37,934 nucleotides of DNA from Pseudomonadota bacterium. Its GTDB lineage: Bacteria; Pseudomonadota; Gammaproteobacteria; Steroidobacterales; Steroidobacteraceae. The stretch spans positions 1 to 37,934 of the forward strand of contig JANYBG010000085.1 of the NCBI GenBank assembly GCA_025360865.1. Reading direction: 5' to 3'. A program made the position numbers and the translations under genes. Under the pieces are notes generated by a model that was not told where the DNA came from, made no database searches, and worked only from the letters and a program-made list of their open reading frames with translations. This document shows, piece by piece, positions 1 to 37,934 of the stretch (position 1 is its first letter; every line of letters starts with the position of its first letter).

Positions 1-1
1 G

Positions 2-2028
<2,027 letters not shown>

Positions 2029-2032
<4 letters not shown>

Positions 2033-3636
2033 TTGCGCAGGATCGCGGTCTCGATCTCCCACTCGACGCGGTTCTTGGATGTCGCCGAGCGGTTGACGGA
2101 CACCGGGCGCACGCGGCTTAGACCGGCGCGATGGGTAACGAGCCAGGTGTCGAAGGCGCCGGGCTTACTGGTGGCGAAGCCGAACAGCAGGTTGAACTTA
2201 CCCTCGGCGAGGGTCGAGGGCCGGTTGAGGCGCTCGTCGGCGATGACGAAGTGCGTCTCCTCGGCGGCGGCGCCAGCGAAGGCGCCCTGCTCGGCCAGGC
2301 CATCGAGGAACGCCTCAACCTGCGCCTGTGCGCGCTGCCACATGTCGGGGCCGTTGTGCTCAAGCAGCGTCCAACGAGTGCCCTGCTCGATGCTGGCGGC
2401 GACGAACAGCGCCAGCCGGCGCGCCGAGAGGTAGCGCCAGTCGGATACCCCGCTGCCGGAGAGCGTGCGTGGGCTGACGCCGGTGCGCACGCCACTGCGT
2501 ACCGAGAGGAAGGTGTTGATCCCGGCCGCCGCCAGCCGAGTGCGGTCCGCCTCGCTCACAACCACCGCGGGTCGCAGGCCCGGGCGCAGGATCGCCTCCT
2601 CGCTCTCCGCGGCCGCCCACACCGGCCAGGTCTCATCCGAGCGGGCGATCATCCCGGCGGCCGCCCCGCATGAGCTGAACACCTCGACCCGGCCCCGCAG
2701 CCGGTCGAAGGCCTGCACGCGCGGGTAATACATAACGGCGCTGTCGCTGCGGAAGGGCCACAGGCGCATCGCATCGAGCGCGATCCGCGCGGTGGTCCAG
2801 TTCGCCGGCGGGTCGACGACCAGGAGCGCATGACGCTCGCGGCACATGCGCGCGGCCACCAGCAGCGTGGAAAGGCCAACGTCGCGCTCGCGGGTCAGGG
2901 GCGGGATGCACAGCATGTTGAAGCCCTGCTCGCCATGCAGCGCGAACAGTCCCGTGGCGCTCGCCGCCGAGCCGATCACGTCGTAGTCCGTCAGCGGCGC
3001 GCCGTCATCCCCGTCCGGATTCGACAAGGTGTATCCGGCCGCCACCCCACCGGGGCCACCGGCGGTGCGGTCCGGCCGCAGGAGCGGCAACGCGCCCAGG
3101 GTCCGCACAAGGCGCGACTCGAGCAATACCTCGCGTACGCAGCGCGCGCTGCCCGCGGCGATGCATACCCGGCGGTAGATCTCCTGATCCTCGACCAGTT
3201 CGGAGCCGGCGGTGCGTACGCGCTGCACGACCAGGTTGAAGTGCTCGTTATCGGCGAGGATGAGCCCGTCGTAGTCGACCGAGGCGCGCAGGTACTCGCG
3301 GGAGCCCGCGTTGATGGCGGTCAGGCGTAGCGCGCCGGCGGCAGCCGGTAGCGTGAGCGTCGGCGGACGCGCGCCGTTGACGACGCGCACGATGCGCGCC
3401 TCGCGACCGCCATTCTCGAAGAACTGTTCCACGGCGTAGGAGAGCGTCGAGGGCTGCCAGAGGCCGCCGAAGCGCTGCTGGAACTCGACGAAGCCGCGCA
3501 CGGTGACGGCATGGTTAACCGGACCCTTGAGCGTGCGGCCCACGAAGGCAACGACGCCCGTCGGCACGCGCTCGATCGCATGCTCGGTGCGGCTGTGTTC
3601 TGCGAGTTGTACGCCGGACGCGGGGCTGTCTGCCAC
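2029..3636 (-). CDS. Orphan contractile-tail sheath protein
   Basis: This 535-residue protein resembles the sheath (FI) subunit of contractile phage tails and related injection systems. Residues ~26-85 carry the N-terminal sheath signature (PTGVVAFVGRTLKGPVN, SYAVEQFFENGG, RIVRVVNG). Residues ~395-500 match the conserved sheath C-domain (WRYLSARRLALFVAASIEQG, MWQRAQAQVEAFLDGL, KFNLLFGFATSKPGAF). Two features depart from phage sheaths: the N-terminal PGVYVEE-type strand is reduced to SGVQLAE, and ~35 residues (RVRPVSVNRSATSKNRVEWE and beyond) follow the point where sheaths usually end. The GTG start is chosen because AAAGAGG lies 7 bases upstream and a TGTTAGAAT extended -10 lies just before that. 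No tube, baseplate, spike, ATPase or lysis gene is in the window, so its role is unknown. Confidence 0.85.
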
Positions 3637-3850
3637 TCAAGCGCCTCTTTGAATTGGCCGGCGCGATTCTAACACAGCGACCCGGCGGGCGGTTGGCTTC
3701 CGGGTCGTGGAAATCTAGCGGCGCGGGGCGCGGCGACGCCTGCGCCTCCTCGGCTCTGCGTCCATCCTCCGCGCGCGCGCGCTCCAGCTCTTCCTGCTTG
3801 CGCGCGATCTCCGCGAGCATCAGCTGCAGCCACGGCGACAGCGCTGTCAT
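3515..3850 (-). CDS. Possible small coiled-coil ORF before the sheath gene (doubtful)
   Basis: The 111-codon frame starts 15 bases after the L,D-transpeptidase stop. Its first ~40 residues (WLQLMLAEIARKQEELERAR and on) look like a plausible amphipathic, charged helix. The last ~40 residues are Arg-rich and lie inside the sheath gene in another frame, with 122 bases of overlap, which looks like non-coding read-through. No good ribosome binding site precedes the ATG. Either it is a short real protein whose tail happens to run into the sheath gene, or it is a chance frame in GC-rich DNA. I recognise no family. Confidence 0.3.
   Translation of the reverse strand: MTALSPWLQLMLAEIARKQEELERARAEDGRRAEEAQASPRPAPLDFHDPEANRPPGRCVRIAPANSKRRLSGRQPRVRRTTRRTQPHRACDRARADGRRCLRGPHAQGSG
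3666..3674 (-). promoter_or_regulatory. Extended -10 promoter of the sheath gene
   Basis: Read on the minus strand this is TGT-TAGAAT, an extended -10 with five of six -10 bases matching consensus. It lies 29 bases before the GTG of the sheath gene, which would give a leader of about 23 bases containing AAAGAGG. No convincing -35 is visible, as is common for extended -10 promoters. It implies that the sheath can be expressed apart from the L,D-transpeptidase upstream. Confidence 0.5.
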
Positions 3851-3865
3851 ATGCGGCTCACGTGG

Positions 3866-5101
3866 TCAGCCACCGCTGTTGGGCGCCGGGCGCGCCTTGG
3901 CCGGCTGCGCCGGCGCGGCCGTTGGCGCCGCGGCCGGTGCGTCCGGCTTGGGTTCCGCGTCCGACATTATCTGCTTGAAGGTCGACTCATCCATCGGCAG
4001 GTCACTCTTGCCGTCCCAGCTGGAGTGCGCGGGAACCACGTTCTGCACGCGTACGGCGCTCGCGAGCACCTGGCCAAGGCTCGCGCCAGCGGCCGTGACC
4101 GGTACCGGCACCCCGTGAGGCTCCTGGCTCAGAGCGGTGACGAGGTCCCAGTGGATTTCCTCCTTCTGTTCCTTCAGGTCCCGCCGCAGGCGCGGGGCGA
4201 GTGACTTGGTGAGCAGCTTCTGCTGGCCCTTCTTCCAATCGCGCGCGTCGTCCTCGAGCACGTCATAGGGCTGCAGGTACAGCTGCCCTTCGTGCCAGCC
4301 CAGCGGGTACGGCTGGTTGACTACCCGCACCTGCGCGCCGACGGGGATCATGTTGAAGAACTGCTCGATGTCCTCCGGGTACAGCCGCATGCAGCCGTGG
4401 CTGGAGCGCAGGCCGACGCCTGATGGCTTGTTCGTGCCATGGATCAGGTAGCTCGGCCACTCCAAATAGAAAGCGTACCTGCCCAAGGGGTTGTCGGAAC
4501 CGGGACCGATCACCGGCTCCAGGTCCTCGCCGTTCTCATGATGTTCCTTGCGCACCGAGACCGGCACATGCCAGGTCGGATCCTTCTGGCGCCGCGTGAC
4601 CTTCGTAACGCCCTCGGGCGTGCGCCATCCCATCTTGCCGATGCCGATCGGGTGGGTGAAGACCACCTGCTTCTCGCCCTTCTTGGCGGGGGGGAAGTAG
4701 AAAATCCGCATCGCCGGTATGTTGATCACGAGACCCGTGCGCGGCGCCTCCGGCAGCACGAACTGCGAGGGTACGATCACCTCGGTGCCCTCACCGGGCA
4801 ACCACGCGTCGACCTTCGGGTTCGCGCGCACGATCTCCTGGTAGCCGACGTTGAAGCGCCGGGCTATGTCGGCCAGCGTGTCTTGCTTGGTGGCGCGCAC
4901 CACCTGAACCACACCAACCACGTCATCGCCGGGGTTGAGCTCGAAGCGCTGGTTAGCGACCGGCATCGGCACTTCCGGCGGTGGCGGGGGCGACGGCGGC
5001 GGTGGTGGCGGCCCCTTCCTGTGCTCACCAAAGATAGAACAGCCCGCGAGTGCGAGGCACAGCGCGACCGCGAAGGTGGCGCGGGAATTACGGGTCTTCA
5101 T
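3866..5101 (-). CDS. L,D-transpeptidase lipoprotein with LysM and YkuD domains
   Basis: Periplasmic enzyme of the ErfK/YbiS type, which forms 3-3 peptidoglycan cross-links or attaches proteins to peptidoglycan. The 411 residues hold a lipoprotein signal (LALAGC, Cys21), a proline run (31-42), a LysM-like region at ~62-110 (TKQDTLADIARRFNVGYQEI), the YkuD domain at ~122-263 with HGT (221) and SHGC (Cys237 as nucleophile), and a ~145-residue tail ending in an Ala/Pro-rich linker. The long tail is more than most family members have. No ribosome binding site is obvious, but CATAAT (5110-5115 read on the minus strand) lies 8 bases before the ATG, so a start close to the transcript end is possible. 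It is 49 bases downstream of the second TPM gene. Confidence 0.92.
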   Translation of the reverse strand: MKTRNSRATFAVALCLALAGCSIFGEHRKGPPPPPPSPPPPPEVPMPVANQRFELNPGDDVVGVVQVVRATKQDTLADIARRFNVGYQEIVRANPKVDAWLPGEGTEVIVPSQFVLPEAPRTGLVINIPAMRIFYFPPAKKGEKQVVFTHPIGIGKMGWRTPEGVTKVTRRQKDPTWHVPVSVRKEHHENGEDLEPVIGPGSDNPLGRYAFYLEWPSYLIHGTNKPSGVGLRSSHGCMRLYPEDIEQFFNMIPVGAQVRVVNQPYPLGWHEGQLYLQPYDVLEDDARDWKKGQQKLLTKSLAPRLRRDLKEQKEEIHWDLVTALSQEPHGVPVPVTAAGASLGQVLASAVRVQNVVPAHSSWDGKSDLPMDESTFKQIMSDAEPKPDAPAAAPTAAPAQPAKARPAPNSGG

Positions 5102-5150
5102 GGACGAGAATTATGAACCATGTAGGGCCACGCCGATGGTCGGCCATGCG

Positions 5151-5645
5151 CTACAGGAGCACGGGCTGGTTCGGCAACTCGTTGTCGCTGCGGCGGGTGC
5201 CCGGAAAATGCCGCCCGAGCAGCGCGCCGACGGCGAGGATCCCCGCCACGGAGCCGTCCTGGAAGCGCCCCTCCCGATAGTGGTGCTCCATCTGCCGACA
5301 CACCGCCTGCCATTCCGTCTGGGGCACCTGGGCGGCGATACCCCGGTCGGCGACGATCTCGACGACATGGTCGGCCATCAGCACATAGATGAGGACGCCG
5401 TTGTTGTGCGCGGTGTCCCATACGCCAAACTGCCCGAAAATCTGCAGCGCGCGCTGGCGCGGCGCGAGGCGGCGCCAGACCTCCGGCACGTCGAATGAGG
5501 TCTCGATGACGAAGCGGATCTCGCCGCCGTGACGACCCTCGCACTCCCCGATCGCCTGCTCGATCGCATCGCGCACCGACTGCGGGAAGTGCCGGCGCGT
5601 GCTGTAACGCGTGGTCAGGATGTGGCGGATCGCGCGGGTAAGCAT
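5151..5645 (-). CDS. Cytosolic-looking TPM-domain protein
   Basis: This 164-residue protein contains a TPM fold (TPM/Psb32 family), seen as GEIRFVIETSFDVPEVWRRL, VWDTAHNNGVLIYVLMADH, VEIVADRGI and the end of the domain at about residue 145. It has no signal peptide, membrane segment or Gly-rich tail, unlike its neighbour. The ATG at 5645 is chosen because TAGGAG overlaps the stop of the upstream gene about 10 bases before it; the frame is open further upstream only through that gene's Gly-coding repeat. TPM proteins have been linked to photosystem repair, acid phosphatase activity and membrane protein quality control, but the role of this short class is not known. It forms a tight unit with the two genes before it. 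Confidence 0.85.
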   Translation of the reverse strand: MLTRAIRHILTTRYSTRRHFPQSVRDAIEQAIGECEGRHGGEIRFVIETSFDVPEVWRRLAPRQRALQIFGQFGVWDTAHNNGVLIYVLMADHVVEIVADRGIAAQVPQTEWQAVCRQMEHHYREGRFQDGSVAGILAVGALLGRHFPGTRRSDNELPNQPVLL

Positions 5646-5658
5646 CACGGGTGCACTC

Positions 5659-6543
5659 CTACCAGCCGCCCGAGGCGCCGCCGCCACTGAAGCCGCCGCC
5701 ACCGCCGCTGAAACCACCGCCACCACCGAAACCTCCGCCACCGAAGCCGCCACCCAGGCCGCCGCCGCGGCTGGACCAGGCGCTAGTACCACCGGCGAAG
5801 CCCATCAGCAGCGTGAAGAGGAATCCGGCCACACCGGCCACGCCCGCGAGGGCCAGCGCATAGCCGCCGAGGTACACAAGTCCGCCGGCGCCGGCGCCGG
5901 TGAGCGCCGCCCCCAGGGTACGGCCGAAGATCCTGCGCAGGAGCACCGACCCGAAGAGGATCGCGATGAGCAGCTGCGGAAAGGCGCCGGATCCATGGTG
6001 GCCCTGCTGCCAGGCCGGCTCGGGCGCAGGCAGCGCCTCCCCGTCGATGAGCTTGATCATCTGGTCGAGGCCGCCGTCGATCCCGGCGTAGTAGTTGCCC
6101 TCCTTGAAGGCGGGCCGGATGGTCTCGGAGATGATGCGGTTGGACATCGCATCGGTGAGCGCTCCTTCGAGTCCCTGGCCCACCTCGATGCGGATGCGTT
6201 TGTCGTCCTTGGCGATGATGAGCAACGCGCCGTCATCGACCTTCTTGCGGCCGAGCTTCCACTGCTCGACGACGCGGATCGAGTACTGCTCGATCTCCTC
6301 CGGCTGCGTGGTGGGCACGATCAGCACGGCCAGCTGCGAGCCCTTGGCGGACTCGAACGCGGCCAGTTTCTGCTCGAGCGCGCCCTGCTGCTCGGCGGTG
6401 AGCGTCCCGGTGAGATCGGTGACGCGCCCGGTCAGCTTGGGGATCGCCCGCAGGTCCTGGGCAGCGGCGCCCGCGCCGAGGCCCAGCAGCCACAGCAGGG
6501 CGAACCCGGCCAGCAGCGCCGCGCGCGGGAAGCCGCGGATCAT
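5659..6543 (-). CDS. YgcG-type TPM-domain membrane protein with Gly-rich tail
   Basis: The 294-residue protein has a signal peptide (1-29, cut near GAAAQD), a periplasmic TPM domain at ~36-168 (VTDLTGTLTAEQQGALEQKL, VDDGALLIIAKDDKRIRIEV, GLEGALTDA), hydrophobic segments at ~190-203 and ~222-249, and a Gly/Ser/Phe-rich C-terminus (259-294). This is the usual YgcG architecture. Its ATG overlaps the lemA stop by 4 bases (6540-6543), so the two are translationally coupled. LemA and YgcG-type genes are paired in many bacteria, but their joint function is not settled. Confidence 0.93.
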   Translation of the reverse strand: MIRGFPRAALLAGFALLWLLGLGAGAAAQDLRAIPKLTGRVTDLTGTLTAEQQGALEQKLAAFESAKGSQLAVLIVPTTQPEEIEQYSIRVVEQWKLGRKKVDDGALLIIAKDDKRIRIEVGQGLEGALTDAMSNRIISETIRPAFKEGNYYAGIDGGLDQMIKLIDGEALPAPEPAWQQGHHGSGAFPQLLIAILFGSVLLRRIFGRTLGAALTGAGAGGLVYLGGYALALAGVAGVAGFLFTLLMGFAGGTSAWSSRGGGLGGGFGGGGFGGGGGFSGGGGGFSGGGASGGW

Positions 6544-7181
6544 CGCGTGGCGGGCTGTCCCGAGGGCGCCGTCGCCGGGGCACCGGGCGTCGAGGTGTCA
6601 AAGCTCACCGTCGGCGCGGTGGAGATCTGCGCCTCGTTGGCGACCGTGAAGTTCGGCTTCACCTGGAAGCCGAACATCTTCGCCGTCAGGTTCACCGGGA
6701 ACTGGCGCACCGTCACGTTGTAGCTCTGCACCGCCTGGATGTAGCGGTTGCGCGCCACGGTCACGCGGTTCTCGGTGCCCTCGATCTGGGACTGCAGGTC
6801 GCGGAAGTTCTGGTCGGACTTCAGCTGCGGATAGTTCTCCGTCACCGCGAACAGGCTCTTCAGGGCACTGGTGAGCTGGTTCTGCGCGGCCTGGTACTTG
6901 GCGAACAGCTCGGGGTTGTTCAGTACCTCCGGCGTCACCTGGATGGAGCCGACCTTGGCGCGCGCCTCGGTCACCCCGATGAGCACCTTCTGCTCCTGGG
7001 CGGCATAGCCCTTGACCGTATTGACGAGGTTCGGGATCAGGTCAGCCCGGCGCTGATACTGGTTAACCACTTCCGACCAGGCGGCTTTGACGCCCTCGTC
7101 CTGGGTCTGCAGGTTGTTATAACCGCAACCCGAGAGGAACAGCACCGCGACGGCCAACAGGCCCACTGACCAAGCACGCAT
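6540..7181 (-). CDS. lemA: LemA family lipoprotein
   Basis: A 213-residue LemA-family protein, mostly long helices. The lipoprotein signal ends in LFLSGC (Cys19) and is followed by GYNNLQTQDEGVKAAWSEV, NQYQRRADLIPNLVNTVKGY, ENYPQLKSDQNFRDLQ and RNRYIQAVQSYN, all family hallmarks. The last ~25 residues are a Pro/Ala/Thr-rich tail. The ATG at 7181 is chosen over upstream codons in the same frame because AAGGAG lies 7 bases before it and the signal peptide begins there. It is the first gene of a run with the two TPM genes, and a promoter candidate lies at 7230-7258. The family's biochemical role is unknown. Confidence 0.93.
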   Translation of the reverse strand: MRAWSVGLLAVAVLFLSGCGYNNLQTQDEGVKAAWSEVVNQYQRRADLIPNLVNTVKGYAAQEQKVLIGVTEARAKVGSIQVTPEVLNNPELFAKYQAAQNQLTSALKSLFAVTENYPQLKSDQNFRDLQSQIEGTENRVTVARNRYIQAVQSYNVTVRQFPVNLTAKMFGFQVKPNFTVANEAQISTAPTVSFDTSTPGAPATAPSGQPATR

Positions 7182-7229
7182 CGAGCTTCTCCTTATGATT
7201 CGGCCCCCGCCCATGCCGGGGGGATGCGG

Positions 7230-7258
7230 ATTGTCACACGCAATGTAAAGCGCGTCGA
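7230..7258 (-). promoter_or_regulatory. Candidate promoter of the lemA operon
   Basis: On the minus strand TCGACG (-35, 7253-7258) is followed after 17 bases by GACAAT (-10, 7230-7235), which is itself preceded by TGT, giving an extended -10. Each hexamer matches consensus at four of six positions. It lies about 50 bases before the lemA ATG. The rest of 7182-7360 is G/C homopolymer-rich and I see no other feature in it. Confidence 0.4.
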
Positions 7259-7359
7259 TTCCCGCCCCGGGAGGCCCCCGGCTGGGGGGGGTGGGCCCGC
7301 CGCGGCGCGGCAGGTGGGGGTTCGGGGGCCGGGCGCGCCTGTCCCGCCGGGCCGCGGCC

Positions 7360-7389
7360 AAAAAAAACCCCAGGGGATTAGCCTGGGGT
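7360..7389 (-). terminator. Rho-independent terminator of the 68-residue gene
   Basis: On the minus strand a perfect 7-bp stem (CCCCAGG / CCTGGGG, loop CTAATCC) is followed by a run of eight T. It stands about 50 bases past the stop of the small gene at 7440-7646, and it also insulates the lemA operon that follows on the same strand. Confidence 0.85.
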
Positions 7390-7439
7390 CGGTAAGGGCG
7401 GACCTTCGATGAAGGGAAGGAAGTCCGCCAGGGGATACG

Positions 7440-7646
7440 TCAGTGCAGTCGGGCCCAATGCAGGATGCGGATGTCATCCGAATCCAGGTCAAAACTCTGT
7501 GCCAGCAAGGAGCGCAGTTCGCGGTTCGCCCGGGTATGGGTCAGCGGTTCGCGCAACTCGACCACACCACTCCATTCGTTGCCCGGGCCGGCGCTCTTGG
7601 CCTTGCCAGACGGTGTGACGAAGTGCGTGTAGTACTTGGTAGCCAC
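7440..7646 (-). CDS. Uncharacterised 68-residue protein
   Basis: A short acidic/basic mixed protein (begins MATKYYTHFVTPSGKAK, ends DSDDIRILHWARLH) with no signal peptide, membrane segment or Cys. I do not recognise the family. It is supported as a real gene by a free-standing position, a strong terminator about 50 bases past its stop, and a composition unlike shadow frames. The start is GTG; TTTAGG just upstream is only a weak ribosome binding site. It is divergent from greB, with 107 bases between the two starts. Confidence 0.6.
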   Translation of the reverse strand: MATKYYTHFVTPSGKAKSAGPGNEWSGVVELREPLTHTRANRELRSLLAQSFDLDSDDIRILHWARLH

Positions 7647-7753
7647 GCCTAAAGGTTAGTGGCGGGGTGCCGCGACAGTCCGTGAGACGTTCCACAGAAA
7701 GCCGGGATTCGGGTACAACGGAATGGGACATATCTCACAGGATTCAACTACCC

Positions 7754-8260
7754 ATGGGCCGCTTCCGTCCGCCGGAGAAGGCCGGCTCGAAATACATCAC
7801 AGCCGGGGGTGCCCAGCGCCTGCGCGCCGAACTGGACCGGCTATGGCGCGACGAGCGTCCGCGGGTGACGGAGGCGGTCGCCGCAGCGGCCGCCCAGGGT
7901 GACCGCTCCGAGAACGCCGAGTACACCTACGGAAAGAAGCGGCTTCGCGAGATCGATCGGCGCGTGCGGTTCCTGCGGGGCCGACTGGACGGCATGGTCA
8001 TCGTCGACCAGCCGCCCGCGGATCGGCGGGCGGTGTTCTTCGGCGCCTGGGTGGAGCTTGAGGATGCGGAAGGATCGCGCACGCGCCACCGGTTGGTGGG
8101 ACCTGACGAGTTCGACCTCGCGCCGGGCTACCTGAGCATGGACTCCCCGCTTGGACGCGCGCTCATGCGCCGGCGTCTCGACGATGAGTTCCGCGTCGAG
8201 ACGCCCGCCGGTGAGCGCACTTACGTGATCGTCGCGATCGAGTACCTGCGGGATCAGTGA
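7754..8260 (+). CDS. greB: Transcription elongation factor GreB
   Basis: GreA/GreB factors enter the secondary channel of RNA polymerase and stimulate cleavage of backtracked RNA. The 168 residues show the N-terminal coiled coil with the acidic tip (AAAQGDRSENAEYTYGKKRL, then REIDRRVRFL) and the C-terminal FKBP-like domain (VFFGAWVELEDAEG, LVGPDEFDLAPGYLSMDSPLG). The YGKKRLREIDRR stretch and overall length favour GreB over GreA. The ATG at 7754 is chosen because the protein then begins at MGRFRPPEKAGSKYIT, the usual N-terminus, with CAGGAT upstream; the frame is open to 7667 but those residues do not look conserved. Confidence 0.93.
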   Translation: MGRFRPPEKAGSKYITAGGAQRLRAELDRLWRDERPRVTEAVAAAAAQGDRSENAEYTYGKKRLREIDRRVRFLRGRLDGMVIVDQPPADRRAVFFGAWVELEDAEGSRTRHRLVGPDEFDLAPGYLSMDSPLGRALMRRRLDDEFRVETPAGERTYVIVAIEYLRDQ

Positions 8261-8273
8261 CGGCGCGGCGCGC

Positions 8274-9704
8274 CTACCAGATCACCCGCACGTTCTTGAA
8301 CTGCCACGGATCGCTCTTGTCGACGTCCTCCGGGAACAGGCGCTCGCGCTCGTGCAGCGGGGTCCACTCGGTGTATTCCCCGACGACAGGCCCGAGATAG
8401 GGCATGCACACCTCGAGGCAGCGGCGGTAGTCCATCTCGTCCGGCTCGATGATGCCCACGTTCGGGTTCTCCATGGCCCAGACGACACCGGCGAGCACCG
8501 CCACGCACACCTGCAGGCTGGTGGCGTTGTTGTAAGGGGCGAGCTTGCGCGCCTCCTCGATCGACAGCTGCGAGCCGTACCAGTAGGCGTTCTTCTTGTG
8601 GCCGGCCAGGAGCACGCCAAGTTCATCGATGCCGCCGATGATCTCGTCCATCAGGATGCGCTGGCGTTCCTGCTGCACGTAGTTGTTGCCGACCAGCTCG
8701 TGCACCGACATCACCGCGGAATCACACGGGTGGTAGGCGTAATGCACCGTCGGGCGGTACGCGACCTGCGAGCCCTCGCGCACCGAGTAGTAGTCGGCGA
8801 TCGATATCGCCTCGCCGTGCGTGATGCAGAAGCCGTGGAAGTGCCCGGCCTTTGGCGTCCAGGTGCGCACCCGCGTGCCCGCCCCCGGCTGCATCAGGTA
8901 GATCGCCGCGAGGCACCCGGACTCATGCCGCTTGCCGTCACGCGGGAAGTTGCGCTCGTGCGTTCCCCATCCCATCTCGGAAGGCTGCGCGCCCTCGCTG
9001 ACGAAGCCATCGACCGACCAGGTGTTGACGAACTCCCCGCCAAGCTTCGGCTTGTTGGAGACCTGCGTGTCGCGTTCGGCGATGTGCACAACCTTCACCC
9101 CCACCTTGCGGGCGAGCGCGCCCCAGTCGGCGCGCGTCGCGGGCGTGCCGGCATCGACGCCTACGTCCTTGGCGATGTTCAGCAGCGCCTGCTTCATGAA
9201 GTGGGACACCAGGCCCGGGTTGGCGCCATGCGTGAGCACCGCGGTCGGAGCGCGCTGGTCGCCCACGCGCAGCGCGAGCGCCTCCTCTCGCATCTGGTAG
9301 TTGGTGCGCTTGCCAGGAGGCACGGTCGGGTCGGTATAGCCACCGGGCCACGGCTCTATGCAGGTGTCGAGGTACATCGCCCCCTTCTCCCAGCACAGCT
9401 TTATCAGGGCGAGGCTCGAGACCTCGACCGAGACGTTGATCACGAAGTCGCCCCGCCCCAAGAGCGGCGTCAGCACGCGGCGGAAGTTCTCGCGCGTCAA
9501 GCGCTCCTTCACGAACTTGATGCCGTACTTGGCAGCCTCGTCACTGCCCTTGTCCTCGGCTGTCACGATGGTCACGCGCTCGGGCGCGATACCGATGTGA
9601 CGCAAGATCAGGGGCAATACTCCCTGACCGATGCTGCCGAAGCCTACGAAAAGGATCCGGCCGGGGAACTCTACGTGCACTTTGTATTCGGGAATGTTGC
9701 TCAT
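8274..9704 (-). CDS. hss: Homospermidine synthase
   Basis: NAD-dependent enzyme that makes homospermidine from two putrescines (or from spermidine plus putrescine). The 476-residue length matches the bacterial enzyme. The Rossmann motif GFGSIGQG is at 21-28, followed by family stretches DTCIEPWPGGYTDP, HGANPGLVSHFMKQAL, WGTHERNFPRDGKRHESG and YYSVREGSQVAYRPTVHYAY. The fold is shared with saccharopine dehydrogenase, but the internal sequence is that of homospermidine synthase. The ATG at 9704 has GACGAG a few bases upstream. It lies on the opposite strand from, and ~1.8 kb before, the arginine decarboxylase that could supply its substrate. Confidence 0.92.
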   Translation of the reverse strand: MSNIPEYKVHVEFPGRILFVGFGSIGQGVLPLILRHIGIAPERVTIVTAEDKGSDEAAKYGIKFVKERLTRENFRRVLTPLLGRGDFVINVSVEVSSLALIKLCWEKGAMYLDTCIEPWPGGYTDPTVPPGKRTNYQMREEALALRVGDQRAPTAVLTHGANPGLVSHFMKQALLNIAKDVGVDAGTPATRADWGALARKVGVKVVHIAERDTQVSNKPKLGGEFVNTWSVDGFVSEGAQPSEMGWGTHERNFPRDGKRHESGCLAAIYLMQPGAGTRVRTWTPKAGHFHGFCITHGEAISIADYYSVREGSQVAYRPTVHYAYHPCDSAVMSVHELVGNNYVQQERQRILMDEIIGGIDELGVLLAGHKKNAYWYGSQLSIEEARKLAPYNNATSLQVCVAVLAGVVWAMENPNVGIIEPDEMDYRRCLEVCMPYLGPVVGEYTEWTPLHERERLFPEDVDKSDPWQFKNVRVIW

Positions 9705-9800
9705 GATGCTCGTCTTGGTACTCCAGTTGCGCGTACGGCTGGCGCGCTGCGCGGAAGGGTATCAAGTCGCACCCGCGGAGGCGCGCTTTTCCCGACATGT

Positions 9801-9821
9801 GCCCGTCGGCGCGGGCTTTTT
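9801..9821 (+). terminator. Orphan plus-strand hairpin with T-run
   Basis: GCCCG-TCGGCG-CGGGC followed by TTTTT reads as a small rho-independent terminator on the plus strand. No plus-strand gene precedes it: homospermidine synthase and the GST on either side are both on the minus strand. The stem is only 5 bp, so it could be chance, or it could end a small or antisense RNA starting in 9705-9800. Confidence 0.35.
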
Positions 9822-10487
9822 CTAGCTATCGCGCCAATGCGGCGGATAGGTGCGCGCGTAGCCCGGCTGTCCCGCCACGCGCGCGAGCCAGCGCCCCAGC
9901 GCCGGGTAGTTCACCTCCACCGGCATGAAGCGCGAGGACAGCTCGTTCGCGCGCGGCCTTTCCAGCGCGCGCTTGAGTAGTTGGATGCCAGGGAAGAGCA
10001 CCATGTCGGCGGCTGAATAGGCATCGCCAACGATCCAGTCGGACTTCGACAGCCGGCCCTCGATGGTGCGCGCCTCGCTCGCCACGACGTGCATGGCGGC
10101 GGTGATCTCGTCGGCGCTCAGATCCGCCTTCTCGAAGAACACAGCGCGCGCGATCTTCGTCACGTGCGGCTCGATATAGGCCTGGTACTCGCAGATCACC
10201 CGCATGATCGTGCCGGCCTCCGCCGGAGAACCGCCAAAGATGCCAGGCTTCGGGTACTTGAGGTCGAGATAGTAGAGAATGGCCAGCGACTCGAAGCACA
10301 CGTAGTCGCCATCCTTGAGCACGGGCACGCGGCCACGCGGATTCAGCGCGAGCATCTGCGGGGACTTGTGCTCCTGTTTGGAGAATTGCAGCAGGTGGGA
10401 GACGTAGGGCAGCTTCTTGAATTCAAGCGCCAGCAACACCCGCCAGGCGAACGGACTTCCGCTGCCCCAGAAAACCTCGATTGCCAT
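9822..10487 (-). CDS. Glutathione S-transferase family protein
   Basis: A 221-residue GST: thioredoxin-like N-domain (~1-80) with [20 protein letters not shown], the cis-Pro region [11 protein letters not shown] and the glutathione-binding [11 protein letters not shown], then an all-helical C-domain (~95-221) with [20 protein letters not shown]. The ATG at 10487 starts the family's first strand (MAIEVF) and has GGGGGC upstream; the frame is open to 10592 but the added residues look non-coding. The substrate is not predictable. It is divergent from the sulfurtransferase, with 92 bases between starts. Confidence 0.9.
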
Positions 10488-10579
10488 CGTGCCCCCGCCG
10501 CCGCTGTGCTCAGGGTGATTGTAACGACAACGGAGCGGGGCAGAAAACGCGCCGCGACCGTCTGCCCGGAGAAACCACC

Positions 10580-11440
10580 ATGCCGACAACACTGATCCAG
10601 CCGCTCGCGCTCCTGGCCGAGCTTGAAAACCCGCAATGGGCGGTCATCGACTGCCGCTTCGACCTGCAGAAGCCGGCGTGGGGGCGCGACGCCTGGGCAC
10701 AGGGCCACATACCGCGCGCGCTCCATGCCGACCTCGACCACGACCTCTCGGGTGCGCGCGGACCTGGCAGCGGGCGCCACCCATTGCCGCGGCCACTGAA
10801 GCTGGCGGCCACCTTCGGCCGCTGGGGCATCGGTGATGGGGTGCAGGTGGTCTCCTACGATCAGGGATCGGGAATGTACGCCGCGCGCCTATGGTGGCTG
10901 CTGCGCTGGCTCGGCCACGCGAATGTCGCCGTGCTCGATGGCGGACTCGCGGGCTGGGAACGCGCCGGCCTGCCAGTGACAAGGCGGTCAGAGGCGCGAC
11001 CGGCGCGCACCTTCGTGGCGCGCGTGGACGCGGGAATGACCACCACCGGAGCACAGGTCGCCGCGGCGCTCCACAGTGGGGCGCTCGCGCGTGGCGAGAC
11101 ACTGCTGGTTGACGCGCGCGGCGCGGACCGGTTCGCCGGGCAAAACGAGACCCTGGATCCGGTGGCCGGGCACATTCCCGGCGCGCGCAACCATCCCTCT
11201 GCCGGCAACCAGTCCGCGGATGGCCGTTTCCTCGGCGCCGCGGAGCTGCGCCGGCGCTGGGAGGCGACGCTCGGCGGCCGGCCCGTGACCGAGGTGGTGG
11301 CGATGTGCGGCTCGGGCGTCACAGCCTGCCACAACCTCCTCGCGCTGGAAGTCGCCGGGCTGCCCGGAGCGCGGCTGTACGGCGGCTCCTGGAGCGAATG
11401 GATCACCGATCCGGCGCACCCGGTGGCGCGCGGCGCGTGA
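10580..11440 (+). CDS. 3-mercaptopyruvate (or thiosulfate) sulfurtransferase
   Basis: Two-domain rhodanese of 286 residues. The inactive N-domain covers ~1-135 ([39 protein letters not shown]). The catalytic C-domain covers ~150-286 ([21 protein letters not shown]) and holds the active-site loop CGSGVTA at 243-249 with persulfide Cys243. That loop is the SseA/mercaptopyruvate type rather than the CRKG type of thiosulfate rhodanese. The ATG at 10580 has CCCGGAGA upstream with good spacing; the frame extends upstream to 10481 without conservation. It ends 41 bases before speA. Confidence 0.93.
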
Positions 11441-11466
11441 ACACTCGTAAATGTCACACCCAATTT

Positions 11467-11475
11467 TGATATAAC
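11467..11475 (+). promoter_or_regulatory. Extended -10 of a likely leaderless speA transcript
   Basis: TGA-TATAAC is an extended -10 (five of six -10 bases plus TGn). Its last base is 6 bases before the G of the speA start at 11482, so transcription would begin at or within a base or two of the start codon. No ribosome binding site lies between. This fits a leaderless mRNA. Confidence 0.5.
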
Positions 11476-11481
11476 CCGCGC

Positions 11482-13458
11482 GTGGCAGAGGAAACCAAGA
11501 GCCAGAACGGCAACCGGAAATTCAATCCCGCGCAACCCTGGCGGATCGAGGACTCCCTCGACCTGTACAACGTGCGCGCCTGGGGCAAGGGCTACTTCGG
11601 TGTGGACGCCGGCGGTCACGTGGTGGTGCGCCCCGACACCAGCCCCCAACACGAGATCAACCTTTACGAGGTCGTCGAGGGGCTGAAGGCACGCGACCTC
11701 ACCACACCGGTGGTGGTGCGCTTCTCGGACATCCTGGCGCACCGTCTGCGCCGGATGCACGACTCCTTCGCGCAGGCCATCACCGAGAATGACTACAAGA
11801 ACCGCTATGCCGCGGTCTTCCCCATCAAGGTGAACCAGCAGCGCCTCGTGGTCGAGGAGGTGTATCGCTACGGCAAGGAATTCGGGTTCGGGCTCGAGGT
11901 CGGCTCCAAGCCGGAACTACTCGCCGTCATGGCGATGACCGAGAACGCCCCCGAGCGCCTGATCGTCTGCAATGGCTTCAAGGACGACAGCTACATCGAG
12001 GCGGTGACGCTTGCGACCAAGCTCGGCCGCACCATTATCCCGGTGGTCGAGAACTTCGAGGAGCTCGGACTCATCCTCAAGCACGCCAAGGCCTACGGGG
12101 TGCGTCCGCGCATCGGCGTGCGCGTGAAGCTCAACAGCGAGGGCTCGGGCCGCTGGAGCGCCTCGGCCGGGGAAAAGTCCAAGTTCGGCCTGTTCATAAC
12201 CGAGATCCTCGAGCTGTTCAACGTGCTCAAGAGCCACGACATGCTCGACTGCCTGCAGCTGGTGCACTGCCACCCGGGCAGCCAGCTGCAGGACATCCGC
12301 CGCGTGAAGGAGGCGATCAACGAGCTCGCGCACGTGTACGCGGAACTGAAGCTGATGGGCGCCGGGTTGCAGTACATCGATGTCGGTGGCGGCCTCGGCG
12401 TCGACTACGACGGGAGCGGCACCAACTTCTCCTCCTCGATGAACTACACGCTCACCGAGTACGCGAACGATGTGGTCTACCGAGTCGCGAGTGTCTGCAA
12501 TGCGCGCGACATCCCGCACCCGATGATCGTCAGTGAATCCGGCCGCGCGGTCGCCGCCTACCACAGCGTGCTTATCTTCGACGTGCTGGGCTCATCGGCG
12601 CTCGATAAGTTCCAGGTCACCGGCGACCCCGCGCTCGATTACACCGGCTCTGAGGAACTGCCGCAGCCGGTGCTGGATCTGTTCGATGCCTACCGCACCG
12701 TGAGCGAGCGACGACTGGTCGAGTGCTACCACGACGCGCTGACCGCCCGCGAACAGGTCCTGCAGATGTTCAACCTGGGTCTGCTGTCACTGGAATTCCG
12801 CGGACTCGCCGAGCGGCTCTACTGGGCCACCTGCGCGAAGATCCGCGACCAGTGCCGCAAGCTCGATCGCCTGCCCGAGGAACTCGAGGACCTCGAGTCC
12901 ATTCTCTCGGACACCTATTTCTGCAACTTCTCGGTATTCCAGTCCTTGCCGGACAGCTGGGCGATCGAGCAGCTGTTCCCGATCATGCCCATCCACCGCC
13001 TGGATGAGCGCCCCACCCGCACCGGGGTCCTGGCGGATATCACTTGTGACTCGGACGGAAAGATCGACCACTTCGTGTCGCTACGCGACGTCAAGCGCAC
13101 GCTCGAGCTGCACGAGCTCAAGCCCGACCAGCGCTACTACCTCGCGGTATTCCTGGTGGGCGCGTACCAAGAAACCCTCGGCGACCTGCACAATCTCTTC
13201 GGCGACACGCACGTGGTGCACGTGCGTCTGCACGATGAGGGGGGTTGGTGGATCGAGGAGATCGTCAAGGGCGACACCGCCAACAAGGTGCTCGAGTACA
13301 TGGAGTACGACGTCGCGGAGCTCTACCCGGCGCTCGCGCGCGATTGCGAGCGCGCGATCCGCGACGGCCGCATGACGATCGCCGAGAGCCAGGCCCTCAA
13401 GCGCTTCTATGAGCGCGAACTCGATGGCTACGCGTACCTGGAGCCCGCCGGCAGCTGA
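11482..13458 (+). CDS. speA: Biosynthetic arginine decarboxylase
   Basis: PLP enzyme that converts arginine to agmatine, the first step of the agmatine route to putrescine. At 658 residues it matches the long SpeA class. The PLP lysine is K116 in FPIKVNQQ. Other marks are LEVGSKPELLAVMA, VHCHPGSQLQDIRRVKEAI, YIDVGGGLGVDYDGS, SESGRAV and, near the C-terminus, LPDSWAIEQLFPIMPIHRL. The start is GTG, with no Shine-Dalgarno sequence, and follows an extended -10 almost directly. No upstream in-frame start is better. Agmatinase or the agmatine deiminase route is not in the window. Confidence 0.96.
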   Translation: MAEETKSQNGNRKFNPAQPWRIEDSLDLYNVRAWGKGYFGVDAGGHVVVRPDTSPQHEINLYEVVEGLKARDLTTPVVVRFSDILAHRLRRMHDSFAQAITENDYKNRYAAVFPIKVNQQRLVVEEVYRYGKEFGFGLEVGSKPELLAVMAMTENAPERLIVCNGFKDDSYIEAVTLATKLGRTIIPVVENFEELGLILKHAKAYGVRPRIGVRVKLNSEGSGRWSASAGEKSKFGLFITEILELFNVLKSHDMLDCLQLVHCHPGSQLQDIRRVKEAINELAHVYAELKLMGAGLQYIDVGGGLGVDYDGSGTNFSSSMNYTLTEYANDVVYRVASVCNARDIPHPMIVSESGRAVAAYHSVLIFDVLGSSALDKFQVTGDPALDYTGSEELPQPVLDLFDAYRTVSERRLVECYHDALTAREQVLQMFNLGLLSLEFRGLAERLYWATCAKIRDQCRKLDRLPEELEDLESILSDTYFCNFSVFQSLPDSWAIEQLFPIMPIHRLDERPTRTGVLADITCDSDGKIDHFVSLRDVKRTLELHELKPDQRYYLAVFLVGAYQETLGDLHNLFGDTHVVHVRLHDEGGWWIEEIVKGDTANKVLEYMEYDVAELYPALARDCERAIRDGRMTIAESQALKRFYERELDGYAYLEPAGS

Positions 13459-13632
13459 GGCGGCCCTCGCGAGCTGGAGCGCGGCGGTGTAGGCCGGGCG
13501 GGGTGACCCCCATGGCGGAGCTGCGCTCGGATCCTCGTCATCAGCGCATGCCCACCCCGACTGAAACTGCCGAACTGAGGAATGCCATCCCACGCGGCGG
13601 TCACGGCGGACATTCATGAGTCAGGAGCCGCC

Positions 13633-14208
13633 CTAGAGGCCGGTGTGTCCCATGAGCGCGAGGATGCCAAGCACGATGAAGGCCACCGCCGCCACGCGGT
13701 TCACCAGCTTCAGCGGAACGCGGTTGGCGGCGGCGCCGCCGAGGAAGACCACCGGGACGTTGGCGAGCAGCATACCCAGTGTCGTGCCGGCCACGACGGG
13801 CACCAGCATCTGGTACTTAGCCGCCAGGGCCACAGTCGCCAGCTGCGTCTTGTCACCGATCTCGGCGAGGAAAAAGGCGACCACCGTCGTGCCGTAGGCC
13901 CCGAACCGCGACGGTTTCGGTTCCCGTTCCGGTGGCTTGTCGGGAATGAACATCCAGGCCGCGGTGGCGAAGAAGGACACGGCGAGCCCCCAGCGGATGA
14001 CGGCCGGGCTGATATAGGCCGCGAGCAGCGTGCCCACTTCGCCCGCGGCCAGGTGGTTGGCGAGCGTGGCGGTGAGGATTCCCAGGATCACGGGCACGGG
14101 CGCGCGGAAGCGCGCCGCCAGCACCAGGGCGAGCAGTTGCGTCTTGTCGCCGATCTCGGCTAGGGCGACGACGCCTGCGGATACCAGCAGTGCTTCCAGC
14201 GGGGCCAT
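13633..14208 (-). CDS. GDT1/UPF0016 family cation exporter (probably manganese)
   Basis: A 191-residue inner-membrane protein with about six membrane segments in two repeats, each carrying the family motif: AEIGDKTQ with E18-Q24 and again E116-Q122. A hydrophilic loop at ~90-103 separates the halves. The family includes TMEM165/Gdt1 and bacterial Mn exporters such as MneA, so Mn or Ca export is likely by family knowledge. I looked for a yybP-ykoY Mn riboswitch in the 264-base leader and did not find its GGGGAGUAG core on the correct strand. It converges with speA, with 174 bases between that show nothing recognisable. Confidence 0.92.
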   Translation of the reverse strand: MAPLEALLVSAGVVALAEIGDKTQLLALVLAARFRAPVPVILGILTATLANHLAAGEVGTLLAAYISPAVIRWGLAVSFFATAAWMFIPDKPPEREPKPSRFGAYGTTVVAFFLAEIGDKTQLATVALAAKYQMLVPVVAGTTLGMLLANVPVVFLGGAAANRVPLKLVNRVAAVAFIVLGILALMGHTGL

Positions 14209-14240
14209 CGTTTGCGTACCGGTAATGCCGGGAGTAGCAT

Positions 14241-14258
14241 GATACGGGCGTTCGTATC
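14241..14258. repeat. Small inverted repeat in the divergent GDT1/RRM region
   Basis: GATACG-GGCGTT-CGTATC is a perfect 6-bp inverted repeat 33 bases upstream of the GDT1-family start. It could be a hairpin in that gene's leader or a protein site. The remainder of 14209-14472 shows no recognisable riboswitch or convincing promoter. Confidence 0.3.
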
Positions 14259-14472
14259 CGTCGTGGATGACTGCGCTTTGTTGAATGTGTTGACTTCATC
14301 TCCCGCCCCGCGCCGCTCAATCCGCGCGCGAAACGCAGGTGCAGGCCCACGGGCCACGCACCGCGCATTGAACGATCGTGTGCCCTGAAGCCCCAACCTG
14401 TTCGAAACACGCGGTACATGCGACCGACGCGTGCGGTGCGCCGCTGTCCACGTTCCCAAGAGAGAGGCCCGG

Positions 14473-14754
14473 ATGACGACGATCTATGTTGGCAACCTGC
14501 CCTTCAACGCCACCGAACCGGAGGTGAAGGCCCTGTTTGAACGCCACGGCACCGTGGAGTCGGTGAAGCTCATCAACGACCGGGAGACCGGCAAGCCCAG
14601 AGGATTCGCCTTCGTCGAGATGCCCCAGGCGGAAGCGCAGGGCGCGATCCAGGCGCTGAACGGCTTCCAGATGAACAGCCGGCCGTTGCGCGTCAACGAG
14701 GCGCAGGAACGCCCGCAGCGCCCGCGCCAGGGCGGCGGACCGTTCCGTCGCTGA
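14473..14754 (+). CDS. Small RRM-type RNA-binding protein
   Basis: A 93-residue single RNA recognition motif protein of the bacterial/cyanobacterial type. RNP2 is IYVGNL (3-8) and RNP1 is KPRGFAFVEM, both with the aromatic residues that stack on RNA. A short Arg/Gly/Pro-rich tail (RPQRPRQGGGPFRR) follows. The ATG at 14473 has GAGAGG 6 bases upstream; the frame is open to 14431 but would give an atypical N-terminus. It stands alone between a divergent gene and a terminator at 14788-14810, so it is probably monocistronic. Such proteins are often induced by cold, but nothing in the sequence shows this here. Confidence 0.93.
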   Translation: MTTIYVGNLPFNATEPEVKALFERHGTVESVKLINDRETGKPRGFAFVEMPQAEAQGAIQALNGFQMNSRPLRVNEAQERPQRPRQGGGPFRR

Positions 14755-14787
14755 CGCGCCAGCCTCACATCATGCGTAAACTGACAG

Positions 14788-14810
14788 ACCCCGCCTCGAG
14801 CGGGGTTTTT
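14788..14810 (+). terminator. Rho-independent terminator after the RRM gene
   Basis: CCCCGC-CTCGA-GCGGGG stem-loop followed by TTTTT, beginning 34 bases after the RRM stop. The 6-bp GC stem is extended by an A-T pair. Confidence 0.85.
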
Positions 14811-14863
14811 CAGCGCGCCCGCGATCGGATGTTCGATCGCGCCACTTGCGAAGGATGACGCCG

Positions 14864-15691
14864 ATGCTGACCAGACACAAAGTGATCACGGGACTGCTCC
14901 TGAGCGCGGCGCTGTTCGCCTGCGCCACCAGCAGCTCACGCCAGAGCACCGCCCAGGTGCTGACCACCATTCTCGCCGGTGAGCAGCGCTCGGATGCGAA
15001 CCGTGCCCGGGATGTCTACCGCCACCCGAAGGAAACCCTGCTGTTCTTTGGCATCCGTCCGGAGATGACGGTGCTTGAGGTCTGGCCGGAGCCAGGCTGG
15101 TACACGGAGATCATCGCCCCGCTGCTGCGCGACAAGGGCAAGTACTACGCGGCCATTCCGCCGGCGGACCCGGCCAACGCCGAGACCACAAAGAACCACG
15201 CCGCCTACGCGGCCAAGCTCGCCGCGCGACCCGACATGTACTCCAAGGTCAACGTGGTCACGCTGCCCGCTGACGGCGGCGATGTCGTCCCCGCGGGTAC
15301 TATCGACATGGCGGTGACGTTCCGCAACATCCACAACTTCATGTGGAACGGGGATGCCTCGCAGACTTTCGCGACGCTCTACCGCGCGCTCAAGCCCGGC
15401 GGGCTCCTCGGCGTGGTCGAGCATCGCGGCAATCCGGCCGTACCGCAGGACCCGAAAGCCACAAGCGGTTACGTCAACGAGGAATTCGCGATCAAGCTGA
15501 TCGAGGCGCAGGGCTTCAGGCTGGTGGGGAAGTCACAGGTGAACGACAATCCCAAGGACACCAAGGATTACCCGGAAGGGGTGTGGACGTTGCCCCCGAC
15601 CTTCACGCTCGGCGCGACTGATCACGCCAAGTACGCCGCCATCGGCGAGAGCGATCGCTTCACGATCTTGTTCGAGAAGCTTCGCCGCTAG
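14864..15691 (+). CDS. Exported SAM-methyltransferase-like protein
   Basis: A 275-residue protein with an N-terminal export signal (ITGLLLSAALFACATSS; the Cys may be a lipobox Cys although Phe at -2 is unusual) followed by a class I methyltransferase fold: motif I region TVLEVWPEPGWYTEIIAPLL, an acidic central strand (GTIDMAVTFRNIHNF), and a post-motif strand LKPGGLLGVVEHRG. Motif I has PEPG where SAM-binding enzymes usually have a glycine-rich loop. Proteins like this (COG4798-type) are predicted to be exported, which is odd because SAM is cytosolic. The start at 14864 is preferred because GAAGG lies 9 bases before it; ATG 14855 is also possible. Confidence 0.85.
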   Translation: MLTRHKVITGLLLSAALFACATSSSRQSTAQVLTTILAGEQRSDANRARDVYRHPKETLLFFGIRPEMTVLEVWPEPGWYTEIIAPLLRDKGKYYAAIPPADPANAETTKNHAAYAAKLAARPDMYSKVNVVTLPADGGDVVPAGTIDMAVTFRNIHNFMWNGDASQTFATLYRALKPGGLLGVVEHRGNPAVPQDPKATSGYVNEEFAIKLIEAQGFRLVGKSQVNDNPKDTKDYPEGVWTLPPTFTLGATDHAKYAAIGESDRFTILFEKLRR

Positions 15692-15695
15692 CGCC

Positions 15696-17786
15696 TCACC
15701 ACATGTCGCGCAGGCGCGCGCCCACGTCCACGGTGATGGCAGTGGTGCTCTCCTGCAGCGAATCCCCGCCGGCGAGCGATGAGCCCTGGAAGGTCGCCGG
15801 CACGAGTGTCTTCTGCACCCGCTCGGTCATGAAGCGGCTGCGGCCGCCATAGACGTGCGCGTCACCGTGGCGCGACTGCTGCGTGAGATGAAACTTAAGC
15901 GGCACGATCAGCATCAGATCGTTCTGCGCGCGCGTGACAGCGACGTACAGCAAGCGCCGCTCCTCCTCGATCAGCTCGGGCTTGCCGGTGGCGAACTCGT
16001 TGGGGAAGCTGCCATCGACTACGTTGAGCACGTACACCGTGTCCCACTCCATGCCCTTGGCCGAGTGCACCGTCGAGAGAACCAGGAAATCCTCATCCAG
16101 CGTCGGGCGCCCCGAGATGTCGCTGGTGGCGTTGGGCGGGTCGAGCGTGAGCTCGGTCAGGAAGCGCTCGCGCGAGGGGAACTGGCCGGAGAGCAGTTCG
16201 AGCTGCTCGAGATCTCCCAGGCGCGCGTGAAACTGCTGGTACAGCCGCTCGAAGTGAGGGCGGTACCATTCGCGCGCCAGGTGCATCTGGCCGATCCAGG
16301 GTCGCTGCGGATCGGCCAGCGCCAGCATCAGGTCAACGAGGCGCGTCCAGTCCATGCCCCCGGTCTGCGGCGGCGTGAAGCCACGCAGCGACTCAAATGA
16401 GTGACCGGCCGCCTCCAGGTGATCCATGGCCGCGCGCGCGTTCACCGGCCCCATCCCCGGCAGCAATTGCAGGGCGCGGAAGGCCGCCAGCGGGTTGCGC
16501 GGGTTTTCCGCCCAACGCAGCACCGCGAGCAGGTCCTTGATATGCGCGGCTTCGAGAAACTTCAGGCCACCGTACTTCACGAACGGGATCTTCCGCTTGC
16601 TCAGCTCGACTTCGAGGATGTCGCTGTGGCTGGAAGTCCGGAACAGCACGGCCTGCCGGCGCAGCGGGATCCCCGTTTCGCGGCGCTTGAGCACCTCGGC
16701 GCAGACGAACTCCGCCTGCGTCTGAAGTTCATCCACGGTGACGGCACGCGGCCGCGCGCCGTCACCGCGCACGGATAGCAGGTACTTGCGGTGCTGGCGC
16801 GGCGCCTCGGCCATCACCGAGTTGGCTACATCCAGCACCGGCTGCGTCGAGCGGTAGTTCTGGGCGAGCGTCACGACCTCCGCGGCCGGTGAGAAGCGCT
16901 CGGGGAAGCCGAGGATGTTATCGACCGCCGCTGCGCGGAAGGAGTAAATCGCCTGTGCGTCATCGCCCACCACCGCGAGGCCGGCGCCGTCGGGCTTGAG
17001 AGCGTGCAGGATCTCCGCCTGCAGGCGGTTGGTGTCCTGGTACTCATCGACCAGGACGTGGTCGAAGTGCGCGCCGATGTGCTGCGCCAGGCGCGGCTCG
17101 CACATCATGCCGTGCCAGTAGAGCAGAAGGTCGTCGTAGTCGAGCAAGCCTGAGTGCTGCTTCTGTTCCACGTAGGCGCGGAAAAGGCTGGCGAGCTCCG
17201 TCTCCCATTGCGCCGCCCACGGGTAGTGCGTCTCGAGGGTCTCCTTGAGCGAGGCGCGCGTATTCACGCGATTCGAGTAGATCTGCAGGCAGGTGTCCTT
17301 GCGCGGGAAACGCTGCTCCTTGCTCGCCAGCCCCAGCTCCTGGCGCAGGCTGTCCATCAGATCCGTCGCGTCCCCGCGGTCGATCACGCTGAAGTGCGAA
17401 TCAAGCTGCACATGCGGCGCGTAGTGGCGCAGCAGGCGGTTGCCGATCGAGTGGAATGTTCCTGACCAGCTCAGGCGCTGCGCGATCGACTGGCTTACCC
17501 CGCCCAAGGCGTCATCCAGGGCCTTGCGGGTGATCTCGTGCGCCCGCCGGCGCATCTCGGCGGCGGCGCGGCGGGTGAAGGTGAGCATGAGGATGCGCCC
17601 GGGATCGACCCCGTTGATGACAAGGTGGGCGACGCGGTGCGCCAGGGTGTCCGTCTTGCCGGTGCCGGCGCCGGCCACGATCAGAAGCGGCCCTGAGCGC
17701 ACACCCTTCTCAGGGAGGGCCTCGCCGTACGTGACCGCCTTGCGTTGCGCGGCGTTGAGTCGGTCGAGGTGCGCGGTGGTTGTCAT
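15696..17786 (-). CDS. UvrD/Rep-family ATP-dependent DNA helicase
   Basis: Superfamily 1A 3'-5' helicase, 696 residues from the ATG at 17786. Visible motifs: Q-motif region LNAAQRKAVTYGEALPEKG, Walker A AGAGTGKT (38-45), Ia LTFTRRAAAEM, Walker B VDEYQDTN, III GDDAQAIYSFRAA, IV NYRSTQPVL, V VHSAKGMEWDTVYV and VI EERRLLYVAVTRAQ. This subgroup differs from UvrD and Rep in the ~14-residue insert before Walker A and the short C-terminus, so I leave the symbol blank. The frame is open to 17843 (GTG) but homology starts at the ATG. Role: DNA repair or replication restart, by family. It converges with the methyltransferase-like gene, 4 bases apart, and is divergent from the Nudix gene. Confidence 0.93.
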   Translation of the reverse strand: MTTTAHLDRLNAAQRKAVTYGEALPEKGVRSGPLLIVAGAGTGKTDTLAHRVAHLVINGVDPGRILMLTFTRRAAAEMRRRAHEITRKALDDALGGVSQSIAQRLSWSGTFHSIGNRLLRHYAPHVQLDSHFSVIDRGDATDLMDSLRQELGLASKEQRFPRKDTCLQIYSNRVNTRASLKETLETHYPWAAQWETELASLFRAYVEQKQHSGLLDYDDLLLYWHGMMCEPRLAQHIGAHFDHVLVDEYQDTNRLQAEILHALKPDGAGLAVVGDDAQAIYSFRAAAVDNILGFPERFSPAAEVVTLAQNYRSTQPVLDVANSVMAEAPRQHRKYLLSVRGDGARPRAVTVDELQTQAEFVCAEVLKRRETGIPLRRQAVLFRTSSHSDILEVELSKRKIPFVKYGGLKFLEAAHIKDLLAVLRWAENPRNPLAAFRALQLLPGMGPVNARAAMDHLEAAGHSFESLRGFTPPQTGGMDWTRLVDLMLALADPQRPWIGQMHLAREWYRPHFERLYQQFHARLGDLEQLELLSGQFPSRERFLTELTLDPPNATSDISGRPTLDEDFLVLSTVHSAKGMEWDTVYVLNVVDGSFPNEFATGKPELIEEERRLLYVAVTRAQNDLMLIVPLKFHLTQQSRHGDAHVYGGRSRFMTERVQKTLVPATFQGSSLAGGDSLQESTTAITVDVGARLRDMW

Positions 17787-17929
17787 AAGGTGGTGACCCC
17801 GGACTATACCTGCGGCGAAATCGCCATGCCGGGCAAAGCGCACAGGACGCGACGAAGCCCGCGCCGCACCGCCGCGGTGCGCTCGCCGGGGTGTGCGCGG
17901 GTGCGCGGTCGGGGGGTTACGATGGTCCG

Positions 17930-18460
17930 ATGAAGCCGGAAAAACAGACGCTCCAGTATCAGGGCCGCGTCATCAGCGTCACGACGGACAAAGTCACCCT
18001 GCCTAACGGCCACGCGGCGCTCCTGGAGGTGGTACACCACCCTGGCGGGGCCGTCGCCGTGGCGCTCGATGCGGCCGGGCGCGTCTGCCTGCTGCGCCAG
18101 TACCGCTACGTCGCCGACGGTTGGCTGTGGGAACTGCCCGCGGGCAAGCTCGAACCCAATGAGCCACCGCTCGCGACCGCGCAGCGCGAACTCATCGAGG
18201 AAGCCGGCGTGCGCGCGGACCACTGGGCGGAACTGGGCGTGTGCCTGAGTTCCCCGGGCGTGTTCAGCGAGCGACTTCACCTGTACCTGGCGACCGGGCT
18301 TAGCGCGGCCGCGGCGGCGCACGAAGCCGCCGAGGTCATCGAGGTGCACTGGGTCCCGCTGGCGCAGGCGTGCGCCTGGGCGCTCGACGGCACGATCACG
18401 GACTGCAAGACAGCGCTCGGCCTGCTGCGCGCCAGGAATATGTCACCGACGAGCGGCTGA
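17930..18460 (+). CDS. Nudix hydrolase, ADP-ribose pyrophosphatase type
   Basis: A 176-residue Nudix protein with a perfect box: G72-x5-E78-x7-R86-E87-L-I-E90-E91-A-G93-V. The preceding VCLLRQYRYVADGWLWELPAG is the ADP-ribose/ADP-sugar pyrophosphatase signature (the WELPAGKLE stretch), and SPGVFSERLHLYLA follows. Such enzymes cleave ADP-ribose to AMP and ribose 5-phosphate and need Mg or Mn. The ATG at 17930 follows a G-run; the frame is open to 17891 without conservation. GDP-mannose hydrolase activity is an alternative. Confidence 0.92.
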   Translation: MKPEKQTLQYQGRVISVTTDKVTLPNGHAALLEVVHHPGGAVAVALDAAGRVCLLRQYRYVADGWLWELPAGKLEPNEPPLATAQRELIEEAGVRADHWAELGVCLSSPGVFSERLHLYLATGLSAAAAAHEAAEVIEVHWVPLAQACAWALDGTITDCKTALGLLRARNMSPTSG

Positions 18461-18545
18461 AAATGTGCGCCAATTACGTGACGGCCTTCTCAGAAGTGCG
18501 ACACGCCTCACGGTTAGGCTTTGAAGCGTCGGGAAATGGCGACGC

Positions 18546-18554
18546 TGTTAGGAT
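18546..18554 (+). promoter_or_regulatory. Weak extended -10 before the 107-residue gene
   Basis: TGT-TAGGAT (four of six -10 bases plus TGn) lies 16 bases before the ATG at 18571, giving a leader of about 10 bases. There is no good -35. Confidence 0.3.
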
Positions 18555-18570
18555 CAGGCGTACATAACCA

Positions 18571-18894
18571 ATGCAGGACTTCACCAGCAAGAAACGAGCG
18601 CAGCCGCAGGAAGCGGACCGGCGGCGTATTGGCAAGGTCGTGCATGATGATCGCGGCAACGCCTACGTCACCTGGCACGAGGCACCGCCCGACCACAAGC
18701 GTGAGGTTCTGGAGATCGTCGGCCATTCCGCGCCGAAGGTCCGCACCGATCACGGCTTCGACCCGTATGCGCGCCTTGAGCCACGCGCGCCCGCCAAGCC
18801 GGGCAAACCCAAGGACCTGCGCGCGCTGGGCCAGTGGTTCAAGATGATGCGGGAGCTCGAGGCGCGACAGCGCGCGACCGCCGACGAGGAATGA
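18571..18894 (+). CDS. Uncharacterised 107-residue protein
   Basis: A hydrophilic, charged protein without signal peptide or membrane segment. The central part (IGKVVHDDRGNAYVTWHEAP, then RTDHGFDPYARLE) looks like a small beta-rich domain, flanked by a basic N-terminus and a helical charged C-terminus (LGQWFKMMRELEARQRATAD). I do not recognise the family. No clear ribosome binding site precedes the ATG; ATAACC is just upstream. Composition and lack of overlap with other genes support it. It converges with the unknown pair at 18927-20211, 32 bases apart. Confidence 0.65.
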   Translation: MQDFTSKKRAQPQEADRRRIGKVVHDDRGNAYVTWHEAPPDHKREVLEIVGHSAPKVRTDHGFDPYARLEPRAPAKPGKPKDLRALGQWFKMMRELEARQRATADEE

Positions 18895-18926
18895 CCCCGC
18901 CGCGGGGCGCGCGCCGTTGCTCCCTA

Positions 18927-19586
18927 CTAGACAGTCCGCTCAATGTGCGCGCGCTTGGCCGCGTTCGTGAACCGGTAGAAGCGCCGCAACTCCGCCAGCA
19001 CAGGCGCCTCGCGTCCCCGCCTGTGCCTCCGCTCGCGCTCGAGCGAGCGCTCCAGGTGACGGCAGAAGCGACCCGCGTAGCCGCTCGCCTCGCGATACAG
19101 GCCCGCGCGCGCACCCACACTGGGATCGAACCCGACGCGCTCGAACAGCAGGCGCCGCAGCTCCAGTGGAAAGTGTCCTGGGTCCTGGCGACGCAGCAGC
19201 CAGTGGCTGACGACGAACTTGTCCACCTCCGCCTGCATCTCCATTTCTAGCAGCGACACCGCCCTGTCGTGGCTCGCGTTCCATGCCAGATATACGAAGT
19301 GGCTGACGCCCTCAAGCGCCGTGAGGCAGTCGGCGACGTTGCCGCCATGCAGGCGCTCGAGCGGGTCGGCGTGCGCGAGCCGCGCCAGCAACGCCGGGTC
19401 CAGGTACAGGGAGACTCCCAGCTCGCCCTCGGCGACCAGAGCGACCAGAAGTTCCTCCTCGGCGTGACCGCCACGAGCCGCGCGCGGCAGCTGGCAGCGG
19501 TCGGTCACCAGGAAGTCGTATACATCGTGCGCGACGCGCAGGTCGTAGATGCCGCCGAGCATTTCCTGAAGGCGCGAGAGCAGCAT
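18927..19586 (-). CDS. Uncharacterised protein, second gene of a conserved-looking pair
   Basis: From the ATG at 19586 the protein has 219 residues. It looks globular, with leucine-rich helices and no signal peptide or membrane segment: MLLSRLQEMLGGIYDL, VSLYLDPALLARLAH, LTALEGVSHFVYLAWNASHD, EMQAEVDKFVVSHWLL, a very basic stretch ERSLERERRHRRGRE, then LRRFYRFTNAAKRAHIERTV. I know no function. The start is 1 base after the stop of the preceding gene (TAGCATG), with no ribosome binding site of its own, so it is probably translated by coupling. The frame is open to 19688 but inside the neighbour. Confidence 0.82.
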   Translation of the reverse strand: MLLSRLQEMLGGIYDLRVAHDVYDFLVTDRCQLPRAARGGHAEEELLVALVAEGELGVSLYLDPALLARLAHADPLERLHGGNVADCLTALEGVSHFVYLAWNASHDRAVSLLEMEMQAEVDKFVVSHWLLRRQDPGHFPLELRRLLFERVGFDPSVGARAGLYREASGYAGRFCRHLERSLERERRHRRGREAPVLAELRRFYRFTNAAKRAHIERTV

Positions 19587-19587
19587 G

Positions 19588-20211
19588 CTAGTGCGCGAAG
19601 GTGGTCCGACCAGCGGTGGTTGGATCCACGCCCAGGCGCTTAAGTGACTCGAAGCAGCGTGCGCTGCCGGTCTTAAGCCAGATCTCATACAGGCGCAGGA
19701 TGTCGCGGTCCGAATGCCGCTGGGAACTCTCGCTGATCTCGTTCAGAGCATCCACGAGCGGCTGGAATTTAATGGCCAGCTCGGCGAACACGCCGGCCAG
19801 CACGCGCCGGCTGCCGCGCGCGGTCGCCTCCGCCAGCGCCCCATAGGCGCGGCCACCCATGGCGATGTGATAGTCGATGTCGATCAGCTTCGCGGCGAAT
19901 CCCTGCGCGAAGAAGCCGGCGATGAAGAGCGAGACATCGCCCAGTCGCTGCAGCGCGTGATGGCGGGCGGGCGCGGATGGCGCCTCCAGCGCATCACAGA
20001 GCATCACGGCCAGGGGCTTCAAGCGCGGGCCGGCTGGGGTGTCGTCATAAAGACTCTCCGCGCGCGCGAACAGGGTCAGCAGGTTGACGACGTACTGCTC
20101 GGTCTGCTCCTCGACGGTGACACGCTGTTTCACCAGCGCCCCGTGCACGCAGTCCCGGAAGAATTCACGCAAGCTCGGCACGGCCAGCACCGACTTCCCG
20201 GTCTCATCCAT
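19588..20211 (-). CDS. Uncharacterised helical protein, first gene of the pair
   Basis: A 207-residue soluble protein, predicted mainly helical: VPSLREFFRDCVHGALVKQR, EEQTEQYVVNLLTLFARAES, LQRLGDVSLFIAGFFAQGFA, KLIDIDYHIAMGGRAYGALA, VFAELAIKFQPLVDALNEI, SDRDILRLYEIWLKTGSARC. I recall similar pairs in other proteobacteria and myxobacteria but no assigned role. The ATG at 20211 is chosen because AGGAGG lies 6 bases upstream; an in-frame GTG at 20226 would absorb that site. It leads the pair with the gene at 18927-19586, and an 8-bp inverted repeat sits in its upstream region. Confidence 0.87.
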   Translation of the reverse strand: MDETGKSVLAVPSLREFFRDCVHGALVKQRVTVEEQTEQYVVNLLTLFARAESLYDDTPAGPRLKPLAVMLCDALEAPSAPARHHALQRLGDVSLFIAGFFAQGFAAKLIDIDYHIAMGGRAYGALAEATARGSRRVLAGVFAELAIKFQPLVDALNEISESSQRHSDRDILRLYEIWLKTGSARCFESLKRLGVDPTTAGRTTFAH

Positions 20212-20292
20212 CCTCAACCTCCTCACCCATGGGGAGCGGCCCAGGCGTCGCCAGCTTCCCCCGCGCGCGCGGGCGAATCAGTGATGCACTGC

Positions 20293-20327
20293 GCCAATCC
20301 GAACTGCGAGTCGGCGGTAGGATTGGC
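20293..20327. repeat. 8-bp inverted repeat upstream of the unknown pair
   Basis: GCCAATCC and GGATTGGC are perfect inverted copies separated by 19 bases, centred about 100 bases before the start at 20211. A second short one, AGCAC-N6-GTGCT, is at 20332-20347. They may be operator sites or a leader hairpin. The gap 20212-20452 holds no gene that I can support. Confidence 0.35.
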
Positions 20328-20452
20328 AGCGAGCACGGGACAGTGCTAACAATCCCGCGCGGAACGGCACCATGGATCAAGGCGCGAGATGCGCGCCCCG
20401 GGCGGAGATTCGAGGGCCGGCTCGCGCCCCCGCGGCCAGTCAGTCCCCGGGT

Positions 20453-21142
20453 CTAGGTCCCGAGCGCATCCGCCAGTTCCGAGCAGTTGGTGACGGTGAG
20501 GTCCGCCGGCGCGAATCGCGGTGGCCAGGGGTGCGCGCGGCGATTCATCCATACCGTGAGAAGACCCGCCGCGCGGGCGGCTTCGACATCCAGCGCCGGG
20601 TCATCGCCGACATAGACCACCTGCGCCGGCTCCAGAGCGAGCTCGCGCGCCAGGCGCTCGAAGCAGCGCCGGTCGGGCTTCGCCGCGCCGACCTGGCGGG
20701 CGTTCAGCGACAGCGCGAACAGATGGTCGAGCCCAATGCGCGCCAACTCCGCGTTGCCGTTGCTGAGCGAGGCCAGAGGGAAGCGACGCCTGAGGCGCTC
20801 GAGCGCCGGCACGACGTCGGGGAGCACGTCCACCTCGCAGCGCGCCGCGATGAACACCTCGAAAGCGCGCTCGGCGATGTCCTCCTGATAACCGTGCTGG
20901 CGCGCGTGCCCGGCGAGGGCCGCGGTTCGCAGGTAGGTGAAGTCGTGGGCGTTGTGGGGTTCGCTGCGCGCGAGCTGTTGGCGTGCGCGGCGCATGTCCT
21001 CGGCCGAGACCCGCTCGGTGATGCGCGGGCAGCGGGTGCGAAGCCAGTCGAGCAGCCGCGCCTCAGCCCGCGCCAGCACTGGCTCGACGTCCCACAGTGT
21101 ATTATCGAGATCGAAGGCGATCGCGCGTACGTTGCTCAGCAC
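20453..21142 (-). CDS. HAD-family phosphatase
   Basis: A 229-residue haloacid dehalogenase-type hydrolase. Motif I is FDLDNT with nucleophile D11 and acid D13. A helical cap follows (~20-105), then motif II LASLSNGNAEL, motif III lysine in GAAKPDRRCF and motif IV YVGDDPALDVEAARAAG. It resembles YigB/YjjG-type enzymes that act on FMN, pyridoxal phosphate or nucleotides; the substrate cannot be told. The start is GTG, only 19 bases from the divergent GST ATG, so their promoters must overlap or be elsewhere. Confidence 0.92.
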   Translation of the reverse strand: MLSNVRAIAFDLDNTLWDVEPVLARAEARLLDWLRTRCPRITERVSAEDMRRARQQLARSEPHNAHDFTYLRTAALAGHARQHGYQEDIAERAFEVFIAARCEVDVLPDVVPALERLRRRFPLASLSNGNAELARIGLDHLFALSLNARQVGAAKPDRRCFERLARELALEPAQVVYVGDDPALDVEAARAAGLLTVWMNRRAHPWPPRFAPADLTVTNCSELADALGT

Positions 21143-21161
21143 TCGCGGAGGTTAACATCCC

Positions 21162-21812
21162 ATGGCGTCGCTCACGCTCATCATCGGCAACAAGAATTAC
21201 TCGTCCTGGTCACTGCGACCCTGGCTGTTCATGAAACACCAGGGCGTGGATTTCGATGAGGTGCTGATCCCGCTGGATACCCCCACTACCCGCGAGACCA
21301 TCGACAAGTACGGGCCGAGCGGCCGGGTGCCGGTACTGCGCAAGGGCGCCCTGGCCATCTGGGATTCGCTGGCGATCTGCGAGTACGTCGCGGAAGCCTC
21401 AGGTGGGGGCTGGCCAAAGGCGGCGGAGACGCGCGCGATCGCCCGCTCAGTGAGCGCCGAGATGCACTCGGGATTCGCGAACCTGCGCGCGTTGTGGCCG
21501 ATGAACGCCCGCGCGCGCAATCGCCGCACGGCGATGACCGGGCTGCTACAGGCGGACATCGGGCGGATCGACGAGATCTGGAACGACTGCCGCGCGCGCT
21601 TCGGCGCCGGCGGTCCATGGCTCTTCGGCGAGTACAGCATCGCCGACGCCATGTACGCCCCGGTCGCGCTACGCTTCAACACCTATGGGGCGGATATCTC
21701 GCAGACGGCGCGCTGGTACATCGCCAGCGTCCTCGAGGATCCGGTCATGCAGGAGTGGCTCGCCGCGGCCAAGCGCGAGACCTGGAGCTATCCGGCCAGC
21801 GAAGTCGGCTGA
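21162..21812 (+). CDS. Glutathione S-transferase family protein
   Basis: A 216-residue GST unlike the one at 9822-10487. N-domain: LTLIIGNKNYSSWSLRPWLF (Ser in the SSWS loop as likely catalytic residue), the cis-Pro region SGRVPVLRKGAL and the glutathione-binding IWDSLAICEYVAE. C-domain: helical with GAGGPWLFGEYSIADAMYAP. The SSWSLR loop is typical of a proteobacterial GST subgroup often related to zeta-class enzymes. GGAGG lies 11 bases before the ATG. Confidence 0.9.
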   Translation: MASLTLIIGNKNYSSWSLRPWLFMKHQGVDFDEVLIPLDTPTTRETIDKYGPSGRVPVLRKGALAIWDSLAICEYVAEASGGGWPKAAETRAIARSVSAEMHSGFANLRALWPMNARARNRRTAMTGLLQADIGRIDEIWNDCRARFGAGGPWLFGEYSIADAMYAPVALRFNTYGADISQTARWYIASVLEDPVMQEWLAAAKRETWSYPASEVG

Positions 21813-21848
21813 GGCGTGGCGGTGACGCGCGCCGCTCGGCCTGCCTGC

Positions 21849-22382
21849 CTAGCGGACGATCCTGTCGCGCACCAGCACACGCTCACCGCGCACCTGCTGC
21901 GCGTCCTGCGTGTAGATCTCCGTGATGACCATCCGGTCACCGCTGAGCACGAAGTGACGCAGCTGGTCTGTGCCTCGCATGTTGGCTACGTTCGTGCCCT
22001 GGACATGTACAACGTACGTGCCGCTGTTCATATCCACGGTATAGGTACCGAAATAGGAGCAGTACCAGTCTGGGTTGCAGCTGTCAGGATCCAGATCGGG
22101 GTTGGGCAACTTGGCGCCGGGAGGGTTGCGCATCAGACTCACTGAGACGTGACCGTCGGCGGTGAAGGTGAACACGCCGATCGGCTGCGCGCCGAACGCC
22201 TCCACCGCGGGGCCGTGCTCGGGAGTGTCGCGGTAGCTGACCAGCCGCCAGCTGCCCACCAGCGGGCTGGCCGCGTCGCTCGCCACGGCGGACCCCCGGG
22301 AACCCTGGCCCACGAGTGCCACGAACAACAGGGCGAGCGCCACCGAAGCACTGTGTAACCAACGGCGCGCGGAGGCTTTCAT
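21849..22382 (-). CDS. Exported lipocalin-like protein
   Basis: A 177-residue protein with an N-terminal signal (ASVALALLFVALVGQG, likely cut before residue ~35) and one lipocalin-like beta-barrel domain: LVGSWRLVSYRDTPEH, IGVFTFTADGHVSVSLMRNP, FGTYTVDMNSGTYVVHVQGT and RMVITE. This is the small-ligand lipocalin-like class found in many bacteria, usually without assigned ligand. Cys residues in the DSCNPDWYCS loop could form a periplasmic disulfide. The ATG at 22382 begins the signal peptide; the frame upstream lies in the S9 peptidase gene. It is divergent from that gene. Confidence 0.85.
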   Translation of the reverse strand: MKASARRWLHSASVALALLFVALVGQGSRGSAVASDAASPLVGSWRLVSYRDTPEHGPAVEAFGAQPIGVFTFTADGHVSVSLMRNPPGAKLPNPDLDPDSCNPDWYCSYFGTYTVDMNSGTYVVHVQGTNVANMRGTDQLRHFVLSGDRMVITEIYTQDAQQVRGERVLVRDRIVR

Positions 22383-22421
22383 GAGGTCAACATAGCACAG
22401 AGAATTTTTCGCGTTCCTCGC

Positions 22422-22450
22422 TCCACAAAGCGCGTTGCTTCGTCTACATT
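22422..22450 (+). promoter_or_regulatory. Candidate promoter of the S9 peptidase gene
   Basis: TCCACA (22422-22427), 17 bases, TACATT (22445-22450); each hexamer matches consensus at four of six positions. It lies 29 bases before the ATG at 22480. Confidence 0.35.
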
Positions 22451-22479
22451 CGCGCATCGCACACGTCACGGAATCACTC

Positions 22480-24549
22480 ATGAACCGCCGCAGCCGAATC
22501 GTCCGCTCTCTCCTGGCCTGCGCGCTGGGCACATGGAGTGTCTGCGCGCTGGCCGCCCCGTCGGGATCCGCGATCACGGTCGAGGACCTGGTTCGACTCA
22601 AGCGCGTGAGCGACCCACAGATCTCCCCCGATGGCCGCTTGCTCGTATTCGTCCAGCGCGAGACGGACATGGAGGCCAACAAGGGCCGCACCAGCCTGTG
22701 GCTGCTGAATCTGGCGGAGCCCCATCCGGAGCCACTCCGTATCACCGCCTCCGCGGCGAGTGATTCCTCGCCACGCTGGGCGCCGGACAGCCGCACGCTC
22801 TATTTCCTGTCAGTGCGCTCGGCCAAGTCCGAGGTATGGCGCCTGGAACTGCCATCGACCGAAGCCCGCAAGGTCAGTGACTATCCGCTCGAGGTGGGGT
22901 CCATCAAGGTGTCCCCCAGCGGGGACCGCCTGGCGCTGTCGATGGAGGTCTTCCCGGACTGCGCCACGCTCGCGTGCACGAAGGAGCGACTGGATAAGCC
23001 CGCCAAGGAGAAATCCACCGGGCGCACGTACGAGCGGCTGTTCGTCCGCCACTGGGACGTGTGGAGCGATGGCACGCGGGCGCACCTGTTCAGCGCGCCG
23101 CTGAGCGCGGCCGGGGTGGGCGTGCCGGTTGATCTGTCCAAGGGCTTCGACGCCGATACCCCTGGCAAGCCCTTCGCCGGTGACGAGGAATACAGCTTCA
23201 GTCCCGACGGCAAGCGGCTGGTCTTCTCGGCGCGCAGCGCCGGACACACCGAGCCCTGGTCGACGAACTTCGACTTGTTCGAAGTGCCCAGCGACGGTGG
23301 CGCCGCGCCGGTGAACATCACGGCGGATGACCCCGCCTGGGACGCACAGCCGTTGTTTCTGGCCAACGGCGATCTCATCTGGCTGGCGCAGGACCGACCC
23401 GGATTCGAGTCCGACCGCTTCCATATCGTCATGCGCGATGCGCGCAGCGGTGTGGTGCGCTCGGTCACGGGTGGCTGGGATCGCTCGGTCGCGCACCTGG
23501 GCGCAAGCCCGGACGGGCACGCGCTGGTGGTGAGCGCGGACGAGAACGGCCAGCGCTGCCTTTTCGTCGTGGACCCCAGGACTGGCGCGACCCGCAAGAT
23601 CGTCGGTGACGGCGAGGCGGAGGAATTCACCGTGAGCGGCGAGCGCGTGCTGTTCACGCACGCAAGCCTCGCCGCCCCGGCCGACCTGTTCAGCGTGTCA
23701 TTGGGCGGCGGCCCGATGCGGCGCCTCACCGAGGTGAACGCCGCGGCGCTTAGCGACCGGCGCCTGAGCGAGTTCGAGCAGTTCAGCTTCCCCGGCTGGC
23801 ACGATGAGATCGTCCACGGCTACGTGATGAAGCCGCACGGCTTTGAGCCGGGCCACCGCTACCCGGTCGCCTTCCTGGTGCACGGCGGCCCGCAGTCGAG
23901 CATGCAGAACCTCTGGACCTACCGTTGGAACGCGCAGACCCTCGCCGGCGCCGGCTACGCGGTGGTGATGATCGACTTCCACGGTTCCCCCGGATACGGG
24001 CAGGCGTTCACCGATTCGATCAGCCACGACTGGGGCGGCAAGCCGCTCGTTGACCTGCAGAAGGGCCTGGCCGCGGCCATGCAGCGCTACCCGTGGCTCG
24101 ACGGCGAGCGCGCCTGCGCGCTCGGGGCCTCTTACGGCGGTTTCATGATGAACTGGATCGAGGGCAACTGGCCCGACCGATTCCGCTGCATCGTCAATCA
24201 CGACGGCCTGTTCGACCAGCGGATGATGTACTACGCCACCGAGGAGATATGGTTCCCGGAGTGGGAGTTCGGCGGCCCGCAGTACGAGAACCCGCAGGCC
24301 TATGAGGCCGTCAATCCAGTGAACTTCGTGGACAAGTGGCGCACACCGATGCTCGTGATCCACGGGCAGCGCGATTTCCGCATTCCCTACACGCAGGGAC
24401 TGGCCGCCTTCACCGCGCTGCAGCGGCGCGGCATCGAAAGCAAGCTGCTGATATTCCCGGATGAGAACCACTGGGTACTCAGGCCCGCCAACAGCATCCA
24501 GTGGTACCACACCGTGCTCGACTGGCTCGACGCGCACCTGAAGAACTGA
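22480..24549 (+). CDS. Exported S9 prolyl-oligopeptidase-family peptidase
   Basis: A 689-residue periplasmic serine peptidase of the acylaminoacyl-peptidase/DPP type. A signal peptide (1-~25, ending VCALA-AP) precedes a beta-propeller (~35-390; WD-like repeats such as VSDPQISPDGRLLVFVQRET and EEYSFSPDGKRLVFSARSAG) and an alpha/beta-hydrolase domain (~410-689). The catalytic triad is S551 (GASYGG), D632 (HGQRDFRIP) and H664 (DENHWV). Likely function: cleavage of peptides or removal of N-terminal residues in the periplasm, perhaps for nutrient use. The frame is open to 22435, but the signal peptide starts at 22480. Confidence 0.94.
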   Translation: MNRRSRIVRSLLACALGTWSVCALAAPSGSAITVEDLVRLKRVSDPQISPDGRLLVFVQRETDMEANKGRTSLWLLNLAEPHPEPLRITASAASDSSPRWAPDSRTLYFLSVRSAKSEVWRLELPSTEARKVSDYPLEVGSIKVSPSGDRLALSMEVFPDCATLACTKERLDKPAKEKSTGRTYERLFVRHWDVWSDGTRAHLFSAPLSAAGVGVPVDLSKGFDADTPGKPFAGDEEYSFSPDGKRLVFSARSAGHTEPWSTNFDLFEVPSDGGAAPVNITADDPAWDAQPLFLANGDLIWLAQDRPGFESDRFHIVMRDARSGVVRSVTGGWDRSVAHLGASPDGHALVVSADENGQRCLFVVDPRTGATRKIVGDGEAEEFTVSGERVLFTHASLAAPADLFSVSLGGGPMRRLTEVNAAALSDRRLSEFEQFSFPGWHDEIVHGYVMKPHGFEPGHRYPVAFLVHGGPQSSMQNLWTYRWNAQTLAGAGYAVVMIDFHGSPGYGQAFTDSISHDWGGKPLVDLQKGLAAAMQRYPWLDGERACALGASYGGFMMNWIEGNWPDRFRCIVNHDGLFDQRMMYYATEEIWFPEWEFGGPQYENPQAYEAVNPVNFVDKWRTPMLVIHGQRDFRIPYTQGLAAFTALQRRGIESKLLIFPDENHWVLRPANSIQWYHTVLDWLDAHLKN

Positions 24550-24570
24550 GCAACCCGCGCGACAGGAGAA

Positions 24571-24595
24571 CGCCTGGCCGCGCCACGGCCAGGCG
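24571..24595. terminator. Perfect 10-bp hairpin between convergent genes
   Basis: CGCCTGGCCG-CGCCA-CGGCCAGGCG is a perfect stem-loop between the S9 peptidase and the CpeT-like lipoprotein, which converge. No T-run follows on either strand, so it would act as a transcript-end hairpin or barrier rather than a classical terminator. Confidence 0.45.
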
Positions 24596-24630
24596 CGCAC
24601 GGCGCGGCGCCGCCGGGCACACGGTTCAGC

Positions 24631-25236
24631 TCAGCGCTTGGAGCGCAGAAACCTGAACCCCGACAGCATCAGACTGTTGGGTGTGAGTTCGGCGACGACA
24701 AGGTCGGTCTGGCCGCTCGTGCTGTGGCAGCGCTTCATGTCGTGCGTGGCGATGAATACCTCGTCGCTCTTCTTCTTCCACAGGAATTCGCAGCCCGCGC
24801 TCCGTGTGTCCTCCGCGACGAGACCGGAGAAGAGTTCCGGATGGAGCCCCGCGTCGCGCCAGCGGTCGGGGTCGTCGAACTCATAGTCGAGGCCGACGAT
24901 GCCGTTCTTCTCGTCGTAGTCGAAGCTGAACATGCGGGCGCTCAGGACGCGATGCGCATCGTTCGCCGCGCTCTCCTGAATATAGAACACGTGGTGGCCC
25001 AGCCGCGGCGCGTTCACCTGCATGATCCGCATGGCGATGGCATCGTGCGCCGGGTGACCACCCTGCTTGGACTCCTGCGCCACCTGCGCGCTGTTGTCGT
25101 ACTTGCCCGGCAGCCAGGCGAACATCTCGCTCATCTCATCCTCGCGCAGCTTCTGCTGGTCGGCGCATGCGCCCAGCAGGCTCCCGAGCGCGAGAAGCGC
25201 GGCGGCGATGAGGGGACGAATTCCGCGTTCAACCAT
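24631..25236 (-). CDS. CpeT-like lipoprotein
   Basis: A 201-residue lipoprotein (LLGAC, Cys24) with a CpeT/CpcT-like barrel: EMFAWLPGKYDNSAQVAQES, HHVFYIQESA, RVLSARMFSFDYDEKNGIVG, CEFLWKKKSDEVFIATHDMK and LMLSGFRFLRSKR. CpeT proteins attach bilins in cyanobacteria, but proteobacterial members are of unknown role and this one is exported. Its ATG overlaps the stop of the ATP-grasp gene by 8 bases, so the two are coupled. The frame upstream of the ATG is inside that gene. Confidence 0.85.
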   Translation of the reverse strand: MVERGIRPLIAAALLALGSLLGACADQQKLREDEMSEMFAWLPGKYDNSAQVAQESKQGGHPAHDAIAMRIMQVNAPRLGHHVFYIQESAANDAHRVLSARMFSFDYDEKNGIVGLDYEFDDPDRWRDAGLHPELFSGLVAEDTRSAGCEFLWKKKSDEVFIATHDMKRCHSTSGQTDLVVAELTPNSLMLSGFRFLRSKR

Positions 25237-26263
25237 AAGAAGCCCGCCACTGTGCGCGATATTTGAGGCCGAGATCCATGAGCCGCTCCAGCAGCTGCGC
25301 GTAAGGCAGCCCGCTGGCGCGCGCGGACTCGGCGAAGTCCTCCGCAGCCTCCAGGTTCGGGTTGGCGTTCGCCTCAAGCACGTACACCTGTCCCTGGTCG
25401 GTCACGCGGAAATCCATGCGAGCATAACCGGACATGCCAAGGGCCCGATAGATACGCCGCGACAGGCGGTCGAGCATCGCCAGCACCGGCGCCGGCAGGT
25501 CCTCCGCGGCGTGCGTGGTGATGCCGTACTTCGCCTGGTAGCGCTTGTCCCACTTCACCTTGCGCGTGGCGATGCCGGCGAGTGAGTCGGGCATGGAGCC
25601 GAAGACCATCTCCCACACCGGCAGACGGGTGAGGCGCTCGTTGCCCAGCACCCCGACGTAGAGCTCGCGTCCCTCGATGTACTCCTCCACCAGCGCATCG
25701 GACTTCACCTGCTCATGCACGAACTCGATGCGCTCCTGGAGCTTCGCGGCATCCTCCACCACGGAGGCCTGCGCGATACCCAGCGAGGCGTCGTCACTGG
25801 TGGACTTGACGAACAGCGGAAAACGCAGTTTCTTGGGCACATGGAAGCGCGCGGCGCGCCGGAACACGGCGAACTGCGGGGTGGCGATGCGATGGAACTG
25901 CAGCAGCTGCTTTGACAGTGACTTGTCGCGCGACAGCAGCAGACCGCGCGGGTTGCAGCCGGTGTAGGGCTGACGCATAAGCTCGAGGAAGGCCACGACG
26001 TGCTGGTCGTAAGTGCCGATGCCGTCGAACTCCTCAAGCAGGTTGAAGACGATGTCCGGCTCCCAGTCCGCGATGGCGCTGCGCATCTCGGTGAGGCTGT
26101 CGAGGACGCCGAGGCAACGCACCTCATGGCCGCGCTTGCGCAGCGTCGTGATGACGTCGTACTCGGTGCGCCACTCCTCGATCTCCTTGTCGGTGTGGCC
26201 CTCCAGGGTCTCCGGCGGCACCAGGCTCGCGTGCACCACCACGAGCGTGCGCAGTGACTTCAC
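25229..26263 (-). CDS. ATP-grasp ligase related to D-Ala-D-Ala ligase
   Basis: A 344-residue ATP-grasp enzyme. Visible parts: EPDIVFNLLEEFDGIGTYDQ (N-terminal pre-ATP domain), TGCNPRGLLLSRDKSLSKQL, ATP-binding Lys in FPLFVKSTSDDASLGIA, EEYIEGRELYVGVLG, and the Mg-binding end ARMDFRV...VLEANANPNLE with E297, N299 and N301. The fold and motifs are those of the Ddl group, but it is not a standard cell wall Ddl: the substrate loop differs and it sits with a peptidase. It likely joins an amino acid or peptide carboxylate to an amine. The start is GTG, overlapping the metallopeptidase stop (26260-26263). Confidence 0.88.
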   Translation of the reverse strand: MKSLRTLVVVHASLVPPETLEGHTDKEIEEWRTEYDVITTLRKRGHEVRCLGVLDSLTEMRSAIADWEPDIVFNLLEEFDGIGTYDQHVVAFLELMRQPYTGCNPRGLLLSRDKSLSKQLLQFHRIATPQFAVFRRAARFHVPKKLRFPLFVKSTSDDASLGIAQASVVEDAAKLQERIEFVHEQVKSDALVEEYIEGRELYVGVLGNERLTRLPVWEMVFGSMPDSLAGIATRKVKWDKRYQAKYGITTHAAEDLPAPVLAMLDRLSRRIYRALGMSGYARMDFRVTDQGQVYVLEANANPNLEAAEDFAESARASGLPYAQLLERLMDLGLKYRAQWRASYG

Positions 26264-27339
26264 AGGGACAAGTGCGGCGTCTCGCCCTGGGAATACAGTC
26301 CGGTGAGCCGCTCGAGCATCCAGCGCGAGTAGCGCTTGGCGTCACGCTGGTTGCCGCGCACGTACAGCCGCAGATGCTTGGAGCGCTCGATCAGCATGCG
26401 CAGCACCTGCTCGACGCTGTACGGGTCGATCTTGAGGGTGCGCGCGACGGCGTTAACGAGCGTGCGCGACTGCGCGCGCAGCAGCGTCGCCGCCTTGACG
26501 CTCTGGCGACGCCGGCGCTCCTGCGTGAAGGCACGGCGCAGCAGCTCATCAGCGAGTCCCCGGCGAATCTGCCGGTTGTGGGCGAGCTTGCGCTGGTAGT
26601 GCTGCGCGAGCGTGCGCGTGTCCTGCTCCAGCGGCTCGATGCGTGTGCGGTTGCGCACCGGCGCGGGCCGGTCGCGCACGCTCGCCACCAGTTCGTCGAC
26701 GGCCTTGAGCTTGTGCAGGGCGGGCCAGCCCGCGTAATCCTTGCGCCAGCCGGACTTGGGGGTCAGCCACACCGCGAACGTCTCGGCGAAGTCCTCGGTC
26801 GGGTGCGCCTGCGCATACCACTCGCCCAGGTGCTGCACGTAGCGGCGGCTGCCCGCGCGCGCGCGGTAGCGCGCCGGGTACGGGAGCGACGCGGGACCGA
26901 AGACCTCGCGCCAGCGCTTGCGGCGGCGCAGCCGGTAGGCGTTGTCGATCGCATGGCCCGCCTCGTGGCGCAGGATGCGCATCAGCAGGCGCGAATTACC
27001 GCCCTCAGCCTCGTGCATGATGCGGCGCTCAAGTCGCTCCAGGCGCGGGTGCGCGAGGTAGAACGGCATCGCGATGCCCGGCACGCCATCGGGCGAGAAC
27101 CACTCCTCGGAGAGCCACACGTGCGGGCGCGTGCTGATGCCGCGACGCTCGAGGTCCGCGTAGAGGCGGCGTACGTGCCTGCCCAGCGGCGAGCGCTCGA
27201 TCGAGAGCTTCAGATCGCAGAAGCGCTTCTTCAGCAGCTCCGCATCCGGCAGGCGCGCCCAGGCGCGCACGCCCGCGGCGCGCCGCAGCGGGCGTCGGGC
27301 GGCGGGTGCAAGGCGGCCGGTGGCGCGTGCCTGGGACAT
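26260..27339 (-). CDS. Putative zinc metallopeptidase
   Basis: A 359-residue soluble protein with the zinc motif HEAGH (125-129), and a probable third ligand in the helix HPTEDFAETFAVWL (E182 or E186), giving a gluzincin-like arrangement as in the putative zinc-binding metallopeptidase (Mx) family. Around it are YADLERRGISTRPHVWLSEE, PGIAMPFYLAHP, MHEAEGGNSRLLMRIL, and RYVQHLGEWYAQ. The basic N-terminus (1-30) does not look like a signal peptide. The C-terminal ~150 residues are strongly basic and helical. It overlaps the ATP-grasp gene by 4 bases. The same pairing occurs elsewhere to my recollection, without a known product. Confidence 0.85.
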   Translation of the reverse strand: MSQARATGRLAPAARRPLRRAAGVRAWARLPDAELLKKRFCDLKLSIERSPLGRHVRRLYADLERRGISTRPHVWLSEEWFSPDGVPGIAMPFYLAHPRLERLERRIMHEAEGGNSRLLMRILRHEAGHAIDNAYRLRRRKRWREVFGPASLPYPARYRARAGSRRYVQHLGEWYAQAHPTEDFAETFAVWLTPKSGWRKDYAGWPALHKLKAVDELVASVRDRPAPVRNRTRIEPLEQDTRTLAQHYQRKLAHNRQIRRGLADELLRRAFTQERRRRQSVKAATLLRAQSRTLVNAVARTLKIDPYSVEQVLRMLIERSKHLRLYVRGNQRDAKRYSRWMLERLTGLYSQGETPHLSL

Positions 27340-27444
27340 CCGTGCGGTGGCAACTTAGGCGAAGGAAAACGAGAGGCGGGCAGCTTACGACAGCCGCGGG
27401 CGCGCTGTCTGCCGGCCGCCGGCGCGGATTTTCGTCGCGTGCGC

Positions 27445-28896
27445 TCAGCCGGCGATTTCCACCAGGGCGTGCGCCAGCAGCCCGTCGGCCAGATTCTCGA
27501 TCAGGGTCAGCTTCATCAGGCTGTTGCGCCACAAAGCTGGTATCGCACTGGAGGTGTAGTGCGCCCCGGCGAGGGCCCCGCACACCGAGGCGATGACATC
27601 GGAGTCGCCGCCGAGGTTCGCCGCGGCGAGCACCGCCTCGCGAAACGTGGCCGTCCGCTGAAAGATCTCCAGGGCCTGTGCCAGCGCCTGGGGCGCGCCG
27701 CTCTCACCACCGGGGGTCGGCGCGGCCCCGGCCTCCCCGGCGGCGCCGGCCGCGAGGATCGCGGCCTTCGGTGCACCGCTCACCGCGGCGTGCAGCGCCT
27801 GGGCGAGCGCCCGGCAGGCCGCCAGCACCGGTGGCGACTGGCAGGTCGTCCGGGCCGCCTCGGCCGCCTGCCGGCCCGCCTGCTCCGCGTCGCCGAAAAA
27901 AAACAATACCGCCGGGGCGACCCGCGACAGCGTCTCCGGATCCGCGGCTTCCGGGTCGTGCGAGCCGGAGAACGGCTGGCGTCGCCACTGCGAGCGCGCC
28001 AGCGCGCGGGCGGTGCCCGCGGTGATGCCGACGCATTGTTCCGTGGCCGACAGATAGCCTTCCTGCTGCCAGCGGCGGTAGCGCTGGACCTGGTCGCGCG
28101 CATCGAATCCCTCGCGCTCGAGCAGGCTCTCGGTGAGGCACAATGCCATCGCCGTGTCATCGCTCCAGGCCCCCCGCGGCAGCTCGAAGGGGCCGCCGCC
28201 GAGCAGATCCCCGACAGGGGTGAACTTGCCTGGCCGTCGGTACTGGGTGGCAACGGCTACCGCATCGCCCACCGCGGCGCCGACGAACGCCCCGAGGAAG
28301 CGCTCCCGCAACGCGCGGGCCGCGGCAAGGGTCTCCGGCGACAGGAGCGGGTCGGTGTCGGCCGCCGCTGGCGTCCGGGCCTGCCAGTGACGGACGAAAT
28401 CGGTCTGCGCGTCAGTCTCCGGGATCGACTCCCACTGCGCCGAGCGCGCGCTTTGCCGCCACAGGTGGTTCAGTTCCTCGATCGCCGCATCCGCGCCGTG
28501 GCGCTCGGCGAGCAGGCAGCCCGCGGTCATGCCGGTGCGACCGATGCCAGCGCGGCAGTGCAGGTACACGATCCGGCCGGCCGCGATACCGGCGCGCACG
28601 CGAGCGAGGATGTGAGCCATCTGCGCAGGCTCGCGCGGTACGCCGTGATCCGGGATCGGGTGGCGAAAGTACTGCGCGCCCGCGGGCAGCAGTCGCGCGT
28701 AGGCCTCCGACTCCTCCTCCTGCGTAAGATCGATGAAGCAGCTCACACCCGCGGCGGTGAGGCTCGCCAGCCGCGCGCGCGTGGCCGCCTCGCTCGCCCC
28801 GGCCGGGTGCTCGCCGGCGAGCAGCTGACGCGGGAGGACCCAGTAGTAGTTGCTCAGGGCAAGCGCGAGGGGCGCGGCGGGAGAGGAGGCATTCAC
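27445..28896 (-). CDS. Tyrosine/dual-specificity phosphatase fused to ADP-ribosylglycohydrolase
   Basis: Two enzymes in one 483-residue chain. Residues ~17-175 are a cysteine phosphatase: general acid D83 in IPDHGVP and P-loop HCRAGIGRTG with C114 and R120. From ~195 on it is an ADP-ribosylglycohydrolase (DraG/ARH): FLGAFVGAAVGDAVA with D211, metal ligands in WSDDTAM (S245, D246, D247), and the second metal motif NLGGDSDVIASVCGALAGA near 428. That second motif has Val where Thr is usual (DxDT). The first half would remove phosphates from proteins or nucleotides, the second ADP-ribose from proteins. The start is GTG with CAGGAG upstream, 16 bases after ttcA. The actual substrates are unknown. 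Confidence 0.9.
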   Translation of the reverse strand: MNASSPAAPLALALSNYYWVLPRQLLAGEHPAGASEAATRARLASLTAAGVSCFIDLTQEEESEAYARLLPAGAQYFRHPIPDHGVPREPAQMAHILARVRAGIAAGRIVYLHCRAGIGRTGMTAGCLLAERHGADAAIEELNHLWRQSARSAQWESIPETDAQTDFVRHWQARTPAAADTDPLLSPETLAAARALRERFLGAFVGAAVGDAVAVATQYRRPGKFTPVGDLLGGGPFELPRGAWSDDTAMALCLTESLLEREGFDARDQVQRYRRWQQEGYLSATEQCVGITAGTARALARSQWRRQPFSGSHDPEAADPETLSRVAPAVLFFFGDAEQAGRQAAEAARTTCQSPPVLAACRALAQALHAAVSGAPKAAILAAGAAGEAGAAPTPGGESGAPQALAQALEIFQRTATFREAVLAAANLGGDSDVIASVCGALAGAHYTSSAIPALWRNSLMKLTLIENLADGLLAHALVEIAG

Positions 28897-28912
28897 CCGT
28901 GCCGCTCCTGGC

Positions 28913-29785
28913 TCAGGAGGCGAGCGCCGGGAACTGGGCGAGGCGTTCCTCGAAGGCGGTCTCCTCCGAGTCGCTCATCGCGGCCGCGCGCTTTAGGTCC
29001 AGTCCGGCGAAGTCGAAGTGCCGGGGATCCGCCAGGTGCGCGGGCTCGATGTGGCGCAGCGCCGAGAGGAGCGACTCGGTGCGCCCGGGAAATTCACGCT
29101 CCCAGTCGGCGAGCATCTTCTTGATGGCCAGGCGCTGCATGTTGTCCTGCGAGCCGCACAGCTTGCACGGGATGATCGGGAAGTCGCGCCCGCGGGCGTA
29201 GCGGGCGATCTCGCACTCCGCGACGTAGGCGAGCGGGCGGATGACCACGTGGCGCGCGTCATCGGACAGAAGCTTCGGCGCCATCGCCTTGAGGCGCCCG
29301 CCGAAGAACAGGTTCAGGAACAACGTCTCGACGATGTCCTCGCGGTGGTGGCCGAGGGCGATCTTGGTGATGCCGTTCTCGGCGGCGAAGCGATACAGGG
29401 CTCCGCGCCGCAGGCGGGAACACAGCCCGCACATGGTGCGGCCTTCCGGTACCACCCGCTTGACCACACTGTAGGTGTCCTGCTCGATGATGTGGAACGG
29501 CACGCCGCGGCCGGCCAGGTAGTCCGGCAGCACATGGGCCGGGAATTCCGGCTGCTTCTGGTCGAGGTTGACGGCCAGCAGCTCAAAGCTCACCGGGGCG
29601 CTGCGCCGCAGTGACAGGAGCATGTCCAGGAGCGTGTACGAATCCTTGCCGCCGGAGACGCACACCATGACCTTGTCGCCGTCACTGATCATGCGGTAGT
29701 CGGCGATGCACTTGCCGACCGAGCCACGCAGCCGCGCGGCCAGGCGCTCGAGGGTGCGGGAGGGCTGGGGGGCGAGACTCGTCAC
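28913..29785 (-). CDS. ttcA: tRNA 2-thiocytidine biosynthesis protein TtcA
   Basis: Iron-sulfur enzyme that thiolates C32 of certain tRNAs. The 290 residues show the PP-loop SGGKDS (44-49), the CxxC at C119 and C122 ([13 protein letters not shown]), the downstream Cys pair at C207/C210 ([10 protein letters not shown]), [20 protein letters not shown] and GRDFPIIPC. All cluster and ATP-binding residues are present. The start is GTG, with only a weak ribosome binding site. It lies just upstream of the phosphatase-ARH fusion on the same strand, probably cotranscribed but without evident functional link. Confidence 0.95.
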
Positions 29786-29844
29786 GGTGGCAATTCCGGC
29801 GCTGGCGGTCCGAAGCTCGGACGGGGGCCGGATTTTAGCGACCT

Positions 29845-31362
29845 TCAGGCCGCGGCGCTGCTCGCGGTGATCTCGAGGTACTTCGCCTCGGCGTAACGCA
29901 GGAACGAGGTGGCCGAGAGGGGCTTGCCGGTGGCGTTCTTGAGCAGTTCCTGTACGGGAACCTTGGCGCCCAGCCCGTGCACGTTGGCGCGCAGCCAGCC
30001 AAACAGGCCGCCGTACTCCCCGCGCGCAAGCTCGTCGTCCAGGGCCGGAAGCTCCGCCCGCATGCTCTCGTAAAGCTGAGCGGCCATCACCGCCCCCAGG
30101 GCGTAGGAGGGAAAGTACCCGAACGAGCCGACCGCCCAGTGAATGTCCTGCAGGCAGCCTTCGTTGTCATTTTCAGGGCGGATGCCCAGGCGCTGTTCCA
30201 TGCCCGCGTTCCAGGCCTCCGGTAGATCGCGTACCGCGAGTTCCCCGGTCAGCAGCTGCTTCTCGAGTTCGTAGCGCAGCATGATGTGCAATGGATAGGT
30301 CAGTTCGTCCGCATCCACGCGGATCAGGCCGCGCCGCACGCGCGTCAGATGCTCGTAGACGTTCTCGACTTCCCATTCGGGGCCGCTCGTGCCGAAGTGC
30401 TTGGCGAGCAGCGGCTGCAGGTAGCGCACAAAGGATCGGCTGCGGCAGATGTTCATCTCCAGCAGGAGCGACTGGCTCTCCTCGAGCGCCATGCCGCGAT
30501 CGCGCCCGACCGGCTGGTCGCGCCAGTCCTGCGGGAGCCCCAGGTCATACATGGCGTGCCCGGTCTCGTGCAGGGCGCCCAGTAGCCCGGAGAACACATC
30601 GACGGGGTCAAAGCGGGTGGTGATGCGGATGTCCCCGGGGCTGCCCTCGGTGGAGGCGTGCTCGCTCTCGTCCAGGCGGCCGCGGTCGAACTGGAAGCCG
30701 ACGGCCTTCATGACCTCCACGGTGAGCGCGCGCTGCTTGCCGGCGGGGAACTTGCCGGTCAGCGGCAGTCGGGCCTTGCCTTCCTGCGCGACGAGGGCCT
30801 CGCGGATGAGCGAGGGCAGGCGGCGGGAGAGCGCCTTGAACATCGAATCGATGTCGGCTGTCGTGAGCCCGGGGCTGAACTCATCGACGAGCGCGTCGTA
30901 GGGGGCGAGATTGAGCGCCTGCCCGAGCAGGCTCGCCTTGTCGCGCACCAGGTGCACGACCTCCTCGAGGTACGGGGCGAAGGCTGAGAACTTGCCCTCG
31001 GCCCGCGCCGTCAGCCAGTGCGATTCGGCGCGCGAAGTCGCCTTGGTCAGCCGGGAGACCAGCGTCGCGGGGGTGGCGATGGCGTGATCGCGCTGCCGGC
31101 GCATCTCGCGCAGGTTCGCGACCTGCCAGTCCTCAAGACCATGGGTGTTCGCCTGAGCCCGATCGAGCAGTCGCGTGATGCGTGGCGCGGTCAGCATCGC
31201 GTGGTGCTCGGTCTCCAGAGCCGCCAGTTGCTCGCCGCGCACGTCCGCGCTCCCGCGCGGCATCATCACCGCGGCGTCCCAGCGCAGCAGCGCGAGCGCG
31301 CCGCGAAACGCGTGAAGGCGCTTGAACTCCTGCTCGAGCTGGACGTATGGCGGGGCTGACAT
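29845..31362 (-). CDS. M32 family carboxypeptidase (Taq-type)
   Basis: A 505-residue zinc carboxypeptidase removing C-terminal residues from peptides. Zinc ligands are in HETGH (265-269) with the downstream EESQS helix. Other family motifs are DIRITTR (244-250), [20 protein letters not shown] and [19 protein letters not shown]. The usual HPF motif just before DIRITTR reads HAS here (235-237). The ATG at 31362 has no clear ribosome binding site. It is about 60 bases upstream of ttcA on the same strand. Confidence 0.93.
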
Positions 31363-31533
31363 GAGTCACTTGGGGCGAAGGGATGACGCACAGTTTACCA
31401 GCTTCGGCGGCGCCTTATCCGGCGGATAACAATTTTTCACCATATAAATCATGATGTTAAATCATGTTGCAGGAAGTGACAACCGTTCACCACTTGACGA
31501 GTCGCGGCCCGAGGAGGCCGCCTTGGGGCCAGA

Positions 31534-32436
31534 TTATGTCGCCTGGCGCAGGACCCCGGCAGGGGATCCGAGCACGCCGCCCCGTCCCAGTTCTTGCCAC
31601 GCCAGCATCGCCCGCTTGCGATCAGGTCCCCAGTGGTAGCCCCCGAGGTCTCCGTCCGCCCGCAGGACGTTGTGGCACGGGATGAGCCAGGCGATGGGGT
31701 TCGCGCCGACCGCGGTGCCCACCGCGCGCGCCGCCGCCGGGCTGCCAACCGAGCGCGCCAAGGCCCCGTAGGTTGTCGGTTCCGTGGCCGCGTACTCCAG
31801 CAGCGCCCGCCAGACCTTCAGCTGGAAGTTCGTGCCCTGAACCGCCAGCCGCAACGGCGTTGCCGCCCCGGCCGTCCCCCAGATCCGTGCCGCCATTTGC
31901 TGTGCCGCCGCCGCGTCGCTCACCAGGCGCGCCTCCGGCCAGTCGCGCGCGAGGGCGGCGAGCGCGGCACCTTCGCCGCGGGGCTCCACGAAGCTCAGGC
32001 GCGACAGACCGCGCGGCGAGGAGGCGATGAGCGCGCGCCCGAACGGCGTGTCGGCGAAGCCCGCGGTGAGGGTGAGGCCGCCGCCGCGCGCCTTGAGCTG
32101 ACCGGGAGTGACCGCCTCGAGGGTCACCATGAGATCGTGGAGGCGCCCTGGACCGGACAGCCCCACGGCGAATGCCGCATCCAGTACCGAGCGGGAACCC
32201 AGGAGCGCCCCGCGCGCGGCGCGCGCGGTGACGAAGGCGAGGTACTGCCGCGGAGTCACGCCGGCCCAGCGCCGGAACAGGCGGTTGAAGTGAAACTCCG
32301 ACAGGTGCGCCGCCGCGGCGATGCGCGCCAGTCGCGGCTGGGTGCGGAAATTGGCGTCGACGAAGCGGATCGCGCCGGCGATGCGCGCGAAGTCGCGGCT
32401 GTCGAGCGCTGCGGTGGGCTTGTTCATGCGACTCAT
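31534..32436 (-). CDS. AraC-type regulator fused to O6-alkylguanine-DNA methyltransferase
   Basis: A 300-residue protein of the Ada/Ogt group without the N-terminal phosphotriester-accepting domain (no four-Cys zinc site). Residues ~14-117 are AraC-type helix-turn-helix (HLSEFHFNRLFRRWAGVTPR). The rest is the alkyltransferase with GTNFQLKVWRAL, TTYGALARSVGSP, and the acceptor Cys254 in PCHNV, then DGDLGGYHWG. Usual is PCHRV, so Arg to Asn is a change at the active site. It would repair O6-methylguanine; a regulatory role is inferred from the AraC part. The ATG at 32436 is used; ATG 32427 is an alternative. Confidence 0.9.
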   Translation of the reverse strand: MSRMNKPTAALDSRDFARIAGAIRFVDANFRTQPRLARIAAAAHLSEFHFNRLFRRWAGVTPRQYLAFVTARAARGALLGSRSVLDAAFAVGLSGPGRLHDLMVTLEAVTPGQLKARGGGLTLTAGFADTPFGRALIASSPRGLSRLSFVEPRGEGAALAALARDWPEARLVSDAAAAQQMAARIWGTAGAATPLRLAVQGTNFQLKVWRALLEYAATEPTTYGALARSVGSPAAARAVGTAVGANPIAWLIPCHNVLRADGDLGGYHWGPDRKRAMLAWQELGRGGVLGSPAGVLRQAT

Positions 32437-32511
32437 GATAGTCAGGGAGCCGCCGCGAGCGACCCGATTCTTGCGCCGCGGAGGGGGCCCCGGCGGCTTC
32501 GGGTAAACTCG

Positions 32512-32616
32512 CTAGCCCCGGAAACTCAGTTGCGGCCAGCGCGCGACGACGACGCCGACGCCGATCGAAACCGCGAGCAGCAGCGCCACCATGAACACGA
32601 TCATTACCCGTCGCAT
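32512..32616 (-). CDS. Possible 34-residue single-pass membrane peptide
   Basis: The frame gives basic MRRVMI, a hydrophobic stretch of about 20 (VFMVALLLAVSIGVGVVVA), then RWPQLSFRG and a TAG stop. It lies between the divergent AraC-Ogt and glgA genes. The topology is a textbook small inner-membrane peptide, but no good ribosome binding site is present and I recognise no family. It could be a chance frame. Confidence 0.35.
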   Translation of the reverse strand: MRRVMIVFMVALLLAVSIGVGVVVARWPQLSFRG

Positions 32617-32651
32617 GGGCCCATCATAACCTTGGCGGCAGGCGCGCAATA

Positions 32652-34112
32652 ATGAACCCCCAGAAGCGCTACGCGGTGTGCATGCTGGCCGCGGAGGTGG
32701 CCCCGCTGTCCAAGACCGGCGGCCTGGCGGATGTGGCGGCCGCGCTCAGCAAGGCCCTGGTGGCAGCGGGTCACGACGTGCGCCTGTTCACCCCCGCCTA
32801 CTCCAGCATCGACCGAGCCGCCTGCGCGGCGCGCGCCGTGCCCAACCTGCAGAAGCTGCGCCTGACCGTGGGCGCGCGCGCGTTCGTGTTCTCGGTACTG
32901 CGGGGCAAGCTTCCCGGGGGCACGCCGGTATTCCTGGTTGACTGCCCCGCCCTCTTCGCCCGCGCCTCGATCTACACCAGCGACGCGGACGAGCACGTGC
33001 GCTTCATCGCCTTCACGCGCGCAGCGCTCATGGCCTGCGGGGAAATGCGCTGGGCGCCGCGCATCGTGCATTGCAACGACTGGCATACCGCGTTCGCGCC
33101 CCTGCTGCTGCGGACGGTGCTCAAGGACGAGCCTCTGTTCGCCACCACGAGCACGCTGCTGACCATCCACAACATTGGCTACCAGGGGATCTTCGCCGCG
33201 AGCCAGGCGAAGGACCTCGGGCTCGCCCCCGGGGCGACGCCGCTGCTGTACTCCCCCGACCTCGCCGCCGGGCAGATCAACGCGCTGCGCCACGGGATCC
33301 TCTACGCGGACGCGATCAACACCGTGAGCCCAACCTACGCGCGCGAGATCTGCACGAGCGAGTACGGCATGGGACTGGATGACAGCCTGCGGGTGCGCAG
33401 CCAGGACCTGAGCGGCATCCTCAACGGGGTCGATTATGAGGAGTGGGACCCGAGGATCGATCGCTACCTGCCCACGCACTACGATCCGGCGCATCTTGCG
33501 GTGAAGACGCGACTGAAGGCGGCGTTCGTGGCGCGGCTGGGCCTGGACCCTGATCCCGCGATCCCGCTGGCCGGGGTGGTGAGCCGGCTGGCGACGCAGA
33601 AGGGCTTCGAGCTCATGTACGAGACGCTGCCGCGGGTCTTAAGCCAGCGCGCGCTGAACTTCGTGGTGCTCGGCGCCGGCGAGACGCAGTACGAGGAGTT
33701 CTTCAGCGCACTGGCGCTGCGGTACCCCGGGCGCGTGCACTTCCACCAAGGCTACGACGAGGAACTCGCCCACTGGATCGAGGCGGCGAGCGATCTGTTC
33801 CTCATGCCCTCGCGCTATGAACCGTGCGGGCTGAACCAGATGTACAGCCTGCGCTACGGCACGGTGCCGGTGGTGCGGCGCACCGGGGGACTCGCCGACT
33901 CGGTGCGCCACTTCAACCCCGAGGATGGCACCGGCACGGGCGTGGTCTTCAACGATTTCGACGGCCCTGCCCTCGAGTGGGCGCTCAACACCACCCTCGA
34001 CCTGTATGCGCAGCCGGCGCCGTGGGCACGCGTGGTGCGCAACGGCATGGAGTGCGATTTCTCGTGGCAGCGCGCCGCGAGCGAGTATCTCGCCCTATAC
34101 GCCCGGCTCTAG
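32652..34112 (+). CDS. glgA: Glycogen synthase (ADP-glucose type)
   Basis: GT5 enzyme that extends alpha-1,4-glucan chains with ADP-glucose. The 486 residues match the family length. Visible: SKTGGLADV near the N-terminus (ADP-glucose binding Lys21), HCNDWHTAFAPLLLR, TIHNIGYQG, INTVSPTYAREI, GVVSRLATQKG, the donor-site stretch MPSRYEPCGLNQMYSLRYG and RRTGGLADSV. It converges with the LEA14-like gene (4-base overlap). Together with glgC at the end of the window it gives glycogen synthesis; the branching enzyme is not in the window. Confidence 0.96.
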   Translation: MNPQKRYAVCMLAAEVAPLSKTGGLADVAAALSKALVAAGHDVRLFTPAYSSIDRAACAARAVPNLQKLRLTVGARAFVFSVLRGKLPGGTPVFLVDCPALFARASIYTSDADEHVRFIAFTRAALMACGEMRWAPRIVHCNDWHTAFAPLLLRTVLKDEPLFATTSTLLTIHNIGYQGIFAASQAKDLGLAPGATPLLYSPDLAAGQINALRHGILYADAINTVSPTYAREICTSEYGMGLDDSLRVRSQDLSGILNGVDYEEWDPRIDRYLPTHYDPAHLAVKTRLKAAFVARLGLDPDPAIPLAGVVSRLATQKGFELMYETLPRVLSQRALNFVVLGAGETQYEEFFSALALRYPGRVHFHQGYDEELAHWIEAASDLFLMPSRYEPCGLNQMYSLRYGTVPVVRRTGGLADSVRHFNPEDGTGTGVVFNDFDGPALEWALNTTLDLYAQPAPWARVVRNGMECDFSWQRAASEYLALYARL

Positions 34113-34567
34113 CGCAGTTTGAAGGTGCCTCTCTCGTCGAAGGGAATCGACCGCAGGAACCCTTCCGAGAGCGAGACCTTGCCCACCAGTCGATAGCCCA
34201 CCTCACCCTGGGCGGGGTCCGCGGCGCGCGACAGTAGCCTGATGAACGTGCTGGCGAGGTTGGTGGTCACCTTCATGTCGAACTCGGTCTCACCGAGCGG
34301 GGGGACCACGAAACTCGCCGCCGAGGCACCACTGGCGAACTCCTGGCCATCCACCTCCACGGTGTACTCCAGCGCCTTGATCGGCAGCGCGCGGTCGTTG
34401 GGATTGCGCACGCGCATGCGCACCTTCAGGTGCTGCTCCCTCAGGTCGCTGCTGAGAAACTGCACGTCGGCGATGGAAAGCTGCGGCGCCTCAAGCTTCG
34501 GCACGAGGGCGCAGGAGGAGGCGAGCGTCACGGCCAGCAGCGCGGCGGCCCGTAGGTGGGTTTTCAT
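34109..34567 (-). CDS. LEA14-like (water stress) lipoprotein
   Basis: A 152-residue protein with an N-terminal signal (AALLAVTLASSCALV; lipobox ASSC is atypical) and a LEA type 2 / WHy domain: PQLSIADVQFLSSDLREQHL, RMRVRNPNDRALPIKALEYT, EFASGASAASFVVPPLGETE. Such beta-sandwich domains occur in stress proteins of plants and bacteria. Its place after malQ (28 bases) and before the convergent glgA ties it to the glycogen cluster. The ATG at 34567 is chosen for the signal peptide; the frame further upstream lies in malQ. Function is unknown; an osmotic stress link is inference. Confidence 0.85.
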   Translation of the reverse strand: MKTHLRAAALLAVTLASSCALVPKLEAPQLSIADVQFLSSDLREQHLKVRMRVRNPNDRALPIKALEYTVEVDGQEFASGASAASFVVPPLGETEFDMKVTTNLASTFIRLLSRAADPAQGEVGYRLVGKVSLSEGFLRSIPFDERGTFKLR

Positions 34568-34595
34568 GTGACGTCCATGGTAACAAAGGCGCCGC

Positions 34596-35951
34596 TCACG
34601 AGCGGCCGAGGCTCGCATTGAGACGCGCACAGCGCTGCGCGAGTTCCGTGGTGAGCGCGCCGCGCGGCACTTTCCAGCGCCAGTTGCCAACCGTGGTGCC
34701 GGGGGTGTTGAAGCGCGCCTCCGACCCCAAGCCAAGGACATCCTGCGCTGGGATGACGGCGAGCCGCGCCACCGAGCCCAGCGCGGCGCGGACCAGCGCC
34801 TCGGGCATCGTCGGCGCGGCGCCAAGGAAGAAATCCACTCGCTGCCGCGTGCCAGGGTCCAGGCCCGCGTACCAGCCCATGGCGGTGTCGTTGTCGTGCG
34901 TGCCGGTGTAGGCGACACAACCGCGCGTATATTCATAAGGCAGGTGCGGGTTGGCCGGGTTGCCGTCGAAGCCAAACTGCAGCACACGCATTCCGGGCAG
35001 CTTGAAGTGCCGCATCAGGGCGACCACATCATCGGTGATCACACCGAGGTCCTCCGCTACCAGCGGCATGTCGGTGAACTCGCGACGAAGCCGCCCCAGC
35101 AGCGCCCCGCCCGGGGAGGGCCGCCAGGCGCCACCACTCGCATCGGCCGCGCCCGCGGGGACGGCCCAGTGCCCGGCGAGTCCGCGGAAGTGGTCCAGGC
35201 GCAGCAGGTCCAGGCGCGCCAGCTGCGCGCCGACGCGCGCGGTCCACCAGGCGAAGTCCTGAGCGCCCAGGGCGGCCCAGTCGTAGAGCGGGTTGCCCCA
35301 CAACTGCCCCGCGGGCGAGAAATAGTCCGGCGGCACACCGCCCACCGCGGCCGGTGCGCCGGCCGGCGTGAGCTGGAACAGCTCGCGATGACTCCAGGTC
35401 TCTGCACACGAGGGGGCGACGTAGAACGGCAGGTCACCGAAGAGGCGCACGCCGCGCGCCTGCGCGTACTCGCGCAGGTCGAGCCACTGGAGGTGGAAGG
35501 CGAACTGCTCGCGCTTGATACGCTCGATATCCGCGGCCAGTTCGCCGCGCGCGCGCCGCAGCGCCCCTGGCTCGCGCTCGCGCAGCGGCGCCGGCCACAG
35601 CCAGAACGGCGCGCCGCCGTGCGCGCGATCCAGCGCCTCGAACAAGGCGTAGTCGGGCAACCACCGCGCGGATTCGGCCAGGAAGCGCGCCGCCCGCGGG
35701 TCATCGCCTTGGGGCAGTTCCGCGCGATCCAGCAGCGCCGGGTCGCCGGCGTGGTCCGAGCGAACCCAGTACGGGGAGCCATCCGCGCCCGTGGGCCCCA
35801 CGGGCAGCAGCTGCCACACGGTGTAACCGCCGGCGCTCAGCCAGTCGATGAACGCGCGGCCGCCGCTACCGAGCGGCGCATCCAGTGCCGACAGCGCCAG
35901 CAGCACCCCGGCTCGGCGCCGATCAAAGACGGGCTGGCGCGTGGGGTTCAT
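34596..35951 (-). CDS. malQ: 4-alpha-glucanotransferase
   Basis: GH77 amylomaltase that transfers alpha-1,4-glucan segments between maltodextrins. The 451 residues are somewhat short. Catalytic residues: D253 (RLDHFRG, nucleophile), E300 (VAEDLG, acid/base) and D353 (GTHDND). Other marks: WQLLPVGPTGADGSPYW, LFGDLPFYV, PPDYFSPAGQLWGNPLYDW. It begins 8 bases after the GH57 stop, and with that gene and glgC forms one unit. Its role is turnover and remodelling of glycogen or maltodextrin. Confidence 0.95.
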   Translation of the reverse strand: MNPTRQPVFDRRRAGVLLALSALDAPLGSGGRAFIDWLSAGGYTVWQLLPVGPTGADGSPYWVRSDHAGDPALLDRAELPQGDDPRAARFLAESARWLPDYALFEALDRAHGGAPFWLWPAPLREREPGALRRARGELAADIERIKREQFAFHLQWLDLREYAQARGVRLFGDLPFYVAPSCAETWSHRELFQLTPAGAPAAVGGVPPDYFSPAGQLWGNPLYDWAALGAQDFAWWTARVGAQLARLDLLRLDHFRGLAGHWAVPAGAADASGGAWRPSPGGALLGRLRREFTDMPLVAEDLGVITDDVVALMRHFKLPGMRVLQFGFDGNPANPHLPYEYTRGCVAYTGTHDNDTAMGWYAGLDPGTRQRVDFFLGAAPTMPEALVRAALGSVARLAVIPAQDVLGLGSEARFNTPGTTVGNWRWKVPRGALTTELAQRCARLNASLGRS

Positions 35952-35959
35952 GTTCCGGT

Positions 35960-37669
35960 TCAGCTCGTGCTGGCGCGGCGCATGACGCCGCCGTGCTCAG
36001 CGCCGCTGCTGGTGGTCCCCGCGGAAATTGGTTGCGACAAGCGCGGCGGCGGCTCGAGGTTGAGGTGTCGGTACAGCGTCACGAGCTGCCGTCGGTATAG
36101 CTGGTCGAACTGGCTCACCGCCTCTGCCGGGTTGTAATCACCGAACCACCAGAACCAGTCGGAGCTCTCACACAGCGCCAGCTGGCGCCCCGCGGCGGCG
36201 CGTCGCAGCGGATCACTCATGCCCGGAACGACGCGGTCGAACGCCTCCTTCGCCTCGCACAAGAGGTCCCAGGCGCGGTTCTTGGCCGCATCGCCCATCC
36301 ACGTCGCGAGCGAACCGTGCACCCAGCTGCCCGCCATCACGCGCGGCAGGGGGGCGGCCTTCAGGCCGCGCGCGCGGCATTCCGAGAGCGTCAGCAGCTC
36401 GATGCGCGGATCCTGCGCGAGGGTCGTGTAGAGCGAACTGAGGAAGTAGTAGCCATTGAAGGGGTAGTGCTCCCAGGCGTTCTCGCCGTCGAGGGCGATG
36501 AGCACGGCGTGGTCGCCGCCGGCGGGATAGCGCTGCGCGAGCTGTCCGAGTTCGCTCGCTAGGTTGAGGGCGGCGTCATCGCCGCGCCAGGTGGCGTAGG
36601 TGAAGCCAACCAGGTCCGAGATCAGGTCGTCCCGAAAGAAGCAGTCCATGTCGGTGCCGGGAACACGATAGGGCCTGTTGTAAGACCGCGGATCGTCCGC
36701 GGCCGCCGGGTCGCCGAGCAGCAGGCTGCCGCGCAACACGCCGGCGCTGCTGGCGGTCCAGCGAAAGCCGCCCGCGCTCGCCAGCAGTTCCAGCGTGCCG
36801 GCGCTCACGGCCCCTTCCGCGGGCCAGCATCCGGCCGGGGCGGCGCCAAAGGCCCGCGTGAAGACGCGCACGGCCTCCTCGATGTGCCAGCGCGCCCGTG
36901 CCTCGCCACCGGGGTAGTGCGCGTGCTCGGGCAGCACCATGGAGGGCACCGCGTCGCGGGCGCAGCCGAAATCCAGCAGCAGCGGAATGATCGGGTGGGC
37001 GTATGGGGTGACCGAGAGCTCGCATTGCCCGCGTTCGGCGAGCGCGCGGTACCGCGGCACGACCCGGCCGACCAGCTCACCGATCAGCGTTAGCAGTTCA
37101 CGCGCCTCGGCGACCGTGAAGTCCCGGCCGCGCTCGGTCAGGCGCGCGACGAGCGGGGCAGTCCGCCGCACCGTCTCACCGAGCCATGCGAGGTGGTACC
37201 ACACCGCGATGTCGCGCATGAACTGGTCGGAGGCATAGCTGATGTGCTCGAGCGTGCCGAGAGTCTGCGCGAGCGTCGCCAGCTCCCGATAAGGGCCGAA
37301 TCGCTCGATCATGTGGCCGCGGTGCCCGCGCAGGCACGCGAGCAGGAGCGCCAGGCGGTGCTCGGCGTCAACCGGGAAGGGCGCCGGACCCAGCAGGGCC
37401 AGGACCGGGTCTGGCAGCGGCGCGCCGCCCTGCAGATGCGCGCCGATGCTCGCGGCGATCTCCTCGACCTGCTCGATGAGCACGGGCGTGAAGTTGACCA
37501 CCGCGCGCGCCGCCGGGTTGGCCTCCAGGTGCGCGGCCATGTCCGTGTAGTCCTTGATGGCGTGCAGGTAAGTCCAGGGCAGTGTGAATTCGCCGGTGAG
37601 CGCGTCGCGGTACTGCGGCTGGTGCATGTGCCACAGCAGCGCCACGGGCAGGCGCGCGTTGGTGCTCAC
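35960..37669 (-). CDS. GH57 family alpha-glucan-active enzyme
   Basis: A 569-residue GH57 protein. Motif LLWHMHQPQY (11-20) starts the (beta/alpha)7 barrel, the nucleophile is E285 in CWPAEGAVS and the acid/base is D394 in ALDGENAWEHYP. The catalytic motifs VLPEHAHYP and SDWFWWFGDYN are also present. GH57 includes alpha-amylases, branching enzymes and 4-alpha-glucanotransferases; I cannot tell which. The start is GTG, overlapping the glgC stop by 4 bases. Position between glgC and malQ fits a glycogen branching or debranching role. Confidence 0.93.
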   Translation of the reverse strand: MSTNARLPVALLWHMHQPQYRDALTGEFTLPWTYLHAIKDYTDMAAHLEANPAARAVVNFTPVLIEQVEEIAASIGAHLQGGAPLPDPVLALLGPAPFPVDAEHRLALLLACLRGHRGHMIERFGPYRELATLAQTLGTLEHISYASDQFMRDIAVWYHLAWLGETVRRTAPLVARLTERGRDFTVAEARELLTLIGELVGRVVPRYRALAERGQCELSVTPYAHPIIPLLLDFGCARDAVPSMVLPEHAHYPGGEARARWHIEEAVRVFTRAFGAAPAGCWPAEGAVSAGTLELLASAGGFRWTASSAGVLRGSLLLGDPAAADDPRSYNRPYRVPGTDMDCFFRDDLISDLVGFTYATWRGDDAALNLASELGQLAQRYPAGGDHAVLIALDGENAWEHYPFNGYYFLSSLYTTLAQDPRIELLTLSECRARGLKAAPLPRVMAGSWVHGSLATWMGDAAKNRAWDLLCEAKEAFDRVVPGMSDPLRRAAAGRQLALCESSDWFWWFGDYNPAEAVSQFDQLYRRQLVTLYRHLNLEPPPRLSQPISAGTTSSGAEHGGVMRRASTS

Positions 37670-37934
37670 GCCTCGGTGCGCAAGCGACGCAGCATGTCGG
37701 GCGTCACCAGCACCACGCCGTTCTCGGTGACGTGGAAGCGGCGCGCGTCGTCGCCGCGATTCACGCCGATCTGCGTGCCGTCGGGAACCTCGCAGCCCTC
37801 ATCGAGAATGGCGCCGTGTATCTTGCAGCCGCGCCCGATCTCCACGTTGTTCAGCACCACCGAGCGGGAGATGCCGCTGCCCTCCTCGACGCGCACGTTC
37901 GAGAACAGCAATGACTCGCGCACCACGGCGCCGG
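37666..37934 (-). CDS. glgC: Glucose-1-phosphate adenylyltransferase, C-terminal part
   Basis: The frame is open to the window edge, so only the last ~89 residues are seen; the upstream rest is outside. They form the left-handed beta-helix end of GlgC (GAVVRESLLFSNVRVEEGSG, VVLNNVEIGRGCKIHGAILD) and the typical ending DARRFHVTENGVVLVTPDML. GlgC makes ADP-glucose for glycogen synthase. Its TGA overlaps the GTG of GH57. Confidence 0.93.
   Translation of the reverse strand, partial: GAVVRESLLFSNVRVEEGSGISRSVVLNNVEIGRGCKIHGAILDEGCEVPDGTQIGVNRGDDARRFHVTENGVVLVTPDMLRRLRTEA

Follow-up and report, generated by a model that had tools for sequence, protein, structure and literature searches.

To our knowledge, contractile sheaths have been described only as components of tails and of injection machines. 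In the known sheaths, arms link neighbouring subunits. The type VI secretion sheath is contractile, belongs to the same broad superfamily and is made of two proteins; its system has an Hcp tube, whereas the genome studied here has no Hcp match. As described in PMC10066040, the sheath protein Cis2 (8bky, 8bl4, 9gts), from the cytoplasmic CIS of Streptomyces coelicolor, contracts and works with the tube Cis1a. In the same account, domains 1 and 2 build its wall, domain 3 on the surface is flexible and was not resolved, and N-terminal linker insertions favour the extended state. The best Foldseek match of the protein described below (E 2e-29) was 9ezm, the sheath of Halogeometricum borinquense in its contracted state; this sheath belongs to an archaeal contractile system whose tube gene lies directly downstream according to PMC11566945. 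The nearest sequence relatives found outside the order (Steroidobacterales) are eCIS-type sheaths of Ensifer/Rhizobium megaplasmids and of other Gammaproteobacteria, the best of which share about 31-39% identity with it over most of its length.

The stretch of DNA analysed (the window, 37,934 nucleotides) carries on its reverse strand an intact ORF of 535 amino acids (2029-3636, stop codon at 2029-2031) with the contractile-sheath fold. Structure comparison places this fold across residues 12-492, along most of the chain, while the Pfam scores remain below the curated cut-offs (26.7 bits against 31.4 for PF04984; 20.5 against 26.9 for PF17482). The N-terminal arm (residues 7-22; 3571-3618, reverse strand) has lost the canonical PGVYxEE motif, and the C-terminal arm (residues 481-504; 2125-2196, reverse strand) has lost KPAEFV; 8bky, in contrast, shows both PGVYVEE and KPAEFV. 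Between the arms lie the N-terminal core and surface domain (residues 35-260; 2857-3534, reverse strand) and the C-terminal domain (residues 261-480; 2197-2856, reverse strand). Unlike its described relatives, this sheath has no tube: of the eCIS-type loci examined, both plasmid ones and 14 of 15 chromosomal ones pair their sheath with an adjacent gp19-type tube ORF, and none is present at the window locus or beside the other orphan sheaths.

Searches of the window's own genome, a draft of 257 contigs that is 96.4% complete, gave no match to the tube PF06841, Baseplate_J, GPW_gp25, Hcp, Phage_tube PF04985 or the Pvc16_N cap, so that the tube, baseplate and cap genes of an eCIS or CIS and the Hcp tube of a type VI secretion system were all missing from the results. 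Four of the six families matched in named control genomes. PF06841 and PF14065 matched in none of 14 control genomes and did match in relatives such as G005, G042 and G044; Phage_tube PF04985, taken as the mark of a P2-type phage tail or tailocin, was found in 0 of 60 genomes, as against 2 of the 14 controls. No AAA+ ATPase, spike or tape measure gene was present among the ten window neighbours scanned. The earlier note's description of a contractile-tail sheath protein with no other tail gene is thus borne out by the sheath fold and the empty six-family search.

The same combination recurs among relatives. Of 36 relatives from the window's genus, 35 carry the sheath, the sole exception (G009) being 63% complete, and only G005 has a tube match, on the same contig as a second sheath of 35% identity. 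Baseplate_J was found in three of the 36 (G005, G012 and G014), gp25 in five and Hcp in six; five genomes combine gp25 and Hcp on a single contig, as a type VI system would. The window's genome is not among any of these. Across the order, where genomes at least 85% complete were surveyed and at most four sheath candidates scored in each, the sheath matched in 257 of 311 genomes (194 of 232 among those of best quality), usually as one copy. The comparison across related genomes that the earlier note had suggested speaks for conservation. Matches reached E 2e-40 or better in 254 genomes; the weak ones in G044, G051 and G144 may be other sheaths or fragments. A tube match was obtained in 13 of the 311 genomes, 11 of these being strong sheath carriers, which leaves 243 of the 254 with no tube match. 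Six one-contig genomes (G074, G085, G087, G155, G218 and G323) have the sheath and no tube match, and no tube-like ORF was seen near the orphan sheaths of loci L001-L067 and L117-L136, with flanks of under 1.5 to about 10 kb. A few order genomes (G005, G042 and G044) hold fuller contractile systems. The sheath is dispensable in genus g39 (G229-G246), since 16 of its 18 genomes, among those listed, show none; these sheathless genomes measure 1.8-2.8 Mb, and the two with a sheath 4.3 and 3.6 Mb.

To compare constraint along the protein, 15 tube-associated sheaths supplied a reference set of residues that are at least 85% invariant among them, and the retention of these residues was scored in 26 orphan rows of family f1, to which related-locus rows were assigned by sequence identity, and in 15 other orphans. 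Retention (f1, other orphans) was 0.18 and 0.25 in the N-terminal arm, 0.53 and 0.44 in residues 23-34, 0.88 and 0.77 in residues 35-91, 0.82 and 0.77 in residues 92-186, 0.78 and 0.70 in residues 187-260, 0.49 and 0.43 in residues 261-392, 0.42 and 0.40 in residues 393-459, 0.34 and 0.40 in residues 460-480, and 0.34 and 0.38 in the C-terminal arm. The N-terminal core and the surface domain, the latter probably including residues 92-186, are thus the orphans' most constrained part, whereas the C-terminal domain has lost over half of its canonical invariant residues and the arms lack the conservation seen in eCIS and CIS sheaths. Twelve control sheaths (eleven diverged tube-associated ones, several sharing loci, and L121) were nearly flat, with retention of 0.50-0.70 throughout; ten of them come from the 12 eCIS-type sheath ORFs of L158-L167, from which L163 and a cut-off second ORF of L159 were left out. 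The core-minus-arm difference averaged 0.51 (0.27 to 0.67) in the 41 orphans, as compared with 0.04 (-0.20 to 0.31) in the controls and -0.02 in the reference set, so that the control range touches the orphan range, and four of the 12 controls lean clearly the orphan way (L166b at 0.31, L159a, L165b and L161b). A rank test between orphans and controls gave p 1e-7, a value that overstates independence because the rows are related.

Within-group conservation followed the same inverted course. Near-invariant columns made up 75% of the N-terminal arm and 67% of the C-terminal arm in canonical, tube-associated sheaths, as against 0% (0 of 16 columns reaching 90%) and 4% (1 of 24) in f1 orphans, while the surface domain rose from 9% to 35%; it is the pattern rather than the level that counts here, since the groups differ in diversity. 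Some residues are newly conserved in the orphans, and their arms keep their length with few gaps. Because arms and C-terminal domain have lost canonical residues while the core and surface domain have kept theirs, ordinary contraction is unlikely, and judging from these alignments the orphan sheath has likely lost it. Arm sequence can, on the other hand, change without loss of assembly.

When 61 sheaths were placed in a quick maximum-likelihood tree, a single branch set apart 41 orphans, which come from ten families (SH-aLRT 99.8; support values are SH-aLRT, with no bootstrap). The rows were drawn from 138 loci with a sheath ORF, leaving out near-copies and partial copies as well as L151 and L157 (internal stops) and L156; L068-L070 are in the tree and not in the constraint reference sets. 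Rows of f1, f2, f7 and f11 each cluster together, and L122, L117 and L136 have long end branches. One tubeless sheath, L121, falls among the eCIS sheaths, though a topology uniting all 42 tubeless sheaths was not rejected (p-AU 0.774). A search of 370 genomes of the class gave sheath matches in 50, five of which belong to the order; a tube-like ORF adjoins the sheath in 14 of 15 out-of-order loci (L141, L143-L145 and L147-L157), the exception, L156, being a weak partial match. Since there is one orphan clade, carriage is order-wide and a tube lies beside 14 of 15 outside sheaths, the sheath was probably domesticated once. A nearby phage or plasmid origin was considered and rejected: phage records gave one weak match, the three matches in viral contigs (L112-L114) all have a tube ORF, and so do both loci inspected (L115-L116) among the 74 matching plasmid records.

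The neighbourhood is also kept. Upstream of the sheath gene lie a LysM and YkuD L,D-transpeptidase gene (3866-5101) and a block of two TPM-domain genes and LemA (5151-7361), all on the reverse strand, and downstream a convergent hydantoinase B/oxoprolinase gene (50-2032, forward strand). Among the window and 32 other loci, LysM-YkuD is near the sheath in 31, the TPM genes in 28 and 25 and LemA in 25; in families further removed, the sheath frequently has hydantoinase, transporter and YkuD genes nearby. This kept synteny agrees with the one orphan clade. By a simple counting method, dN/dS of the sheath was 0.117 against L002 and 0.16-0.30 against four other copies, within the range of YkuD, TPM, LemA and saccharopine dehydrogenase. 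The sheath is under purifying selection, and we have little doubt that it derives from an injection-system sheath that was domesticated and vertically inherited.

An extended -10 element, TGTGTTAGAAT, lies before the gene (3666-3676, reverse strand; TAGAAT at 3666-3671). The sequence TGTGYTAGARTC, read as this element, was kept in all 11 of the close upstream sequences that formed the alignment, while its flanks vary. AGAGG (3644-3648, reverse strand), 7 nt before the GTG, is the likely ribosome binding site. No -35/-10 promoter pair was found before the sheath gene.

The interval that separates the YkuD gene from the sheath gene holds a short ORF (EWLQLMLAEIARKREE and the like) for a predicted helical microprotein of about 50 amino acids. 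The ORF in the window (3515-3850, reverse strand; core at 3740-3841) has no stop before the sheath gene, extends to 111 amino acids and overlaps the beginning of the sheath gene in a different frame; most copies in relatives end after about 40-60 amino acids. Divergence is of the coding type, with a median dN/dS of 0.265 over 171 pairs and most variation at third codon positions. The copy of L005 was modelled as one helix (residues 2-41), which says little alone. The microprotein profile matched in 104 of the 311 order genomes, all of them sheath-positive (hypergeometric 2e-11, which ignores kinship and so overstates independence). Among the 108 matches, 81 could be placed, being in genomes with a sheath position among those listed, and 78 of these lie upstream of the sheath on its contig and strand, 52 within 300 nt, 23 within 1,300 nt and three further off, up to 5 kb; the other three are weaker second matches on another contig. 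No match at E 0.01 was obtained in 207 of the 311 genomes, which indicates that the microprotein is not an obligate partner; these 207 include 21 of the 36 genomes of the window's genus, a total of 36 that counts the window's own genome. None of the 18 g39 genomes has a match. Where it is present, this placement and co-occurrence make the microprotein a reasonably likely partner of the sheath.

No known family was convincing for the microprotein (best single-member E 0.009 in PHROGs and 0.091 in NCBIfam; no Pfam match at 0.001 for the window ORF). It was also considered as a general eCIS part and was found in none of 29 tube-bearing loci, 14 of which have only about 1.5 kb of flank. In L134 (3185-3283), where it is nearly 5 kb from the sheath, and in L135 (10266-10418), the microprotein gene borders on the end of an Abhydrolase_10-type gene (scanned in L135 only). 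These two loci belong to different families, and the microprotein gene is therefore linked to more than just the sheath.

On balance we favour, for the locus as a whole, a non-contractile cytoplasmic sheath-fold protein that would act with the microprotein where that is present. The sheath gene of an injection system would have been captured once, in or before the ancestor of the order, would have lost tube and baseplate, and would since have resided in the chromosome, generally in one copy, under a promoter of its own. Its arms and C-terminal domain, freed from their old constraint, would no longer weave a contractile sheath round a tube; the protein would instead work in the cytoplasm, as a monomer or a small ring, and would dock a partner through its N-terminal core and surface domain, most plausibly the helical microprotein where present. 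The broader proposal, that the fold has been turned into a non-tail device (a tubeless protein with non-working arms that forms a new kind of cytoplasmic assembly or adaptor, with the microprotein in many lineages, and is encoded by a near-core gene of the order), is possible, though we would not expect it to hold in full. Linkage to the L,D-transpeptidase gene makes the cell envelope the likeliest place of action; this is a weak step, and an envelope role, drawn from linkage alone, is doubtful.

The earlier note had left open whether the protein was domesticated, a filament-former or the companion of a tail system encoded at some other place in the genome, and order-wide conservation, a single clade, purifying selection and the lack of tube and baseplate matches uphold the first. 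Sheath-like filaments or polysheaths, serving without a tube as a cytoskeletal or storage structure, would agree with a fold that spans residues 12-492, arms of preserved length and a strongly conserved N-terminal core; both arms, however, are among the orphans' least conserved regions, which weakens the idea of a filament and makes it unlikely. A sheath core without working arms could also cap a growing sheath, and the fuller systems of a few order genomes (the three named above) would offer targets to such a decoy or poison subunit against resident or incoming contractile systems or phage tails. We regard this as very improbable, as nearly all strong carriers have no tube match, the gene sits at a kept locus among housekeeping genes, and injection systems are not known to be assembled inside their target.

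A partner tail elsewhere is not supported, since six families have no match in the genome and a tube match is so rare in the order. Tube and baseplate might have diverged beyond the reach of the searches or be missing from the assembly of a 257-contig draft; the six one-contig genomes, however, show the sheath without a tube match too, orphan loci have no tube-like ORF in their flanks, and a real injection system with a hidden tube is close to refuted. Nor did the six families reveal in this genome a tail system missing its own sheath, which the earlier note had named as contrary evidence together with disabling mutations in relatives; the 35 same-genus copies contain no internal stops, those of G013, G031 and G033 being partial or split at contig ends. 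Decay of a prophage or injection system could account for the diverged arms and C-terminal domain and for the missing sheath in most listed genomes of the small-genome genus g39. For the order as a whole a decaying remnant is nevertheless refuted by the presence, throughout ten families, of what is mostly a single full-length copy with an open frame, by dN/dS values of 0.12-0.30 within the neighbours' range, by newly conserved residues and by a conserved promoter element; recent decay was likewise rejected on dN/dS and order-wide open frames. The domesticated, non-contractile protein is the reading that we retain.

New here are the inverted constraint, the upstream microprotein and the invariant extended -10 element. 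A literature search, with most subscription journals and all preprints outside its reach, returned no paper on a lone conserved sheath. Injection-system surveys can overlook lone sheath genes; one, as described in PMC8213781, set a minimum of four linked genes that had to bear three different annotations. If the present reading is true, a sheath inherited across an order without its machine and arm motifs would exemplify the reuse of the sheath fold for another purpose and would tell the sheath parts that serve contraction from those that do not, with the microprotein as an immediate, testable partner candidate.

Some further features were observed. The surface domain of the window protein (residues 96-171) has a weak NCBIfam match to the UrcA family (TIGR04433, E 0.016, 15.3 of 25 bits). 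The sheath of L121 (7688-9208, G056:C3) is the second in its genome, the other being of the orphan type. It clusters with the eCIS sheaths and has retained the arm motifs, yet there is no tube ORF within the 17 kb of its locus and no PF06841 match in its genome, and it is possibly a more recent orphan sheath. A glutaredoxin-DUF3429-type gene sits between microprotein and sheath in three f2 loci (L125, L126 and L135), and in L135 (9486-10262; f2) and L118 (9291-9947; f11) the gene immediately upstream of the orphan sheath combines a glutaredoxin-like part with DUF3429.
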